Under the pieces are notes generated by a model, which was given only the letters and a program-made list of their open reading frames with translations, was not told the origin of the DNA and searched no databases. This document shows, in pieces, positions 1 to 64,000 of a stretch of DNA of 64,000 bases. Position 1 is the stretch's first letter; every line of letters starts with the position of its first letter. The position numbers and the translations under genes are program-made. The DNA is taken from the NCBI RefSeq assembly GCF_017352095.1, contig NZ_CP071463.1:372001-436000 (forward strand). The letters are read 5' to 3'. This DNA comes from Natrinema longum (lineage in GTDB: Archaea > Halobacteriota > Halobacteria > Halobacteriales > Natrialbaceae).

Positions 1-2
1 GT

Positions 3-923
3 GCGACCCGCGAGGCGATCCGGCCGATTATCAACGATTACGACCAGCTGTACTTCTACACGACCCAGTACGAGGGTGGCGTGTGTGACGACACGATCTT
101 CCCCGTCGGCGCGACCGCGCGCCAGCAACTCGGCGCGGTGACGCCGTACATGGCCGAGGAGTACGGCGAGGACATCTACATCATCGCGGCGGACTACAAC
201 TTCGGCCAGCTGTCGGGCGACTGGGTCAACGTCATCGCCCAGGAGAACGACTACAATATCGTCGGCGAGGAGTACATTCCGCTGAACGAGACCGACTTCT
301 CGTCGGTCATCAACCGGATTCAGTCCGAAGACCCCGACTTCATCATGTCGATGCTGGTCGGTGCCAACCACGAGAACTTCTACGACCAGCGGGACGCCAA
401 CGACATGTTGATTCCCATCGGGACCTCCACGACGATGGCCCAGGGGCACGAACACATCCGCTACGAACCCGACGCCCTGACCGACGTCTACGCCGGCGTC
501 AGCTACATGGAGGAACTCGGCGACGAACGCGGCGAGGGCTTCGTCGACGCGTTCTACGAGCGCTGGCCCGACGCCAACTACCTCAACCAGGAGGCACAGA
601 ACAACTACTTCTCGGTATACATGTGGCGCGACGCCGTCGAGGAGGCTGGCACCTTCGATCAGGAGGAGGTCATCTCGGTGCTCGAGGAGGGCATGGACAT
701 CGCGGCTCCCTCGGGGGACATCGAACTCGACGGCGCGACCCACCACATGACGCACAAGATGCGCGTCGCCCACGCCGACGAGAATCACGACATCAGTTTC
801 GACGGCGAACAGTTCATCGAACCGACGTTCCTCCGCGAGGAGGTCGAGGGTGGCGAGGGCTGTGACCTCCGCGAGGAGTCCAAACAGACCCAGTACGAAC
901 CCGGAGACGTCTACGACGTGTGA
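3..923 (+). CDS. urtA: Urea/short-chain amide ABC transporter substrate-binding protein (5' end cut by window)
   Basis: This is the 3' part (306 codons) of a type-1 periplasmic binding protein (Peripla_BP_5, UrtA/FmdD/AmiC group). It is open from the first base of the window, so the true start lies upstream. In this family the lipid-anchored protein captures urea or short amides outside the cell and delivers them to the UrtBC channel. Visible family traits are the GEEYIPLNETDFSSVI segment and a late THHMTHKMRVAHAD stretch resembling the UrtA/AmiC ligand-cleft region. It is followed after 43 nt by two LivH/LivM-like permeases and two ATPases in the order urtABCDE. The specificity of UrtA against amide or branched-chain amino-acid receptors is inferred mainly from that order and from the UrtD/UrtE signatures; no urease genes lie in the window. 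Confidence 0.8.
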   Translation, partial: ATREAIRPIINDYDQLYFYTTQYEGGVCDDTIFPVGATARQQLGAVTPYMAEEYGEDIYIIAADYNFGQLSGDWVNVIAQENDYNIVGEEYIPLNETDFSSVINRIQSEDPDFIMSMLVGANHENFYDQRDANDMLIPIGTSTTMAQGHEHIRYEPDALTDVYAGVSYMEELGDERGEGFVDAFYERWPDANYLNQEAQNNYFSVYMWRDAVEEAGTFDQEEVISVLEEGMDIAAPSGDIELDGATHHMTHKMRVAHADENHDISFDGEQFIEPTFLREEVEGGEGCDLREESKQTQYEPGDVYDV

Positions 924-952
924 TGATGATCGAACACAACGCGATCAAAGCC

Positions 953-962
953 GGCGGTGATC
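953..962 (+). promoter_or_regulatory. Strong Shine-Dalgarno site of urtB
   Basis: GGCGGTGATC matches 9 of 10 bases of the sequence complementary to the 16S 3' end. It ends 4 nt before the GTG at 967 and decides that start. It suggests internal genes of this operon are translated by SD-dependent initiation, unlike the leaderless first genes seen elsewhere in the window. Confidence 0.75.
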
Positions 963-966
963 GTCC

Positions 967-1896
967 GTGACCGCGAGCACAGCGGTGGGGCCGATGGCGG
1001 CGGCCACGGTCTACGACGGACTGTCGCTCCTGTTCCAGTTTCTGAACAGTTTCGGATTCCTCGTGTTAGTGACGGTCGGTCTGGCCATCGTCTTCGGTAT
1101 GATGGGAGTCATCAACCTCGCACACGGCGAGTTCATCCTCGTCGGCATCTACGGGACGGCGCTGGCCTACCACGCCGGCGCGCCGCTCCCCCTCGCGATG
1201 GTCGCGGGCGTCGTGGTGACGACCGTCTTCGGCATCGTCGTCGAGCGACTCATCGTCCGGCACCTCTACGACCGGCTGCTGGACTCGATGGTCGCGACCT
1301 GGGGACTCTCCCTGGTGGTCGCACAACTGTTGCTCATCGTCTTCGGGTCCAGCCTCGACAGCATCTCGACGCCGATGGGAAACGTTGCGTACGGACCGTA
1401 CACCTCGTCGGTCTATCGGAGCGTATTCCTGCCAGCGGCCGCTCTGGTCGTCCTCGGAGGCCTCTTCCTCCTGTTTACCCGAACGGAGTTCGGGGTCAAG
1501 GCCAGGGCGACCATCGAGGATCCCGAGACGGCGCGCGCGATGGGCGTCGATACCGACCGGATGTACGTCACGACGTTCGCGATCGGGTCGGCGCTTGCGG
1601 GACTGACCGGCGCGCTGTACGCACCGGCGATCGGCGCGATCACTCCCGACCGGGGCAGTACCTTCCTCGTCGAGTCGTTCGTCGCCGTCGTGGTCGGTGG
1701 TTCGTCGGTCGTCGTCGGAACGCTGTCGGCGTCGACGCTGCTGGGGCTGGTCAACGCGGTGTTCAGCTGGCAACTCGGCACGTTCGTCGGACTGATGGCG
1801 ATGTTGCTGGTCGCGATCGTTTTGCTTCGGCTGCTCCCCAACGGCATCTCGGGATACGTCGAGGACTGGCGTGAACGCAGGAGGGCCGACCAATGA
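967..1896 (+). CDS. urtB: Urea/amide ABC transporter permease (LivH-type)
   Basis: 309-residue polytopic permease of the branched-chain amino-acid/urea type (BPD_transp_2, LivH family), one half of the transmembrane channel. The NLAHGEFILVGIYG segment (about residues 49-62) is the conserved LivH motif following the first helices, and hydrophobic helices recur to the C-terminus. The GTG start is chosen because an almost perfect SD lies 4 nt upstream. The stop overlaps the urtC start by 4 nt (ATGA), indicating translational coupling. Assignment to urea/amides rather than leucine-type amino acids rests on the operon as a whole. Confidence 0.85.
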   Translation: MTASTAVGPMAAATVYDGLSLLFQFLNSFGFLVLVTVGLAIVFGMMGVINLAHGEFILVGIYGTALAYHAGAPLPLAMVAGVVVTTVFGIVVERLIVRHLYDRLLDSMVATWGLSLVVAQLLLIVFGSSLDSISTPMGNVAYGPYTSSVYRSVFLPAAALVVLGGLFLLFTRTEFGVKARATIEDPETARAMGVDTDRMYVTTFAIGSALAGLTGALYAPAIGAITPDRGSTFLVESFVAVVVGGSSVVVGTLSASTLLGLVNAVFSWQLGTFVGLMAMLLVAIVLLRLLPNGISGYVEDWRERRRADQ

Positions 1897-3026
1897 GTGC
1901 CGATTTCGACTCACGCGAATCGTCCGCGGGGCCGCTCGGTCGGATTCGCGGCCGGTTCGAGGGGCCGAACACGCTCGGCAACTCGACGCCGTTCTGGGTC
2001 GCGTTCGCGCTGGCCGTCGTTGGCCTCGCCGCCTATCCCCAGTTCGTGGGTCTGTACTCGGTCTTGACGTCCACGAAGTACTTCGCGCTGGCGTTTCTGG
2101 CGTTGAGCCTGACCCTCGTCTGGGGGTACTGCGGCGTGCTCAGTTTCGGTCAGGTCGCGTTCTTCGGAATCGCCGCCTACGCGTTCGGTGTCATCGGCGT
2201 GAACTTCTCGTCGGCGGGCGGCATTACGGCCGCAGTCGTCGGCGCGGTCGTCGCCGGGACGCTGTTTGCGCTGGTGCTCGGATACTTCATGTTCTACGGC
2301 GGCGTGAGCGACGTCTACGTTACTATCATCACGCTCGTCGTGGCGTTGGTGTTGAACACGTTCATGGCCCAAACCGCCGGGAGCGAGTGGGCCGTCGGCG
2401 AGGCCCAACTCGGCGGGTTCAACGGAATGCCGGACGTTCCCGATCTCGTCATCGGTATCGGTGAGACGAACGTCGGGCTCGGCGACATCGTCCCGCTGTA
2501 CTACGCGCTGTTGGTGTCGCTCGTCGTCACCTACCTGGCGTTGCGCGTCCTCGTCAACAGCCGCTTTGGCATGACGATGGTCGCCGTCCGCGAAGACGAA
2601 CAGCGGACCGCTACCTTCGGCTACGACATCGCGTTCGTGAAACTCGTCGCGTTCACTATCGGCGGTGCGCTCGCGGCCGTCGGCGGCGTCTTCTACGCCG
2701 CCTGGGGGAACTACGTCGACCCGACCGTCTTCGGCATCCAGTTCGCCGCGTTGCCCGTGGTGTGGGCCAGCGTCGGCGGTCGCGAGTCGCTGCTCGGCAC
2801 CGTCGGCGCGACGCTGGTCATCGAGCGGATGCGGACCGGATTGACGGAAGGCGTCGGCCCGCTCGGACCCGAATGGGCGTTCGTCATCATCGGCGGGCTG
2901 TTGATCAGTATCATAGTGCTACTGCCATCGGGTGTCGCACCGTCTCTCGACCGGATCGGAAAGCGGTTGCTCGATCGACTCGGGGACCGCTCGTCCAGCC
3001 GTCCAACGGAGGAACCAGTGGAATGA
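1893..3026 (+). CDS. urtC: Urea/amide ABC transporter permease (LivM-type)
   Basis: 377-residue partner permease (LivM family) forming a heterodimeric membrane channel with the preceding gene product. An approximately 40-residue charged N-terminal arm precedes the first helix. The YCGVLSFGQVAFFGIAAYAF segment is the LivM-type signature. GGAGG at 1880-1884 lies 8 nt before the ATG, supporting this start despite the 4-nt overlap with urtB. The C-terminal about 30 residues are charged and cytoplasmic. It is followed after 73 nt by the first ATPase gene. Confidence 0.85.
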   Translation: MSADFDSRESSAGPLGRIRGRFEGPNTLGNSTPFWVAFALAVVGLAAYPQFVGLYSVLTSTKYFALAFLALSLTLVWGYCGVLSFGQVAFFGIAAYAFGVIGVNFSSAGGITAAVVGAVVAGTLFALVLGYFMFYGGVSDVYVTIITLVVALVLNTFMAQTAGSEWAVGEAQLGGFNGMPDVPDLVIGIGETNVGLGDIVPLYYALLVSLVVTYLALRVLVNSRFGMTMVAVREDEQRTATFGYDIAFVKLVAFTIGGALAAVGGVFYAAWGNYVDPTVFGIQFAALPVVWASVGGRESLLGTVGATLVIERMRTGLTEGVGPLGPEWAFVIIGGLLISIIVLLPSGVAPSLDRIGKRLLDRLGDRSSSRPTEEPVE

Positions 3027-3085
3027 TCGACCCTCTCATCGACCAGTCGCGAATCGCCGTCGCTACCCACCGACCGCTCGCCGTC

Positions 3086-3095
3086 GGAGGTGATC
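3086..3095 (+). promoter_or_regulatory. Perfect Shine-Dalgarno site of urtD
   Basis: GGAGGTGATC is fully complementary to the archaeal 16S 3' tail and ends 4 nt before the GTG at 3100. It fixes the start of urtD. It also explains why a 26-codon open frame at 3023-3103 spans this gap with apparent start/stop overlaps on both sides. Confidence 0.85.
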
Positions 3096-3099
3096 CGTC

Positions 3100-3876
3100 G
3101 TGAGCACACCGAGCGATCCGAACGCCAGAATCAAACCCGCCGTGGCCGCGACGGGTCTCGATCGCGATGCGGTGCTGGCGACGGAGGCCCTCACCAAACG
3201 CTTCGGCGGATTGACCGCCGTCGATAGCGTCGACTTCACGGTCGACGAAGGTGAGTTGCGGTGTCTCATCGGCCCCAACGGTGCCGGGAAGAGCACGCTG
3301 CTCGAGTTGATCACTGGACAGCTCTCGCCGACCGAGGGGAGCGTCTACTTCGACGGGATCGATATCACCGACATGCCGTCGCACGAACGGATCGACGCGG
3401 GCCTCAGCGTGAAGTTCCAGTCACCCCATATTTACGAAGCCCTCACCGTCGCCCAGAACCTGCAGATCCCGCTCCAGCGAACTGACCGCGCCGACGTCGA
3501 CTCGGCGATCCGGGAGACCCTCGCGGAAGTCGGTCTCGCCGACCGGGCCGAGACGCCCGCCGGCGACCTCTCGCACGGGCAACAACAGCGCCTCGAGATC
3601 GGGATGGCGACGACGCTCGAGCCGACGCTAATGTTGCTCGACGAGCCCGTCGCGGGGATGTCGGTCGAGGAGACCGCGAGCGTCGCGGAGTTGATACGGT
3701 CGCTCAACGACGACGGCATGGCCTTCGTCGTCATCGAACACGACATGGAGTTCGTCCGCAAGATCTCCGATCGGGTGACGGTGCTGAACCAGGGGGCGAT
3801 CTTCCAGCAAGGCTCCATCGAGGAGATCGAGGCGGACGAAGACGTCCAGCGCATCTACCTGGGTGAAGACGCATGA
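3100..3876 (+). CDS. urtD: Urea/amide ABC transporter ATP-binding protein UrtD
   Basis: 258-residue ATPase powering the importer. It shows Walker A GPNGAGKS (about residues 64-71), the ABC signature LSHGQQQRLEIGM, and Walker B with the D-loop LMLLDEPVAGM; the DEPVAGM form is typical of UrtD. About 30 residues of unrelated N-terminal extension precede the nucleotide-binding domain. The GTG start is supported by a perfect SD. The last codons overlap the urtE start by 4 nt. Confidence 0.88.
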   Translation: MSTPSDPNARIKPAVAATGLDRDAVLATEALTKRFGGLTAVDSVDFTVDEGELRCLIGPNGAGKSTLLELITGQLSPTEGSVYFDGIDITDMPSHERIDAGLSVKFQSPHIYEALTVAQNLQIPLQRTDRADVDSAIRETLAEVGLADRAETPAGDLSHGQQQRLEIGMATTLEPTLMLLDEPVAGMSVEETASVAELIRSLNDDGMAFVVIEHDMEFVRKISDRVTVLNQGAIFQQGSIEEIEADEDVQRIYLGEDA

Positions 3877-4571
3877 GCCTCGAGATGACGACCGTTACCG
3901 CCGGCTACGAGGGCACGCCGATCCTCCGTGACGTCAGTTGCCACGTCGCACAAGGCGAAATCGTCGGCGTCATGGGCAAGAACGGCGTCGGCAAGACGAC
4001 CCTGTTGAAGACGATTATGGGACTGCTCGAGCCCGATTCCGGCTCGGTTCGGTACGGTGACGCCGACCTCACCGACCGGTCCGCCGACGAGCGCGCCGGC
4101 TTCGGTATCGGCTACGTTCCCCAAGGACGAGACGTCTTCCCGGGGTTGACCGTCGAGGAAAACCTCCTGATCGGCGAGAACGTCGGGAGCGGCGACGAGA
4201 CGCTGTACGACCGCGTCTACGAGTATTTCCCGATCCTCGAGGAGCGGGCCGGTCAGGACGCCGAGACGATGAGCGGCGGCCAACAGCAGATGCTCGCGAT
4301 CGGTCGCGCACTCGTCGGTGACCCCGACTTGCTGCTGGTCGACGAACCCTCCGAGGGCGTCCAGCCTTCGATCGTCCAGTCCATTACCGAGGATCTCGCA
4401 CGCATCAACGACGACCTCGGGACGACGATCCTGTTCGTCGAGCAGAACCTCTCGGTCATCCAGAACCTGGCGGACCGCTGCTACGCGATGGATAAGGGGC
4501 GTATCGTAAACGAACTCGACGACACGGACATCGAGAACCGCGAGAAACTGGCGGAGCATCTCGTGGTGTGA
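3873..4571 (+). CDS. urtE: Urea/amide ABC transporter ATP-binding protein UrtE
   Basis: 232-residue second ATPase of the importer (LivF/UrtE type), expected to heterodimerise with UrtD under the two permeases. Motifs are Walker A GKNGVGKTT, signature MSGGQQQMLAIGRALV, and Walker B LLLVDEPSEGVQPSIV; the EGVQPSIV extension is characteristic of UrtE and is the best single clue that this is a urea-type rather than a leucine-type system. It is the last gene of the operon and converges on the nucleoside phosphorylase gene 42 bp away. Confidence 0.88.
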   Translation: MSLEMTTVTAGYEGTPILRDVSCHVAQGEIVGVMGKNGVGKTTLLKTIMGLLEPDSGSVRYGDADLTDRSADERAGFGIGYVPQGRDVFPGLTVEENLLIGENVGSGDETLYDRVYEYFPILEERAGQDAETMSGGQQQMLAIGRALVGDPDLLLVDEPSEGVQPSIVQSITEDLARINDDLGTTILFVEQNLSVIQNLADRCYAMDKGRIVNELDDTDIENREKLAEHLVV

Positions 4572-4613
4572 TTCCGGACCCCCGAGCGGGACCGTCGTCG
4601 GCCTTCGCTCGGG

Positions 4614-5435
4614 CTACTCGAGCGAGAGGCCGGCGTGCCAGCGATCCGCGCCGGCCTCGCGTTTGACGGCGTCCATCTTCGCGAGCAGGTGCGTCGCGAG
4701 CGTTGCGGTTTCGGCGGCGCGGGATTCGCCCTCGGTTCTGAACTCGCCGGTTTCGCGGTTGGCGTAGACGGTACAGACCGCGCCGGCACGGAGGCCATAC
4801 AGGTTCGCCAGCGTGAGGATGGCGCTGGCCTCCATCTCGATGTTCGCGACGTTGGCCGCTTTGAGTTCCTCGACCAGGTCGTCGGCACCGGCGGCTTCGA
4901 ACCCGCCGAACCCCGGTCGTCCCTGGCCGGCGTAGAACGAGTCCGAACTCATCGTGACGCCGGTGTGGTAGTCGTACCCGAGACGCTCGGCGGCGGCGAC
5001 CAGCGCCGAGACGACCTCTTGATCCGCAGTGGCCGGATAATCGGCCCGGACGTACTCGTCGCTGGTCCCCTCCTGACGGACCGCGCCGGTGGTGATCACC
5101 AGATCGCCGACGGCCATCCCCGGCTGGATCGCCCCACAGGAGCCGACCCGAACGAACGTATCGACGCCGACGCGAGCCAGTTCCTCGACGGCGATCGCCG
5201 CCGACGGGCTGCCGATGCCCGTCGAGGTGACCGAGATCGGCGTCCCCTCGTAACTACCGGTCGCCGTTCGGTACTCGCGATGGTGGCCGCGGATCTCGTG
5301 GTCGTCCCAGAACGCCACGATCTTCTCGAGTCGTTCGGGGTTGCCCGGCAGGAGGGCGGTCTCGGCCACGTCCTCGGGACCGACCTCGAGGTGATACTGT
5401 ACGTCGGCGTTCGGGTCTTCGCTGTTGCGAGCCAT
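4614..5435 (-). CDS. udp: Uridine phosphorylase-like nucleoside phosphorylase
   Basis: 273-residue member of the PNP/UDP phosphorylase superfamily, which cleaves a nucleoside with phosphate to free base plus ribose-1-phosphate. Seen are the N-terminal HLEVGPEDVAETALLPGNPER phosphate-binding region, the central VGSCGAIQPGMAVGDLVI motif and the MEASAILTLANLYG segment whose Glu contacts the ribose. An upstream ATG at 5501 is open, but the start at 5435 is preferred because a TATA element centred 31 nt upstream would place initiation at the codon. Uridine preference is inferred from overall resemblance and from the nearby cytidine deaminase; purine nucleosides are not excluded. Confidence 0.85.
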   Translation of the reverse strand: MARNSEDPNADVQYHLEVGPEDVAETALLPGNPERLEKIVAFWDDHEIRGHHREYRTATGSYEGTPISVTSTGIGSPSAAIAVEELARVGVDTFVRVGSCGAIQPGMAVGDLVITTGAVRQEGTSDEYVRADYPATADQEVVSALVAAAERLGYDYHTGVTMSSDSFYAGQGRPGFGGFEAAGADDLVEELKAANVANIEMEASAILTLANLYGLRAGAVCTVYANRETGEFRTEGESRAAETATLATHLLAKMDAVKREAGADRWHAGLSLE

Positions 5436-5463
5436 CGGATAGCGGCGATTCGGCCCGACGCTG

Positions 5464-5469
5464 TATATA
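5464..5469. promoter_or_regulatory. Palindromic TATA box shared by two divergent genes
   Basis: TATATA is centred about 31 nt from the ATG of the leftward nucleoside phosphorylase (5435) and 29 nt from the ATG of the rightward DUF488 gene (5495). Both distances are the usual archaeal TATA-to-leaderless-start spacing. One palindromic element may therefore serve both genes, with BRE sequences setting direction. Confidence 0.6.
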
Positions 5470-5494
5470 AATGCAGGGCGGCCGTACTGCGCGT

Positions 5495-5923
5495 ATGGCA
5501 CGCGGGACGCTCACGGATACCTACGTCGCCGCGCTACAGCACGATCTGGCCGACCTGCCGGCGGACGCGACCCGCGTCGGCGTTGTTCGCCAGCCAACGT
5601 CGTGGTTTCACGCTGCCGTCGACGAGAACCGGCCGGCACTCGGCCCGCCGACCGAACTGCTCGAGTCGATGCGCGACCGCGAGGAGGACATGAAGATGCA
5701 GGGGCTCTGTGAGGAAGGGGCCCACAACGCCGCGTGGGACCAAGTCGGGTTCGGCGCGGCCTATCGGGAGTACCTCGAGACGGACGACGCGCAGGCGGCC
5801 CTCGCGGCGCTGGACGGTCGGCTGGCGGCCGGCGAATCGCTGGCGCTGGTCTGTTACGAAAACACCGAGAAGAAACGCTGTCACCGGACTATTTTGCGTG
5901 AGTTCCTCGAGTCGGAGGCGTGA
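5495..5923 (+). CDS. DUF488 family protein
   Basis: 142-residue cytoplasmic protein of the DUF488 family, whose biochemical role is not established. Typical features are a basic/aromatic early segment (VGVVRQPTSWFHAA) and the late ALVCYENTEKKRCHR motif, where Cys and Cys-His-Arg are the family hallmark. An in-frame ATG at 5471 lies within the promoter region, so the ATG at 5495 is preferred. The gene is divergent from the nucleoside phosphorylase with a shared TATA element and converges on the cytidine deaminase gene. Confidence 0.75.
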   Translation: MARGTLTDTYVAALQHDLADLPADATRVGVVRQPTSWFHAAVDENRPALGPPTELLESMRDREEDMKMQGLCEEGAHNAAWDQVGFGAAYREYLETDDAQAALAALDGRLAAGESLALVCYENTEKKRCHRTILREFLESEA

Positions 5924-5996
5924 GTGCCGTCGGCGAGCGGTCGCCGAACGGTCTCCGGAGACGATGTCCGGCTCCCACGGACCATGGGAGGTCGAG

Positions 5997-6386
5997 CTAC
6001 TCGAGGGTGTCCTGACTGATCGTGTTCGGCAGCAGTTCGCCGAGCGTGTACTCGGTTACCTCGCTTTCCCCCTCGTCACAGAGTACGACGAGGTCGTCGT
6101 CGCAGAACTCCGCGAGCGTCTGCCGGCACATCCCACAAGGGGTGACGCCGTCGCGCCGGCCCGAACTCACGGCGAGCCGCGAGAACTCGCGGTGGCCGTT
6201 TTTGACCGCCTCCGCGACCGCGACCTCCTCGGCGTGGAGGCTGTTGCTGAAGTTCGCGTTCTCGAGGTTGCAGCCGACGAAGACCTCACCGTCGGCCGTC
6301 TCGAGGGCGGCACCGACCCGGTAGTCGGAGTAGGGGACGTGGGCCCTGTCTTGGACGTCTCGAGCGGCGGCTATCAGTTCGTTCAT
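5997..6386 (-). CDS. cdd: Cytidine deaminase
   Basis: 129-residue zinc-dependent deaminase converting cytidine or deoxycytidine to the uridine form. The zinc site is visible as H51-A-E53 with E53 as proton shuttle, and P-C84-GMC87. The length is that of the tetrameric class, which usually has Cys in the first zinc-ligand position; here it is His, as in the longer dimeric enzymes. It lies 41 bp downstream of, and in the same direction as, the phosphomutase gene, so the two are probably co-transcribed. Its product would feed the neighbouring nucleoside phosphorylase. Confidence 0.88.
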   Translation of the reverse strand: MNELIAAARDVQDRAHVPYSDYRVGAALETADGEVFVGCNLENANFSNSLHAEEVAVAEAVKNGHREFSRLAVSSGRRDGVTPCGMCRQTLAEFCDDDLVVLCDEGESEVTEYTLGELLPNTISQDTLE

Positions 6387-6427
6387 GGGACGTGCTTCGA
6401 CGGGCGGGCACCAAAGAATGTCGACTC

Positions 6428-7831
6428 CTACCGCCGGTCCTCGACCGCTGCTTCGATGACCGTTCGCGCGTCGGCGACGAGCTCGTCGACGGCGTCGCTC
6501 TCCGCGTAGAGGCGCACGTACGGTTCCGTTCCGCTCGGGCGGACGAGGAGCCACGAGGCGTCCGCGAACTCGAGGCGGACGCCGTACTCCGTCTCGACCG
6601 CGGCCTCGGGGAACGCCTCGGGAAGGGTCGTCTCGAGGGTGGCCATGGCGTCGGCTTTGGCCGGGTCCGGACACTCGACGCTGACCTTTCGGTACGGCCG
6701 TTCGGTGACCGGCTCGCGAAGCGTCTCGGTGTCGCCGGCAGCGGCGACGAGTGCGGCGACGACCGCGGCGCTGACGACGCCGTCGATCCAGCCGCCGAAC
6801 GCGGTGTGGATGTGCTTCCAGGGTTCGGCGGCGAAGGCGAGTTCGGTATCGGGGGTGCCACGGGAGCGCTCCCGTGCGATCCCCTCGTGAAGCGATCCGA
6901 GACGGACGCGTTCGACCCGGCCGCCGGCCTCACGAACCCGCTCGTCGATGCGTGCGGAGGCGTTGGGCGTGGTGACGACGACGGGATCGTCGGCGTCGCT
7001 GGCTGCCGTATAGTGAGCCGCGACCACGGCGAGGATCGTGTCCTCGTGGATCACGTCGCCGTCCGGGCCCAACACGACGAGGCGGTCGGCGTCGCCGTCG
7101 TGTGCCAGACCGAGGTCGAACTCGCCACTCCCGAGGAACGCGGTGAACTCCGACAGCGTCTCCGGCGTGGGCTTGCTCTCCCGACCCGGGAAGTGGCCGT
7201 CGACGGACGCGTTGACCGCGACGACCGTCGCGCCGAGGCGTTCGAGGACCTGCGGCGTCGCGAGCGCGCCGACGCCGTTCCCGCAGTCGACGGCGATTCG
7301 CAGTCCCGAGAGGGGATCGCTCGCGGACACCTCCCCAAGGTGGTCGTCCCGGCTCCGATCCGCGAACTGCTCGTGAACGTAGCGGTCGACGGCGGATCGA
7401 TACCCCTCGAGCACTGCGAGGCGCTCGGAGTCACCCCACTCGTCCCAGGGAGCGAGCCGGGAGTCGTCGCTGGCGACCCGGTCGTCGATGGTCCGTTCGG
7501 CGTCGCTATCGTACTCGACGCCGTCGACGAAGAGCTTGATGCCGTTGTCCGCGGGCGGATTGTGACTCGCGGTGAGCATCACGCCACGTCGTCCCTGCGA
7601 GGCGAAGGCGAGTGCTGGCGTCGGCACCGCTCCGACGCGGCGAACGTCCGCGCCGGCGCTCTCGAGGCCGGCTTCCATCGCCGCCGCGAGCGCCGGTCCC
7701 GTCTCTCGACCGTCGCGGCCGATGACGAACGTCTCGCCGGAATCGCCGGCGGCCTGGCCGACGGACAGTGCCAGCGACGGCGATACCTCCGTGACCGGAC
7801 CACGGATTCCTGCGGTCCCAAACAGCGTCAT
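6428..7831 (-). CDS. Alpha-D-phosphohexomutase family enzyme (GlmM- or phosphopentomutase-like)
   Basis: 467-residue phosphomutase. Catalytic-serine loop TASHNPP has S89; the metal loop is DGDADR (245-250); the phosphate-binding loop PSGTEPYVR is near the C-terminus. The sugar-binding loop, normally GEXSGH in phosphoglucosamine/phosphoglucomutases, reads AAEPWKHIHTAFGG (about 335-347), so hexose specificity is uncertain. It is followed by cytidine deaminase 41 bp on, in the same direction, and nucleoside phosphorylase lies beyond. A role interconverting ribose-1-phosphate and ribose-5-phosphate is therefore plausible; an archaeal phosphopentomutase of this superfamily has been described in Thermococcus. 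The alternative is a GlmM paralogue supplying glucosamine-1-phosphate. Confidence 0.8.
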   Translation of the reverse strand: MTLFGTAGIRGPVTEVSPSLALSVGQAAGDSGETFVIGRDGRETGPALAAAMEAGLESAGADVRRVGAVPTPALAFASQGRRGVMLTASHNPPADNGIKLFVDGVEYDSDAERTIDDRVASDDSRLAPWDEWGDSERLAVLEGYRSAVDRYVHEQFADRSRDDHLGEVSASDPLSGLRIAVDCGNGVGALATPQVLERLGATVVAVNASVDGHFPGRESKPTPETLSEFTAFLGSGEFDLGLAHDGDADRLVVLGPDGDVIHEDTILAVVAAHYTAASDADDPVVVTTPNASARIDERVREAGGRVERVRLGSLHEGIARERSRGTPDTELAFAAEPWKHIHTAFGGWIDGVVSAAVVAALVAAAGDTETLREPVTERPYRKVSVECPDPAKADAMATLETTLPEAFPEAAVETEYGVRLEFADASWLLVRPSGTEPYVRLYAESDAVDELVADARTVIEAAVEDRR

Positions 7832-7864
7832 GTGCGTCCGTTCCGCGAGGAACTACTTAGCAAC

Positions 7865-7904
7865 GTTGCAACGCGTTCTCGGACGTTCCAACGCGTTCTC
7901 GGAC
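7865..7904. repeat. Two tandem 20-bp units upstream of the phosphomutase promoter
   Basis: Units 7865-7884 and 7885-7904 read GTTGCAACGCGTTCTCGGAC and GTTCCAACGCGTTCTCGGAC, with 19 of 20 bases the same. They sit just upstream of the TATA-like CTAAGTA (minus strand, about 7853-7859) of the gene starting at 7831. Exact tandem units there look like a transcription-factor operator, though a chance duplication cannot be excluded. Confidence 0.65.
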
Positions 7905-7934
7905 CGAAGACGTCGCACAGAGTCGAGAAAACAG

Positions 7935-8573
7935 CTATTCGGCGGGCAGGTCGTCGATCAAGACGACGGCCTCGCCGTCGATCACGGTCACGTCGTCGTC
8001 CTCGTCGCGGACGACCGTCTCGAGTCGGTACTGGTCGTTACCGAGGTCTTCGACGATTTCGACGCGAGCGGATACTCGGTCGCCGATACCGACCGGGCCG
8101 CTGAACTCGAGGTCCTGGGAGAGATAGATAGTGAGCCCGGGAAGGCGAGCCAGCGCGGAGCTGATGAGTCCGGAGACGAGCGTGCCGTGGACGATGCGTT
8201 CGCCGAAGCGGGTGTCGGACGCGAACTCCTCGTCGAGGTGAAGACGGTTCGTGTCGCCGCTGACGGCGGCGAACGCTCGCACGTCCTGGTCGCTGAGGAC
8301 CTTCTCGAAGGTGACCGTATCGCCGACGCTGATCCCGTCCGGATCGTCGACGGTGCGATCGAACTGCCAGTCGAGGTCGGAGTAGTCGATCGACGGGATC
8401 GACGGGGCGATTCTGTTGCTATTCGATCCGTTTTCGGCAGTGGTGGACGGGAGCATCGCAGAAACTGCCGCTCGATTCGCAGCAGTGGCGGTTCGAAGGA
8501 ACCCCCGCGTCATGGCCGACCATGCGTCCGTCATGGCGGTAAGGTTGTCTTCGCCAGCGTTCTGGTGGGACAT
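7935..8573 (-). CDS. maoC: MaoC-family (R)-enoyl-CoA hydratase
   Basis: 212-residue protein: an approximately 75-residue N-terminal region of low similarity, then a hot-dog MaoC domain. The hydratase motif is seen as GDTNRLHLDEEFA followed by FGERIVHGTLVSG, giving the Asp/His catalytic pair. Such enzymes turn 2-enoyl-CoA into (R)-3-hydroxyacyl-CoA, the monomer for PHA synthase. It is divergent from phaR-phaP-phaE-phaC, matching the haloarchaeal PHA locus organisation. A minus-strand TATA element (CATATAC) is centred 27 nt upstream of the chosen ATG, supporting the long form. Confidence 0.85.
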   Translation of the reverse strand: MSHQNAGEDNLTAMTDAWSAMTRGFLRTATAANRAAVSAMLPSTTAENGSNSNRIAPSIPSIDYSDLDWQFDRTVDDPDGISVGDTVTFEKVLSDQDVRAFAAVSGDTNRLHLDEEFASDTRFGERIVHGTLVSGLISSALARLPGLTIYLSQDLEFSGPVGIGDRVSARVEIVEDLGNDQYRLETVVRDEDDDVTVIDGEAVVLIDDLPAE

Positions 8574-8597
8574 CTACGACCGGGTAAGTGTGGGGTG

Positions 8598-8602
8598 TAT
8601 AT
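8598..8602 (-). promoter_or_regulatory. TATA box of the maoC gene
   Basis: CATATAC on the minus strand is centred about 27 nt before the ATG at 8573, the normal spacing for a leaderless haloarchaeal transcript. Confidence 0.6.
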
Positions 8603-8777
8603 GACTTCTTTGGCTGACCTAACAGCGTTTTGCTGACCGAAATACGGAGTAATTGTCTCTTAGGAGGGCTGAGATGAAAAATTTCACCTTACAGCGAGTC
8701 GTCACGTCTCCGGTTTGATCGCGGGTCGTGCACAGCCGCTCCCGACAGCGGCGATCCGATCCGCCCTCCACCATTCG

Positions 8778-8797
8778 ATGGTATCTAATGGTATCTA
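8778..8797. repeat. Tandem 10-bp repeat at the phaR promoter (candidate PhaR operator)
   Basis: ATGGTATCTA occurs twice without a gap (8778-8787, 8788-8797), directly upstream of GTGGAAAGG and the TATA-like CTTATTATG. That TATA element is about 27 nt before the phaR ATG. In Haloferax mediterranei the AbrB-like PhaR represses its own phaRP promoter; these repeats are the obvious candidate site here. The binding itself is inference. Confidence 0.55.
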
Positions 8798-8837
8798 GTG
8801 GAAAGGCTTATTATGTCCGCGATCCAACGAACTGTTG

Positions 8838-9158
8838 ATGACGGACGACTCCGACCGATCGCCCTGGTTCCCGCCTGCGATGTTTACAGAGCAGATGCAG
8901 GAAGCGGGCGAGCAGGTCGCCGAATCCCAGCAGGAGATGATGAAACAGTTGCTGCAGGCCACGTCGGCGAATCCGCTCGAGAACACGTCGGCCTTCGGGC
9001 CCATGAACATGGGCACGGCCACGTTCAAGGCCCGCGTCCAGAGCGGCGGTCGGATCAGCATCCCCGGCCCCGAACGGGAAGCCCTCGACATCGAAGAGGG
9101 CGACATCGTCCAGACGATCGTCGTCCCCGTCAAACGCAACCGAGAGGACCAATCATGA
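8838..9158 (+). CDS. phaR: PHA regulator PhaR, AbrB-like
   Basis: 106-residue DNA-binding protein. A flexible N-terminal 60 residues rich in Met and Gln (WFPPAMFTEQMQEAGEQ) are followed by an AbrB/SpoVT swapped-hairpin domain (FKARVQSGGRISIPGPERE ... DIEEGDIVQTIVVPV). In Haloferax mediterranei the equivalent protein represses phaRP and also associates with PHA granules. The ATG at 8838 is preferred over the preceding TTG because the TATA-like element lies 27 nt upstream. The gene overlaps phaP by 4 nt (ATGA). Confidence 0.88.
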   Translation: MTDDSDRSPWFPPAMFTEQMQEAGEQVAESQQEMMKQLLQATSANPLENTSAFGPMNMGTATFKARVQSGGRISIPGPEREALDIEEGDIVQTIVVPVKRNREDQS

Positions 9159-9640
9159 CTCAGAACCCATTCACCGCAGTCTTCGACGCACAGCGCACCG
9201 CACTCGAACAGAGCCAATCACTCACCCACGACGCGATCAAGGCCCAGGAGAACTCGATCAGCGCCTTCGCCGACGCCGTCGAAACGTCGAACTCGCTGTT
9301 CGAATCCAACGCCGAACTGACCAAGGGCGCGATTCACGCCTACTTCGACGCCCTCGAGGCCTCCCTCCCCGAGGAGGCGGCCGACTTCGGCGAACTCCGC
9401 GAACTCGTCGACGAAGGCTTCGATTCGGCCACCGAGGCCCAGTCGCAGTCGATCCAGGCCTACCTCGACGCCCTCGAAGAGTCGGAAGTCGCCTACGAGG
9501 AGTTCGCCGCCAGCTACTCCGAGGTCGTCGACACGTCCTTCGACGCGGCACTGGAGGCCCACGAACAGGTCGAGGAGAACGTCAGCACCGTCGCCGAAAA
9601 CGTCGAAGAGGCTGCCGACGAGTTCGACGTCTCGGCGTAG
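9155..9640 (+). CDS. phaP: PHA granule-associated phasin PhaP
   Basis: 161-residue almost entirely alpha-helical acidic protein with no catalytic motif, fitting haloarchaeal phasin PhaP, which coats polyhydroxyalkanoate granules and controls their size and number. Long amphipathic heptad-like stretches rich in Ala, Glu and Ser cover most of the chain (for example SQSLTHDAIKAQENSISAFA). Translation is coupled to phaR by a 4-nt overlap. A longer in-frame opening reaches 8798, but it runs through phaR in another frame and is a shadow. Confidence 0.88.
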   Translation: MTQNPFTAVFDAQRTALEQSQSLTHDAIKAQENSISAFADAVETSNSLFESNAELTKGAIHAYFDALEASLPEEAADFGELRELVDEGFDSATEAQSQSIQAYLDALEESEVAYEEFAASYSEVVDTSFDAALEAHEQVEENVSTVAENVEEAADEFDVSA

Positions 9641-9691
9641 ATCGCCGAACCGGCCGTACCCTTTTCACACACGGCACCCAATTTTATTCCA

Positions 9692-10237
9692 ATGACAGAT
9701 TCACAGCCCCAGTCACAAAACTGGAACGCGTTCGTCGAACAGTGGAACGAACAATTCCTCGAGGCCCTCGAGGACAACATGGAGGCCCAGGCCCAGTTCG
9801 TCGAGAGCTGGTCCGAGACGGTCGGTGAGATGAGCGACGAGGAGGAATTCTCCGACGGCGTCGAGGGATACGCCCGCGCCTACGAGACGTGGATGAACGC
9901 CTCCCAGCAGATGGTCGACCGGATGAACGACCAACTCGAGGGGGAAGACGTCGACATCGAGGAGTTCCGCGACATCTGGCTCAACACGTCCAACGAGGCG
10001 TTCAAGGAGATCATGTCGACGACGGCCTTCGCCAAGATGACCGGCGAAACCGTCGGCGACGTCCTCGAACTCCAGGAACAGGCCGACGAAGCCGCCGAGG
10101 AGACGCTACACACTCTCGGCTTCGCGACGGAGGGCGACGTCGTCGAAATCGGCGACCGACTCGTCGAACTCGAGCGCCGCCAACACGCCGTCGAGGAGAA
10201 ACTCGACCGCGTTCTCGAACACCTAGAGGAGCAATGA
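9692..10237 (+). CDS. phaE: PHA synthase subunit PhaE
   Basis: 181-residue acidic helical protein, the partner subunit of haloarchaeal (class III-like) PHA synthase; PhaE has no catalytic residues of its own but is required for activity with PhaC. Trp-rich early segment [20 protein letters not shown] and C-terminal coiled-coil ([20 protein letters not shown]) are visible. It begins 51 nt after phaP and overlaps phaC by 4 nt, the usual phaE-phaC arrangement. Confidence 0.9.
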
Positions 10238-11811
10238 AAAACCCATACGCGACCGTTCTGGACATGCAACGGCAGGCCTGGGAGGCGACGGCCGACCTCG
10301 CCGAGAAGACGCGGGTCGCCCCCGAGCGGACCGAAACGATCGAGACCGTCGAGGTCGGAGCGACGCCAAGCGAGGTCGTCTACGAGGAAAACAAACTCGA
10401 GCTCCTCCACTACGAGCCGATGACCGAGGAGCAACACGACATCCCCATCCTCATCGTCTACGCGCTGATCAACAAGCCGTACATCCTCGATCTCCAGCCG
10501 GATCGGTCCGTGGTCCAGACGCTGCTCGAGGCCGGGTTCGACGTCTACCTGATCGACTGGGGCGAGCCCTCGAAGCTGGACCGCTCGCTGTCGCTGGACG
10601 ATTACGTCAACCGGTACATCGACAACTGCGTCGACGTCGTCCGCGAACGCTCCGGGCAGGACTCGATCAACATCCTCGGCTACTGCATGGGCGGCACGAA
10701 GTCGGCCATGTACGCCTCGCTGTACCCCGAAAAGGTCGAGAACCTGGCGCTGATGGCCGCCGGACTCTGCTTTACCGGCGACGGCGGCGTCCTCGAGCTT
10801 TGGGGTGGCGAGGAGTACTACGACCCCGACCGTGTCACGGACACCTTCGACAACGTCCCCGCGGAGTTCCTCGACGTCGGCTTCGCGCTGATGGACCCCG
10901 TCGCGAACAACGTGACGAAGTACGTCCGATTCTACGACAACGTCGAAGACGAGGACTTCGTCGAGAACTTCGCCCGGATGGAACGCTGGCTCGACGAGGG
11001 GATCGACGTCGCGGGGGAGGCCTACGAGGAGTTCATCCGCGACATCTACCAGGACAACAAGCTCTACGAAAACGAGCTGTACCTGGGCGGCGAGCACGTC
11101 GATCTCACGAACATCGACATGCCCGTCCTCCAGATCGTCGCCGAGTACGACCACCTCATCCCGCCGGCGGCCTCCAAACCGTTCAACGACGTGATCGCCT
11201 CGGATGACACCGAGATCCTCGAGTTCGCGACGGGCCACATCGGCATGTCGGTCTCCTCGCGGAGCCACGCCGAACTCTGGCCCGACGTCTGTGAGTGGTT
11301 CGAGGAGCGCTCGAACGGGACGGACGCCGACGCCGAACTGGAGACGCCAGCCGCCGAGGAACCGGACGCTTCCCTCACGGAAGACGTCGCGGGCGACGAA
11401 TCGGGGACGGCAGACCTCGCGGACGGCGGCTCGAGCACCGAGGCACGTTCCGAGACCGATCTCGACGCCGAGACCAGCGAACTCCACGGCACGGATCGGT
11501 CGGCGGAAGAGATCGTCGAGCGCGGCGAAGAAGACGTTCAGGAGGAGCCCGCAGCGCCCGGCGAGATGACCGTCGACGAGGACGTCGTCGAGGAAGTCGC
11601 CGGCGAGGACGCCGCGTCCGAGATCGAGTCCGAAACCGACGATTTGACCGATCTACGGGGTATCGGTGACGCCTACGCCGCGGACCTCACTGCCGCAGGG
11701 ATCGAAACGTTCGACGCCCTCGCGGCAGCCGACGTGGCGGAGCTCGCCGCCGAAACCGGCATCGCCCCGAGCCGCATCGAAGACTGGATCGAACAGGCTC
11801 GAGAGCAGTAG
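10234..11811 (+). CDS. phaC: PHA synthase catalytic subunit PhaC with C-terminal helix-hairpin-helix domain
   Basis: 525-residue synthase polymerising (R)-3-hydroxyacyl-CoA. The alpha/beta-hydrolase core carries the lipase-like box GYCMGG with nucleophile C151, then D306 ([10 protein letters not shown]) and H335 (TGHIGM), a complete triad. From about residue 370 comes a very acidic low-complexity linker of about 100 residues. The last about 55 residues (from 470) form a helix-hairpin-helix-like domain: [16 protein letters not shown] ... [20 protein letters not shown] ... [11 protein letters not shown]. Haloarchaeal PhaC proteins are known to have extended C-termini; the HhH resemblance suggests nucleic-acid or protein binding. 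The ATG at 10234 overlaps phaE. Confidence 0.92.
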
Positions 11812-11903
11812 TTGCGACCCCGCCAGTGGGCACCGCTCGGGACGTCTTCTCGCCCCTCCCTCGGAGTGTTCTCGGGTCGGATAACGTGATATCTAACAGG
11901 TCG

Positions 11904-11910
11904 TTATTTA
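11904..11910 (+). promoter_or_regulatory. TATA box of the PhaB-like reductase gene
   Basis: TTATTTA is centred 29 nt upstream of the ATG at 11936 in a 124-bp gap after phaC. The reductase therefore has its own leaderless promoter rather than relying on read-through. Confidence 0.6.
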
Positions 11911-11935
11911 CCATCGGACGTTGAATGTGTGAGTT

Positions 11936-12679
11936 ATGTCCATGGATGGTCGTACCTGCGTCATCACAGGGTCAGCGCGGGGTATCGGTCGCGGTATCGC
12001 TCAGTACCTGGGAGAGGAAGGTGCAAACGTCGTTATCAACTACCGGTCGTCGGAGGGAGCTGCACAGGAAGCCGTCGACAGGATCGAGTCCACCGGCGGC
12101 TCCGCCGTCGCAGCCAGGGCGGATGTCTCCGATCGCGCGGAGGTCGAACACATGCTCGAGGTCTGTCACGAAGCCTTCGGTCCGGCCGACGTCCTCGTGA
12201 ACAACGCCGGCATCACGGCCGACAAGCAGTTCACCGAGATGTCCCGCGAGGAGTGGGATCGGGTCATGGACGTCAACCTCGGTGGCATGTTCAACTGCAC
12301 CCAGCTGTTCTACGACGACATCTGGAACGCCGACGAGGGGCGGCTGATCAACATCTCGAGCGTCGTCGGCAAACAGGGCAACTTCGGCCAGGCCAACTAC
12401 GCGACCGCAAAAAGCGGCATGTTCGGCTTCACGCGGACGATCGCCCTCGAACTCGCCAAAGGCGGATCGACGGCCAACTGCGTCGCGCCCGGCTTCACCG
12501 CAACCGACATGCTCGAGAGCGTCCCCGACGAGGTCCTCGACCGGATCATCGCAGGGATTCCACTCGAGCGACTTGCGGAAGTCGAGGACATCGCCGCAGT
12601 GGTCCGATTCCTCGCGAGCAAGGACTCCTCGTACGTTACCGGCGAAGTGATCGACGTCAACGGCGGAATGGATCTCTGA
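11936..12679 (+). CDS. phaB: Short-chain dehydrogenase, acetoacetyl-CoA reductase (PhaB/FabG type)
   Basis: 247-residue classical SDR. NAD(P)-binding TGSARGIGRGIA is near the N-terminus, then NNAG (about residues 89-92), catalytic Ser in NISSVVG, and the Tyr-Lys pair YATAKSG. The likely reaction is NADPH-dependent reduction of acetoacetyl-CoA to (R)-3-hydroxybutyryl-CoA, supplying the PHA synthase encoded just upstream. FabG-like 3-oxoacyl reductase activity is the alternative name, but archaea lack typical fatty-acid synthesis, so PHA monomer supply is the simplest reading. Confidence 0.85.
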   Translation: MSMDGRTCVITGSARGIGRGIAQYLGEEGANVVINYRSSEGAAQEAVDRIESTGGSAVAARADVSDRAEVEHMLEVCHEAFGPADVLVNNAGITADKQFTEMSREEWDRVMDVNLGGMFNCTQLFYDDIWNADEGRLINISSVVGKQGNFGQANYATAKSGMFGFTRTIALELAKGGSTANCVAPGFTATDMLESVPDEVLDRIIAGIPLERLAEVEDIAAVVRFLASKDSSYVTGEVIDVNGGMDL

Positions 12680-12771
12680 GTTCTGCCGGAGCATCGGTTC
12701 TTCTCGATACGCGTCTGTACCGCTGGCGCGTCTCTAAGTAGACGGTGAGCAATGTCCGAACTGAGCGACAG

Positions 12772-13518
12772 TCATTCGTCGTCCGGTTCGTCGGTTCGCA
12801 TCTCGGTTGCCGGCGGCTCCGGCGGTTCGAACACCGCAACGAGGAGCTGGACTGCCTGCATCTCGAGAAGGTCATCGAGACTCCGTCGCGAACGGAGTCC
12901 GAGAACCGCCAAGACAGCGGCGGCGAGGTGAACCCCGAGCAGCGGGAGATCGAGCGAGCCGCTGAGTCCGAGCACGATGAGCGAAACAGCAACGGTGGGG
13001 AGTGCGAAAACGCTCGCTGCTGCGAGCGGTCGGTCACGAACGGCGGTCCCGACTCGAGTCACAACTTCGGTGACGGCAGACGTCGGCATCGCGCCCGTCG
13101 CGCCATCCAGTACGCGATCGAGACTATCGAGGAACGGGCCGATCGCGTTGGTTTCGCGGAGATCGATGACGATAACGTCCGGCTCCGGCTCCGTCGTGAG
13201 CCACCGATAGCCAAAGGACGACGTCGCGTACCGATAGCACGTCTCTCCAAGGGCTGTGAGTCGCGCGCTCGAGGCGACCGGCTGTACTCGCGTCTTCGTG
13301 GCCGTCATCGCGGACCGAAGTGCCGACCCGCTCGCGATCCGCTCGAGCACCGACGGCGATGGCGTAGCGGTCGTCTCCTCGGATTCGGAGGCGTGAGAGT
13401 CGTTGTGCGAGTGGGACAGCGATCCGAGCCGTGAACGGTCGATAGCCGTCCGCATGCGATCGGCTACCGTCCGTCCGACCCGGACGATCACCGATCCATC
13501 GCGTGCGTTGGTACTCAT
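12772..13518 (-). CDS. Unknown haloarchaeal membrane protein
   Basis: 248 residues, no family recognised. The first 70 residues are polar and rich in Ser and charged residues; the middle (LTTEPEPDVIVIDLRETNAI) looks like a compact soluble element; two hydrophobic helices follow at about residues 165-205; the C-terminus is acidic. It begins 12 nt downstream of the DUF4330 gene in the same direction, so the two are very probably co-transcribed and may act together at the membrane. Start taken at the upstream ATG. Confidence 0.6.
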   Translation of the reverse strand: MSTNARDGSVIVRVGRTVADRMRTAIDRSRLGSLSHSHNDSHASESEETTATPSPSVLERIASGSALRSAMTATKTRVQPVASSARLTALGETCYRYATSSFGYRWLTTEPEPDVIVIDLRETNAIGPFLDSLDRVLDGATGAMPTSAVTEVVTRVGTAVRDRPLAAASVFALPTVAVSLIVLGLSGSLDLPLLGVHLAAAVLAVLGLRSRRSLDDLLEMQAVQLLVAVFEPPEPPATEMRTDEPDDE

Positions 13519-13530
13519 CTGTGATCGCTG

Positions 13531-14652
13531 CTACTCTATCTGTGTGACCGTTCCGCTGACGGTCGTCGTCCCGAAGTCGAGGACCACGCTATCGCCGGTC
13601 CGGAGCGAGTCACCGTGGAATCGCACGCCAGTGTCGGTCCGTCGCGTCTGTAACTCGACGGAAAGCGTGACGTCCTTGTTCTTCGGATGCTCGCGGAGGT
13701 AGATCTCTCCGCTCTCGCTCTCGAGGACGGTATCGGCCGCCTCAGTGTCGACCGACTGGATCGTGACCAACGTCTCATCGCGGACGGTCTCGGTCATGCC
13801 CACGCTGAACTCGTCCGCGACCGCGGGCTGGATATTCTCGATTTCGATCTCGGCGTTGATCGTCGTCGAGTTGCCGATCTCCTGATCGGACCCGCGTCGG
13901 ACTACTTCACCGTTGAGATCGTATCCATCAGGACTCAGGTTGATCTGGCTCCCGACGGTGACTGTCTGGCCACCGTAGGTCGGCATCGATCCCTGTTGGT
14001 GAGTGTTGAGTTCAGTTCCGACGAGCGCCCGATACCGATCTCCACCGATCGGGTACAACCGGACGTTCGTTATCGTTGCCGTGGTATACGAGCCGAGCGT
14101 GACGGTATCGTTTTCGCTGATTTCCTCCGCCGTCCGGTCCGAGATCGTCGACTCGAGCAAGACCGGCGTCTCATCGACCGTGAGGGACGATCCGTCGGAC
14201 TCGAGACTCGTCAGACGACCAGTGGTGGTGTAGTCGTCAGTATCCATCGCGACCTCTGCCCCGACGCGAAGTCGTTCGCCGGCGTATTTGAAGACCCGTT
14301 CGTCCCTGTCGTCGACCTCGACGGTCTCGCCGTTGATCTTTGTGCGAACCGTCACCTGTGACTGGTTTCCGCTGTTGCTGGCCATCGCGGGCGTGACGTA
14401 GACATCGGTCACCGTGAGGTTGTGCGAGGAGCCGTCGACCCTGACGGTATCCCCTTCGCTCACGCGATCGGCGACATAATCGGGTTGCCCGCCGAGATCG
14501 ACAGTAGCGTACCTGGTTTCGGGTTCGCCGTTGCCGAGTACCCCGACGAACGCGATTCCCGCGACGATGACGGCAAGCAGGAGGACGACTGCGAGAGCGT
14601 CGATGACGTTGACGACGCCGAAGAGGTTACCCTCGTCGTCGATCAGCGGCAT
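13531..14652 (-). CDS. DUF4330 domain membrane-anchored protein
   Basis: 373 residues. The N-terminus DDEGNLFGVVNVIDALAVVL is the DUF4330 signature and runs straight into a single transmembrane helix (about 13-38). The rest is an extracytoplasmic, beta-rich region with several repeats of about 80 residues, each containing a VTVGSxI / TVxLGSY-like strand and ending with a hydrophobic turn. Function is unknown; the family often sits near polysaccharide or cell-envelope genes, as here. A minus-strand TATA-like TTTATG near 14671-14676 fits a leaderless start at 14652. Confidence 0.7.
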   Translation of the reverse strand: MPLIDDEGNLFGVVNVIDALAVVLLLAVIVAGIAFVGVLGNGEPETRYATVDLGGQPDYVADRVSEGDTVRVDGSSHNLTVTDVYVTPAMASNSGNQSQVTVRTKINGETVEVDDRDERVFKYAGERLRVGAEVAMDTDDYTTTGRLTSLESDGSSLTVDETPVLLESTISDRTAEEISENDTVTLGSYTTATITNVRLYPIGGDRYRALVGTELNTHQQGSMPTYGGQTVTVGSQINLSPDGYDLNGEVVRRGSDQEIGNSTTINAEIEIENIQPAVADEFSVGMTETVRDETLVTIQSVDTEAADTVLESESGEIYLREHPKNKDVTLSVELQTRRTDTGVRFHGDSLRTGDSVVLDFGTTTVSGTVTQIE

Positions 14653-14782
14653 ACATCACTCCGGAGGTTCATAAACGAGAAAGTCGGGGCCGGGACTATA
14701 GTTATTGTTATGTTCTCGTTCTCATCACTTCCGGAGGCGAAATCTGTAACCGGCTACTGAGAGAGGTCCTTTGAGACAGCGG

Positions 14783-15307
14783 CTACGATTCCTCCTGCGG
14801 TCGAGGATCAGTTTCGGTCTCATCGGACCGTCTCCCGTACCGATCGATGCCAGCAACAGTTCCTGCAAGGAGTCCAACAGAGATGAGAACGACGGGATCC
14901 GACGAGACGTACAGACTCGGCGTCGGATGGCGGGCCCACGTGAACGGGTAGAGCCACGCCCCGGCAGCGCCGTCGGCGTAGGTCTTGACGCCGTCGACGA
15001 CGAGGTGTGAGAGCGCACCTGCGAGCAGCGCGGTGAACGTCCGTCGGTGCCTGTCGGCGACGACCATCGCACCCATCCCCGCGAGGACGATCGCTCCCCC
15101 GAGCGTCGACAGCGCGTCGAGATCGAACGGAACGCCGAGGATCGCCTCGAGCGTCCCGCTCGCGACGAGCAACGTCATTCGGTTGAGGTCCGGCAGAACC
15201 GCGCCGACCATCACGACGGCGATCCACCGATCCGGGATCGGGCGGTACCAGCCCGCGATCGTACAGCCCGCGTACGCGAGGAGGACGTGGGAGAGGAGAT
15301 CAGCCAC
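14783..15307 (-). CDS. YdjM/DUF457-type membrane-bound metal-dependent hydrolase
   Basis: 174-residue integral membrane protein with about four helices. Conserved polar residues fit the YdjM/DUF457 family: an early MADLLSHVLLAYA, AVLPDLNR, and ALSHLVVDGVKTYADGA, giving His and Asp ligands near the membrane face. Members are called metal-dependent hydrolases from these residues, but the substrate is unknown. It overlaps the upstream gene by 8 nt, indicating coupling. Confidence 0.75.
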   Translation of the reverse strand: MADLLSHVLLAYAGCTIAGWYRPIPDRWIAVVMVGAVLPDLNRMTLLVASGTLEAILGVPFDLDALSTLGGAIVLAGMGAMVVADRHRRTFTALLAGALSHLVVDGVKTYADGAAGAWLYPFTWARHPTPSLYVSSDPVVLISVGLLAGTVAGIDRYGRRSDETETDPRPQEES

Positions 15308-15836
15308 GGCGGTTCCCCTCCGATTTCGGCTCGCTATCTGACGTCGCTGGACCGACTCTCGGCTCGAAGGCGAGTTCGCGGCCGGTCACGCGCCAGTGCC
15401 GGAGGAAGTAGCCGACCGCCAACAGGAGACCGACGACCGAGGCCCCGAGTTTGTAGGTCGCCGCCGACGGATCACGGTTCACGACGACCGTCCGATCGGC
15501 GGCGAGCTCCGTTTCGGACTCGAGAAGGCCATAGACCTGTACGACACCGCCCGGTTTCACCTCGCTTGCGACGCCCCGAACCTCGAGCTCGGCGGCCACC
15601 TCGCCGCTGTCGTCCGTGACCTGGATGGTGATGGTCTCGGCCTCGGCGTCGACGCCTCGTACCTCGCCGAACAGGAGTACCCGGTCGCCGACGGACTGCT
15701 CGAGTCCCGCGTCCTGGATTCGATCACCGGTCGGGTGAGGCCAGTTGTCGTCGTAGGTCGCACCGTAGTGAACACAGAGTCCGCCGAGGACGAGGAGTAA
15801 CACGGCGACGACGACGACTCTGGTCGCGGGGCGCAT
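15300..15836 (-). CDS. Membrane-anchored OB-fold-like protein
   Basis: 178 residues. A hydrophobic N-terminal segment (about 5-26) acts as signal anchor, an extracytoplasmic beta-rich domain follows with an OB-fold-like pattern (VGDRVLLFGEVRGVDAEA, ITIQVTDDSGE, VQVYGLLESET), and a second helix lies at about 130-148 before a charged cytoplasmic tail. The enzymatic role is unknown. Translational overlap with the YdjM-type gene suggests a two-gene operon. Confidence 0.6.
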   Translation of the reverse strand: MRPATRVVVVAVLLLVLGGLCVHYGATYDDNWPHPTGDRIQDAGLEQSVGDRVLLFGEVRGVDAEAETITIQVTDDSGEVAAELEVRGVASEVKPGGVVQVYGLLESETELAADRTVVVNRDPSAATYKLGASVVGLLLAVGYFLRHWRVTGRELAFEPRVGPATSDSEPKSEGNRRG

Positions 15837-15980
15837 TCGTCACTCCTCTGGCACAGCGGTTCCTTTATCGTATCGATGTTCGAAGGAGCGCGCCGTCTAT
15901 ATCCGTCAGCACTCGTTATTCGAGTCCGCGGATCGAGGCGGAGTCGACGGTAGCGGGCGCTCTCGGACCACGAGATCGTC

Positions 15981-16967
15981 CTACGATGACCGGACGAGCG
16001 GATCGTACCACTCCCGATTCTCGCGGTACCAGTCGATGAATTTCGAGACTCCCTGGCGGATGTCGACTGTCGGCTCGTAGCCGAGGACCGCGTTGGCTTT
16101 CGAGATGTCGGCGTGGGTGTGTTCGGCGTCGCCCTCGCGGGGCTCGCCGAACTCGAGTTCGAGGCTCGGATCGATCTCGTCGCGGACGACTTCCGCGAGG
16201 GTGTGAATGTCGATGTTGTCCGTCGAGCCTACGTTACAGATCTGGCCGTCCGCGCTGTCGTCCTCGAGAAGCTGTTCGTTGACCCGAACGATATCGTCGA
16301 TGTAAGTGAAATCACGGGTCTGTGTGCCGTCCCCGTAGATCACCGGCGGTTCGCCGTGGAGACACCGCGAAACGAAATTCGTCATCGCCATGTTCGGCCG
16401 CATCCGCGGGCCGTAGACGGTGAAGTACCTGAGTGCGACCGTCGGGAGGCCGTAGACCTCGTTGTAGACGCGCGCGTACTGTTCGCTCGCGAGTTTCGAA
16501 ACGCCATACGGTGAGACGGGGTTCGTCGGATGCTCCTCGTCGTAGGGTAGATACGCCGGCTTGCCGTAGACCGACGACGAGGAGGCGAGGACGACGCGCT
16601 CGAGATCGGTGTGCCGGGCGGCCTCGAGGAGGTTCATCGTCCCGTCGACGTTGTACGCGTTGACTTTTTGTGGTTGCTCGACACTTGTCCGGACGCCCGC
16701 CTGAGCCGCTTGGTGATAGACGACATCAGCGTCGGCGACGAGGTCGTCGACGAGCGATCCGTCGGTGATCGAGCCGTCGATGAGATCATAGCTCGCGTCG
16801 GCCTCGGCGGCGGCCGTTTTCGCGGCCTCGACGTTGTGTTCCTTGATGCCGAGATCGTAGTAGGGTTCGAAATTGTCCAGTACGGTCACGTCGTGGCCGC
16901 GGCCTGCGACGGCTTCAGCAATGTGGCCGCCGATAAAGCCTGCACCGCCGGTAACGAGCACGTCCAT
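15981..16967 (-). CDS. NAD-dependent nucleotide-sugar epimerase/dehydratase
   Basis: 328-residue extended SDR of the UDP-glucose/UDP-glucuronate 4-epimerase type. N-terminal TGGAGFIGGH is the NAD site; catalytic SSSSVYG and YGVSK (Tyr-x3-Lys) follow; ALRYFTVYGPRMRP and the IYGDGTQTRDFTYIDD substrate region are typical of sugar epimerases. It should make a nucleotide-sugar donor for the adjoining surface-glycan genes. ATG 16967 (MDVLVTGG) is chosen over the upstream ATG at 16988 because it puts the Rossmann strand at the N-terminus as in homologues. The exact sugar is unknown. Confidence 0.82.
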   Translation of the reverse strand: MDVLVTGGAGFIGGHIAEAVAGRGHDVTVLDNFEPYYDLGIKEHNVEAAKTAAAEADASYDLIDGSITDGSLVDDLVADADVVYHQAAQAGVRTSVEQPQKVNAYNVDGTMNLLEAARHTDLERVVLASSSSVYGKPAYLPYDEEHPTNPVSPYGVSKLASEQYARVYNEVYGLPTVALRYFTVYGPRMRPNMAMTNFVSRCLHGEPPVIYGDGTQTRDFTYIDDIVRVNEQLLEDDSADGQICNVGSTDNIDIHTLAEVVRDEIDPSLELEFGEPREGDAEHTHADISKANAVLGYEPTVDIRQGVSKFIDWYRENREWYDPLVRSS

Positions 16968-17340
16968 TAGGTGAATCTGTGCTACCATCCCTACAAAAAG
17001 AGTACGTCTTCGGTGTGTGGAATCGGAGCGTACACGAGTTACAACACGGCGAAGAACATCGACTATAAATTCCTCCGTTACAGTCCACAGTCCTCGCAGC
17101 GGACGGCCGAACGGTCCTGAAATTGGGCATTGTGACGCCGAATCGGGGATTCAACCCGTACTCTGATTCAGTGATAGAGGTCGAGAACACCGACACGTCT
17201 GATTTCAATCACTAATCGTGTATGTCTGACAACGGATGTGGTCTCCTCGGCTCTCAATCTCTTCTGAGAGCCGTTCTGAACTGGCAACCAGTACGGATAC
17301 AACAGAGGATAGAATCAAATTCCTCGACATATCCAGCAAG
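16968..17340. other. Intergenic region between divergent glycan genes
   Basis: About 370 bp without a convincing gene. It contains AT-rich patches (ACTATAAATTCC at 17061-17072 and the run CAAAAAGAG at about 16995-17003) that could be promoter elements for the leftward epimerase, but none is at standard leaderless distance. No repeat or RNA gene was seen. Confidence 0.4.
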
Positions 17341-17347
17341 TTTATAT
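17341..17347 (+). promoter_or_regulatory. TATA box of the sugar transferase gene
   Basis: TTTATAT is centred 30 nt before the ATG at 17374. This favours that internal ATG over the upstream in-frame ATG at 17236. Confidence 0.55.
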
Positions 17348-17373
17348 CACTACCCTACAATCGCTCGTATCGA

Positions 17374-18813
17374 ATGCTCACCGGATGGCGGTATCGTATT
17401 GTCAGTTTGATTGGGGTGATACTGGCGACTGGTATCGCTGTCACCGCTGCTAACCATCCGGTATCTCAGTATCTGTTTACTACCTACATTCCGCTCTTTA
17501 ACCGTCTTGATGTGACCGTCTTAACTGGGGAATCGCTGTATTGGGCGTTACCTTTGAGCGTCGGTATCGTCGCTGGCTGTTTACTTCCGCTCTACAAACC
17601 CCGTCCTCGTCGGATCCTCGAGACGGTAGTCATCGCGCAAAAACGAGTCGGGGTAGCAGGACTTGCGTTAGCGACACTCGGGTTTTTCCAGTGGAGCCAT
17701 CGACTGCCGCGGGCGACGCTGGTCATGATCGTCGGAATATTGATGCTCTTGATCCCCGCGTGGTTCGTCTGGATCCGCCGGCGGCCGACTGCGTCGGACG
17801 GCCGCACACTGATCGTCGGCGATGACCTGGCCCAGATCGAACGGATCGCGCCTGAGGTCGACGCACTCGTACTTGGATATCTGTGCCCGACTGCCGTTAA
17901 CTGGCACACTGTCACTGACGGTGGTGTGACCGTACAGAAAGACGACGGTCTCACGGAAATCGAAAACGAGGTCGATACGCTCACGGATAGCGATTCGCTT
18001 ACTCGACTCGGTGGGCTTTCACGAATCGAAGACACCCTGATCGAGTACGATATCGATACCGTCGTGCTTGCGTTCCATCATCCTGACCGTGCAGAGTTTT
18101 TCGGTGCACTCGATGCCTGCTACGAACACGGCGTTAACGCGAAAGTTCACCGGGAGTACGCGAATAAGGTACTCGTTTCCGAAGATGCGGTTGGAACGCT
18201 CATCGACGTAGAGGTAGAGCCATGGGATCCATTCGATTATCTCATGAAACGAACGTTCGACATTGTCGTTTCGGGGACGGCTTTGCTCGTTCTCTCACCA
18301 CTTATTCTGCTTATCGTCCTCGCGATTAGACTAGAGGGCGAAGGGCCGGTCTTTTTCAGCCAACAGCGGACCTATCTGTACGGCGAAACGTTCCAGATAA
18401 AGAAATTCAGAACGCTGAAACCGAAACGGGGCGGGGAAGTGGGGACGGTTATCGAAACGGACCGTCGGACACCACTCGGGACGTTCCTTCGAACGACTCA
18501 TCTCGACGAAATCCCGCAGCTATGGTCGATCCTAACCGGAAGTATGAGCATTGTTGGTCCACGGCCAGCACAGACCGAACTCGAGTCCGAATTTGAGAGC
18601 GAAGCGATCGAGTGGCGACAGCGATGGTTCGTCAAACCTGGCCTAACCGGACTCGCCCAGATCAACGACGCGACGAGTCAGGAGCCTACCGAGAAAGTTC
18701 AGTACGATCTCCAGTATATCCGAAATCAGTCACTTCTGCTCGATCTGAAGATTTTGCTCCGTCAACTTTGGAAGGTCGTTGAGGACGTCGCCGAACTCGC
18801 TGGTCGCGAGTGA
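17374..18813 (+). CDS. WbaP/WcaJ-type sugar transferase (polyprenyl glycosylphosphotransferase)
   Basis: 479-residue membrane enzyme that moves a sugar-1-phosphate from a nucleotide sugar to a polyprenyl phosphate, starting a lipid-linked glycan. Several N-terminal helices (from MLTGWRYRIVSLIGV on) precede a cytoplasmic CoA-binding-like domain. The C-terminal bacterial sugar-transferase domain starts near MKRTFDIVVSGTALLVLSP and contains FFSQQRTY, IKKFRTL, LRTTHLDEIPQLWSILTGSM and SIVGPRP. Start set by the TATA element; an upstream ATG at 17236 would add 46 poorly hydrophobic residues. The last 52 bp overlap the convergent sugar dehydrogenase gene. Confidence 0.88.
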   Translation: MLTGWRYRIVSLIGVILATGIAVTAANHPVSQYLFTTYIPLFNRLDVTVLTGESLYWALPLSVGIVAGCLLPLYKPRPRRILETVVIAQKRVGVAGLALATLGFFQWSHRLPRATLVMIVGILMLLIPAWFVWIRRRPTASDGRTLIVGDDLAQIERIAPEVDALVLGYLCPTAVNWHTVTDGGVTVQKDDGLTEIENEVDTLTDSDSLTRLGGLSRIEDTLIEYDIDTVVLAFHHPDRAEFFGALDACYEHGVNAKVHREYANKVLVSEDAVGTLIDVEVEPWDPFDYLMKRTFDIVVSGTALLVLSPLILLIVLAIRLEGEGPVFFSQQRTYLYGETFQIKKFRTLKPKRGGEVGTVIETDRRTPLGTFLRTTHLDEIPQLWSILTGSMSIVGPRPAQTELESEFESEAIEWRQRWFVKPGLTGLAQINDATSQEPTEKVQYDLQYIRNQSLLLDLKILLRQLWKVVEDVAELAGRE

Positions 18814-20129
18814 GCGTTCGATAGTGATTCACCATCACCGAGTCGAAGGACGGGCATTGCCGTCTCCGTTGGTAGCGCGTTCTGGGCATCGAAGACGAAC
18901 GGCGCGTCTTCGAGGGCATCATACTCGAAGACATCGTGATCGACCAGCAAGAGCGTGATATCTGCATCGGCGATTAGGTCGCGATCAATTTCGTTTTCCG
19001 GTTCAATCTGATCGTTGGCGAGGGTCGTACTATCGACGTACGGATCAATAGCTGTGAGAGTCGCATTCTTCGCACAGAGGTTCTCACAAATCGCCATCGC
19101 AGGCGAGTTACGAATATCGGAGACATTCGGCTTGTACGTTAGTCCGAGTACGACGATCGAGGCATCGTCGATCGGGACGCCGCGGGCTCCCAGTCCAGTC
19201 TCCACCTGATCGACGACGTGTGCTGGCATCGTCTCGTTGATCACGTTTGCCTGTTCGACCAGTCGGAGCGGGTCACCCTCACGTCGACCGAGCCAGGTCA
19301 AAAACTGGGGATCGACTGGGATACAATGTCCACCGACACCAGGACCGGGATAGAACTCCTGAAATCCGAATGGCTTCGTTCCCGCTGCGTTGATCACTTC
19401 CCAAATGTCGACGTCGACTTCCTCAGCGTGGCGCGCGAGTTCATTGACGAGCGCGATATTCACCATTCGGTAGGTGTTCTCGAGCGTCTTGGCCATCTCG
19501 GCGGCTTTCGTCGACGTTACTGGCGCGGTTCCGACAGTGACTGCATTGAACAGTTTCTGTGCTGCAGTCCGTTCGAGATCACTATCCGCACCGACGATCA
19601 GAGGGATATCCTCGAACTCGTATCGGCCACCGGGATTGATTCGCTCCGGAACGACGGCGACGAGGGTATCCTCACCCGGACGGCGACCACCTGCTTGAAG
19701 CGCCGGACGGACAATCTCATCGGCCGCTCCCGGGAAGACCGTACTACTACAGACGTACAAAATCTCACGATCGGGTGCGTGTTCTGCGATCGTCTGACTC
19801 GCTTGCCTGATCGCTTCCATGTCTGGTTCTCCCTCTTGGATCCCCGTCGGGACGGCGACGATGAATACGTCCGCTTCGGAGAGTTTCTCCGGATCACTTG
19901 TCGGGACGAAATCGTTGTCGAGCGCTCGCTCGAGGCGCTTGTCGTCGATATCGTCGATATACGAATCGCCGCGCTGGAGGGATTTCATTCGGTCCTCATC
20001 GATGTCGAATCCGACGACACGAAAGCCGGCTTTCGTGAAGTGACAGGCCAGCGGCAGGCCGACGTATCCGACGCCGATTACTGCGACGGTTGCCGCCCGT
20101 TCTTCGATCCGCTCTCGAACGCCGGTCAT
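18762..20129 (-). CDS. UDP-N-acetylmannosamine/UDP-sugar dehydrogenase (WecC/WbpA type)
   Basis: 455-residue nucleotide-sugar dehydrogenase making a uronic-acid sugar donor by two-step NAD-dependent oxidation. Seen: N-terminal VIGVGYVGLPLA Rossmann motif; the STVFPGAADEIV segment; central Lys/Asn-bearing MAKTLENTYRMVNIALVNE; catalytic Cys in GPGVGGHCIPVDP; and VLGLTYKPNVSDIRNSP in the C-terminal domain. The GGHCIPVD form is typical of UDP-HexNAc dehydrogenases rather than UDP-glucose dehydrogenases (GGSC). The tail of about 20 Ser-rich residues runs antisense into the sugar transferase 3' end. Its start codon overlaps the stop of the upstream epimerase by 1 nt. Confidence 0.87.
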   Translation of the reverse strand: MTGVRERIEERAATVAVIGVGYVGLPLACHFTKAGFRVVGFDIDEDRMKSLQRGDSYIDDIDDKRLERALDNDFVPTSDPEKLSEADVFIVAVPTGIQEGEPDMEAIRQASQTIAEHAPDREILYVCSSTVFPGAADEIVRPALQAGGRRPGEDTLVAVVPERINPGGRYEFEDIPLIVGADSDLERTAAQKLFNAVTVGTAPVTSTKAAEMAKTLENTYRMVNIALVNELARHAEEVDVDIWEVINAAGTKPFGFQEFYPGPGVGGHCIPVDPQFLTWLGRREGDPLRLVEQANVINETMPAHVVDQVETGLGARGVPIDDASIVVLGLTYKPNVSDIRNSPAMAICENLCAKNATLTAIDPYVDSTTLANDQIEPENEIDRDLIADADITLLLVDHDVFEYDALEDAPFVFDAQNALPTETAMPVLRLGDGESLSNAHSRPASSATSSTTFQS

Positions 20130-21106
20130 TAGACTCCCTCCTCAGTTTCGAGTCGCGACCGCCGTTCCGCGATCACGTCCTCGAGAATGCGGTCGAGTTC
20201 CGTCTCCGGATGCCATCCTAGCGTCTCCTCGAGTTTCGTGACGTCCGGTTCGCGCTGCTGTGGTTCTTCGAAGTTCTCGTCGAAGGCGACCTCATAGGGG
20301 ATGTGTTCGATTTCGGAGTCGGAGTCCGTGAGTTCGATAATTCGTTCCGCGAGATCGTTGATGCTCGTCGGATGCGGTGAGCCGATATTAAACACCGAGC
20401 CGTAGGCCTCGAGTGAGTGTAGTAGTTGGTACGTCACTCGGACGGCATCTCGGACGTGTGTGAAGCTCCGTGTCTGTGTGCCGTCCCCGTAGACGGTCAG
20501 TGGTTCGCCCGTAAGCGCTTGCTCAACAAATGTCGGAATGACCATCCCGTATTGACCCGTCTGGCGTGGGCCAACGATGTTGAAGTACCGTCCGACGACG
20601 ACGGGAAGATCGTGTTTCCGGTTGTACGCGAGAGCCAATGCCTCGTCGACTGCCTTCGCGGAGGCATAGCTCCAGCGGAGGCTCTCAGTTGGGCCGAGCA
20701 CTCGGTCATCCGACTCCGCGAACGGAACCGCCTCGGACTTCCCGTACACCTCAGACGATGACGCGATGAACACCTGCGTTCCGTCTTCGACTGCGGCCTC
20801 GAGTACCAGTTCGGTTCCGCGTAGATTCGTCCGCAGCGAGTCGAGCGGTGAATCGACGATCTTCTGGACGCCGACGGCGGCCGCAAGGTGGTATACGGAA
20901 TCCGCGCGACCGACCTGTTTCGAGACTACTTGCTCGTCACAGACATCGCCATCGACGACCTCGAGTCGATCCGAGTTCGGCAGGTTGGTTTTCGTTCCTG
21001 TCGAGAAGTTATCGAGAACCACGATTTCGTGGTTCGTCCTCTCGAGTACGAAATCGACCAGATGAGAGCCGATAAAACCGCTGCCTCCAGTTACGAGTAT
21101 GCGCAT
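20129..21106 (-). CDS. NAD-dependent epimerase (UDP-sugar 4-epimerase type)
   Basis: 325-residue extended SDR paired with the dehydrogenase. The NAD motif TGGSGFIGSHLVD starts at residue 6; SSSEVYG and YASAKAVDEALA supply the Ser and Tyr-Lys catalytic residues; PRQTGQYGMVIPTFVEQAL and TVYGDGTQTRSFTHVRD form the sugar-binding half. The probable role is epimerisation of a UDP-uronate or UDP-HexNAc intermediate in the same pathway as the dehydrogenase one base downstream (overlapping TAATG). The exact substrate cannot be read from the sequence. Confidence 0.83.
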   Translation of the reverse strand: MRILVTGGSGFIGSHLVDFVLERTNHEIVVLDNFSTGTKTNLPNSDRLEVVDGDVCDEQVVSKQVGRADSVYHLAAAVGVQKIVDSPLDSLRTNLRGTELVLEAAVEDGTQVFIASSSEVYGKSEAVPFAESDDRVLGPTESLRWSYASAKAVDEALALAYNRKHDLPVVVGRYFNIVGPRQTGQYGMVIPTFVEQALTGEPLTVYGDGTQTRSFTHVRDAVRVTYQLLHSLEAYGSVFNIGSPHPTSINDLAERIIELTDSDSEIEHIPYEVAFDENFEEPQQREPDVTKLEETLGWHPETELDRILEDVIAERRSRLETEEGV

Positions 21107-21146
21107 TAACTATTGTCTTCTCTATGAACACATCCGCTTAACCGTT

Positions 21147-21207
21147 CCGGCCTGTACGCAACTATTTTATGGACCACCCCGGCCTGTGTGGAACTATTTT
21201 ATAGGCC
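21147..21207. repeat. Duplicated 29-bp promoter-like element
   Basis: Two copies 32 bp apart (21147-21175 and 21179-21207) share CCGGCCTGT followed by AACTATTTTAT, differing in the four central bases and at the right end. Each contains an AT-rich TATA-like core. They lie in the 193-bp divergent gap between the epimerase (start 21106) and the GT4 gene (start 21300). Confidence 0.55.
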
Positions 21208-21299
21208 ATCTAAGAGCCGGAAGTTCATTCGTAGATTTCATTCACCGGATCGGAATAGACCAGCATACTCATAGGTGTTCGATCCACACCCCCTAACGA

Positions 21300-22391
21300 A
21301 TGCGTATTCTTCGCGTCGCACAGAAGCTCTATCCCGATACGAAGGGCGGTGGACAGTATCACGTCCACGCGATGAGTCGCGATCAGGCGGCACTGGGTCA
21401 CGACGTGACCGTCGTCACGGTGCAATCCGATCCCGACCTCCCTCACATCGAAACTCGAGACGGATATACGGTGATTCGGTACGATCCGACAGCAAGTCTC
21501 CTCGGAAACGACATCAGTTCAGGGGTCGCACAGTATCTGGCTTCGGCTGCGGAGTTCGATGTCATGCATGCTCACTCCCATCTCTATTTCTCGACGAATC
21601 TGGCGGCGCTGAAGCGCCGTCTCGGGGATATCCCACTGGCGATTACGAACCACGGACTCTACTCGCAGAGCGCTCCCGAGAACGTCTTTCGGCTGTACCT
21701 GCGAACGCTCGGTCGGTGGACGTTCGATCAGGCCGATGTGGTGTTCTGCTATACCGAGACGGACCGGGACCGCGTGCGGGAGTTCGGCGTCTCGAGTCGG
21801 ATCGAAGTCGTCTCGAACGGAATCGATACAAACCGATTTGGTTCTGACGGGCGTGAGAGTAGGTTGATCAATAGTACGGAGCCGGTCGTTCTCTTCGTCG
21901 GGCGGTTAGTAGAGGGAAAACGCCCCTCGGTGGCTCTCGAGGCGCTCCCACAGATCAAGCGTACGCATCCAGACGCGCAGCTTTATTTGTGTGGCGACGG
22001 GCCGTTGCGAAGCGATCTGGAGTCGCTCGCTCGCGAGCTAGATATCGATGACTCGGTCCACTTCCTGGGTCACGTTCCCTACGACGAGATGCCGCGGGTT
22101 TACCGCAGCGGCGACGTACTCGTCCTTCCGAGTCGAGCTGAGGGCGTCCCACGGACCGTTCTCGAGGCGATCAGCACCGGATTACCGGTCGTTTGCTCGC
22201 ACCTCGATCAACTCGAGGAACTCGTCGCAGGACGCGGTGAACTCGTCGATTTGGACGCCGGAGAGTCGATCGCTCCCCGCGTCTCCGAGTGGCTCGAGAC
22301 GGGGCAACGCGTTCGGTCCCTCGAAGACGATTACGCGTGGCAAACGACTGTCGAACGGACGACAGCGCATCTCCGGTCCATCGCCTACTGA
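21300..22391 (+). CDS. GT4-family glycosyltransferase
   Basis: 363-residue GT-B glycosyltransferase. N-terminal acceptor domain: RVAQKLYPDTKGGGQYHVHA and MHAHSHLYFSTN. The domain linker carries VVSNGIDTNRF and VVLFVGRLVEGKRP, and the donor domain has LYLCGDGPLR, FLGHVPYDEMPRVY and the retaining E-x7-E motif region PSRAEGVPRTVLEAISTGLPVV. It is cytoplasmic or membrane-peripheral and probably adds a sugar to the lipid-linked glycan. The 3' end overlaps an antisense gene remnant by 7 nt. Donor and acceptor unknown. Confidence 0.88.
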   Translation: MRILRVAQKLYPDTKGGGQYHVHAMSRDQAALGHDVTVVTVQSDPDLPHIETRDGYTVIRYDPTASLLGNDISSGVAQYLASAAEFDVMHAHSHLYFSTNLAALKRRLGDIPLAITNHGLYSQSAPENVFRLYLRTLGRWTFDQADVVFCYTETDRDRVREFGVSSRIEVVSNGIDTNRFGSDGRESRLINSTEPVVLFVGRLVEGKRPSVALEALPQIKRTHPDAQLYLCGDGPLRSDLESLARELDIDDSVHFLGHVPYDEMPRVYRSGDVLVLPSRAEGVPRTVLEAISTGLPVVCSHLDQLEELVAGRGELVDLDAGESIAPRVSEWLETGQRVRSLEDDYAWQTTVERTTAHLRSIAY

Positions 22392-22646
22392 AGGTAGCCG
22401 AGATCCTCGAGTCGTTCCTTCGTTTCGTCTCGCATCGAGACGGTACCGTCGGCGTCAGCGTGGTCGAACGACTGGAGCCAGTCGTCGAGTGTTGACTCGA
22501 GTTCGTCGACGACCGCCGGGTTGGCTTCGGCTACGTTCTCGGATTCGTCGGGGTCTTCGTCGACGCGGTACAGTTCGATCGAGCCGTCGGCTAACGCCTA
22601 AGCTCTCGGTCTTTCCACGCGCGCAGTACTACAAGCCTACGCGTCA
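22385..22646 (-). pseudogene. Remnant: C-terminal part of a sulfatase-like gene, frameshifted
   Basis: Read leftward, ATG at 22646 (overlapping the stop of the upstream gene) encodes MTRRLVVLRAWKDREL and then stops. One base out of frame from about 22597 the sequence continues as ADGSIELYRVDEDPDESENV ... LDDWLQSFDHADADGTVSM ... ERLEDLGYLQ and ends at 22385. Together they look like the last about 85 codons of a sulfatase (RAWKDRELxx then ELYRVDEDPDE is the usual tail). The N-terminal catalytic part is absent. Loss by recombination within a glycan locus is the likely origin. Confidence 0.65.
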
Positions 22647-23567
22647 TCGGTACCCTAACGCCTCAAGCCGATCGGTTGTTTGCTCTGGAATGTCGATCTG
22701 TTTCGCTTCGTCTGCCGTCGTGATTGTCCTCCGATCCTCATATGGCAGCTCCAGCCAAGGGACTGACGTGAGCTCTCTGTCCGTGAATCGTGGCGGATGG
22801 CCGTATATCGTGAGTGGGAGACGCGAGATTCGCTTTCCGAACAGATTCCCGTGGTCGCTCGTGACAACCGTTTTCCCGTCAATCGATTCGGTAAGCTCCT
22901 GAACGTGGGGTAGTACGATCTTGAGGTTCTCGCGGTATGCTTTCCGGGCAGTCTTGGAATCTATTTCACCGGCAGACATCCGTTCCCAAATTGTTAGGCC
23001 TTCTCGCGGTCGAAGGCCACCAGTGAAGCTCGCCTGTGGTCCAAGATCACGGCCTGTCTCCCCAATAAACGGATAGTGTGGCTGCATGTAATGGACGATA
23101 AGCCGTTTCTGTGGGTATTCTTCTGCGATTTCGAGGGCAGAGTGCGTAACAGTGTCGGGAGTGACGGTATCTAACTCATCGTTCCATTGATCGGACCAGA
23201 CATGTTCAACATGCGCAAACGTATCCTCGTATCCGACGAGTTGGGGGCTCGCGGAGACGTACGCGATGTCAAACTGGTCGTCGGAAAAATTCTTCTCAAG
23301 GAACTCGCTGGTATGGCTCGCGTTGCTCTGGATGCGCTCGAGAGTGCCGTCGAACTGGTGTGTGTCTCTGAAGGTATCGAACCGACAGGCATCGAGGATA
23401 ACGAGCGTGTCCCAGTCGCGCTCATAGTAGCTCTCAACCGGTGTATAGTCTCGTGAGGTAACTGAGCGAGCGAGTGTTTGGCGGATCCGTCGCCGGACTC
23501 GTTCGGGATTCTTGATAGCTTTGCGTGCGTCTGTGACGATGGATTTCGGTGATATGGAGGGAGTCAT
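22644..23567 (-). CDS. Alkaline-phosphatase-superfamily (sulfatase-like) enzyme
   Basis: 307 residues, soluble but with a basic amphipathic N-terminus (VRRRIRQTLARSV). Metal-site residues are visible in WDTLVILDACRFDTF (D59), HYMQPHYPF and VVTSDHGNLFG (Asp-His). The sulfatase CxPSR motif is missing; T86 in ASHTSEFLEKNF is placed where LtaS/EptA-type phosphotransferases have a Thr nucleophile and is conserved in the paralogue at 26621-27571. It may add or remove a charged substituent (phosphate or sulfate type) on the surface glycan; this is inference. A minus-strand TATA (about 23590-23594) lies 25 nt before the ATG. Confidence 0.72.
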   Translation of the reverse strand: MTPSISPKSIVTDARKAIKNPERVRRRIRQTLARSVTSRDYTPVESYYERDWDTLVILDACRFDTFRDTHQFDGTLERIQSNASHTSEFLEKNFSDDQFDIAYVSASPQLVGYEDTFAHVEHVWSDQWNDELDTVTPDTVTHSALEIAEEYPQKRLIVHYMQPHYPFIGETGRDLGPQASFTGGLRPREGLTIWERMSAGEIDSKTARKAYRENLKIVLPHVQELTESIDGKTVVTSDHGNLFGKRISRLPLTIYGHPPRFTDRELTSVPWLELPYEDRRTITTADEAKQIDIPEQTTDRLEALGYR

Positions 23568-23589
23568 ACTTATTTTGAGTAGGGGTTGG

Positions 23590-23594
23590 TTATA
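23590..23594 (-). promoter_or_regulatory. TATA box of the sulfatase-like gene
   Basis: ACTATAACC on the minus strand is centred about 25 nt before the ATG at 23567, consistent with a leaderless transcript. Confidence 0.5.
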
Positions 23595-23642
23595 GTCTCC
23601 CTCACTAAGTCATAACCAATCGACTTTCTCAGCATCTTTATC

Positions 23643-23735
23643 CTATACGCTCTCGATGTGTTTCCCAAGGTAGTGCTTTTGAAACGTCTCGTAGCACGTT
23701 GCTTCATCCATGCCTAAGACGATAGTATCAGTCAT
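23643..23735 (-). CDS. Small 30-residue ORF coupled to the GT4 gene
   Basis: Starting at ATG 23735 inside the stop of the upstream glycosyltransferase gene (ATGA overlap), it encodes MTDTIVLGMDEATCYETFQK and 10 further residues ending GKHIESV. The start looks like the first beta strand of a larger enzyme, so this may be the 5' stub of a truncated gene rather than a true small protein. I do not recognise the family. Confidence 0.35.
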   Translation of the reverse strand: MTDTIVLGMDEATCYETFQKHYLGKHIESV

Positions 23736-24892
23736 TGTCTTTCTTTGATTGCTTCTTCTATTTTTTTCGCCAGTGTATCCCACGTTCTATTCTCGATGAT
23801 ATATTTCCTTCCACGTTTTCCCATTTCCACCCGGTCCTCATTGGACATCTCATGTAACGACTCGAGAGCCGATTCGACTTCATGTTGGGAAGGTGTGCGC
23901 ACAATCTCACCCAAGTTTTCCGATTCGACAAACGAAAGTGAATCGGAGTGTGTTGCAATAACAGGGCGTTCACAGCTTAGATACTCGAATACCTTCATTG
24001 GACTTCCCCAATGATCTGGGTCGATAGCACCATAGGCGGCATCAGTCGCAGAAATATACGTATTTACCGTCTCGTGATCGACGAACCCAGTAAAGTGTGC
24101 ATCCACATCTAAGGTCTTTGCGAGGGATTCCATTTGCTCGTGTTCGGGTCCTTCGCCGACTAGCAATAGTTTGATTTCTTTCTGAGAACTATCTACTGCT
24201 CTCAGTAGTGGGTCGACGCAATGATATTTTTTGAAACTGCCGACAAATCCGATTACGAAATCATCGTCTCGGAATTCCGCATCAATCTGCGCTCTAGCTT
24301 TCTGACGGGGTATCGGCCGGAACTGATCAGTATCAACGCCATGGTGGAACGTTTCAGTCGGGGTATTCGCAAAGCCACTTCGCGATCGGATCATGTCTCT
24401 GGCTTCATCGTATGCAGCGAATGCCTGTGTACTATTCATCGCGTTTATTTTCACAATTCCTTTCGCTATTGCCGTCGCCCCGGGGAAGGGAGACATCTTA
24501 GCAATGTTCTTCTCTAGCATCCCTTCTACAAGAAGAATTTGTGGAATGTCGTACCAGTACGAAAATAGTGGAGGTGAAACCAACCCAGGTTTTAACGGGG
24601 TAACAATGCCATCTATTGGTTTAGTTCGGTGTATCTTTTGAAGGTGATTTATAATCTCTGGTTGAATTCGAAGGTTCCATTTCGGATCCTGTCGCCGTTT
24701 TTTTGAGAGATAGTGGACTGATATATTGTCCGACGAGAGTAGTTCTGTTTTTTCACGTTTAGGGTAGGGACAGATAATCTCGAGTGAGCACCCCTCGAGC
24801 TCGTTTAGGGAGTTTGCGACTTCCCTCGAGTAGAGGTTCTGCCCGGATGTACCAGATAAGTCAACTAGTGTTACGAAGATGATTCTTGTCAT
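23732..24892 (-). CDS. GT4-family glycosyltransferase (low-GC)
   Basis: 386-residue GT-B enzyme. N-terminal VDLSGTSGQNLYSREVANSL is the acceptor-domain glycine loop; donor-domain motifs are VIGFVGSFKKYHCVDPLLRA, LLLVGEGPEHEQM, FTGFVDHETVNTYISATD and SPMKVFEYLSCERPVIAT (E-x7-E region). It is more AT-rich than flanking genes and belongs to the imported glycan segment. An AT-rich AAATAATC at 24911-24918 (minus strand) is at promoter distance from the ATG at 24892. Donor sugar unknown. Confidence 0.85.
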   Translation of the reverse strand: MTRIIFVTLVDLSGTSGQNLYSREVANSLNELEGCSLEIICPYPKREKTELLSSDNISVHYLSKKRRQDPKWNLRIQPEIINHLQKIHRTKPIDGIVTPLKPGLVSPPLFSYWYDIPQILLVEGMLEKNIAKMSPFPGATAIAKGIVKINAMNSTQAFAAYDEARDMIRSRSGFANTPTETFHHGVDTDQFRPIPRQKARAQIDAEFRDDDFVIGFVGSFKKYHCVDPLLRAVDSSQKEIKLLLVGEGPEHEQMESLAKTLDVDAHFTGFVDHETVNTYISATDAAYGAIDPDHWGSPMKVFEYLSCERPVIATHSDSLSFVESENLGEIVRTPSQHEVESALESLHEMSNEDRVEMGKRGRKYIIENRTWDTLAKKIEEAIKERQ

Positions 24893-25329
24893 TTCTCACA
24901 GCTCAGATTATTTCGGTAATTCATTTTCATATATCCGTTATTTCCTATCTGCTTGCAATCTTGTCTGGTAGAATATATAAAGCACGTATTTAATCACCAC
25001 TGCTCTATGAGTAAAGGAGATATAGATAAAAAAGTGTATCTAAATCCATTTTGGAGAAATAAATTCTATATTTTATTTTCACACAACATCCACATATTAG
25101 AAATGGCCTGGCATAGCCGAATTGAGGAAATAATCTAATTATTCATTTAATTAGAATGGGAAACTCACAATATTAATCTACTAGATAATAGATGATGGCA
25201 TAGTTGAACAACCATTCTGTCTTCAACTACAAAGTATTTTACTCGAGGTTTTCACCAAGAGGTAGACTCCTAGAGCGGAAGATTTATTGATGGCATTAAA
25301 TAACGCTCGATATGACTGAGTTGATCTGA
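24893..25329. other. AT-rich intergenic region
   Basis: About 440 bp of strongly AT-rich DNA between divergent glycan genes. It holds the promoter of the leftward GT4 gene, a possible leaderless small ORF at 25007-25138, and no other recognisable gene. Its composition matches the neighbouring polymerase and flippase genes and contrasts with the high-GC chromosome. Confidence 0.5.
25007..25138 (+). CDS. Candidate small protein, 43 residues
   Basis: The ATG at 25007 lies 31 nt after the centre of ATATATAA (24973-24980), a well-placed TATA box. The predicted peptide starts MSKGDIDKKVYLNPFWRNKF and is rich in aromatic and basic residues, unusual for a halophile. No family is recognised. It may be a real small protein of the imported island or a chance frame in AT-rich DNA. 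Confidence 0.25.
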   Translation: MSKGDIDKKVYLNPFWRNKFYILFSHNIHILEMAWHSRIEEII

Positions 25330-26562
25330 ATGCGATCACATAATACCAGCTATAGTTCGCAGAAACTACCAAATCTGAGGACTATATATTTCATTACCTT
25401 TTTACTAATCATATTATTGTCTACTTTTTTTAGAGGAATCGATCTAGTCGGGAGTATTTCAACAACTTATGTCCTATTGCCACTCTCAGTGCTTGTAGTG
25501 TTTTTTTCCTCTATAAAAATAGTTACTGAGAAAAAATTCCGCATATCATATAATATGTTGATACTCACAGCCATAGTTCTCCTATTAACCTTATCATTTT
25601 ATTATAATCTAATCTATAATCCAATGCCAGAAAAGGCACTAAGGTTCTATGTAGAGTTCATTCTAGGTCCTCTAATTTTATTAGCATCAATAACTCTAAC
25701 TGACAAGAACACACTGAAATTAGCCTATAGGTGGATTGTAGCCACCGGCGCGATTGTGTCACTTTATATATTGGCATACATAATAAACTCCGGATTGGAT
25801 TCGATAAGACGAGTTGCGGTTGGTGACGGAATTCCGTTAGCTATTTCAGCTAATTACTTATCAAGTATATTTGGTATCGCGATCGTTATTGCGACAGCAC
25901 AGATACTAACTGAATATAGTTGGAAGAAATCTCGATTAGAACTAATTGCTCTTCCAGTGTTGGCTTTTGGACTCATTCTGACAGGTTCTCGGGCAGCTAT
26001 GATTGGAGTCGGACTTTCATTTATACTGATACTTCTTTCTACAAGGTCAATGAGAATCTTAGTTCCTACATCTGCTCTTGGAGTTGGTAGTATTATTATT
26101 GTTGTAGTCCTTAGATCATTTTTTAACTTTACTGGCGGATATAGGTTTACGTTAGAACATATTTTGTACTCTATTGGACTTCTATACAATTTAATTACAA
26201 GTTCTCTGCAGGAGGTAATCCAAACGCCTATGTCCATTCTCTTTGGCGTTGGGTTCTACCGATATGCTCCGATTTCCTCGCCTCATGTCGTCGATGCCGG
26301 GTACCCACATAACTATCTCGCTAGTGCCATCATCCATATTGGATTCCCAACTGCGATCGCCCTTGCCTTGCTGATATTGGTAACTCTCAAGCAATTATTT
26401 ATTCTATCAATATTTCAAAAAGAGAGTTATTATTTGCCACTGGCAACCCTTTGTTCTCTCGTTGTTTTCCTCATGTACATGATGTCTGAAGGAAGATTGA
26501 CGCGAATGTATTCGTTTTGGATGTTTGCCGGTATAACTCAGTCTCTGATTCGGGATATCTGA
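25330..26562 (+). CDS. Wzy/O-antigen-ligase-like membrane polymerase
   Basis: 410-residue polytopic protein with about 10-12 hydrophobic helices spread over the whole length and a larger loop near residues 285-330. The segment LILTGSRAAMIGVGLSFILI is the hallmark of the O-antigen ligase/polymerase (Wzy_C) family. It would polymerise or ligate lipid-linked glycan units on the outer face of the membrane. Codon use is AT-rich and plainly foreign to the high-GC background. Together with the flippase gene at 27618-29057 it suggests a Wzx/Wzy-type exopolysaccharide or S-layer glycan pathway. Confidence 0.8.
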   Translation: MRSHNTSYSSQKLPNLRTIYFITFLLIILLSTFFRGIDLVGSISTTYVLLPLSVLVVFFSSIKIVTEKKFRISYNMLILTAIVLLLTLSFYYNLIYNPMPEKALRFYVEFILGPLILLASITLTDKNTLKLAYRWIVATGAIVSLYILAYIINSGLDSIRRVAVGDGIPLAISANYLSSIFGIAIVIATAQILTEYSWKKSRLELIALPVLAFGLILTGSRAAMIGVGLSFILILLSTRSMRILVPTSALGVGSIIIVVVLRSFFNFTGGYRFTLEHILYSIGLLYNLITSSLQEVIQTPMSILFGVGFYRYAPISSPHVVDAGYPHNYLASAIIHIGFPTAIALALLILVTLKQLFILSIFQKESYYLPLATLCSLVVFLMYMMSEGRLTRMYSFWMFAGITQSLIRDI

Positions 26563-26620
26563 TCACAGTAACCAGTAGTTCCAAGTTATTTATATATGCG
26601 GAAAAACAGCCAAGATGGAG

Positions 26621-27571
26621 TTATAAATACCCCAGATCCTGCAATCGTTGATCCACAACCTCCGACTCAACGTTATCAGTTGATTCAGTACTCTCACCGG
26701 CAACGATTTCCCGTCGTGTCTCACCATCGTATACGAACCACGGAACTTTGACTAGCGGTTCGTCATATAGCCCACGCGGATGTCCGTATTCTCTGATCGG
26801 GGTCGGAAATGCGCGCTCCCCAACGTAGTTCCCGTGGTCGCCGGTGACTACTGTCTTTCCAGACATCTCCCCTAGTAACGTTTCAACACTCTCGAGGGCA
26901 TATTCGAGGTTCTCAAGATAGATCGACCAGAGCTCGTCTCGAGAGACATCCAAGTTTCCGGTGAATTTCTTTCCCCAGACGTTTTCCCCTGATGGGGAAC
27001 CACCATTACCGTCGATTTTCCGTAGATGATCGTCATCGAAGTCCGTGTCAGCGGGGACAAACGGATAGTGTGGTTGCATATAGTGAACAACGAGCCGCTT
27101 GTGTGGATACTTTTTATTGGCCTTGAGCGCAGCGTCGGTCATCGTCTCGGCACGGACAGTTCCGTGTTCGTCGTCCCATCCTTCTTCAAGCCAAACATTG
27201 ATGATCTTATGTAGGTTCACATCCCACTCTTCACGATTGCGCTCGAGTTGGGGATTTGCCGTGACATAGACCGTATCACTGAGATCGCGCCCACTGAAGT
27301 TTGCCCGCAACCATTCCACTGTAGATGATCCTTTCGAGATTCGCGGCGTGAGCTCCCCATCAAGTTGGTTAGCGGATGCAAACATATCATATCGGCACGC
27401 ATCGAGGACCACGAGCGTATCCCAATCTTCAGTGAAAACATCAATACCGCTTGGATTTTCCGAGCGAAGTCCAGCACGCCTATGATATGCGCGATTCAAT
27501 CCCCGTGCAAAGAGTCTGGGATTCTGAAGTGCCCGCATTAGACGCTCAGTCGTATTCATATGCACCTTCAT
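26621..27571 (-). CDS. Alkaline-phosphatase-superfamily (sulfatase-like) enzyme, paralogue
   Basis: 316 residues, a paralogue of the protein at 22644-23567. Conserved blocks: DWDTLVVLDACRYDMF (D57), GSSTVEWLRANF (T84, candidate nucleophile), RLVVHYMQPHYPFVP, VVTGDHGNYVGERAF and a closing RLQDLGYL. There is no signal peptide and no membrane helix, so it is probably cytoplasmic unless secreted unconventionally. Role inferred as transfer or hydrolysis of a phosphate or sulfate ester on a glycan or its precursor. An internal ATG at 27559 is an alternative start. Confidence 0.72.
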   Translation of the reverse strand: MKVHMNTTERLMRALQNPRLFARGLNRAYHRRAGLRSENPSGIDVFTEDWDTLVVLDACRYDMFASANQLDGELTPRISKGSSTVEWLRANFSGRDLSDTVYVTANPQLERNREEWDVNLHKIINVWLEEGWDDEHGTVRAETMTDAALKANKKYPHKRLVVHYMQPHYPFVPADTDFDDDHLRKIDGNGGSPSGENVWGKKFTGNLDVSRDELWSIYLENLEYALESVETLLGEMSGKTVVTGDHGNYVGERAFPTPIREYGHPRGLYDEPLVKVPWFVYDGETRREIVAGESTESTDNVESEVVDQRLQDLGYL

Positions 27572-27617
27572 CGTAATCGATAGGTTTTCTATCTTTCTAT
27601 GTTGGGGAATCCCAGAG

Positions 27618-29057
27618 TTACTTTATTGCCTCTATCAATTTCTGATCTTGTGTGTCGAATCCCAGCAATACCATAATCGATAAGAACAGTACCAGAGCTA
27701 TCGTTCCGACTACACTAGTTGGAATTATACTCCCACTCGCAAAGCGATATACTAGAATCATAAAAATAGATGATGCTAGTATCCCGATACATCCTTTCCA
27801 GTAGGATTGCTCATATGGTTGAATCCCGAGTAAATGATATGCTTCGACAATTCGAATCAAATTCAAAGCCAAAAGCGATGTTGCTGTTGCTATTGAGGCA
27901 CCAATAATCCCAAACGATTGTATAAGTATGAAATTTAGAACTATATTAGAGATAGCAAGAAAAACAGTGTTTATACTTTCAAGACGCTCATGACCGGACA
28001 TTGTCAATAGGAATCCAACTGGCCCAGTACTAGCAGTTATCGTTTGACCAAATGCTAGAATAATGAGTGAAATACGTGCCGATTCAGTCGACGTTCCAAA
28101 TAATAGTAACACTTCACGGGAGAAAATACTTATAAAAACAAAACCAAGAACTGTAAGATAAGATACCCACTTCGTAGCAGTAGAGTATATTTGGTCAAGA
28201 GTTTTCAATTGATCACTACTATACAGATCAGAGGCAACAGCTGGGAATATTGAGTTCACTGCACTAAGAACCAATACAAGCAAAACGGAAGTTTGGTATG
28301 CAGCTTGATACCAACCAACTTCAGTCGGCGAAACAAATATTGCGAGCATAAATATGTCGGTCCATGATACAATATACTGAGCTACTGCAACAACGACAAG
28401 TGGTGCAGAAAATGCTAGTATCTTTTTAAGCTCTAGTTCCGGGTATGATTGGAATGCCCCAAGACGGGATAAAAAATACACTGCAGACAGTAAACCAATT
28501 CCGAATGAAGCAATATATCCATAAATAGTAATATTCAAGTCTTTAAAATAAAGTGCTCCTATCGCAATGAATAAAATTGCCGTGCTAGACTGAATAATAT
28601 CTCGAATATAAACGGCGTATCGTGTTTCTTTGAAGCCGGTCGTAGCGTTTTGTGCCACCATCATGGAGGAAAAAAGTGGAATACCCGCAACAAAAAGTGA
28701 CGCTGTTGGAGCAAATTCGGGTCCAAAATTCCCTGTCCGTAACACAACAAATACGATGATTGATATGATTATTCCAAGAAAAAATGGGAATGCTATTGAA
28801 AGTACAGAAATACCGCACAGTTTCGCCTTATCTCCTTGATTATTATACACTGGAACGTACTTTCGAGCTGCTGTGTCTAACCCGAACCTAGAAAGAACAC
28901 TAAACGCCTTCATAATTACCATACCAAATGCAAAGAGACCGAGTGCCTCCGGTCCTAATCCCCGTGCGATTACCACGTTGAGCAGGTAGCGAAGTCCACG
29001 TCCGACTAGACTCCCAAAGAATGCTACCGACATCAACCTGAGCAGTGATTTCTTCAT
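27618..29057 (-). CDS. Wzx-like polysaccharide flippase
   Basis: 479-residue integral membrane protein of the MATE/polysaccharide-transporter (MVF) superfamily with about 14 helices. The N-terminus LLRLMSVAFFGSLVGRGLRY ... NVVIARGLGPEALGLFAFG is the conserved start of this family. It would flip a lipid-linked oligosaccharide across the membrane before polymerisation or transfer. Strongly AT-rich, like the Wzy-like gene. It lies 46 bp upstream of, and in the same direction as, the sulfatase-like gene, so they may share a transcript. Confidence 0.85.
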   Translation of the reverse strand: MKKSLLRLMSVAFFGSLVGRGLRYLLNVVIARGLGPEALGLFAFGMVIMKAFSVLSRFGLDTAARKYVPVYNNQGDKAKLCGISVLSIAFPFFLGIIISIIVFVVLRTGNFGPEFAPTASLFVAGIPLFSSMMVAQNATTGFKETRYAVYIRDIIQSSTAILFIAIGALYFKDLNITIYGYIASFGIGLLSAVYFLSRLGAFQSYPELELKKILAFSAPLVVVAVAQYIVSWTDIFMLAIFVSPTEVGWYQAAYQTSVLLVLVLSAVNSIFPAVASDLYSSDQLKTLDQIYSTATKWVSYLTVLGFVFISIFSREVLLLFGTSTESARISLIILAFGQTITASTGPVGFLLTMSGHERLESINTVFLAISNIVLNFILIQSFGIIGASIATATSLLALNLIRIVEAYHLLGIQPYEQSYWKGCIGILASSIFMILVYRFASGSIIPTSVVGTIALVLFLSIMVLLGFDTQDQKLIEAIK

Positions 29058-29163
29058 TTTGCAGGTTATCTAACTATCTAATATATAGAGTCAACAGTTC
29101 AACTGAACAGTCGATATGGTCCAAGATCTCTTGAGTATAATAAAGTATGTGGATTGCAATTTC

Positions 29164-29424
29164 CTACTTATTGCGCTCGAGATCGCTCACATCCAGTTCG
29201 CCCTTAAGATACTCCTTCCCAGTATCTGTGAGTTGATAGAGGCCAGTATCGATGATCTCTAATAAGTTTGCGTCGGCAAGAGCCCGACACCGTTTACTCA
29301 CATACTGGCGATCATACTCGATATTCGCTGCGAGAACCCGTGGAGAAACCAGAATAGGATGATCTTCGAAGAAGAGCATAATCTCGTAGTCGACAGGAGC
29401 CATCCAAGGTACTCGCTCGACCAT
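29164..29424 (-). CDS. Small winged-helix protein (PhiH1-repressor-like)
   Basis: 86-residue DNA-binding protein with a winged-helix fold: MAPVDYEIMLFFEDHPILVSP, recognition region YDRQYVSKRCRALADANLLE, and wing TGLYQLTDTGKEYLKGELD. This resembles the family named after the haloarchaeal phage phiH1 repressor, common as stand-alone regulators on haloarchaeal chromosomes and mobile regions. It marks the right edge of the AT-rich glycan island and may regulate it or be left from a virus. Confidence 0.7.
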   Translation of the reverse strand: MVERVPWMAPVDYEIMLFFEDHPILVSPRVLAANIEYDRQYVSKRCRALADANLLEIIDTGLYQLTDTGKEYLKGELDVSDLERNK

Positions 29425-29496
29425 CTATTCGCGATACCCGGCTAGCAAAACGGAAAAATCAGTAGTATCTTCAGCAAGAGGCACGACATACGTCGA

Positions 29497-29503
29497 TTTA
29501 AAA
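29497..29503 (+). promoter_or_regulatory. Orphan TATA box with a 19-codon ORF
   Basis: TTTAAAA is centred 27 nt before ATG 29527. That ATG opens only 19 codons (to 29586, ending ICDSLIR). The promoter layout is convincing but the gene is not. It may drive a small RNA, a truncated gene, or the downstream ORF at 29659 with a leader. Confidence 0.35.
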
Positions 29504-29658
29504 AGACTACGTTCGTAGTTAGGCTTATGTCAGAGGAGGGTATTGTTTGTGGTACGGAAGCTATATGTGACTCTCTAATTCGGTGAGTCGCAGAATAGCG
29601 GACCGGTGTTAGCGGCACCGAGTCCGCGAGAAGCTCCCGTATCCAGCCTACGGAAGCC

Positions 29659-30045
29659 ATGTCCAACGACGAGACACGGGGTAAAGAAGGCCCCGACCGG
29701 CGAGACGAATCGGCCCACTCGAGCAGCTATCGGTCCCTTCTCGAGTCGATCGACACCGATACCACCACGTTGCTCGAGGCGATCACCGACGACGAGACGC
29801 TCGAGCCGGACGTTCGACTGGCGGCGAAGCGCCACTGTCGGGAGCTTCGGGCGGAACTCGAGTGTCTGCACCGGCACCTCCCCGAGGCCGGGAGCGCATA
29901 CGCGGACGACGGTCGGGCGAACGCGATCACGACGGTCAGCGGGCCGTTCGAGGCAGCCCGCGAGGCGTTCCGTCGACGCGAGGGTGAGAGCCCGAAACGC
30001 GACGGCGACCGAACCAGCGAGACGGGAGGCGAAAGCGGGGACTGA
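29659..30045 (+). CDS. Hypothetical acidic/charged protein
   Basis: 128 residues, no recognised family. Mostly charged and helical: the region SSYRSLLESIDTDTTTLLEA then LAAKRHCRELRAELECLHRH resembles a small helical bundle, with disordered ends. High-GC codon use matches the host chromosome rather than the glycan island. No TATA element is seen at leaderless distance, so the gene's reality is moderate. After it, 30046-30283 contains a start-less open frame and nothing else recognisable. Confidence 0.45.
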   Translation: MSNDETRGKEGPDRRDESAHSSSYRSLLESIDTDTTTLLEAITDDETLEPDVRLAAKRHCRELRAELECLHRHLPEAGSAYADDGRANAITTVSGPFEAAREAFRRREGESPKRDGDRTSETGGESGD

Positions 30046-30283
30046 GCAGTTCGGGGCGGACCCCTGCCTCGCGACTGCCGAGTCCGACGAACCCCACATC
30101 CCTCGAGAGTACCCCGCTCGAGACGCTCCTCGCGGAAGTCAGAGCCCGCCGTGTCGAAACCGATCGGCTCACGACCCGCCTCGACGATCGAGGCAGCCTT
30201 CGAGAAAGAGACGACGCGAACCAGCCCTCGAGGGAGTGAGTCCCCTCGGACAGCGACACACCGTCACGAGACGAACGGGTCGT

Positions 30284-32737
30284 TCACTCCTCGAGCGCGA
30301 CCGACTTCCCGTTTAGCACGTCCGCTTCGGTAACGGTCGCCGTCCGATTGCCGACCGTATACTCACCGGCGTAGGGCACCCTCACCGTCGCCTGACCGTT
30401 TTCCCCGACCGCCACTGTCCGCTCGTACGTGAACGACTCTCCGGAGACGGAGACATCGGTCTCGACTGTTACGTTCGACCCCGGCTCACCGGACGCTGCG
30501 AGCTTCGCTCCGGGAACGACTGCGAAGGCCGTGGCGTCGTCGTCGACGGCGATCGCCTGGTAGTGGGCCAGCCCGTCGGAGCCGTTTCCGCCTGCCCCAC
30601 GATCCTCGAGCAGGCGGGCTTGTGCGGTGTCGGACGAGACGTTCCCGTCGACGGGAGTCACGACGACGTAGCCGACCCGACCGCTGAACCGGTTGTACCA
30701 GCCGTCGGGATCTGAATCCGCTCGGAACTCCTCGTAGTTGCTCTGGGCGTAGACGTACTGCTGTGATTCGCCGTTGACGAAGTGGTTGTACATCCGGTTG
30801 TCGCCCCACTCGCTCAACACGAAGTTAGCGGGATGGGTTCGGTTCGCCGCGTCGGCGTGGTCGTCGATCGCGTCGACGGCCTCGAGCTGTGCCTCGCTGT
30901 AGGTCACGTTGGCCGTCAGTGTGGGGACGTAGATGAGGCTCAGCCCGAACACGAGCAGCCCGATCCCGAGCAGATAGGCGAGCCGTCGCCCATCGGGAAC
31001 CGAAATCGAGGGCTCGAGTCCGCCGTCGGCGGCGACGGTCGCTCCCTCCTGCAGGTCATCCCCAGCGGTGGCGTCTCGATCCCGAAACGGGACCGGCGGA
31101 CGCGCCAGCTCGATGGCTGAGAGCAGTCGGACGACGCCCATCCCGGTGGGGATGGCCAGCAGAATCGCCAACTGGCCGGCAAAGCGGACCTGAATCCCTG
31201 CCAGGACGAGCAGGTAGCCCGCGTAGGTGCCAAGGAGCAACCAGCCGGGTTCGTACCGACGGACGACGAGCCAGGCGATCCAGCCCAGGACCGCGAGTGC
31301 GATGTAAAACCCCATGCCAAGCTGGTAGAGCGGCCCGAAGATGACGAAGTACTCCGTCGAAAACAGCGAGGCCGCCTCGGTCGCGCTCTCCCGGAAGAGC
31401 AGGTCGTCGACGCGTGCCATCGCTTCGGCCCAGTCGTCGGGCTGCAGGTGCCGAAAGGCGAGAAGTACCCCTGTGGCGACGGCCGTCTCGAGTGCGAGCA
31501 AGCCGCCGAGGTGGATATCGAGCCGCCGCCACAGTTCGCCGAGTGCGATTACGGCGACCGAGCCGCCAAGCACCAGTGCCGGCGTTGTCGCAACGAACTC
31601 CGGCTGCCAGCCCCAGCGGTGGTGCAGCGCCAGCGAGAGCCAGCTGCCAAATGAGAGGCCAACGAGCAACGGCAGGCTCGCGAGTGCAGGCGAGACATCT
31701 GCTCGAGCGTCCATCACGACTCGCAACGCGACGTAGCCGGCGAGCGGGATCAGCAACAGCGGCGAGCCGCCCCAGGCGTGGATCCCTGCTGCGACTGAGA
31801 GGCCGAAAACGATGGTGACGACCCACGTCAGCGGCGTTCGAAGCTGTGCCAGAACGCCTGGACGCGGCTCCGACCTCGCCTCGAGCCGTCGCTGGAGATC
31901 AACCGCGAGCCACGTCAGCGTCAGCAGCGTAATTCCGAGCCAAAAGTACTGGTGGAGCTGGTGATCGATGAACCCCAGTCCCGTGTAGACCGCGTGGATC
32001 GGCGTCACTGCAAAGACCAGAACGGACGCGACCCCGACCCGGACGTCCCGAGTCAGCAAGACGGCCACTTTGTAAATCACGAGTCCGAGCGCGACAGACG
32101 CGACGACGGGGAGCCACGCTGCGACGGTGTCGGCCGCTCCCTGTCCGCCGCCAAGTAACTCGGCAACGAACCAGTTCGTCGCGTGGGCCAGTGGTCGCCG
32201 GAGTGCGACGCTGTGAGGAGGATCCATCAGTACTCCGTACTCCGTCGGTCCCGATGCCTCCGCCACCAGTTCCTCCATCCAGTAGCGGAAGTAGTAGGGA
32301 TCGTTCGCGGGCGAGACGACTCGGCCGCTCTGAAAGATCGACCGAAACGCCGTCATTCTGGCACCGGCGACGACGACCAGCGCCCCGACCAACGCGACCA
32401 TCGCTCGAGGATCGATGGCCGTCCAGAACCGCTCGAGATCGAACCCGCGGTCGTCAGCTACTGATGTCGGTTCTTTTTCGAACTCCTCACCTGCCATCAC
32501 TGCTTCGACGACCTTAGGGTCAGCAACTCGATACGCACCATCGACCTTCTCGACGATTCCGCTCGACACGAGTTCCCCGAACGTTCCCGAATCCAGATCG
32601 ATATCGTCGAACGTCCAAGTGTCGTGTTCGGCGTCGGCCGCGAGGACGGTCTCGAGTACCTGGTCGCCGTCATCGCGGTCGGCGAGAAACGACGCCGTGG
32701 CGTCCGAAAGGGCGTCCGGATCGCCGTCAGTAGACAT
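30284..32737 (-). CDS. aglB: Oligosaccharyltransferase AglB (Stt3 family)
   Basis: 817-residue membrane enzyme transferring the lipid-linked glycan to Asn of secreted proteins. The N-terminal about 105 residues form a soluble winged-helix-like domain. A helix at about 112-132 precedes SPANDPYYFRYWMEEL, with the acidic motif of external loop 1. FIDHQLHQYFW carries the second acidic motif, and a total of about 12-13 helices precedes the extracellular C-terminal domain (from about 610). In that domain the expected WWDYG-type motif position reads SEWGDNRMYNHF (W644-G645-D646). It best matches the haloarchaeal archaeosortase-associated Stt3 group. It is placed next to the glycan genes whose product it could use. 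Confidence 0.85.
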   Translation of the reverse strand: MSTDGDPDALSDATASFLADRDDGDQVLETVLAADAEHDTWTFDDIDLDSGTFGELVSSGIVEKVDGAYRVADPKVVEAVMAGEEFEKEPTSVADDRGFDLERFWTAIDPRAMVALVGALVVVAGARMTAFRSIFQSGRVVSPANDPYYFRYWMEELVAEASGPTEYGVLMDPPHSVALRRPLAHATNWFVAELLGGGQGAADTVAAWLPVVASVALGLVIYKVAVLLTRDVRVGVASVLVFAVTPIHAVYTGLGFIDHQLHQYFWLGITLLTLTWLAVDLQRRLEARSEPRPGVLAQLRTPLTWVVTIVFGLSVAAGIHAWGGSPLLLIPLAGYVALRVVMDARADVSPALASLPLLVGLSFGSWLSLALHHRWGWQPEFVATTPALVLGGSVAVIALGELWRRLDIHLGGLLALETAVATGVLLAFRHLQPDDWAEAMARVDDLLFRESATEAASLFSTEYFVIFGPLYQLGMGFYIALAVLGWIAWLVVRRYEPGWLLLGTYAGYLLVLAGIQVRFAGQLAILLAIPTGMGVVRLLSAIELARPPVPFRDRDATAGDDLQEGATVAADGGLEPSISVPDGRRLAYLLGIGLLVFGLSLIYVPTLTANVTYSEAQLEAVDAIDDHADAANRTHPANFVLSEWGDNRMYNHFVNGESQQYVYAQSNYEEFRADSDPDGWYNRFSGRVGYVVVTPVDGNVSSDTAQARLLEDRGAGGNGSDGLAHYQAIAVDDDATAFAVVPGAKLAASGEPGSNVTVETDVSVSGESFTYERTVAVGENGQATVRVPYAGEYTVGNRTATVTEADVLNGKSVALEE

Positions 32738-32805
32738 TGTCTGTCTGGTGAGTGTACGACGGTATCATATTTTCGTTCGGAGAAGGAACTGACCGGAGCG
32801 CAACG

Positions 32806-32928
32806 TTACCACACTTGCGCGCCCGGCGTCCCACAGGCGTCACAGATCACCGCATCGTTTCCTTTGAAACTGTCCCGCAGAAGTTCCCCCTCCTCACAAA
32901 ACGTACAGATGCTTCCCTCGAGGGCGTC
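32806..32928 (-). pseudogene. Small zinc-ribbon protein gene, 5' end lost at an inserted element
   Basis: Leftward frame ending at 32806 encodes DALEGSICTFCEEGEL ... DSFKGNDAVICDACGTPGAQVW, with two CxxC pairs and the C-terminal pattern of a small haloarchaeal zinc-finger family (I recall the HVO_A0556 type). Upstream, the frame passes at once into the inverted-repeat element at 32930-33015 and reaches a stop without any ATG, GTG or TTG. The coding start has therefore been replaced by the element, leaving a broken gene. Confidence 0.6.
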
Positions 32929-32929
32929 A

Positions 32930-33015
32930 CTATAGTTGCAACTGAACCGATTGACACGCTGATCGCAACGCTGTCGTGCGATCAGGTGCGCAATGACTTG
33001 CAGGTGCTACTATAG
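32930..33015. mobile_element. MITE-like 86-bp inverted-repeat element, copy 1
   Basis: Ends are CTATAGT (32930-32936) and ACTATAG (33009-33015), an exact 7-bp terminal inverted repeat that extends imperfectly to about 17 bp. Inside is a hairpin CTGATCGCA/TGCGATCAG (32959-32985, 9-bp arms). A second copy, in opposite orientation, is at 41491-41576. No transposase lies in the window, so if mobile it would be moved in trans. Confidence 0.65.
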
Positions 33016-33066
33016 GTGAGGTGATCGGCCGGATACTGCATGCCCTGATCTGTCGAACCGATTCGA

Positions 33067-33912
33067 TTATACGACGACGGTGACGACGCCCCCGCCGACG
33101 ATCGCGAGCGCGCCGAGGCCGAAACAGACGACCCAGAACGGAACCCGATCGACGACCCGCATGAGGGCATCGATCGTGAGGTAGCCGACGACGGCGCTGA
33201 TCCCGAGTGCGGCCAGTGCGGGCCCGAGCGCGATGCCGGGGAGCCCGCCGGCACCCGCGACGGTGAGTGCGGCCGCACCGAGGCTCGCGGGGATCGACAA
33301 CAGAAAGGAGAGCCGGAACGCGGCCGGCGGGTCGTAGCTGCGAAACAGTAGCGTACTCGTCGTCACACCCGATCGAGAGATACCAGGGAGGATCGCGACG
33401 CCCTGGACGGCCCCGACGAGCACCGAATCGAGCAGCGTCGGCGCGTCGCGAACCCCCATCGACACCGACTCCGAGGCGAGCTGGAGGACGCCGGTCAGGA
33501 TCAACAGGACGCCGATCGCGGCGATGAAGACGCCGCCGGTAAGCCGGCCGGCGAGATCGACCGCGTACACGTACAGCGGAATCCCCACGAGACCGGTCAT
33601 GAGCGAGGCGACGACGATGTACGAGGCGATCGCGTTCTCACTGGCGTACGCCCGATGGGGTCGCCATCCGGGCACCGAACGAACGGCTGTCGCGATGTCC
33701 CTGCGATAGTAGGTCGCCGCCGACAGCGTCGTCCCGAGTTGCAAAAACAGCGCCAGCTGCAACGCCACGCTGGGATCCGTTCCGACGGCAGTCAAGAACA
33801 GTGCGAGGTTCCCCTGGCTCGAGACGGGCAACCATTCGACGACCCCCTGAACGATCCCGGCGAGTATCGCAACGACGAGTTCGGCGCGGTTCACTGGTGC
33901 TAGTCGACGCAC
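33067..33912 (-). CDS. uppP: Undecaprenyl/polyprenyl-diphosphatase UppP (BacA family)
   Basis: 281-residue integral membrane phosphatase with about eight helices. The two BacA motifs are present: VQGVVEWLPVSSQGNL near the N-terminus and AILPGISRSGVTTSTLL in the second half. In archaea it probably recycles dolichol or polyprenyl diphosphate released when glycans are transferred or polymerised, which fits its position beside aglB and the glycan genes. The GTG at 33894 is an alternative start 6 codons in. The region 33913-34156 downstream of the start carries a TTAAAT-like promoter and nothing else seen. Confidence 0.85.
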   Translation of the reverse strand: MRRLAPVNRAELVVAILAGIVQGVVEWLPVSSQGNLALFLTAVGTDPSVALQLALFLQLGTTLSAATYYRRDIATAVRSVPGWRPHRAYASENAIASYIVVASLMTGLVGIPLYVYAVDLAGRLTGGVFIAAIGVLLILTGVLQLASESVSMGVRDAPTLLDSVLVGAVQGVAILPGISRSGVTTSTLLFRSYDPPAAFRLSFLLSIPASLGAAALTVAGAGGLPGIALGPALAALGISAVVGYLTIDALMRVVDRVPFWVVCFGLGALAIVGGGVVTVVV

Positions 33913-34156
33913 AGGGCCACTTAAATCGGCCCGATTCGAGCCGCCGTCGAAGCGTCCCGGTCCGCGTCGAACGGGCCAGTGCTCGAGCCGCGGGATCCCT
34001 TCGACCGGCGAGCATCACAGAGTGGCCGCGGTCGTGTCGTCGACGCGGCCGGTCGACACGAGAGTGAAACGGGCTGGCGGCACCGCGGCGTGTCTGAGAA
34101 CGAATCAGAGAAGAGACGGTGGGATCATCGAATAGGCAACAGTACGACTGATAGTA

Positions 34157-35959
34157 TCACTCAACTGTTACGCTCTTGGCCAGATTGCGCGGCTTGTCGA
34201 TCGAGCGTCCCAGCAGGTTGGCGACCCAGTAGGCGACCAGTTGCAACTGGACGTTCGCGAGCACTGACGCACTGATGTCGTCGACGGCGGGGATCTCGAG
34301 GACGTAGTCGGCGTAGCGCGTCACGTCGGACTCCCCGTCGGTGATCGCCACGACGGGTGCGTCGCGGGCCTCGACTTCTTTGACGTTTCCGATCGTCTTC
34401 CGAGCGGTTTCGCCGTCGCCGGTGACGATCGCGAACACCGGCGTGGTTTCGGTCACGAGCGCCAGCGGGCCGTGTTTCAACTCGCCGGATGCGAATCCCT
34501 CCGCGTGACGGTAGGTGATCTCCTTCATTTTCAGCGCGCCCTCGAGCGCGACCGGGTAGTGGTAGCCCCGTCCCACGAAGAAGTACGCGTCGGCATCGAC
34601 GAACGCCTCGGCGACCGCTCTGGCGGTCGTCGTTTCGAGGACCGTCTGGACCTGCCCGGGGATGTCTCGGAGTGCCTCGAGTTCCCCGCGGGTCGGGCCG
34701 TCGCCGAGTTCGAACGCCAGCAGTGCGAGCGCGAGTTGCTGGCTCGCGAACGTCTTCGTCGCGGCGACGCCGATCTCGGGACCCGCTCTGATGTAGAGGG
34801 CGTGATCGCACTCTCGAGCGGCGGAGCTGCCGACCGTGTTGGTCACGGCGAGCGTCGTCGCCCCGGCGCGGTCGGCCTCACGGAGGGCGCGTAACGTGTC
34901 GGCGGTCTCGCCGCTCTGGGTGACGCCGACGACGAGCGTCCCCTCGTCGACGGGAACGCGATCGATCCCGTATTCGCTGGCGAGAAACGCCTGTGCCCTC
35001 ACGCCGCCCGACCGGAGCCGCTCCGCACCGAACATCGCCGCGTGATACGACGTTCCGCAGGCGACGAACTGGACCGGTCCGTCGTGGTCGATGGCGGCGA
35101 GTTCCGCCAGATCGACCGTCCCCCCGAGCTCGTCGATCCGGCCCCGGAGACACTGCCGCAGGGCCGTCGGCTGCTCGTGGATCTCCTTGAGCATGTAGTG
35201 GTCGTAGCCGCTTTTCTCCGCGTCTTCGGAGTCCCACGCGATCGTTTCCGTCGCCCGGTCGAGGGGTTCTCCCTCCCCGTCGGTGATGACCGCGCCGTCC
35301 GCGGAGAGTCGAGCGAAATCGCCGTTCTCGAGGTAGCAGACGCGGTCGGTGTACTCGATGAACGCGGGGACGTCGCTCGCGAGGTACGTCCCGGTCTCTC
35401 CGAGGCCGACGACGAGCGGGGAATCCTGGCGCGCTGCGTACACCGTCTCCGAGCCGTCGAAAACGGCGGCGATCGCGTAACTGCCCTCGAGTTGGTCGAT
35501 CGCCAGCCGGAACGCAGCCTCGGGGTCGGCACCGCGGTCGAGGTAGCGCCCGATCAGGTGGGGAACGACTTCGGTGTCCGTCTCGCTCTGGAAGGCGACG
35601 CCCGCATCGACGAGATCGTCGCGCAGCCGCTGGTAGTTCTCGATGATTCCGTTGTGGACGACGGCGACCCGTCCCGCCGCATCGCCGTGTGGGTGGGCGT
35701 TGGCGTCGGACGGTTCGCCGTGTGTACTCCAGCGCGTGTGACCGATTCCGACCGATTCGCCCGCGAGGCCAGGGCGAGAAACCACGTCCTCGAGTGCCGA
35801 CAGTTCGCCGGCGGCCTTCGAAACCCGCATCGAGGGGGTCGGTACGGCCAGCCCGGCGGAGTCGTAGCCACGATACTCGAGTTGTGAGAGCCCGTCGAGA
35901 ACGACGTCGACGGCATCGCTCCCGTCGGTAGAGCCGACGTACCCGACGATACCACACAT
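34157..35959 (-). CDS. glmS: Glutamine-fructose-6-phosphate aminotransferase (isomerizing)
   Basis: 600-residue enzyme making glucosamine-6-phosphate from fructose-6-phosphate and glutamine, the first step to UDP-N-acetylglucosamine. The N-terminal Ntn glutaminase domain begins MCGIVGYVGS with catalytic Cys after Met removal; GHTRWSTHGEPS is its conserved loop. Two SIS sugar-isomerase domains follow (FVACGTSYHAAMFG; VGVTQSGETADTLRAL; VGRGYHYPVALEGALKMKE) and the C-terminus ends NLAKSVTVE as is typical. It starts 2 nt after the GlmU-like gene, so the two form one transcript. Confidence 0.95.
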   Translation of the reverse strand: MCGIVGYVGSTDGSDAVDVVLDGLSQLEYRGYDSAGLAVPTPSMRVSKAAGELSALEDVVSRPGLAGESVGIGHTRWSTHGEPSDANAHPHGDAAGRVAVVHNGIIENYQRLRDDLVDAGVAFQSETDTEVVPHLIGRYLDRGADPEAAFRLAIDQLEGSYAIAAVFDGSETVYAARQDSPLVVGLGETGTYLASDVPAFIEYTDRVCYLENGDFARLSADGAVITDGEGEPLDRATETIAWDSEDAEKSGYDHYMLKEIHEQPTALRQCLRGRIDELGGTVDLAELAAIDHDGPVQFVACGTSYHAAMFGAERLRSGGVRAQAFLASEYGIDRVPVDEGTLVVGVTQSGETADTLRALREADRAGATTLAVTNTVGSSAARECDHALYIRAGPEIGVAATKTFASQQLALALLAFELGDGPTRGELEALRDIPGQVQTVLETTTARAVAEAFVDADAYFFVGRGYHYPVALEGALKMKEITYRHAEGFASGELKHGPLALVTETTPVFAIVTGDGETARKTIGNVKEVEARDAPVVAITDGESDVTRYADYVLEIPAVDDISASVLANVQLQLVAYWVANLLGRSIDKPRNLAKSVTVE

Positions 35960-35961
35960 CG

Positions 35962-37143
35962 TTACTGAACCTCCGTTCCGGTCTCGATCGTCCCGCGAAC
36001 GGTCGTTCCCGCGTTGATGACGGCATCGGAGCCGACGATCGTCCCCGGCGCGTAGGTCACGCCGCCACCGTCGCGAACGCGATCCGCGAGCAACGCGCCC
36101 AGTCGTTCGGCTTCGTGGACGCGGTCGCCGACGCGGACGTCGCCTGGCCCCCCGACGACGGTCGAGCCAGTGCCGATCCGGACGTTCCGCCCAGTGACGC
36201 AGTCGACGAGCGTCGCCCCCGAACCGACGCGCGTGTCGGCGTCGACGACGCTGGTCTCGACGACGGCGTTCGCCCCGACCGTCGCGTTCTTGCCGAGTGC
36301 GACGTTCGGGCCGACGACAGCGCCCGGGCCGACGACGCAGTCGGCGGAAATCACGACCGGTTCGACGATCGTTGCCGAGTCGTGAACGCGAGCATCGGCC
36401 GAAATCTCGCTTTCGACACCGTCGACGCTCTCGAAGAGGGTCTCGGTTACCTCGAGGAGATCCCAGGGATACGTCGCGTCGATCCAGATTCCCTCGGACG
36501 TGACGCCCCGGACGGTCTCCGTGGCGTCGATCGCGTTCGCGATTCCGTCGACGAGCGAGTACTCGTTCAGCTGTGGTTCCGGCCCCCGGAGATATTCGAA
36601 GAGTTCCGGATCGAAGGCGTAGACGCCCGCGTTGAGCTGGTACGTCCGGTCGTCGCGGGGACGTTCGACGATTTCCCGAACGCTGCCGTCGTCCTCGAGG
36701 ATCACGCCGCCGTAGTTGTCGACGGCCGCGTCACGAACGAGTCCGAGCGTCGCGATCGCGTCGTCGCCATCGTCGTAAGCAGCGAGAACGTCCTCGACGA
36801 TCCGCTGGGCGACGAGTTGATCCCCGTTGAGGACGAGTTGGGGCTCGGAAACCTCGGATTCGGCAGCCAACAGGGCGTGTCCACTGCCGAGTTGCTTGTC
36901 CTGGACGACGTACTCGAGAGAGGCGTCGCGGTACGTCGAGCCGAAATACGACTGGACGTGCGTCCGCCCGTATCCGACGACGACGGTGATCTCCGTAATG
37001 CCGGCGTCGACGAGCGCATCGAAGACGTGCTCGAGAATCGGTTTCGTCGCCGCGGGAAGCATCGGCTTTGGCCGATGTTTCGTCAGGGGACGGAGACGGG
37101 CCCCCTCCCCTGCCGCGAGAACAACCGCAGAACGAATCGTCAT
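35962..37143 (-). CDS. glmU: Bifunctional sugar-1-phosphate nucleotidyltransferase/acetyltransferase (GlmU-like)
   Basis: 393 residues. N-terminal nucleotidyltransferase domain: VVLAAGEGARLRPLTKHRPK (phosphate loop), VLNGDQLV and the QLNAGVYAFDPE region. From about residue 245 a left-handed beta-helix of hexapeptide repeats appears (ISADCVVGPGAVVGPNVALG and similar), the acetyltransferase fold. It should convert GlcN-1-P to UDP-GlcNAc with acetyl-CoA and UTP. Archaeal GlmU-like enzymes may act on related sugars. Coupled with glmS 2 nt downstream. Confidence 0.88.
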   Translation of the reverse strand: MTIRSAVVLAAGEGARLRPLTKHRPKPMLPAATKPILEHVFDALVDAGITEITVVVGYGRTHVQSYFGSTYRDASLEYVVQDKQLGSGHALLAAESEVSEPQLVLNGDQLVAQRIVEDVLAAYDDGDDAIATLGLVRDAAVDNYGGVILEDDGSVREIVERPRDDRTYQLNAGVYAFDPELFEYLRGPEPQLNEYSLVDGIANAIDATETVRGVTSEGIWIDATYPWDLLEVTETLFESVDGVESEISADARVHDSATIVEPVVISADCVVGPGAVVGPNVALGKNATVGANAVVETSVVDADTRVGSGATLVDCVTGRNVRIGTGSTVVGGPGDVRVGDRVHEAERLGALLADRVRDGGGVTYAPGTIVGSDAVINAGTTVRGTIETGTEVQ

Positions 37144-37299
37144 TGGCAGAGTGAGAGTAATCCGCAGATATTATTCTTGTGGCTCGAACTGTCGCTCTCG
37201 ACGAGAGCTCAACAACGGACGGTGGCGTGATACCGAGTTCGATTCGGGGCCACCGATCCCGGACGGAGGCGATCGGAACGTGATTCAGGAACCGAGCCC

Positions 37300-37692
37300 T
37301 CACCAGCCGGGCTCGTAACAGACGACCGCAGCCAGGGGGACGAAGACGACCACCAGCGGAACCACGTACAGCAACTGGGTGAACGGATCCGGCGGCGAGA
37401 CGAGTGCCGAGACGACGAACGCGGTCGTGGTGCCGATTCCGAACGCGCCGAGGCGGCGTTCGGTCGATCCGGGCGGTTCGTCTCGAGCAGGGAGTCGCGT
37501 TCTGTACGCCCCGTATGCTGGGATGGCGATCGGCAGGAGCAGTATCGCGAACATCGCCCAGGCGATCCCGTTTGCACCGCGAGCGTTCGCGTCCGTTCCG
37601 ATCGCATAGCAGAGACAGACCGTCGACGACAGCAAGACGAGTCCGATTACTAACGCAAGCGCAGCCCACGGCCAGAGAGTGAGCGTACTCAT
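37300..37692 (-). CDS. Hypothetical four-helix membrane protein
   Basis: 130 residues with four predicted membrane helices (about 8-32, 43-62, 83-101, 105-125) and a short charged loop in the middle (TRLPARDEPPGSTERRLG). No family recognised. It stands alone between glmU and the flavin oxidoreductase genes. Confidence 0.6.
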   Translation of the reverse strand: MSTLTLWPWAALALVIGLVLLSSTVCLCYAIGTDANARGANGIAWAMFAILLLPIAIPAYGAYRTRLPARDEPPGSTERRLGAFGIGTTTAFVVSALVSPPDPFTQLLYVVPLVVVFVPLAAVVCYEPGW

Positions 37693-37846
37693 TCGTACCG
37701 GTCGAATACGTTCCGGCGTTGCAAATAGTTAATTATACTGGACATACTGTCTCTGAACAAACGTGAACAGCGCGATGCGCCCTCACTCGAGCCGGTCACG
37801 AAGGGGTGGTCCCCCGGTCTGCCGTCATCTCGAGCCCACGAGAGGA

Positions 37847-38875
37847 TCACCCGTCGTGATTCGAGCGACCGGGGAACTCCGAAATCGCCGTGTGGGTTTC
37901 CGAGACGAGGTCCGCGAGGACGGCTCCGGCGGGCCGAATCTCGGCCACCTGTCCGACGCTCTGGCCGGCGAACAGTGCCAGTTCCTCGATCGCACCGTCG
38001 ACGTCCGGGGTCGCGAGGGCCTCGTCGTAGCGTTCGATCGGCTCGCCGTCACCGGTGGTCGCGACGGTATCGGTTTCGCCCGGCCGTTCCCCGGCAGGGG
38101 GGCTGCCCGCGCGCTCCCACCGCTCGAGCGTCTCGTTTCGCAATACGCGGTGTGGCGTTCCCGGCCAGCCCTTCTCGAAGAGGGTCGTGTACTCGGTGTC
38201 GGTCTCGTCGCTCTCGCGGAGCCGTCGCTGGTAGACCTCGTGGACCCGTGCCTCCTCGGTCGCGACGAACCGCGTTCCCAGCCACGCGCCGTCGGCACCG
38301 AGCGCGAGCGCGGCCGCGATCCCCCGGCCGTCGCCGATTCCGCCGGCCGCGACGATCGGAACGTCCGCACCGACGGCGTCCGCGACCCTCGGGACGAGCG
38401 CCGTCGTCGCCACGTCGCTCTGGACGTGGCCGCCCGCCTCGAGTCCCTGCGTGACGACGATATCGACGCCGGCGTCGACGGCGTCGCGCGCTTCTTCGGC
38501 GCTCCCGACCGTCTGTGCGACGATCGCACCCGCGTCGTGAATCCGACCGACGTGGGGGGCGGCGTCCCCGAACGAGAGCGTGACGATCTCGGCCCCGGCA
38601 TCGAGGACCACCTCAAGGTGGTCGGCCGTGGCCACGCTCGTCGTCGCGTCGTCGACCACGAGGTTGACCGCGAACGGCTCGTCGGTCAGCCCGCGCGTCT
38701 CGTCGATCACCCGCCGCGTTTCCGCGAGATCGCGCCACGTGACCGCGAGGTGACCGAGGCCGCCGGCGTTCGAGACGGCGGCCGCGAGTGCAGGGCAAGT
38801 CGCGCTCCCGATCGGTGCCTGGACGATCGGGTACTCGATCTCGAGCAGGTCACAGAGCGTCGTTCGTAGTGTCAT
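37847..38875 (-). CDS. Nitronate monooxygenase-type flavin oxidoreductase
   Basis: 342-residue FMN-dependent TIM-barrel enzyme of the 2-nitropropane dioxygenase/nitronate monooxygenase family. Conserved blocks: IVQAPIGSATCPALAAAVSN at the start, AEIVTLSFGDAA, the VTQGLEAGGHVQSD segment near the flavin, and VAAGGIGDGRGIAAALALGADGAWLGTRF for phosphate binding. Some relatives are enoyl-ACP reductases (FabK) or trans-enoyl reductases, so the substrate is uncertain. It lies 12 nt downstream of moaC in the same direction. Confidence 0.8.
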   Translation of the reverse strand: MTLRTTLCDLLEIEYPIVQAPIGSATCPALAAAVSNAGGLGHLAVTWRDLAETRRVIDETRGLTDEPFAVNLVVDDATTSVATADHLEVVLDAGAEIVTLSFGDAAPHVGRIHDAGAIVAQTVGSAEEARDAVDAGVDIVVTQGLEAGGHVQSDVATTALVPRVADAVGADVPIVAAGGIGDGRGIAAALALGADGAWLGTRFVATEEARVHEVYQRRLRESDETDTEYTTLFEKGWPGTPHRVLRNETLERWERAGSPPAGERPGETDTVATTGDGEPIERYDEALATPDVDGAIEELALFAGQSVGQVAEIRPAGAVLADLVSETHTAISEFPGRSNHDG

Positions 38876-38887
38876 CCGTCTTGCCCG

Positions 38888-39385
38888 CTACGCTCGCTGC
38901 TTTTCCTTCGCGAGCACGCCCACGTTCTCGATCCCGGTGTCGGGGTACTGTCCGTCCTCGTCTTTCTCGACGGCCTTGACCATGTCCCAGACGACGTTGA
39001 GACCGGTCGTCACGCCCTCGAGCGCCTCCATCTCACAGCCCGTCTTCCCGGTGGTCTCGACGGCGACCCGCAGTTCGATCCGATCCTCGGCGAGCGAAAA
39101 GTCGGTCTCGACGTTCGTAATCGGGATCTGGTGGCACATCGGGATCGTCTCCCAGGTGTGTTTGACGGCCTGGACCGCGCCGACCCGGGCGGTCGCGAGG
39201 ACGTCGCCCTTGCCGACCTCGTCGTCCCGGATCGCCTCGATCGTCGACGGCTGGAGGCGGATTTCACCGGCCGCGACCGCGCGGCGTTCGCTGTCGGGTT
39301 TGTCGCCGACGTCGACCATCTGGACGTCGCCCTCGTCGGTCGTGTGGGTAAGCTCGTCGGCGGCCGCGTCGTCGTTCTCACTCAT
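38888..39385 (-). CDS. moaC: Cyclic pyranopterin monophosphate synthase MoaC
   Basis: 165-residue enzyme of molybdenum cofactor biosynthesis, acting with MoaA to form cyclic pyranopterin monophosphate. Family motifs present: VQMVDVGDKPDSERRAVA, HTWETIPMCHQIPI and KTGCEMEALEGVTTGLN with the catalytic Lys, and WDMVKAVEKD. ATG 39385 is chosen; a GTG three codons upstream is also open. It overlaps the end of the NAD(P)HX-repair gene by 8 nt, so they share a transcript. Confidence 0.92.
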   Translation of the reverse strand: MSENDDAAADELTHTTDEGDVQMVDVGDKPDSERRAVAAGEIRLQPSTIEAIRDDEVGKGDVLATARVGAVQAVKHTWETIPMCHQIPITNVETDFSLAEDRIELRVAVETTGKTGCEMEALEGVTTGLNVVWDMVKAVEKDEDGQYPDTGIENVGVLAKEKQRA

Positions 39386-40826
39386 CCGAACCACCCCACA
39401 GGACCGCGGGGAGTTCGTTCACGACCTCGGACGCGACGAACCCGTGGCCGTCTCGCTGGGCCAGTCGTTCCCCGGCGAGCCCGTTGACGTGTGCAGCCGC
39501 GGCAGCCGCCTCGAGTGGTTCGGTATCCTCGAGCAGCGCCGCGACGAGACCGGCGAGCGTGTCGCCGGTCCCGCCGACTTTCATCCCGACGGTCCCGGAG
39601 CGGCTGATCCGGGTCCGTTCCCCGTCGGTGATAACGTCGTTCGCGCCCTTCGCGAGGACGACGTGCCCCAGTTCGGCCGCGAACGCCTCGATTTCGTCGG
39701 CCGCCGCGGCCAGATCGTCCGTATCCGGCCCGCCCATCCGCGCGAGTTCGCCACGATTCGGCGTACAGACCAGCGTCGCGTCCGTCTCGAGGTCGGGGAC
39801 GACCGCGAGCGCGTCCGCGTCGACGACGACCCGCCCGGTCGAGGACTCGAGGAACTCCTGGGTGGCCGCGAGGGTCTCCTCGGCGTCCCCGAGCCCAGGG
39901 CCGATGACGACGACGTTGTCGTAGCGCTCGGCCGTCTCGAGCAGGTCGTCGGCTACCTCGGGCCTGAGAACGTCGTGTTCGTAGGGCTGGACGATGAGAT
40001 CCTCGGTATAGCCCTGGATCTCGCTGGCGACGGAGTCGGGTGCAGCGACGAACGAAAGGTCCGCGCCGCCCCGCAACGCGGCCTGGGCGGCCAGCGCCGG
40101 CGCACCGGTGTAGGGGCCGCCGCCGATGATGAACGGGCGTCCCTCACGGCCGTCGGGTCGAGCGAGGTCGACGTCCCCGGGGCCGACGAACCGTTCTGCG
40201 GCCGCCGGGATGCCGATATCTGCGACGGTGACGGTCGCCTCGAGGTCCTCGAGGCCCGGCTTCGAATCGTGGAAGGTGACGACGCGATCGGCCTCGACCC
40301 CGTTGTCCGCGTGGTCGCCCCCATCCGCGTCGAACCCGGAGGGCACGTCGACCGCGACGACGGTGGCGTCGGTTTCGTTGATCGCCCCGGCCGCGGTCGC
40401 CGCGGGCTCCCGAAGGTCGCCGCTGATTCCCGTTCCGAGCATCGCGTCGACGATCACGTCCGCGTCGGTGAGCCCGAATCCCTCGGCGTCGCGATCGAAT
40501 TCGCTCGAGTCGGTCACCGCCCGCGTCTCGTACTCGGCTTGCTCGAGGGCGGCCCAGTTCTCGCGAGCGATGTCGGTCCCGATCCGTTCCGCGCGACCGA
40601 GCAACACCGTCGTGACGTCGTAGTCGTCCAGAAAGCGGGCAGCGACGAACGCGTCGCCGCCGTTGTTTCCGCGGCCGGCGACGACGACGACTCGAGCGCC
40701 GGGATCGACGATCGTCCGAACCTCGCGGGCGACCGCGTGCCCGCTCGACTCCATCAACTGCTTTCGTGGCACGCCCAGCGCCGCGGCGTTTGCGTCGACG
40801 GCGGCCATTCGCTCGCCTGTAATCAT
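39378..40826 (-). CDS. nnr: Bifunctional NAD(P)H-hydrate epimerase/dehydratase
   Basis: 482-residue repair enzyme for damaged hydrated NAD(P)H. The N-terminal YjeF_N epimerase domain shows LMESSGHAVAREV and VVAGRGNNGGDAFVAARFL with AVDVPSGFDADGG; the C-terminal YjeF_C/carbohydrate-kinase-like dehydratase domain shows LVCTPNRGELARMGG, VVLAKGANDVITDG and VGGTGDTLAGLVAALL with the catalytic Asp. Length and order match the usual fused form. First gene of an operon with moaC and possibly the flavin oxidoreductase. Confidence 0.92.
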   Translation of the reverse strand: MITGERMAAVDANAAALGVPRKQLMESSGHAVAREVRTIVDPGARVVVVAGRGNNGGDAFVAARFLDDYDVTTVLLGRAERIGTDIARENWAALEQAEYETRAVTDSSEFDRDAEGFGLTDADVIVDAMLGTGISGDLREPAATAAGAINETDATVVAVDVPSGFDADGGDHADNGVEADRVVTFHDSKPGLEDLEATVTVADIGIPAAAERFVGPGDVDLARPDGREGRPFIIGGGPYTGAPALAAQAALRGGADLSFVAAPDSVASEIQGYTEDLIVQPYEHDVLRPEVADDLLETAERYDNVVVIGPGLGDAEETLAATQEFLESSTGRVVVDADALAVVPDLETDATLVCTPNRGELARMGGPDTDDLAAAADEIEAFAAELGHVVLAKGANDVITDGERTRISRSGTVGMKVGGTGDTLAGLVAALLEDTEPLEAAAAAAHVNGLAGERLAQRDGHGFVASEVVNELPAVLWGGSDE

Positions 40827-40942
40827 GACCGAGGGTTCGACCGGCCGACCGTTGAAGATTGCGGACGTGGACCGCTCGCCGAGACGGGTCTACGACCCAC
40901 GGTGACCAGCATGTTCAAGCCAGCACAGCCCTGAGCCCCGCT

Positions 40943-41439
40943 GTGAACGTCTTCTGGCTCGACGAGGATCGCGGCTGGCTGCCCGCTATCACTGCGACCA
41001 GCACGTGAACAAACTGCTGCTCGAGGCCGCGCAAGTACTGTGCACCGCGGTTCGCGAGAACGGCTCCGAGGCGGACGGTCTCTATCGGTCGACGCACGTC
41101 GACCATCCCGTAACGAGATGGGCAACGGAGTCGCGAGCCAACTGGCTTCGCCTTCGGGACCACGCCGAAGCGCTCAACGCGGAGTTCGTCGAGCGCTACG
41201 ACAAGGACGACGATCACGCGAGCTGGGGCGTCATCGACGGAATCGATCCCGACGACATCGCGTTCCCCGCTGCGGAGCCGACACCGCGTCCACAGGCGAT
41301 GCCCGACGAGTACAAACGGCCCGGCGATCCGGTCGCCGCGTATCGGGCGTACTACGCCGGTGAAAAGGCCGACTGGGCCGAGTGGCAGGATACGGCGGAG
41401 CCGCCGTGGCTCGAGGAATACCTGGCCGATCTCGAGTAA
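40943..41439 (+). pseudogene. Conserved uncharacterised protein gene with one-base frameshift
   Basis: GTG 40943 starts a frame MNVFWLDED (9 codons to 40969), after which the coding signal jumps to another frame: RLAARYHCDQHVNKLLLEAA ... HPVTRWATESRANWLRL ... FPQAMPDEYK-like PQAMPDEYKRPGDPVAAYRAY ... ending at 41439. The two parts join perfectly if one C is restored near 40970 (GATCGCGG read as GATCCGCGG). The whole would be a 165-residue family member whose function I do not know. Either a real inactivating deletion or a sequencing error in a C/G run. A shortened product could start at GTG 41005. Confidence 0.7.
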
Positions 41440-41490
41440 CCACGGTTATCCGTTTACTCACCGTCAGTATCCCGGACGTGGTTCCGGGAA

Positions 41491-41576
41491 CTATCGTAGC
41501 CACTGTAAGTCACTGCACACCTGATCGCACGACAGCTGCGCGATCAGTGTGTAAATAGTTGCAGTTGGTACTAAAA
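41491..41576. mobile_element. MITE-like inverted-repeat element, copy 2
   Basis: Opposite orientation to copy 1 and about 75 percent alike by eye. It shares a 19-bp exact core CACCTGATCGCACGACAGC and the same hairpin (CTGATCGC at 41521-41528 with GCGATCAG at 41540-41547). The left end CTATCGTAGC matches copy 1; the right end (GGTACTAAAA) has diverged. It fills the gap between the frameshifted gene and the acylphosphatase gene. Confidence 0.65.
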
Positions 41577-41588
41577 CAGTCGTCCGTC

Positions 41589-41867
41589 TCAGTACCTGAT
41601 TTCGAACCCGTCTTCGCCTTGTGGCTCCTCGTACTCGACTTGGACGTCCTCGACGTTTGCCGCCGGACTGCCGGTCTGACACCACTCGATCATCGACTCG
41701 ACGGCGTCGGCCGGCCCCTCGAAGACCGCCTCGACGCGGCCGTCCTCGAGGTTCCGAACCCAGCCGTCGATACCCCTCTCGTGGGCGGTGTCGCGAGTGT
41801 TCGCGCGATAGTAGACGCCCTGTACCGTCCCCGAGACGAAGACGCGTGCGCGGGTTCGATCGCTCAT
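41589..41867 (-). CDS. acyP: Acylphosphatase
   Basis: 92-residue ferredoxin-like enzyme hydrolysing acyl phosphates. The active-site segment VFVSGTVQGVYYRANT supplies the phosphate loop and the catalytic Arg, and GIDGWVRNLEDGRVEAVFEG supplies the catalytic Asn. Length is standard. ATG 41867 gives the usual short N-terminus; longer openings upstream are antisense to the neighbouring PAC2 gene. Confidence 0.92.
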   Translation of the reverse strand: MSDRTRARVFVSGTVQGVYYRANTRDTAHERGIDGWVRNLEDGRVEAVFEGPADAVESMIEWCQTGSPAANVEDVQVEYEEPQGEDGFEIRY

Positions 41868-41926
41868 ATGCGGATACTCGACCGCGACCGTCAAAAAATC
41901 CGCCGCCGGGAGCGCCGCGCGGATCG

Positions 41927-42673
41927 TTACTGATACATTCGCAGCGGCTGGGCCTGGGAACTCTCCTCTTGGCCGATCGCCTGCATCTGCCGGGCCAGCT
42001 GTTCGCGTTTCGCGCGGATCTCCTCGGCGCGGTCGATGAGTTCCTGTACGTCGACCTCGAGATCGGCGACCGACCCGATGCCGTCCTCGAGCAGGACGCT
42101 CGCGGCCTCGGGGTCGGGGAATTGGGGATTGCACTCGACGACGAGGCCGAGACTCCCGTAGTCTTCCTGTGCAGCGCGGTTGATGAGCGCTCCCGTCGGT
42201 CCCGTGATGACGCCGTCCTCGGGCGGAACCGGGACGTCGGTCGCATCGAGTCGGTCGCCGCCGTCGCCGGTCGCGATGCCGTAGAGGTCGGGACGGTCCT
42301 CGTCGTCTCGCTCGGCGGGAAGCCCACTGAGGTAGATCGGCGTGACGCCGTGCTCGACGATCCACCCGGTCAGGCAGTCCGCGACGCTCTCGACGGCCTT
42401 GGAGGTGATCGGGGCGTCGCTCTGGAGCGCGAGCAGGTCGTGTGCTTCGCTGACGTAGAGTCGGACCGGCGGCCGCGCCGTCCGATCGCCGCCGCGGTAG
42501 ACGCCGATCCGGGGGAGCCCCTCGCAGTGGACGCTCGCGTAGTAGCGCATCTCGAGTTGCTCGACGAGGTGGTCGGTCGCGATCTTGCCGACCAGACCGA
42601 CTCCTGGAAACCCTTCGACGAGCGTCGGCGCTTCGAGTTCCGGTTCCGGTCCCTGAACGCGGATTCCTGCCAT
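41927..42673 (-). CDS. PAC2-family protein (proteasome assembly chaperone-like)
   Basis: 248-residue archaeal PAC2 protein. N-terminal LVEGFPGVGLVGKIATDHLVE is the conserved glycine-rich turn; SGLPAERDDEDRPDLYGIAT and GVITGPTGALINRAAQEDY follow. The C-terminal about 45 residues are helical (VDVQELIDRAEEIRAKREQL). Archaeal members are thought to chaperone proteasome assembly by similarity to eukaryotic PAC2, though direct evidence is limited. TATA element TATAAAA (plus-strand 42698-42704, inverse on minus) sits 28 nt before the ATG, supporting this start. Confidence 0.82.
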   Translation of the reverse strand: MAGIRVQGPEPELEAPTLVEGFPGVGLVGKIATDHLVEQLEMRYYASVHCEGLPRIGVYRGGDRTARPPVRLYVSEAHDLLALQSDAPITSKAVESVADCLTGWIVEHGVTPIYLSGLPAERDDEDRPDLYGIATGDGGDRLDATDVPVPPEDGVITGPTGALINRAAQEDYGSLGLVVECNPQFPDPEAASVLLEDGIGSVADLEVDVQELIDRAEEIRAKREQLARQMQAIGQEESSQAQPLRMYQ

Positions 42674-42697
42674 GGTCGGACCGATGGCCGTCAGCAG

Positions 42698-42704
42698 TAT
42701 AAAA
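42698..42704 (-). promoter_or_regulatory. TATA box of the PAC2 gene
   Basis: TTTTATA on the minus strand is centred about 28 nt before the ATG at 42673; standard leaderless spacing. Confidence 0.6.
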
Positions 42705-42796
42705 TCGAGGGCAGTGGGTGCCAAACGAATCACACCGGCGGCCACACGCCGCCCGCTTCGAAACCCACAAGCGCAGGGCCCCCAAACCTGCGGCCA

Positions 42797-43705
42797 ATGG
42801 AGCCACTCGAGCGGTATCGATCGATCGTCGACGATTTCGACGCCTTCCTCGCGGCCTGCGAGCGGCCGCTGGGCAACGCCGTGCGCGTGAACACGATCAA
42901 GGCCTCGGTCGAGCGGACGCTCGAGGCCCTCGCCGAAGAGGGCGTCGGCTACGAGCAAGCCGACTGGAACCCCCGCGTGTTGGACCTCGAGACCGATTCG
43001 CCGGGATCGACGTGGACCTCCTTCCACGGCTTTACGCACGGTCAGGAGGAGGTGTCGGCGGTGCCGCCAGTCGTCCTCGATCCCGAACCCGGCGAGCGGG
43101 TCTGGGACTGTTGTGCCGCCCCTGGCGGGAAGGCGACCCAGATCGCCGCGTTGATGGACGACCGCGGAACCGTCGTCGCGAACGACAACAACCTCGGCCG
43201 GATCTCGGCGCTGCGGTTCAACGCCGAACGACTCGGGGCGACCAGCCTCGCGGTGACGAACGCCGACGCACGAAACTACTCGCTCGAGCGCTTCGACTTC
43301 GACGCGTTCGACCGGACGCTCGTCGACGCGCCCTGTTCCTGCGAGGGAACGATCCGGAAGAACCCCGACGCGCTGGACAACTGGTCGGAGGGCCACATCT
43401 CCTCCGTCGCGGGCATCCAGAAGGGGATCATCCGGCGGGCGATCCAGGCCACTCGCGAGGGCGGGACGGTCGTCTACTCGACGTGTACCTTCGCCCCAGA
43501 GGAGAACGAGGCCGTCGTCCAGCACGCGCTCGAGGAGGAGGACTGTCGCGTCGTCGACTTCGATCTCGGGCTCGAGCACTCGCCGGGAGTGACCGAGTGG
43601 GACGGCGAGACCTTCGACTCGAGTCTCGAGCAGGCAGCCCGAATCTATCCCCACCAGAACGATACCGGCGGTTTCTTCGTGGCGAAACTGGAGGTGACCG
43701 CGTGA
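42797..43705 (+). CDS. RsmB/Nop2/Sun-family RNA (cytosine-5)-methyltransferase
   Basis: 302-residue SAM-dependent m5C methyltransferase acting on tRNA or rRNA. Seen: GNAVRVNTIKAS at the start, SAM motif VWDCCAAPGGKATQIAAL, VVANDNNLGRISAL, and the two catalytic Cys in VDAPCSCEGTIRKN and VYSTCTFAPEENE. It lacks a PUA domain of its own; the next gene, joined by a TGATG overlap, may supply the RNA-binding part. Divergent from the PAC2 gene. Confidence 0.88.
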   Translation: MEPLERYRSIVDDFDAFLAACERPLGNAVRVNTIKASVERTLEALAEEGVGYEQADWNPRVLDLETDSPGSTWTSFHGFTHGQEEVSAVPPVVLDPEPGERVWDCCAAPGGKATQIAALMDDRGTVVANDNNLGRISALRFNAERLGATSLAVTNADARNYSLERFDFDAFDRTLVDAPCSCEGTIRKNPDALDNWSEGHISSVAGIQKGIIRRAIQATREGGTVVYSTCTFAPEENEAVVQHALEEEDCRVVDFDLGLEHSPGVTEWDGETFDSSLEQAARIYPHQNDTGGFFVAKLEVTA

Positions 43706-44247
43706 TGAGCGAGGGCCCCGACGCCACCGATCTCGCGGCAAACGACGGCCAGCGATTCGACCGACTGCCGGCCACGGAGTCCGAGCGAACCGTCGCGGGA
43801 CGGGCCACGCGCGAGGCGGTCGTCGCCCTCTTTGCGGATCGGTTCGGGATTCCGCCCGCGACGTTCGACGAGTACACGTTCTGGGAGAAAGGCGCGGGCA
43901 AGATCTGGATCTACGGCGGCGAGGCCCCGACGCCGCTCGAGATCGAGGCGATCGGCATGACCTGTCTGCGCACCCGCCAGGAACACTGGAAGCCCACGAC
44001 GGACTTCGCCCAGCGGTTTGGCCGTCACGCGACCGAGTGCGTGATCGATCTCGACCGCGAGGCGGCACGACGGTTCGCGAGCGGCGAGGACCAGGAACTC
44101 GCGTGGGACGGCGACTGGGGGTATCTCATCGCCGCGCAGACGGTCGCTGACCGACTCGAGCCCCTCGGGATCGGCCTCTACGTTCACGGCGAACTGCGCT
44201 CGATGGTACCGAAGGGACGACAGCGCGACCTCACGTCGTCCCGATAA
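43705..44247 (+). CDS. PUA-like partner of the RNA methyltransferase (DUF7122-type)
   Basis: 180 residues, translationally coupled (TGATG) to the methyltransferase gene. The C-terminal half (GDWGYLIAAQTVADRLEPLG then GLYVHGELRSMVPKGR) resembles a PUA RNA-binding fold, and TFWEKGAGKIWIYGGEA is characteristic of this haloarchaeal family. The most likely role is to guide the methyltransferase to its RNA; this is inferred from context. Confidence 0.7.
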   Translation: MSEGPDATDLAANDGQRFDRLPATESERTVAGRATREAVVALFADRFGIPPATFDEYTFWEKGAGKIWIYGGEAPTPLEIEAIGMTCLRTRQEHWKPTTDFAQRFGRHATECVIDLDREAARRFASGEDQELAWDGDWGYLIAAQTVADRLEPLGIGLYVHGELRSMVPKGRQRDLTSSR

Positions 44248-44442
44248 GCGCGTTCGGCGGGTCGCAGTCGTTGCCGTCCGCTCGTTCGGCTAATCGTTGC
44301 CCGGCTGAAACGGGGCAGTGAGGGGACCGCTGTATATCACCGGATGATGTCCCACTGTCGCTCGAGGGGCCGTTATCGAACGGGCTGGCGGCTGCCTGAC
44401 ACGAGTCCGCCGGTATCGTGTGACCGGCGGGTGAACGACGAG

Positions 44443-45660
44443 TTAGCCTCGGCCGCCGGCCAACCGTTTCGATTCCGGTCGCGTTCGCAATCTGAGCATC
44501 GCGATCGTCCCGATCAACGGGCCGATCGCGAGCGGAACGAACGCCCACTGCCAGCCGACGGCACGCTGGACGACGGGGAGCAACTGGATCGATCCGATGG
44601 TGATACAGAAGCCGACTGCCGTCTGGAGCGTGAGCGCGGAGCCGACGTAGCTGTCGTCCGCGAGTTCGGAGACCGCCGCGGAGAACTGTGCGGAGTCCGC
44701 GACGATGAAAAACCCCCAGACGAGCACGAAGGGCGTGATCACGGCCAGCGACGAGCCGTAGACGACGCCCGCGAGCAGGCACGCGGTGCCCGAGAGGATC
44801 ATCGACGCGCTGGTAACGAGCGATCGGCCCACCCGATCCGCGACCGAGCCGGCGAGCCACGCTCCGACGCCGCCGATCGCGATCGTCCCGAACGCCAGCA
44901 GTGCCGCTCGCCGTGCCGGGTCCGGCGTCCCGCTGGCCTCGAGGCTGGCGAGGAGGTAGACCGGGATCCACGTCCAGACCGCGTAGAGTTCCCACATGTG
45001 GCCGAAGTAGCCGGTGTTCGCGAGAACGACGGCCCGGTCCGTGACGATCCGGCGTATCGCGCTCGGATCGAACGGGGCCGTTTCGGGCTGGTGTGGGCCG
45101 TCCTCGTACGCGAGCGCGAGGAGTCCCCCGATCGCTGCGATACCGGCCGTTCCGTACAGGACGAGGCGTGGCCGTCCGATGCCGCCGACTGCCCGGAGCA
45201 GGTGTGGCGACGCGGAGCCGACGGTGAGCGCACCGACGAGGACGCCGATGGCGAGGCCGCGGCCCTGGACGAACCACGAGGCCATCATCTTCATTCCCGT
45301 CGGGTAGACACCAGCGAGCGCGACACCGGTGAGAAATCGAAGGACGATAGCCGGCGGCCCGCTGTGTACGGCCGCGGCAATGAGGGCCGTCGACGCCGCT
45401 CCGACGAAGGCGGCCCCGGCGAAGAGGTATCGCGGCCGAACGACGTCGGCGATGGTTAGCGAGGCCGACCCGAGCGCGCCAACGACGAACCCGAGCTGGA
45501 CGGCGTTGGTCAACCACGCCGTCTCGGCGGGCGTGAGGTGCCAGCTCTCGGCCAGTTCCGGACCGACGGCCGTCCCGCTGAACCACAGCGTCATCGCGAA
45601 CAGTTCGGCGACCCCGACGAGGACGAGCGCACGCCACTTGGTGCCGGCAACGGCTGTCAT
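44443..45660 (-). CDS. Major facilitator superfamily transporter
   Basis: 405-residue 12-helix MFS protein. MTLWFSGTAVGPELAESWHL near the N-terminus and the GVALAGVYPTGMKMMASWF segment (helix 4/loop) resemble nitrate/cyanate-type or NreB-like MFS groups, but the substrate cannot be assigned. ATG 45660 puts the first helix close to the N-terminus; the 32 extra residues of the longest frame contain no helix and are rejected. The preceding gap 44248-44442 shows nothing recognisable. Confidence 0.8.
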   Translation of the reverse strand: MTAVAGTKWRALVLVGVAELFAMTLWFSGTAVGPELAESWHLTPAETAWLTNAVQLGFVVGALGSASLTIADVVRPRYLFAGAAFVGAASTALIAAAVHSGPPAIVLRFLTGVALAGVYPTGMKMMASWFVQGRGLAIGVLVGALTVGSASPHLLRAVGGIGRPRLVLYGTAGIAAIGGLLALAYEDGPHQPETAPFDPSAIRRIVTDRAVVLANTGYFGHMWELYAVWTWIPVYLLASLEASGTPDPARRAALLAFGTIAIGGVGAWLAGSVADRVGRSLVTSASMILSGTACLLAGVVYGSSLAVITPFVLVWGFFIVADSAQFSAAVSELADDSYVGSALTLQTAVGFCITIGSIQLLPVVQRAVGWQWAFVPLAIGPLIGTIAMLRLRTRPESKRLAGGRG

Positions 45661-45752
45661 CGCTCGACTATACGGCGGACACCCGAAAAAGCGAGGCGGC
45701 CGATCGGTCACGATCCCGACACGGCCGCGGGTAGCCGTCCAGCCGAGGGGTC

Positions 45753-46655
45753 TCACTCCGAGTTCGAGTCACCGGAACTCGATTTGACGGCGAGGACCGG
45801 CATCCCCGCGCGCCTGATTAGCCGTTCCGTCGTACTGCCCAGGAGAACGCGACCGAGCCCGGTTCGGCCGTGCGTTCCCATCGCAATCAGGTCGATCTCG
45901 TTTTCGGCGGCGTACTCGAGGAGGCCACTGGCGGGGAACTCCTTCCGAACGGCAGTCACCGCCTCGAGACCGGCATCTCGGGCCCGCGTTGCGATCGCTT
46001 CGGTTGCCGTCTCCCCCTGGGATTCGAACTGGGAAAGCAGCTCGCGGGATGCCGCGACGTTCCGATTGACTGCGACGTTGCTGACATCGACGATATTGAC
46101 GGCGTGGACGCGTGCGTCCGCTTTCGTGGCGATCTCGAGTCCGTGGTCGACCGCGGCGGACGCCTCCTCGCTGCCGTCCGTCGGGAGGAGGACCTCGTCG
46201 TAGCCGCCGGCCCATTCGCTTCGGTCGGCCACTCGAGCGGTCAGTACCGGAACGTCCGACCGTCGAACGACGTGTTCGGTGACGCTGCCTGCGACGTAGC
46301 GGTTCACGCCCGTTCGGCCGTGGGTCCCCATCGCGATCAGGTCGATCCCGTTTTCGGCGGCGTACTCGAGGATCACGTCGGCGGGACTCCCCCTCTGCAT
46401 CGCCGTCCGAACCGTCTCGTTCCCGTCGGCGATCGCGTCGATTCGCTCGGTCGCGGTCTCGGCTTCGGCCTCGAGTCGCTGGACGAACTCCGCGTCGACA
46501 CCGCCGGCATTGAACACGCCACCGGCGGCGGCGACGTCGACGACGGTGAGGACGTGAACCGTCGCGTCGAACCAGCGTGCGAGCGCCAGGCCGTGTTCGG
46601 CGGCCCGGACTGCGTGGTCGCTACCGTCGGTCGGGACGAGAATGGAGTCGTACAT
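45753..46655 (-). CDS. Tandem universal stress protein (two UspA domains)
   Basis: 300 residues made of two UspA domains: MYDSILVPTDGSDHAVRAAE ... GTHGRTGVNRYVAGSVTEHV (about 1-148) and YDEVLLPTDGSEEASAAVDH ... GTHGRTGLGRVLLGSTTERL (about 157-297). Both retain the ATP-binding G-x2-G-x9-G-S/T motif. Tandem Usp proteins are common in haloarchaea and act in stress survival, with targets unknown. ATG 46655 gives the standard N-terminus. Confidence 0.9.
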   Translation of the reverse strand: MYDSILVPTDGSDHAVRAAEHGLALARWFDATVHVLTVVDVAAAGGVFNAGGVDAEFVQRLEAEAETATERIDAIADGNETVRTAMQRGSPADVILEYAAENGIDLIAMGTHGRTGVNRYVAGSVTEHVVRRSDVPVLTARVADRSEWAGGYDEVLLPTDGSEEASAAVDHGLEIATKADARVHAVNIVDVSNVAVNRNVAASRELLSQFESQGETATEAIATRARDAGLEAVTAVRKEFPASGLLEYAAENEIDLIAMGTHGRTGLGRVLLGSTTERLIRRAGMPVLAVKSSSGDSNSE

Positions 46656-46731
46656 AGCGTATTCTGGCTCGTGATTCGCTTGCGGGTCGCTTAAAACGCT
46701 CTCACTGTTCCTGGCCACCGGCGATTATGTT

Positions 46732-46971
46732 TCACACCGTGAGGAGGACGGCGAGTACCAGTCCGTGCCAGACGATGGCTGCAACCGCGTACCCCGGCTC
46801 TGCCGTCGGTACCGGCGGGTGGCGGACGATCGCCTCCCACAGGAAGGCGGTCGCCAGCAACGCGCCACCCAAGAGCCCGAGCCGGAAATCGACGGCGGGA
46901 TGGAATCCAACGGCAGCCCCGACGACCAGGGACGTGAGCATCCCGGCCAGCAGTCGGTCGTAGTAGTCCAT
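46732..46971 (-). CDS. Small two- to three-helix membrane protein
   Basis: 79 residues: helices at about 8-24, 31-47 and 60-78 separated by a short PPVPTAEPG loop. No family recognised; similar small hydrophobic proteins are common and uncharacterised in haloarchaea. It lies upstream of the Usp gene in the same direction. Confidence 0.55.
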   Translation of the reverse strand: MDYYDRLLAGMLTSLVVGAAVGFHPAVDFRLGLLGGALLATAFLWEAIVRHPPVPTAEPGYAVAAIVWHGLVLAVLLTV

Positions 46972-47135
46972 CTTCCTAGTCGAATGGAGGTCGTTTCTTC
47001 AAAAGAGTGGTCGACCGATTCCAGCCCGCTCGGAGTCGTCGGTCGGTTCTATGATGGGTGCGATGTAGGTTCCCCACAGCCACCCCCGCCGACCCCCCAG
47101 CTGCCGAGTGGATCGAACGACGCCACCGAAGCCCG

Positions 47136-47675
47136 TCAGGAGAGCCGCGCGGCGATGTCGGCCTCGGTGATGATCCCGACGGTTTCGCCGGCTTCGGTGA
47201 TCATCACGGCCTTGTAGTGCTCGAGGAGGTTGCTGATCTCGTCGAGGGTGGCGTCTTTCGAGACGGTCGGAAAGCTTTCGCTCATGTGGTCCTCGATGGG
47301 TTCGTCGCGGTCGTCGGAGTCGAGGTGGACGAGGTCGCTCTGGCTGATCGATCCCACCGGGATCCCGTCCTGAATCACTGCCAGCTGGGAGTAGGCTTCT
47401 TCCTCCATCTTCTGGGCGGCATCGCTGACGGGGTCCGCCGGCGCGACGCTGACGACGGCCTCGTTCATGAGATCATCGGCGCGGATGACGTCGCTCTCGG
47501 CCGTTTCCAGGGCGTTGACGATCCGCCGGAGCGTCGAGAGCCGCGGATCGACGTCCCCGCCCTCGATGCGGGCGATCAGCGGCTGGGAGACGTCGGCCGT
47601 GTCCGCCAGTTCGCTCTGGGTAAGTCCGAGTTCGGTACGACGTTGTCGGAGGTCCGCGGGCGTCGGGAGTTCCAT
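47136..47675 (-). CDS. HTH-CBS transcriptional regulator
   Basis: 179 residues. The N-terminal Cro/C1-type HTH (PTPADLRQRRTELGLTQSEL ADTADVSQPLIARIE) is followed by two CBS domains from about residue 65 (MNEAVVSVAPADPVSDAAQK and MSESFPTVSKDATLDEISNL). CBS pairs bind adenosine nucleotides, so this regulator may sense energy state or SAM. The target is unknown; it has no tight operon partner, and 47676-47967 (292 bp) downstream shows no other gene. Confidence 0.85.
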   Translation of the reverse strand: MELPTPADLRQRRTELGLTQSELADTADVSQPLIARIEGGDVDPRLSTLRRIVNALETAESDVIRADDLMNEAVVSVAPADPVSDAAQKMEEEAYSQLAVIQDGIPVGSISQSDLVHLDSDDRDEPIEDHMSESFPTVSKDATLDEISNLLEHYKAVMITEAGETVGIITEADIAARLS

Positions 47676-47967
47676 ACGAGTGGATTACTACGGGTTATAG
47701 AAAGTATTTTGGGTTGGTTCCGGTTTCGCTGACAGATCGGTGCCGGCACCGGTCCGGCTCGTCACTGTAGCGGGAACGGCTGGTCGGGCCGGAACAACCG
47801 CCCCGAGCGACAGCGCTCGGATCGAATGCGACGCGGGCCCCATCCGCCCACCGTCTCGTGGTGACGAGCGACAACGCGGCCCCGCGCACCGCGAGGTGTG
47901 AGCGGTGTACTCGGCTTCACAAAAGACGCGGTGTGTCTCTCGGCGGCTTCGATCGAAGTTTCGGCCG

Positions 47968-49110
47968 TTAGTCCAGCAGTTCGCGGGCGATAACGTTCTT
48001 CTGGATCTCGGTGGTTCCCTCGTAGATCTGGGTGATCTTCGAGTCTCGGTAGAACCGCTCGACGGGGAAGTCGTTGACGTAGCCGGAGCCGCCGTGGATC
48101 TGGACGGCTTCGTTGGAGACGTCGACGGCGACGCGGGAGGCGTACTCCTTGGCCATCGAGGCGAGTTTGGTGATGTCGTTGCCCTGATCGACGTTCCAGG
48201 CGGCCTTGTAGGTCAGGTTGCGTGCTGCTTCGGTCTTCGTCGCCATATCGGCGAGTTTGTGCTGGATGGCCTGGAACTCCGAGATCGACTGACCGAACTG
48301 CTCGCGATCCTCCGCGTACTCGAGGGAGGCCTCGAGTGCGCCTTTCGCGATACCCAGTCCCTGTGCGGCGACGCCGGTACGGGTCGCGTCGAAGAACTGC
48401 ATCTGCTGGAGGAACGCGGCGTCCCGGTCGCCGATGAGGTTCTCTTCGGGAACGCGAACGTCGTCGAAGATGAGTTCGGCCGTGTCGGAGGCTCGAATGC
48501 CGAGCTTGCCGGTGATCTTGTCCGCGCTGAAGCCGTCGCGGTCGGATTCGATGACGATCTGACTGAAGCCGTCGTAGCGGCTCTCGGCGTCGGGATCGGT
48601 CTTACAGAGCGCGACGAAGAAGTCGCCGACGCTGCCGTTGGTGATCCACATCTTGTTGCCGTTGATCACCCACTCGTCGCCGTCCTTCTCGGCGCGCGTC
48701 GAGACCGAGGAGACGTCCGAGCCGGTGTCGGGTTCGGAGATCGCCGCCCCGGAGATCTTCTCGCCGGTCGCGACGGGTTCGAGGAACCGCTCTTTCTGGT
48801 CTTCGGTCCCGAATTCGCGGATGGCTTCGGTTCCGAACGAACAGGCCATAATCGAGAGTGCGATCCCTGGGTCGTGGGAGAACAGTTCCTCGGCGATGAT
48901 CACCGACTCGAGCGTCGAGTAGCCGGCCCCACCGTACTCGATGGGGATCGTCGAGCCGACGAGGCCCATTTCGGCCGCCTTGTCGACGACTTCGTGGGGG
49001 AACTTCTCCTCGGTGTCGTACTCTTCTGCGTTGGGAACGATCTCGTTTTCTGCGAACCGGCGGACCTCTTCGCGGATCTGCTGTTGTTCTTCACTGAGTC
49101 CGAATTCCAT
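47968..49110 (-). CDS. Acyl-CoA dehydrogenase
   Basis: 380-residue FAD enzyme catalysing the first step of beta-oxidation. Standard signatures: AISEPDTGSDVSSVSTRAE (substrate/FAD loop), WITNGSVGDFFVAL, and the C-terminal QIHGGSGYVNDFPVERFYRD with catalytic Glu in IYEGTTEIQ. Short-chain preference is likely from the overall type but not proved. It is divergent from the fused hydroxyacyl-CoA dehydrogenase/hydratase gene; its TATA-like TTCTTTATC (minus, about 49131-49139) lies between the arms of an inverted repeat. Confidence 0.92.
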   Translation of the reverse strand: MEFGLSEEQQQIREEVRRFAENEIVPNAEEYDTEEKFPHEVVDKAAEMGLVGSTIPIEYGGAGYSTLESVIIAEELFSHDPGIALSIMACSFGTEAIREFGTEDQKERFLEPVATGEKISGAAISEPDTGSDVSSVSTRAEKDGDEWVINGNKMWITNGSVGDFFVALCKTDPDAESRYDGFSQIVIESDRDGFSADKITGKLGIRASDTAELIFDDVRVPEENLIGDRDAAFLQQMQFFDATRTGVAAQGLGIAKGALEASLEYAEDREQFGQSISEFQAIQHKLADMATKTEAARNLTYKAAWNVDQGNDITKLASMAKEYASRVAVDVSNEAVQIHGGSGYVNDFPVERFYRDSKITQIYEGTTEIQKNVIARELLD

Positions 49111-49119
49111 AGTCGTTCG

Positions 49120-49175
49120 TTACTATCCAAGCGATAAAGAAGTTTGTAACCGATAGTAAACAGAAGTGCTGTTTA
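49120..49175. promoter_or_regulatory. Nested inverted repeats in the divergent beta-oxidation promoter
   Basis: TTACTATC (49120-49127) and GATAGTAA (49152-49159) form an exact 8-bp inverted repeat bracketing the acyl-CoA dehydrogenase TATA box. TAAACAG and CTGTTTA (49157-49163, 49169-49175) form a second, 7-bp palindrome with a 5-nt centre on the rightward promoter. These look like operators for a shared fatty-acid regulator. Confidence 0.5.
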
Positions 49176-49225
49176 TAGATCGGAAGAGGGAAACGTTGAA
49201 ACCCGTCCACATTGGACTCTCAAGC

Positions 49226-51199
49226 ATGGATTTGGACAATATCAACACCATCGCAGTTCTGGGTGCGGGAAACATGGGCCACGGTATCGCGGAAGTCGCC
49301 GCAATGGCGGGCTACGACGTAAACATGCGCGACATCAAAGACGAGTTCGTTCAGAACGGCTACGAACAGATCGAGTGGTCGCTGAACAAGCTCGCCGAAA
49401 ACGACCAGCTTACCCAGGAGGAAGCCGACGCCGCCCTCGATCGGGTGACGCCGCTGGTCGACATGTCGGAAGCGGTCGGTGACGCGGACTTCGTCATCGA
49501 AGCGGTCCCCGAACAGATGGAGATCAAAGAGGACGTCTACACCGAACTCGAGGACGCCGCGCCGGATCACGCCGTCTTCGCGACGAACACCTCGAGTCTC
49601 TCGATTACCGATCTCGCGGAATTCACGGACCGTCCCGACCAGTTCTGTGGGATGCACTTCTTCAACCCGCCGGTTCGGATGCCCCTCGTCGAAGTGATTT
49701 CGGGTGCCAAAAGCGCCGACGAGACCCTCGACGTAACGGAGGAACTCGCCGAGGACCTCGAGAAGGTACCGGTCAGAGTCCACAAGGATTCGCCCGGCTT
49801 CATCGTGAACCGGATCCTCGTCCCCCTGATGAACGAGGCGTCCTGGCTCGTCAGCAACGACGAGTCGACCATCGCCGAGGTCGACTCCACGACCAAGTAC
49901 GGCATGGGGCTGCCGATGGGGAGCTTCGAACTCGGCGACCAGGTCGGCAACGACGTCAGCTACCACGTCCTGGAGTACATGCACGACGTGCTGGGTGCGG
50001 CCTACGAGCCGGCCCCGCTACTCGAAGAGAAAGTCGAGAACGAAGAGCTGGGCAAGAAGACCGGCAAGGGCTTTTACGACTACGAGGACGGTGACGGCGT
50101 CCAGATCCCGTCCGATCAGCAGTCCGAGTTGGTCGAGGAACGACTCCTCGCGACGATCGCCAACGAGGCCGCCAAGCTGATCGGCGGCGACGTCGCGCCG
50201 CCCGAATCGATCGACGAGGCCGTCCAACTCGGCGCTGGTTTCCCCGACGGCCCGGTCAAGCTCGTCGACGAGTACGGCCTCGAGACCCTCCACGAGACGC
50301 TCGAGGAAGCCTACGAGGAGACCGGCCACGAGCGCTACGCGCCCGCGGAGTACCTCGCGGAACGCGCCGCCGAAGGCGGCTTCTACGACGATGACGACGA
50401 CTCCGACGAGCTCGACTTCGAGACCGTCCGGATCGAGTACCCCGGCGACATGGTCGGTCACGTCGTCATCGACCGACCCCACCGGATGAACACGATCAGC
50501 GACGAGCTGCTCGAAGAGCTCTCGACCGCGGTCGAACACCTGGAAGACGACGAGGAGGTTCGTGCGCTCCTCGTGACCGGGGAAGGCGAGAAGGCCTTTT
50601 CCGCGGGGGCGGACGTCCAGAGCATGGCCGGCGACGGTGCCGACCCGATCGAGGGCCAGGAGCTCTCGCGGCTGGGACAGTCCACGTTCGGACGCCTCGA
50701 GGCCTGTGACATGCCCGTCGTCGCCGGGATCGACGGCTTCTGTCTCGGCGGCGGGATGGAACTGGCGACCTGTGCAGACCTGCGCGTCGCGAGCGAGCGC
50801 TCCGAGTTCGGCCAGCCCGAACTCGATCTCGGTCTGATCCCCGGCTGGGGCGGAACGCAGCGGCTCAAACACATCGTCGGCGAAGGTCGCGCGAAGGAGA
50901 TCATCCTCACCGCCGAGCGCTACGACGCCGAGACGATGGAATCGTACGGCTTCGTCAACGAACTCGTCGACAACGACGAACTCGAGGATCGCGCACTCGA
51001 ACTGGCGACGGACCTCGCCGGCGGGCCACCGATCGCCCAGAAGTTCACCAAACGTGCGATGCTGGCCGGCCGCGACGACACGGACGCCGGCCTCGAGTAC
51101 GAGGCGTCGGCGTTCGGACACCTGATGGCGACCGACGACCTGATGGAAGGAATTACCGCGTTCATGGGCGACGAGGAACCCGAGTTCGAAGGGAAGTAA
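49226..51199 (+). CDS. 3-hydroxyacyl-CoA dehydrogenase / enoyl-CoA hydratase fusion
   Basis: 657-residue bifunctional beta-oxidation enzyme. The dehydrogenase half (1-about 385) has IAVLGAGNMGHGIAEVA for NAD and FFNPPVRMPLVEVI with the catalytic His region; the hydratase half (about 405-657) has the crotonase fold with ekAFSAGADV oxyanion segment and IDGFCLGGGMELATCADLRV containing the catalytic region. The order dehydrogenase-hydratase is opposite to bacterial FadB but usual in archaea. ATG 49226 follows the leaderless habit; an upstream GTG at 49166 would add 20 residues. (S)-3-hydroxyacyl-CoA made here may, through crotonyl-CoA, also feed PHA. Confidence 0.92.
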   Translation: MDLDNINTIAVLGAGNMGHGIAEVAAMAGYDVNMRDIKDEFVQNGYEQIEWSLNKLAENDQLTQEEADAALDRVTPLVDMSEAVGDADFVIEAVPEQMEIKEDVYTELEDAAPDHAVFATNTSSLSITDLAEFTDRPDQFCGMHFFNPPVRMPLVEVISGAKSADETLDVTEELAEDLEKVPVRVHKDSPGFIVNRILVPLMNEASWLVSNDESTIAEVDSTTKYGMGLPMGSFELGDQVGNDVSYHVLEYMHDVLGAAYEPAPLLEEKVENEELGKKTGKGFYDYEDGDGVQIPSDQQSELVEERLLATIANEAAKLIGGDVAPPESIDEAVQLGAGFPDGPVKLVDEYGLETLHETLEEAYEETGHERYAPAEYLAERAAEGGFYDDDDDSDELDFETVRIEYPGDMVGHVVIDRPHRMNTISDELLEELSTAVEHLEDDEEVRALLVTGEGEKAFSAGADVQSMAGDGADPIEGQELSRLGQSTFGRLEACDMPVVAGIDGFCLGGGMELATCADLRVASERSEFGQPELDLGLIPGWGGTQRLKHIVGEGRAKEIILTAERYDAETMESYGFVNELVDNDELEDRALELATDLAGGPPIAQKFTKRAMLAGRDDTDAGLEYEASAFGHLMATDDLMEGITAFMGDEEPEFEGK

Positions 51200-51444
51200 G
51201 CCGGTTGGGCCGATCCGCGATCGTCGTCGAGCCGCGGTGAATCCGCTCGCAAACCGGGCCAACTACTCTGTCACTGCCGGTGCAGATCTGAGCGGTATGT
51301 GTAGTCCCCACGCGTACGGGGCCGGGACGAAACGACGATCGGTAAGTCACGACTGACGGGCCGACGGAAGACTAACGGGCCGACTAGATGTCCAGTTGAT
51401 CATTCTTTACAATAGATATATATAGCTATCTCAGCGCGTCGTAA

Positions 51445-51480
51445 CCGGATATAGTCCTCTTAGCAGGGTCTATTATCCGG
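51445..51480. promoter_or_regulatory. Inverted repeat overlapping the TATA box of the sugar-transport operon
   Basis: CCGGATATAG (51445-51454) and CTATTATCCGG (51470-51480) form near-perfect arms (one extra base) around a 15-nt spacer. The right arm contains the TATA element CTATTAT, about 30 nt before the ATG at 51502. A repressor bound here would block TBP, so it is a likely sugar-responsive operator. The rest of 51200-51501 shows AT-rich DNA (TATATATA at 51414-51423) and no gene. Confidence 0.5.
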
Positions 51481-51501
51481 CTTTTTCGTACGTTCTCTTG
51501 C

Positions 51502-52854
51502 ATGAAGTCTACTGAGGAAGCGATGGGTGGCATTTCACGGCGGGGCGTACTCACCAGGTCCGGACTTACGCTCGGCGCTCTCTCCGGTCTGGCGGGCTGT
51601 CTGGGGAGTGGCGGGGGGACGCAACAGTTCTCACCGATCGCCGACGAACTGACCGTGTGGCACGCGATGGGCGGGACGAACGGAGAGACGCTCGATACGA
51701 TCGCCGCCGATTTCGAGAGCGAACACGGGACGTCGGTGAACATGGAGTTCCAGGACTCCTACGAGGACGTGCTCACGAACACGCTCGCGGCGTTCGATTC
51801 CGGGTCCGTCTCGGATATGCTACAGGTCGACAGCCTGTTTGCACAGCAAGTGCTCGATACCGGCCAGGTACGCCCGGTAGAGCAAATCCTCCCCGACGAT
51901 TTCGAGACGGACGATTTCCTCGACAACGTCGCGGAGTTCTTCACCGTGGACGGCGAACTCGCGTCGCTGCCGTTCAACAACTCGAACGCGATCATGTACA
52001 TCAACCGCGACGCGTTCGAGGAGGCCGGACTCGATCCTGACGACCCGCCGCGGACGCTCGCGGAGGTCCGGTCCGCCTCCGAGCAACTCGTCGATCAGGG
52101 GGTCACCCAGTATGGTATCACCTGGCCGAATCACGTCTGGTTCGTCGAAACGTGGTACGGCTTCGAAGGCCAACTCATGACCGATGCCGAGAACGGCCAC
52201 GCGGGCGACCCCTCGACGTTCCGAACGCCCGACGCGATCTACGACCTCTTCGAGTGGTGGAAGGGAATGGCCGACGACGGCCTCTACACGAATCCGGGCG
52301 TCGAGGCGTGGGGCGAGGCGACGTCGCTGTTCATCGAACAGGAGGCCGCGATGGTCCTGACGAGCACCGCGTCGGTCGCGGGACTGATCGCCGACTCCGA
52401 GGACTTCGACGTCGACGCGGCTCCCTACCCGAGTATCAGCGACACCCGCGTCGGGCCGGTCATCGGCGGGGCGTCGTTTTACGTGCCCGATGGACTCCCC
52501 GAGGACCGCTACGAGGAGATCGGGCAACTGCTCGAGTACATGGCGGCCCCCGAGGTCCAGACGGAGTGGCACAAGGGATCGGGCTACTATCCGATCACAC
52601 AGCCCTCGGTCGACTCGCTCAGGGAGGAGGGCTGGTTCGAGGAGAACCCGATGTACAACGTCGCACTCGAGCAACTCCAGAACGGCGATGCCGACGATCC
52701 GGCGACGAAACGGGCCCTGCTCGGGCCGGCACGGAACGTCCAGACGACCGTGCAGGACAAATCGGTCGACATCATCAACGCCGACGACATCGGCTCCGAG
52801 ATCGACGCGATGAAAGACGAGGTCGAAACGATTCTCGACGACTACTACAACTGA
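51502..52854 (+). CDS. Carbohydrate ABC transporter substrate-binding lipoprotein
   Basis: 450-residue family-1 solute-binding protein. The N-terminus ISRRGVLTRSGLTLGALSGL contains a twin-arginine motif, followed by a lipobox (SGLAGC) whose Cys would be lipid-modified, a typical haloarchaeal Tat lipoprotein. A Gly/Ser linker precedes the binding domain (ELTVWHAMGGTNGETLDTIA ...). It delivers a sugar or oligosaccharide to the two permeases that follow. Substrate not identifiable from sequence. Confidence 0.88.
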   Translation: MKSTEEAMGGISRRGVLTRSGLTLGALSGLAGCLGSGGGTQQFSPIADELTVWHAMGGTNGETLDTIAADFESEHGTSVNMEFQDSYEDVLTNTLAAFDSGSVSDMLQVDSLFAQQVLDTGQVRPVEQILPDDFETDDFLDNVAEFFTVDGELASLPFNNSNAIMYINRDAFEEAGLDPDDPPRTLAEVRSASEQLVDQGVTQYGITWPNHVWFVETWYGFEGQLMTDAENGHAGDPSTFRTPDAIYDLFEWWKGMADDGLYTNPGVEAWGEATSLFIEQEAAMVLTSTASVAGLIADSEDFDVDAAPYPSISDTRVGPVIGGASFYVPDGLPEDRYEEIGQLLEYMAAPEVQTEWHKGSGYYPITQPSVDSLREEGWFEENPMYNVALEQLQNGDADDPATKRALLGPARNVQTTVQDKSVDIINADDIGSEIDAMKDEVETILDDYYN

Positions 52855-52872
52855 TCAGCGAGTCCCGTTACC

Positions 52873-53757
52873 ATGTCCACGCGCGAAATCTTCGACGGAC
52901 GGCTCGAGGCAGCGCTGTTGCTCTTGCCGACGATCGTCGTGTCGGTCGTCTTCCTGTACTATCCGACGGCACTGGCGGTTCGGACCAGTTTCTTCGACTC
53001 GGGCTTCGGTCGGCAAGACGAGTTCGTCGGACTCGAAAACTACGTGACGATACTGACCAGTTCGGACTATCGCTCGAGCGTCCTCCTCTCGGTTCTCTTT
53101 GCCGCGCTCGTGGTGATCGGTGTGATCTCGTTTTCGCTGTACGTGACCTTCCTCATCCACGAGGTGGAGTCCGGCCAGACTGCGTATCTGCTCTCCGTGA
53201 TCTGGCCGTACGCGCTCCCGCCGGCGGTCGGCGCGCTCGTGTTCCTGTTCATGCTGCACCCGACGCTGGGCGTCCTGACCGGGCCGATCGAGGCGCTCGG
53301 GATCGACCTCGACTGGTTCAACAACGGTCGGCAAGCGTTCGTCGTCGTGGTCCTCGCGGCGATCTGGAAGCAGATCGGCTACAACGTGATCTTCATGATC
53401 GCCTCGATGAACACGATTCCCGACGCGCTCACCGAAACCGCTCGACTCGACGGAGTGAGTCGATTTCGTCGCCTCGTCTCCGTCTACGTGCCGATAATGA
53501 CGCCCACGCTGTTCTTCCTCGTCATTATCAACACGATTTACGCGTTCTTCAGCACGTTCGCGTTCGTCGATCTGCTGACCAGCGGTGGCCCCTCGAGCGC
53601 GACGAACATCCTGATCTTCGATCTGTATCAGGAGGGGTTCTCCTTTTTCAACTTCGGCATCGCATCCACGAAGTCGGTCGTTCTGTTCCTCGTCGTCGGG
53701 GTCCTCATGTACGTCCAATTTCGTGTGACTGACGAGTATTCGTACTACGGTGGGTAG
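52873..53757 (+). CDS. Carbohydrate ABC transporter permease (MalF/UgpA type)
   Basis: 294-residue permease with six helices of the binding-protein-dependent CUT1 class. The EAA loop is seen as NTIPDALTETARLDGVSRFR (about residues 179-198), the contact point with the ATPase. It begins 18 nt after the binding-protein gene and overlaps or abuts the next permease gene at its stop, so the operon order is SBP-permease-permease-ATPase. Confidence 0.88.
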   Translation: MSTREIFDGRLEAALLLLPTIVVSVVFLYYPTALAVRTSFFDSGFGRQDEFVGLENYVTILTSSDYRSSVLLSVLFAALVVIGVISFSLYVTFLIHEVESGQTAYLLSVIWPYALPPAVGALVFLFMLHPTLGVLTGPIEALGIDLDWFNNGRQAFVVVVLAAIWKQIGYNVIFMIASMNTIPDALTETARLDGVSRFRRLVSVYVPIMTPTLFFLVIINTIYAFFSTFAFVDLLTSGGPSSATNILIFDLYQEGFSFFNFGIASTKSVVLFLVVGVLMYVQFRVTDEYSYYGG

Positions 53758-53758
53758 A

Positions 53759-54643
53759 ATGGACGGAGTCATCCAATACACGAAGCGCCGAATCGATGCG
53801 ATGAAACGACGAACCCCCGAGCGGACGGCACAGGGGAGCACTGCCGGGGTCCATCTGCAACTCTGGGTGCTGGTGTTGCTGGTAGTGTTTCCCATCGTCG
53901 TCGCCCTCGTCGTGAGTACGAAACAACAGGGGATCGTCACGAGTCTCGGCGATCTCGTTCCCGGCACGTACGCCGTCGAGAACTATCGGGAGGCGATCGT
54001 CGACTACAACTTCGGCCGATTCATGTGGAACTCGTTGCTGATGTCGATCGTCGTCGTCGCCGGGAAGCTCGTCATCTCGGTCTGTGCGGCGATGGCGATC
54101 GTCTACTATCGGGTTCCCTACAAGGACCTCGTGTTCCTGTTCATCCTGTTTACGCTCCTGTTGCCCGTCCCGGTTCGGTTCATCCCGCTGTTCCAGTTGA
54201 TCAACGACTTCGGATGGGGAAACAGTCTACTCGCGATCACCGTTCCCTATCTCGCCAGCGCGACGACCGTGTTCATCCTCCGACAGCACTTCCTCTCGAT
54301 TCCGACGTCGATCGTCGAGACTGCCAAGCTCGACGGCGTCGGCCCGATACGATTCATGCTCTACGTGCTGATTCCGATGTCGAAAGGCGTCCTCGTCGGC
54401 GTCTCGATCATCATGTTCGTCTACGCGTGGAATCAGTACCTCTGGCCGCTGGTGATCATCGACTCGGAGGCCAATCAGGTCGCACAGGTCGGCTTGCAAC
54501 TGCTTCAGGGCGACGTGCAGGGCGGACAGCTCTCCTGGTCGCTCGTGATGGCCGGGTCGATGCTGACCTTGATTCCGCCGCTGGTCCTGATGATCGTCTT
54601 CCGGAAACCGCTCCTGGAAACATTCACTATCCAACAGAAATAA
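53759..54643 (+). CDS. Carbohydrate ABC transporter permease (MalG/UgpE type)
   Basis: 294-residue second permease. EAA loop: SIVETAKLDGVGPIRFMLYV (about residues 182-201). Six helices, with an about 25-residue basic N-terminus. A GTG at 53750 overlapping the previous gene is an alternative start. It forms the membrane channel with the preceding gene product. Confidence 0.86.
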   Translation: MDGVIQYTKRRIDAMKRRTPERTAQGSTAGVHLQLWVLVLLVVFPIVVALVVSTKQQGIVTSLGDLVPGTYAVENYREAIVDYNFGRFMWNSLLMSIVVVAGKLVISVCAAMAIVYYRVPYKDLVFLFILFTLLLPVPVRFIPLFQLINDFGWGNSLLAITVPYLASATTVFILRQHFLSIPTSIVETAKLDGVGPIRFMLYVLIPMSKGVLVGVSIIMFVYAWNQYLWPLVIIDSEANQVAQVGLQLLQGDVQGGQLSWSLVMAGSMLTLIPPLVLMIVFRKPLLETFTIQQK

Positions 54644-54645
54644 CG

Positions 54646-55815
54646 ATGACAACTATCCAACTACAGAACCTCCGCAAGGAGTTCGACGACGTCGTCGCCG
54701 TCGACGGAATCGACCTCACCATCGAGGACGGGGAGTTCCTCGTGATCGTCGGCCCGAGTGGCTGTGGCAAGAGTACGACGCTCCGACTCCTCGCCGGACT
54801 CGAGCAGGCGACGGCCGGACGGATCGGGATGGACGACAGAGACGTCACCAGTACCGAACCGAAAAACAGGAACGTGGCGATGGTGTTCCAGAACTACGCG
54901 CTCTACCCCCACATGACGGGGCGACGGAACATCACCTTCGGGATGAAGTCGGCCGGGGCGTTCACCGACGACGAGATCGACCAGCGGGTCGAAGAAGCCG
55001 CGAAGACGCTCGATATCGCGGACCTCCTCGACCGGAAGCCCGAGGCCATGTCGGGCGGAGAACGCCAGCGGATCGCGCTCGGGCGAGCGATCGTCCGCGA
55101 TCCGGACGCGTTTCTGATGGACGAGCCGCTCTCGAATCTGGACGCGAAACTACGGATTCAGATGCGCGCCGAGCTCACGAGGCTCCACGCGGAGCTCGAG
55201 ACGACGACCGTCTACGTCACGCACGACCAGACGGAGGCGATGACCCTCGGCGAACGGGTCGTCGTGATGAACGACGGACGACTCATGCAGGTCGATTCCC
55301 CGCAGGTGCTGTACGACTTCCCGGAGAATCGGTTCGTCGCGGAGTTCATCGGCGATCCGGCGATGAACATGATCGACGTCACGGTCGAAGACGGGACCGC
55401 GATTCACGACGGCTTCGAGATACCGCTCCCGGGTGCCGGCACCGACGCCGGGACTCCCGGAACGGACCCGATCCCTGAACGATCGGGGGATCGTCACGAC
55501 GCGGTTCTCGGCGTTCGCCCGGAGGACTTCTACCTAGCACAGGAGTCTCCCGACCTCGGAGACGCGACCTTCACGGCGACGGTCGACGTCACGGAACCAC
55601 TCGGGGACAGCCTCCTCGTGCACTGTTCGGTCGGCGACGCCGTCTTCAAAATCCAGGCCGAACCGCGAACCGAACTGCAGTCGGGCGACGAGATCACGGT
55701 GGCGTCCGATCCGGAACGACTCCACCTCTTCGACCCGGAGACCGGCGAGGCGCGCTATCACTCGGCGACCGCTCGCAGGTCGCCCGAGCGGATCGAACGA
55801 GCCCCTCGAGAGTAG
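54646..55815 (+). CDS. ABC transporter ATP-binding protein (UgpC/MalK/MsmX type)
   Basis: 389-residue ATPase of the CUT1 importer. Walker A GPSGCGKST, Q-loop VFQNYALYPHMT, signature MSGGERQRIALGRAIV, Walker B FLMDEPLSNLDAKLR and the switch His in YVTHDQTEAMTLGERV. The C-terminal about 150 residues form the TOBE/OB regulatory domain (LGVRPEDFYLAQ). It starts 2 nt after the second permease. The 3' end converges on tRNA-like sequences and the tRNA-Ser gene. Confidence 0.92.
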   Translation: MTTIQLQNLRKEFDDVVAVDGIDLTIEDGEFLVIVGPSGCGKSTTLRLLAGLEQATAGRIGMDDRDVTSTEPKNRNVAMVFQNYALYPHMTGRRNITFGMKSAGAFTDDEIDQRVEEAAKTLDIADLLDRKPEAMSGGERQRIALGRAIVRDPDAFLMDEPLSNLDAKLRIQMRAELTRLHAELETTTVYVTHDQTEAMTLGERVVVMNDGRLMQVDSPQVLYDFPENRFVAEFIGDPAMNMIDVTVEDGTAIHDGFEIPLPGAGTDAGTPGTDPIPERSGDRHDAVLGVRPEDFYLAQESPDLGDATFTATVDVTEPLGDSLLVHCSVGDAVFKIQAEPRTELQSGDEITVASDPERLHLFDPETGEARYHSATARRSPERIERAPRE

Positions 55816-55924
55816 CCACTCTTCGGTGTCGGTCTCGACGACGGGCGTTCCGTTTGCGGGGCGTTTCGAACGTCAGATTGCGGTACCGCAGTTCGTGTTC
55901 TGCTCGAGCAACTCCCCGAAAACC

Positions 55925-55984
55925 GTGGGGATGGGATTTGAACCACGGTCGGAGACGAGCTCCTCCCTGATTCAAATCCCACCG
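55925..55984. repeat. Fragments of tRNA-Ser: T-arm/acceptor copies
   Basis: Bases 55925-55944 are identical to 20 bases of the tRNA-Ser gene 3' half (56047-56066), in the same orientation. A shorter inverted piece (TTCAAATCCCACCG, 55971-55984) follows. They cannot fold as a complete tRNA. Such 3' fragments near a tRNA gene are typical scars of integration and excision at a tRNA attachment site. Confidence 0.55.
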
Positions 55985-56044
55985 TGTCGTCTTCTCACTC
56001 GCGATACTCCTCGCGGTGCTCGTCGTATAGTGCTCGTGAGAAGA

Positions 56045-56128
56045 CGGTGGGGATGGGATTTGAACCCATGAGGCTTGACAGCCACCTGCTCTCAAGGCAG
56101 GCGCGTTGGGCCGCTCTGCCACCCCACC
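56045..56128 (-). tRNA. tRNA-Ser (anticodon UGA)
   Basis: 84-nt gene on the minus strand: acceptor GGTGGGG pairs with CCCCACC, discriminator G as expected for serine; D arm; anticodon stem-loop with CTTGAGA loop (UGA); long variable arm; T-arm ATGGG-TTCAAAT-CCCAT. No CCA is encoded. It reads UCA and other UCN codons. The 3' side lies next to duplicated fragments of itself. Confidence 0.93.
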
Positions 56129-56169
56129 TCACCTGCACGTTCTCCGTACGCTCAAAAATGGTTGTCGGT

Positions 56170-56910
56170 CTATTCGCGCTCGAGTTCGCCGTCTGCACCC
56201 ACGGTAAGCCCTCGTTCCTCGATCAGCGCCGCCGTCGCCTCGCCACCCGGCCGCTCGGCGGTCCGTCGAGCCTCGAGTCCGGCGACAGTTGCTTCCAATC
56301 CGGCCGGCGTCGAGACGGTCGGGAGCATCGGTGCGAAGCCGACGCCGAGGCCGTCGTCGGCTGCCCGCCGGGCCAGCGACGACAGCTCGGGCGTCGCGTA
56401 CGCGTCCGTGAAATCGATCGGCTCGGAAAAGCCGGCGAAGTAGGTCGCGCCCCCGGTAGACGGCCCCAGAACGACGTCGTAGCGGCGCAGCGACATCGCC
56501 GCCCCGTCGATCTCCGTTCGGGCCACCAGCGGTACCGTCGGCTCGAGGATCCCCACGCTCTGGGCACCCTCCTGCTCGAGCAGGTGCGTAACGGTGTTGC
56601 CGACCCGTGCCGAGCGGCTCGAGCCGACCTGACGTTCGAACCGCACGGCAGCGTCCTCGCCGAGCGCGTCGAGAGCCAGCGCCCGGACTTCGGCCTCGGG
56701 GTCGCCCGCCGCGTGGTCCGCGGGCAGGGTCTCCTCGTCGCGGTAGTTGATCAGGAGGTCGCCGCCGCTCTGAGCGACGGCCCACAGGACGTCGGCGACG
56801 GCGGCCTCGTAAAGCGACACTGCCTCGGCTTCGGTCACCGGCGAGCCGTCGACGAGCGACGACAGGACGAGTCCTTCCCGTGGCGGATCGACCGGAACGA
56901 CGACGATCAT
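56170..56910 (-). CDS. DUF2064 protein (glycosyltransferase A-like)
   Basis: 246 residues, beginning MIVVVPVDPPREGLVLSSLV with a nucleotide-binding-like start typical of the DUF2064/TIGR04282 family, which resembles GT-A glycosyltransferases. Further support: ESNT-like RDEETLPADH and YDVVLGPSTGGATYFAGFSE, the family's conserved second half. Function unproved. An alternative far upstream start (57072) is antisense to the neighbouring gene. Confidence 0.65.
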   Translation of the reverse strand: MIVVVPVDPPREGLVLSSLVDGSPVTEAEAVSLYEAAVADVLWAVAQSGGDLLINYRDEETLPADHAAGDPEAEVRALALDALGEDAAVRFERQVGSSRSARVGNTVTHLLEQEGAQSVGILEPTVPLVARTEIDGAAMSLRRYDVVLGPSTGGATYFAGFSEPIDFTDAYATPELSSLARRAADDGLGVGFAPMLPTVSTPAGLEATVAGLEARRTAERPGGEATAALIEERGLTVGADGELERE

Positions 56911-56993
56911 GAGACGTACTCCGAGCGCGCGGTCCTTGAACGCGGCGCTTCCGGGGGTCGACCGCCCGCCAACGGAGCCGAAATGATGATGAA

Positions 56994-57000
56994 TTATAAT
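56994..57000 (+). promoter_or_regulatory. TATA box of the small membrane-protein gene
   Basis: TTATAAT is centred 26 nt before the ATG at 57023, indicating a leaderless transcript. Confidence 0.55.
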
Positions 57001-57022
57001 GGTGTAGCGCCAGGGATCCGGT

Positions 57023-57241
57023 ATGGACGAACGAACGATCGCCGGGCTGCTCGCGACGCTCGTCGTCGCCACGTTGGCAGTCCTCGGCGTGTACGGATTC
57101 GGAACCGGCTACCTGCTCAACTCACCGGGCGAGTTCCTGGTCCCGACGCTCGGCGTGCTCGTCGTTGCAGTCCTCGCCGTGGGAGCGTTGATCGCGTCGG
57201 GCATCGGCTCGAAACGCTGGCGCGCGAACCCCTACTGGTAA
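57023..57241 (+). CDS. Small two-helix membrane protein
   Basis: 72 residues: helices at about 6-27 and 40-60, then a basic tail (KRWRANPYW). No family recognised. Good leaderless promoter supports it as a real gene. It is divergent from the DUF2064 gene and convergent with the uracil-DNA glycosylase gene. Confidence 0.55.
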   Translation: MDERTIAGLLATLVVATLAVLGVYGFGTGYLLNSPGEFLVPTLGVLVVAVLAVGALIASGIGSKRWRANPYW

Positions 57242-57260
57242 TCGCTCTCGCCGCTGGGTC

Positions 57261-57902
57261 TCACCGTTCCTGCCGTCCCTTCGTCTGCCGATAGTCCGAC
57301 GCCATCAGTTCGACGAAGGTTTCGAGCCACGCCTGCGTCTGGTCGTCGGTCTGCTCGCGGGGATGGATCATGGGAACGAGTTCGAACCCGCGACCGCGGA
57401 TCCGCGCCGCGTGGTCGTCGGGAAGCGCGAGCGCCTCGGCCGGGGTCGTCGTGTACTCCTCGCCGAGTTCCGTGAGCGCGCGTTCGCCGACGGGAACGAG
57501 AATTTCGGGGTTGATCATCCTGATCTCGGCGTTGAGATACGGGTCGCAGTTGCCGATCTCCTCGTCGGTCGGCTCCCTGTCGGGGTCGCGACAGCGGGTG
57601 AGGGTCGTCAGGTAGACGTTCTCGAGCGTGGGTGCTGCGACAGGAGACGTCACGTCACACAGCCCGAGCCGCTCGAGGAGCCGTCGCACCCCGCCGTCGC
57701 CGTCGCTGCCGCCCTCGCCGGCGAAGGGGACCCCCACCTCGTCCGCTCGCGCCGTCGGGCGCTCGCCGACGAACAGGAAGTCCGCGCCGACGTCGCCGTA
57801 GCCGTGGACGACCCGGCTGCGCGTCTCACAGAGCGCCGGACAGTTCCGACACTCCTCGTCCATGCCGAAGGGGTTCCCTCGAGACTGTTGGTTCGCGTCC
57901 AC
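57261..57902 (-). CDS. Uracil-DNA glycosylase (Fe-S, family 4/5 type)
   Basis: 213-residue DNA-repair enzyme removing uracil from DNA. Four Cys likely bind an iron-sulfur cluster: CRNCPALC near the start and two later (LTRC and IGNC). Motif A reads VGERPTARADEVGVPFAGEG and the C-terminal motif PMIHPREQ contains the catalytic His. The GERPT form differs from the GEAPG of standard family 4, so an atypical or family-5-like member is possible. Start ATG 57902; ATG 57863 is an alternative. Confidence 0.82.
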   Translation of the reverse strand: MDANQQSRGNPFGMDEECRNCPALCETRSRVVHGYGDVGADFLFVGERPTARADEVGVPFAGEGGSDGDGGVRRLLERLGLCDVTSPVAAPTLENVYLTTLTRCRDPDREPTDEEIGNCDPYLNAEIRMINPEILVPVGERALTELGEEYTTTPAEALALPDDHAARIRGRGFELVPMIHPREQTDDQTQAWLETFVELMASDYRQTKGRQER

Positions 57903-57975
57903 ACTCGCATCTCGAGGGGCAGACGCAAAAGCGACGCGCCCGAGGCGTCGGGAAACCGGTCACGGAGCGGCCGAC

Positions 57976-58242
57976 TCAGCGATCGAGGCCGCCGCGCTCG
58001 GTGACCTCGAGAATGAACTTCACGTTGCGGACGATCTCCTCGGGCGTGGTGTCCTCGCGCTCGTCGTAGAGGTCGCTGGTCCGGTAGAGAACGTTCGCGA
58101 GCTGTTTGCTCTCGCTGGTGTCGCCGCGGACGTCGTCGGCGATCGAGCGAAGGAGTTCGACGCGTTCGGGGTCGGGCTCGAACCCGTCGGCCGCCGCGGC
58201 ATCGTTCGCCTCTCGGCCCTCGTCGGTACCGCCGTCGCTCAT
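57976..58242 (-). CDS. Small conserved haloarchaeal protein
   Basis: 88 residues, acidic N-terminus then a compact helical domain (PERVELLRSIADDVRGDTSE, TTPEEIVRNVKFILEVTERG). Its start overlaps the stop of the Mrp gene by 4 nt, so it is made together with that ATPase and may be connected with its work. Function unknown. Confidence 0.6.
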   Translation of the reverse strand: MSDGGTDEGREANDAAAADGFEPDPERVELLRSIADDVRGDTSESKQLANVLYRTSDLYDEREDTTPEEIVRNVKFILEVTERGGLDR

Positions 58243-59315
58243 CGGTCCGGAGAGGCGGCCTCGTTGCGTCGGCTCTGGGAGATCGCCTGCCGGTGGACGA
58301 TCCCGGTGTTGTTGGCGACGTTCTCGGTGATCGTCCGCAGGGCGTCGCTCGTGCCGTCTCCCTCTTTCAGAACCGTCGGCTTCCCGCCGTCGCCGCCCTC
58401 GCGGACGGCCGGGTCGAGCGGGATCGAGCCGAGGAAGGGGAGTTCGTGCTCCTCGGCGAACTCCTCGCCGCCCCCGGAGCCGAAGATGTCGTGTTCGCCG
58501 CCACAGTCCGGACACGCGAAGGTCGACATGTTCTCGGCGATTCCCAGGACGACGGTGTCGTGTTTGGCGAACATCTCGAGGCCCTTGCGAGCGTCGTCCA
58601 AGGCGACGTCCTGTGGGGTCGTGACGATGACCGCACCGGTAACAGGCATGGTCTGGAGCATCGTCAGTTGGGTGTCGCCGGTCCCCGGCGGGAGGTCGAC
58701 GACGAGGTAGTCGAGGTGGCCCCACTCGACGTCTTCCGTGAGTTGGGTGATGACCTTGTGGACCATCGGCCCGCGCCAGATGACGGGGTCGTCCTCGCCG
58801 GTGAGGAAGGCCATGCTCATGAGCTTGACGCCGTACTTTTCGGGAGGAACCAGCGTCTCGTCCTCGGTTGCCATCGGCGGCTCGTCGGCGTCGACCATCC
58901 GCGGGACGTTCGGCCCGTAGACGTCGGCGTCGAAGAGACCGACGCGAGCCCCCAGTTGCGAGAGCCCGGCTGCGAGGTTGACCGCGACGGTCGACTTGCC
59001 GACGCCGCCCTTCCCGGAGGCGACGGCGATGACGTTCTTGACGTTCGGCAGTACCTGTTCCTCGCTCGTGAGGTCGTCGCGATCGGGAACGCTCGCGGTC
59101 AGATCCGGCTCGAGGCCCTCCGCGGTGAGGACCTCGCGGACCTCGGCAGCGATGTCGCTCTCGCTCGGGGAATAGGGAGCGCCGAGTGCGAGGTCGATAT
59201 CGACCTCGTCGCCGTCGACGGTGATGTCGTTGACGAGTCCGAGCGAAACGATATCGTCGCCGAGTTCGGGGTCCTCGACCGTCCGAAGGCGGTCGCGAAC
59301 GGCGGCTTCGTCCAT
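58239..59315 (-). CDS. mrp: Mrp/ApbC-family ATP-binding protein (Fe-S cluster carrier type)
   Basis: 358 residues. N-terminal MIP18-like domain (MDEAAVRDRLRTVEDPELGD) is followed by a P-loop domain with the deviant Walker A VASGKGGVGKSTVAVNLAAG, then DVYGPNVPR and DLPPGTGDTQLT. Family members load or carry iron-sulfur clusters. Cys residues in the ACPDCGGEHD segment support metal binding. ATG 59315 starts directly at the domain; an earlier in-frame ATG (59393) adds 26 residues. Confidence 0.88.
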   Translation of the reverse strand: MDEAAVRDRLRTVEDPELGDDIVSLGLVNDITVDGDEVDIDLALGAPYSPSESDIAAEVREVLTAEGLEPDLTASVPDRDDLTSEEQVLPNVKNVIAVASGKGGVGKSTVAVNLAAGLSQLGARVGLFDADVYGPNVPRMVDADEPPMATEDETLVPPEKYGVKLMSMAFLTGEDDPVIWRGPMVHKVITQLTEDVEWGHLDYLVVDLPPGTGDTQLTMLQTMPVTGAVIVTTPQDVALDDARKGLEMFAKHDTVVLGIAENMSTFACPDCGGEHDIFGSGGGEEFAEEHELPFLGSIPLDPAVREGGDGGKPTVLKEGDGTSDALRTITENVANNTGIVHRQAISQSRRNEAASPDR

Positions 59316-59389
59316 GTCGCTAGGTACTTGCCAGCGTCGAAAAGGGTTGTGTTCGAACCCGTTCGGGTGGGATTCCGCCGCGCCAGTCG

Positions 59390-59713
59390 TCACCCGTTAA
59401 AATCGAACCGTGGCCCACCGTACGTCGGCGGATCGGGATCGAGTTCGACGCCCTGTTCGTAGCGCACGAAATTCAGATAGAAGGGCCGACCACAGCCCTC
59501 GACGGACTCGCCCTCGAGATCGGTGACGGTGCCGTCCTCACCACAGAGGAACTCGATGCCGTCGACCGACTCGCGGTCGGGGTCGGTCGGGTCGGCGTAG
59601 TCCCAGCCCGGCTGGCGGACCTTCGTGACCGACCGATCCGCCAGATCCGGCGGGCGCTCGACGCTCACGACGGCTCCGCAGTGGGGACAGGTGTACCGGA
59701 CGGTGACGGTCAT
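59390..59713 (-). CDS. Small zinc-ribbon protein
   Basis: 107 residues. RYTCPHCGAVVSVERP at the N-terminus and a later FLCGEDG ... GCGRPFYLN supply Cys pairs of a zinc ribbon. The middle is acidic. The family is haloarchaeal and uncharacterised. It is upstream of, and in the same direction as, the Mrp gene. Confidence 0.65.
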   Translation of the reverse strand: MTVTVRYTCPHCGAVVSVERPPDLADRSVTKVRQPGWDYADPTDPDRESVDGIEFLCGEDGTVTDLEGESVEGCGRPFYLNFVRYEQGVELDPDPPTYGGPRFDFNG

Positions 59714-59904
59714 CACCGGTACTAGGGGGCTCGAGAACGTAAGCCTGCGGGCACCGGTGAGACTGAGGGGCGGCCGCTCCGGTGTCGGCCCTCCGAGCCA
59801 GCCACCCGATCCAACTGCCGTCCGACGGCCGACGAAAGCCACACGACGGCGACGCGATGAGAGCACCCGGAACACCTTTTGCGCTGACGGGAAACCATCC
59901 GAGT

Positions 59905-60756
59905 ATGATCGACGAGACGGCCGAGGAAATCCGAGAAATGCAGACGCACAGTTCCTCGGTGGTTGCAGTTCACGCCGCACAGGCCCTCGAGGAGCTTGTC
60001 GAGCGGGAGTTCGCGACCGTCGAGGAGTACACCCGCGCCCTCGAGCGGAACGGGTCCGTGTTGCGGCGGGCGAACCCCTCGCACGCCTCGCTGCAAAACG
60101 CCGTCCGGGAGGTCGTCGGCGGCGTGACCGACGCCGACCCCGACACCGTCGAGGAAGCCCGCCGGGTCACGAGCGAAACGATCGACGAGGTCGTCTCGCG
60201 GATCGAATCCGCCAAGCGACTCGCGGCCGAAAACGCCGTCGATACCCTCGCGGACGGGGCGACCATCCTGACTCACGACTACTCCTCGACGGTACTCGAG
60301 GCCCTCGAGCAGGCAACGGGTGCCGGCAAGCACTTCGACGTGTACGTCACCGAGGCCCGTCCCCGGTACCTCGGGCGAAAGACCGCCCGGACGCTCGCCG
60401 AATTCGATCGCGTCGACGCCACGCTGATCACCGACAGCGCACACGGGACCTACCTCGAGGAGTGCGACCGGGTCGTCGTCGGCATGGACTGCATCGTCGA
60501 CGAGACGCTGTACAACCGCGTCGGAACGTTCCCGATCGCGTCCACGGCTGCCCGACTGGACGTCCCGGTCACCGTGCTCGGCTCGGCCGCGAAGCTCGTC
60601 AGCGAGGGGTTCGTCTTCGAAAACGAGTTCCGGTCGGGCAGCGAGGTGATGGCCGAACCCGCCGACGGCTTCGACGTGGTCAACCCGGCTTACGACGCGA
60701 CGCCGGTCGAGTTGCTCGAGAGCGTGATTACGGACGAGGGTCGAACGGAATTCTGA
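59905..60756 (+). CDS. eIF-2B/ribose-1,5-bisphosphate isomerase-family protein
   Basis: 283 residues of the eIF-2B alpha/beta/delta superfamily. Conserved region: TLADGATILTHDYSSTVLEA, VTEARPRYLGRKTARTLAEF, LITDSAHGTYLEECDRVVVG and NRVGTFPIASTAARLDVPV. In archaea such proteins are either annotated as translation factors or act as ribose-1,5-bisphosphate isomerase; the latter belongs to a nucleoside-degradation route described in haloarchaea. Start ATG 59905 lies 26 nt after a TTTT TATA-like patch. The earlier in-frame start (59782) runs through the promoter. Confidence 0.78.
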   Translation: MIDETAEEIREMQTHSSSVVAVHAAQALEELVEREFATVEEYTRALERNGSVLRRANPSHASLQNAVREVVGGVTDADPDTVEEARRVTSETIDEVVSRIESAKRLAAENAVDTLADGATILTHDYSSTVLEALEQATGAGKHFDVYVTEARPRYLGRKTARTLAEFDRVDATLITDSAHGTYLEECDRVVVGMDCIVDETLYNRVGTFPIASTAARLDVPVTVLGSAAKLVSEGFVFENEFRSGSEVMAEPADGFDVVNPAYDATPVELLESVITDEGRTEF

Positions 60757-60873
60757 ACCGAGACACTGGGGGTTCTTCACCGGGGTCGGTCGGCACGGTT
60801 CCGATCGGTCGCTTGGTCTGACAGTCGCCGTCGTGTGGCAACAGCCTATGCCAGTCTCGGCTGTACTGGCCCT

Positions 60874-62166
60874 ATGCGTCTCGTCCAGGTATTCGTGCCG
60901 CGAGGCGAGTTGGACCTCGTCCTCGAGGCGGTCGAGGAGGCCGGCGTCGACTATACTGTGTCACGGGATACGGACCGTGGCGAGTTCGAGGCACTCGTTT
61001 CGATTCCCGTCCCGCCGCCGGCCGTGGAGGGGCTGGTGGCCGACTTTCGAGCCGCCGGGCTCGACGAACGCTCGTACACGGTCGTCACGGCCGCGGAGAC
61101 GATCGTCTCGGATCGGACCGACGATCTGTCCAGTCGATTTTCGGGAACGAGGATCTCTCGGGAGGAACTCCGGTCGCGAGCGGCCGATCTCGCACCGGCA
61201 GCGTCGACCTACTTCAGCCTGCTCGTCGTGAGCACGGCGATCGCGACGGCGGGACTGTTGCTCGATTCCGCGGCGACGATCATCGGTGCGATGGTCGTCG
61301 CGCCGCTGATGGGGCCGGCGCTGTCGGCGAGCGTCGGCGTCGTCGTCGACGACGAATCGCTCGCGACGCGTGGCGTCGTGCTCCAGGGTGCGGGACTCGT
61401 GGTCTCGATCGCGACGGCGGCGACGATCGGGTGGGTACTCAGGGGGACGGTATTGCTCCCGCCGGGATTCGACATCACGACGGTTCCCCAGATCAGCGAG
61501 CGGATCACCCCCGACCTCCTCGCGTTGTTTCTCGCCCTGGGCTCCGGCGTGGCTGCGGTCGTCAGCCTCACTCGCAACGTCGGGTCGGTCCTCGTTGGGG
61601 TCGCGATCGCCGTCGCGCTCGTTCCGCCGGCTGCCACCGCGGGACTGGGCATCGCCTGGGGGCGTCCGGAGGTCGTGCTCACTGCCGGCACGCTCGTGCT
61701 CGTCAACATGCTCTCGATCAATCTCGCGGCGTTGCTCTTGCTGTGGCTCTCGGGCTACCGGCCCCACCGCTCCGCGGACGTCGAGCGCGCCTACGGAAGA
61801 CTGCGTTCGCGGGTCGTCGTCCTCTTGGTCGGGATCGTCATCCTCACTGCCGTTCTCGGCGGCGTCACCTACGGGACGTACCGGACTGCGGCGGTCGAAC
61901 ACGACGTGCGGACCGAACTCGAGACGATGAGCGAAGACCGACTGGTCGACGGTGCCGATCTCCAGTTCCAGGAACTCGCCGTCGACTACGAACTCGTCGA
62001 CGTCTACACTGGCGCTGAACCGGGCGTTACCGTCCTCGTCGAACGCCCGCCGGGCGAGCAACTCCCCGACGACTTCGCCGACGACGTTCGCGAGCGCCTG
62101 GAGGCGGCGACCGGTGTCGACCTCGAGGTAGTCGTCGAACTGGTCGAGACACAACGCAGCGGGTGA
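60874..62166 (+). CDS. DUF389 (TIGR00341) membrane protein
   Basis: 430-residue protein: a ferredoxin-like N-terminal domain (MRLVQVFVPRGELDLVLEAV), then about seven membrane helices with the DUF389 signature DSAATIIGAMVVAPLMGP, and a C-terminal beta-alpha domain (VELVE end). Function unknown; sometimes called a possible transporter. ATG 60874 is the homologous start; 60835 adds 13 unlikely residues. Confidence 0.85.
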   Translation: MRLVQVFVPRGELDLVLEAVEEAGVDYTVSRDTDRGEFEALVSIPVPPPAVEGLVADFRAAGLDERSYTVVTAAETIVSDRTDDLSSRFSGTRISREELRSRAADLAPAASTYFSLLVVSTAIATAGLLLDSAATIIGAMVVAPLMGPALSASVGVVVDDESLATRGVVLQGAGLVVSIATAATIGWVLRGTVLLPPGFDITTVPQISERITPDLLALFLALGSGVAAVVSLTRNVGSVLVGVAIAVALVPPAATAGLGIAWGRPEVVLTAGTLVLVNMLSINLAALLLLWLSGYRPHRSADVERAYGRLRSRVVVLLVGIVILTAVLGGVTYGTYRTAAVEHDVRTELETMSEDRLVDGADLQFQELAVDYELVDVYTGAEPGVTVLVERPPGEQLPDDFADDVRERLEAATGVDLEVVVELVETQRSG

Positions 62167-62221
62167 GTCGACTCGGATCACACCGCCGGATTCGGTCCCC
62201 CAGTGCAGGCGTGGATCGCCA

Positions 62222-62917
62222 TCAGTCCCGTTTTCCGAACGTCCGTGGCGCGCCCTCGGTCGGCGCGGCCCAGTCGACCGCGTTGCGCAGCACCCGCCGA
62301 ACGTCCTCGTTCTCGTAGATCGGATACGTCTCGTGGCCCGGTCGGAAGTAGAAGATCCGGCCGTTTCCGCGCCGGTAACAGCAGCCACTGCGGAACACCT
62401 CGCCGCCCTCGAACCAGCTGACGAACACCTGCCGGTCGGGTTCGGGGACGTCGAACGGCTCGCCGTACATCTCCGTTTCCGGGAGTTCGATCGACTCCCC
62501 GAGTCCGTCGGCGATCGGATGGCCGGGGTCGACGACCCAGAGGCGTTCGGTCTCGCCGTCCTCCCGGTACTGCAGGCTACAGGACGTGCCCATGAGCCGC
62601 TTGAAGACCTTCGAGTAGTGGGCCGAGTGAAGGAGGAGTAGGCCCATTCCCTCGAGGACGCGTTCCTGAACCCTGTCGACGACCTCGTCGGTGACCTCGT
62701 CGTGGGCCTCGTGGCCCCACCACAGCAACACGTCCGTCGACGCGAGGACGTCCTCGGTGAGGCCGTGCTCGGGGTCGTCGAGCGTCGCGGTCCGGACGGC
62801 GTGGTCGTCCTCGAGCGCGTCGGCGAGCGTCTCGTGGATACCGTCCGGATAGACCGCTGCGACGTCGTCGTCCGTCCGTTCGTGTCGGAACTCGTTCCAG
62901 ATCGTGACTGCGACCAT
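62222..62917 (-). CDS. ThuA-like protein (class I glutamine amidotransferase-like fold)
   Basis: 231 residues of the ThuA trehalose-utilisation family: [64 protein letters not shown] and [16 protein letters not shown]. Family members are associated with disaccharide metabolism, consistent with a sugar oxidoreductase next door. A minus-strand TATAAG (about 62944-62948) lies 29 nt before the ATG. Confidence 0.85.
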
Positions 62918-63278
62918 GGCGGATCGGTCCGCTCTCCGGGGCCTTATACTGGTGGCAGTAACACGGTTCTACTCCGTCGCGATTCGCACCCCGAACCACC
63001 GTCGGGAGTACCGACGGGACACCGACCCCTCCTGTCAAACGTCGGATCTGTTGCGACGGATCGGAATACGATTTCGGTCAATACATCTGGGGTGTGGTGC
63101 CGTAATAATATAGTAATACGTGAAATACGCAATGGTTGTACAGATTAATCGGTCACAACCCTTATTTCGATCGCTGACCGCCACTCTGTATGGACCGGGA
63201 TCGAGCACGAACGATGTCGAAATGGCTTGTTTCTCACCGCACTTCCATTGTTGCTGAGACGAAATCGGGTGTTTGGAC
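62918..63278. other. Regulatory region with inverted repeat and leader ORF
   Basis: The gap between divergent genes holds the thuA-like TATA box. It also holds an inverted repeat GGTTGT-15 nt-ACAACC (63134-63139, 63155-63160), then TATA-like CTTATTT (63161-63167), and then the leader ORF beginning at 63190. The repeat directly before the TATA box looks like an operator for the oxidoreductase gene. Confidence 0.45.
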
Positions 63279-63282
63279 ATGA
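63190..63282 (+). CDS. Putative 30-residue leader ORF coupled to the oxidoreductase gene
   Basis: ATG 63190 lies 26 nt after the centre of CTTATTT, perfect for a leaderless start, and its stop overlaps the oxidoreductase ATG (ATGA at 63279-63282). The peptide starts MDRDRARTMSKWLVSHRTSI. It is therefore the first translated frame on this transcript, giving translational coupling to the next gene. The peptide matches no family known to me. Confidence 0.4.
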   Translation: MDRDRARTMSKWLVSHRTSIVAETKSGVWT

Positions 63283-64000
63283 TCGGGGACGGGATCGGGG
63301 TCGGGATCGTCGGCCTCGGGGGCATGGGTAACCTTCACGCGCGAAGCATGCAGGAACTCGGCGCGACTGTCGCCGCCGGCGTCGACCTTGTTCCGGAGCA
63401 ACGCGACCGGTTCGGCGACGAGTTCGGCGCACGGACCTACGAGACCCACGCGGAACTCGTCGCCGACGAGGCGGTCGACGCCGTCATCGTGACGACGCCA
63501 AACCGGTTCCACGAACCCATCACCATCGCCGCCCTCGAGGCGGGGCTGGACGTTCTCGTCGAGAAGCCCCTCGGACACACGCTGGAAAGCGCCGAGCGGA
63601 TCGCCAAAGCGGCGGCTCGCTCGGCGGGCATCTGTATGGTCGGGTTTCACAATCGCCACGCCGCGTCGATGGCCATGTTCGAGGAACAACACGCCCGCGG
63701 TCGCTTTGGCGATCTGACCCACGTCGAGGCGGACTACGTCCGTCGGCGCGGTGTTCCCGGTCCCGGCTCGTGGTTTACCGATCCCGAACTCGCTGGCGGG
63801 GGCGCGTTGCTCGATATCGGTGTCCACGCGCTCGACCTCGCGCTCTACGCGCTCGATTTCCCCGAGATCGTCGAAGTCAGCGGCGTCGCGCGAACGACCT
63901 TCGGCACGAGCGAGGAGTACGCCGACCCCGAGGGCTTCGGTGACAACTGGGACGCCGAGGCCGAAACCTACGAGGTCGACGACTCCGTCAGCGCCTTCAT
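63279..64000 (+). CDS. Gfo/Idh/MocA-family oxidoreductase (3' end cut by window)
   Basis: First 240 codons of an NAD(P)-dependent sugar or inositol oxidoreductase. The Rossmann start VGIVGLGGMGNLHARSMQEL, VIVTTPNRFHEPITIAALEA and the signature EKPLGHTLESAERI with the catalytic Lys are clear. GGGALLDIGVHALDLALYAL supplies the conserved Asp-His pair of the active site. Neighbouring ThuA-like protein and the sugar ABC transporter upstream suggest a role in uptake and oxidation of a carbohydrate. Confidence 0.9.
   Translation, partial: MIGDGIGVGIVGLGGMGNLHARSMQELGATVAAGVDLVPEQRDRFGDEFGARTYETHAELVADEAVDAVIVTTPNRFHEPITIAALEAGLDVLVEKPLGHTLESAERIAKAAARSAGICMVGFHNRHAASMAMFEEQHARGRFGDLTHVEADYVRRRGVPGPGSWFTDPELAGGGALLDIGVHALDLALYALDFPEIVEVSGVARTTFGTSEEYADPEGFGDNWDAEAETYEVDDSVSAF

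Follow-up and report, generated by a model that had tools for sequence, protein, structure and literature searches.

Stowaway-type MITEs are non-autonomous elements of the Tc1/mariner kind that duplicate a TA dinucleotide on insertion. The related IS630-family elements of prokaryotes are likewise described as inserting at TA and duplicating it (PMC2170065), and the title of Tenzen and Ohtsubo 1991, cited in that paper, names preferential transposition to TA within 5'-CTAG-3'. Archaeal MITEs, by the accounts in two further papers, usually have little beyond their ends in common with their partners (PMC3852290; PMC3119063). The present study follows up a small palindromic repeat in a 64,000-nucleotide stretch of the Natrinema longum genome (hereafter the window). 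Patterns detected in the window and in other haloarchaeal genomes make it very probable that this repeat belongs to a non-coding haloarchaeal MITE family of IS630/Tc1-mariner type. What appears to be new here is this particular element, for which no earlier report was found in the open-access papers searched (ISfinder was outside this scope); IS630-associated MITEs are already known as a kind.

A first-pass annotation of the window had recorded two copies, which lie where it placed them and in the opposite orientations it gave. It had considered a MITE-like non-autonomous transposon, a structured RNA and a short coding role, and had suggested looking genome-wide for more copies, for coincident ends, for a target-site duplication and for a transposase with the same ends. 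The features of the two window copies are as follows.

32930..33015, + strand: copy 1, 86-bp repeat, consisting of C, the TA duplication, the 80-bp element, the TA duplication and G
32933..33012, + strand: mobile 80-bp element of copy 1, between the two TA, with its boundary placed from three empty sites elsewhere
32930..32947, + strand: left terminal inverted repeat region of copy 1, 18 bp in the consensus, taking in the target C and TA
32998..33015, + strand: right terminal inverted repeat region of copy 1, 18 bp in the consensus
32959..32985, + strand: inner hairpin of copy 1, CTGATCGCA-ACGCTGTCG-TGCGATCAG, with arms at 32959-32967 and 32977-32985
41491..41576, - strand: copy 2, 86-bp repeat, intergenic
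41559..41576, - strand: left terminal inverted repeat region of copy 2
41491..41508, - strand: right terminal inverted repeat region of copy 2

Copy 1 is intergenic, with an AglB-like gene (30284-32737, - strand) on one side and a BacA/UppP-like gene (33067-33912, - strand) on the other, and copy 2 immediately precedes a - strand acylphosphatase gene. The 9-bp internal hairpin of copy 1 (CTGATCGCA/TGCGATCAG) and the 19-bp core common to both copies (GCTGTCGTGCGATCAGGTG) are present as annotated, and by chance only about 0.01-0.06 such shared 19-mer pairs would be expected per 64 kb. The exact 7-bp terminal inverted repeats are likewise found in copy 1 (CTATAGT/ACTATAG), but the repeat in the family consensus is 18 bp. 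Copy 1 differs from that consensus at 7 of 86 bases and copy 2 at 12 of 86, and both are moderately decayed full-length members of the family.

The count of two copies proved far too low. A search of the N. longum genome with copy 1 and its flanks returned at least 40 copies at E ≤ 0.001, well beyond what chance would give and copy 2 among them, and this is a lower bound, 40 having been scored out of 71 first-look candidates. Aligned with their flanks, copies share sharp, coincident 86-bp boundaries within unrelated surroundings. The 86-bp unit as aligned has the consensus CTATAGTAGCAACTGAAA...TTTCAGT(T/G)GCTACTATAG, in full CTATAGTAGCAACTGAAACGATTTACACACTGATCGCAACGCTGTCGTGCGATCAGGTGTGCAATGACTTTCAGT(T/G)GCTACTATAG, in which the 18-bp terminal inverted repeat encloses a 9-bp internal hairpin; end to end, the 86 bp thus form a single long, imperfect palindrome. 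The element proper, TAGTAGCAACTGAAA...TTTCAGTTGCTACTA (TAGTAGC...GCTACTA), is 80 bp long and holds no transposase gene. Gene context was read from the stretches around copies with a home-made gene caller, by which 39 of the 40 copies lie clear of confident genes. One copy common to N. longum (L052:1400-1600) and its close relative G041 (L096:7245-7441) is broken by a GC-rich palindromic sequence of about 80 bp, which is perhaps a second small mobile repeat.

The family is patchily distributed. In a draw of genomes of the order it was matched in 68 of 243 haloarchaeal genomes and 25 of 77 genera, the named records including Natrinema, Natronorubrum, Haloarcula, Natrialba, Natronococcus, Natrarchaeobius and Haloterrigena, and within Natrinema some genomes have no copy or a single one and others well over 60. 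In G041 copies are up to 99% alike. Forty-eight plasmids carry the family, including those of Haloarcula hispanica, Natrialba magadii, Halomicrobium and Halomontanus; one plasmid copy, from haloarchaeon TuA4, is identical to the query consensus. Phage records searched with the consensus gave no match.

Three sites that are occupied in one genome and empty in another show how the element sits in its target. At L005/L004, G041 reads TTCGAACTAGGTAGTC (TTCGAA-CTAG-GTAGTC) against TTCGAAC-TA[...]TA-GGCAGTC in N. longum (G000). At L002, G041 reads TTCATAAATAGTCGG (TTCATAA-ATAG-TCGG) against TTGATAAC-TA[...]TA-GCCGG in N. longum. For a copy beside a BacA-like gene in G041, the empty site is in G011, GTGACTGGCTATCC (GTGA-CTGG-CTATCC), against GTGAC-TA[...]TA-GCTGTTC in G041. 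In all three pairs the occupied site shrinks to the length of the empty one once the 80-bp element and one TA are taken out (at L005/L004, the entire two-copy unit and one TA); the element proper is therefore 80 bp, its duplication TA and its target CTAG-like. The empty sites read CTAG, ATAG and CTGG, the last two being one substitution away from CTAG. Insertion thus takes the form C-TA-[80 bp]-TA-G, and the doubled TA is the signature of IS630/Tc1-mariner transposition. Among near-consensus, young copies, 58 of 72 begin with CTA and 55 of 72 end with TAG, while both C-TA and TA-G are intact in 75 of 172 copies; their loss in some copies fits decay. The tetranucleotide CTAG is itself under-represented in the window, with 33 occurrences compared with 72 expected from trinucleotide counts and 222 from base composition. 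Most of the 33 lie at 24160-29442, within a low-GC island; from 22600 to 29100, just downstream of the AglB-like gene, GC falls to 35% against 62% window-wide, and the ORFs there, named by eye, are presumably surface-polysaccharide glycosyltransferase, polymerase and flippase genes.

The three duplications also bear on the possibility that a single-strand (Y1 tyrosine) transposase moves the repeat as a REP/REPIN-like palindrome, or that the repeat is an attC-like cassette recombination site. The hairpin does have a conserved asymmetric bulge, a GTAG lies near the end, and several neighbouring copies share an orientation around low-GC DNA. REP/IS200-type movement does not duplicate its target, in contrast to the doubled TA of all three sites, and neighbouring copies in opposite orientation occur too. 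Were the insertion of attC type, the empty relative should retain a site, yet it has none; the cassette reading of the same-orientation neighbours at L135, L229 and L004/L005 was rejected on this ground and, for L135, was dropped because the surrounding island DNA is low-GC throughout. Apparent head-to-tail tandems (L332, L333 and L334 in G007, L336 in G017) were considered as cassette arrays and set aside, since an ambiguous base (N) lies at each junction or close to it, which makes assembly artefacts at repeat-ended contigs the probable cause. Either form of this explanation is accordingly very unlikely.

Some sites depart from simple insertion. At G000:C1:2782923-2785155 (L005, L004), a 2,062-bp segment of low-GC DNA (40% GC) lies between two identical copies that point the same way. 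G041 (L248) lacks exactly this unit, copies included, and has a single CTAG at this point. Its cargo comprises two hypothetical ORFs of 285 and 154 aa with no Pfam match, and a search with the larger found no plasmid match. The pattern is as expected of a composite transposon, and the unit may have had a two-step origin. It is conceivable, although we regard it as doubtful, that the 80-bp element also serves as portable ends for composite transposons, two copies moving unrelated DNA between them. If this were true, a transposase-free repeat would spread cargo among haloarchaea and their plasmids whenever an IS630 transposase passes through, and the composite unit would be a possible natural carrier for moving genes. 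At another site, copies in N. longum (L008:1500-1585) and G041 (L241:1508-1593) occupy the same insertion base in opposite orientation, which simple cut and paste does not explain; inversion between the end repeats would explain it, as would two independent insertions. Four same-orientation copies also lie within 4.3 kb of a low-GC island in Natrinema mahii contig 14 (L135); the island also contains a fragment of a DDE_Tnp_1 transposase, together with ORFs whose ArdC-like and HD-domain matches are weak.

The strong fold of the repeat raises a further explanation, that it is a structured RNA or regulatory hairpin (a small RNA, terminator or UTR element) kept by selection at its sites. As DNA the consensus folds at -30 kcal/mol with a z-score of -10.0 (copy 1, z -5.5), and the arms covary among copies. 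In a shuffle test of 35 pairs, one of them drawn through a gap column and uninformative, 40 cells were two-sided compared with 19.6 in shuffles, none of 500 shuffles reaching 40, and double changes in the arms numbered 153 against 53 expected. Copies at the same site in different species behave otherwise: over four same-site pairs, stem differences were one-sided in 28 cases and two-sided in 6, and only 3 of those 6 were Watson-Crick in both copies. The bulk of the covariation thus separates sub-families of mobile copies from one another, a pattern to be expected where source copies retain a matching pair of ends. An Rfam search around both window copies gave no match to a known RNA family, the mostly one-sided differences at orthologous sites do not show a stem kept by compensatory change, and for several copies the equivalent site in close relatives is empty. 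Flanking genes are arranged in tandem at 16 copies, convergently at 12 and divergently at 8, compared with 18, 8 and 8 for the intergenic regions of the window (same order), which is no clear preference; a terminator role was rejected for want of clear enrichment between convergent genes. Selection for an RNA function is therefore improbable, and the hairpin most likely reflects the two mirror-image ends of a transposable element rather than a cellular function.

The suggestion of a short coding element, with the peptide TLIAxLSCDQV..., fares worst. In both window copies the frame is indeed open up to a TAG at the element's end, and this common stop is real, but it belongs to the right terminal repeat and the consensus frame has no ATG. 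The third-position differences that had been noted do not extend to the family: over 172 ungapped copies, substitutions at codon positions 1, 2 and 3 were 5.8%, 14.6% and 5.0%, so that the second position is the highest and there is no third-position excess, and 24 in-frame stops precede the last codon. With neither a coding signal nor a conserved frame, a coding role has almost nothing to recommend it.

The IS630-type MITE remains the preferred reading, with its short length and lack of a transposase gene, fixed terminal inverted repeats, TA duplication, CTAG preference and IS630 tips. All that the first-pass annotation had suggested seeking was found, namely further copies in this and related genomes, common 86-bp boundaries, a TA target duplication and, in related genomes, IS630 elements with the same tips. 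The last were recovered by a profile search for the IS630 catalytic domain DDE_3 (PF13358) in ten Natrinema genomes, with a second set from other genera. Among the ten, G016 had 22 matches, G019 had 13 and G041 one fragment. Aligned together, the Natrinema IS630 elements mostly end in CTATAGTA(G/A) and TACTATAG. Those from other genera are complete, about 1,055 bp long, of the form TAGTA(G/A)..GTTAGAA...TTCTAACGGTTACTA, and mostly flanked by C-TA and TA-G, with two overlapping frames that match NCBIfam NF033545 (IS630 transposase) and Pfam HTH_33 and DDE_3. Because only the outermost 5-6 bases, TAGTA(G/A), and the C-TA target context are common to MITE and IS630, the MITE's actual partner may belong to a different branch of IS630. 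A search of 1.1 Mb of loci for an autonomous partner with longer matching tips returned only fragments. Genome G088 has a MITE variant with an internal CTAG into which IS630 has inserted at two loci, apparently independently (L302 and L327, 1363-2503). One co-transposed unit was considered and rejected for these two, and because each IS is closer to other IS copies than to its counterpart, independent insertions seem more likely.

Movement of the element would proceed by supply in trans. An IS630-family transposase would recognise its ends, the 80-bp element would be cut and pasted into the TA of a CTAG-like site, and gap repair would double the TA to give C-TA-[80 bp]-TA-G. We infer both this trans-mobilisation and the cut-and-paste route from the sequences of ends and insertion sites. 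For the copies in the N. longum genome the mover too is arrived at indirectly, because the DDE_3 search detected no intact IS630 transposase there. This counts against an IS630-type MITE: its own genome gave no DDE_3 match, and G041 has one fragment despite copies up to 99% alike. A transposase in the same genome is usual for a MITE but not defining; supply may be transient or the gene lost. The account of Haloquadratum describes the same puzzle as G041, young copies with no intact transposase found (PMC3119063).

What had been a two-copy curiosity becomes a defined mobile family that occurs in at least 25 haloarchaeal genera and has known ends, a known target and a likely helper. It is a ready marker of recent movement between close strains, and a reason for caution when genes or RNAs are annotated in the intergenic DNA of haloarchaea.

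Four systems may be compared with it. Stowaway-type MITEs, taken by description of the class, are of the same superfamily and share the TA duplication but are eukaryotic. Haloarchaeal IS630 elements (e.g. L303:935-1989, L313:1429-2483) share the TAGTA(G/A)...TACTA ends, the TA duplication and the CTAG target, and differ in their length of about 1,055 bp, their two-frame transposase and their inner terminal repeat, GTTAGAA compared with AACTGAAA in the MITE. The Methanosarcina mazei MITE with partner ISMma9 is, as listed in Table 4 of Kamoun et al. 2013 (PMC3852290), also archaeal and of IS630 type, at 89 bp with 16-bp inverted repeats, and likewise has little in common with its partner beyond the terminal repeats. 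By the same description it differs in having 5 copies in one methanogen and a DR given as 0. The SMRs and MITEs of Haloquadratum walsbyi resemble the family in being short (SMRs 80-110 bp) and numerous, with prominent inverted repeats and no transposase gene, and in that the partner is sometimes absent from the genome (PMC3119063). The present family is set apart from the Haloquadratum SMRs by their descriptions: SMRs are characterized as leaving the target unduplicated and as having ends that resemble those of no transposon (PMC3119063), whereas the 80-bp element duplicates TA and carries IS630 tips.
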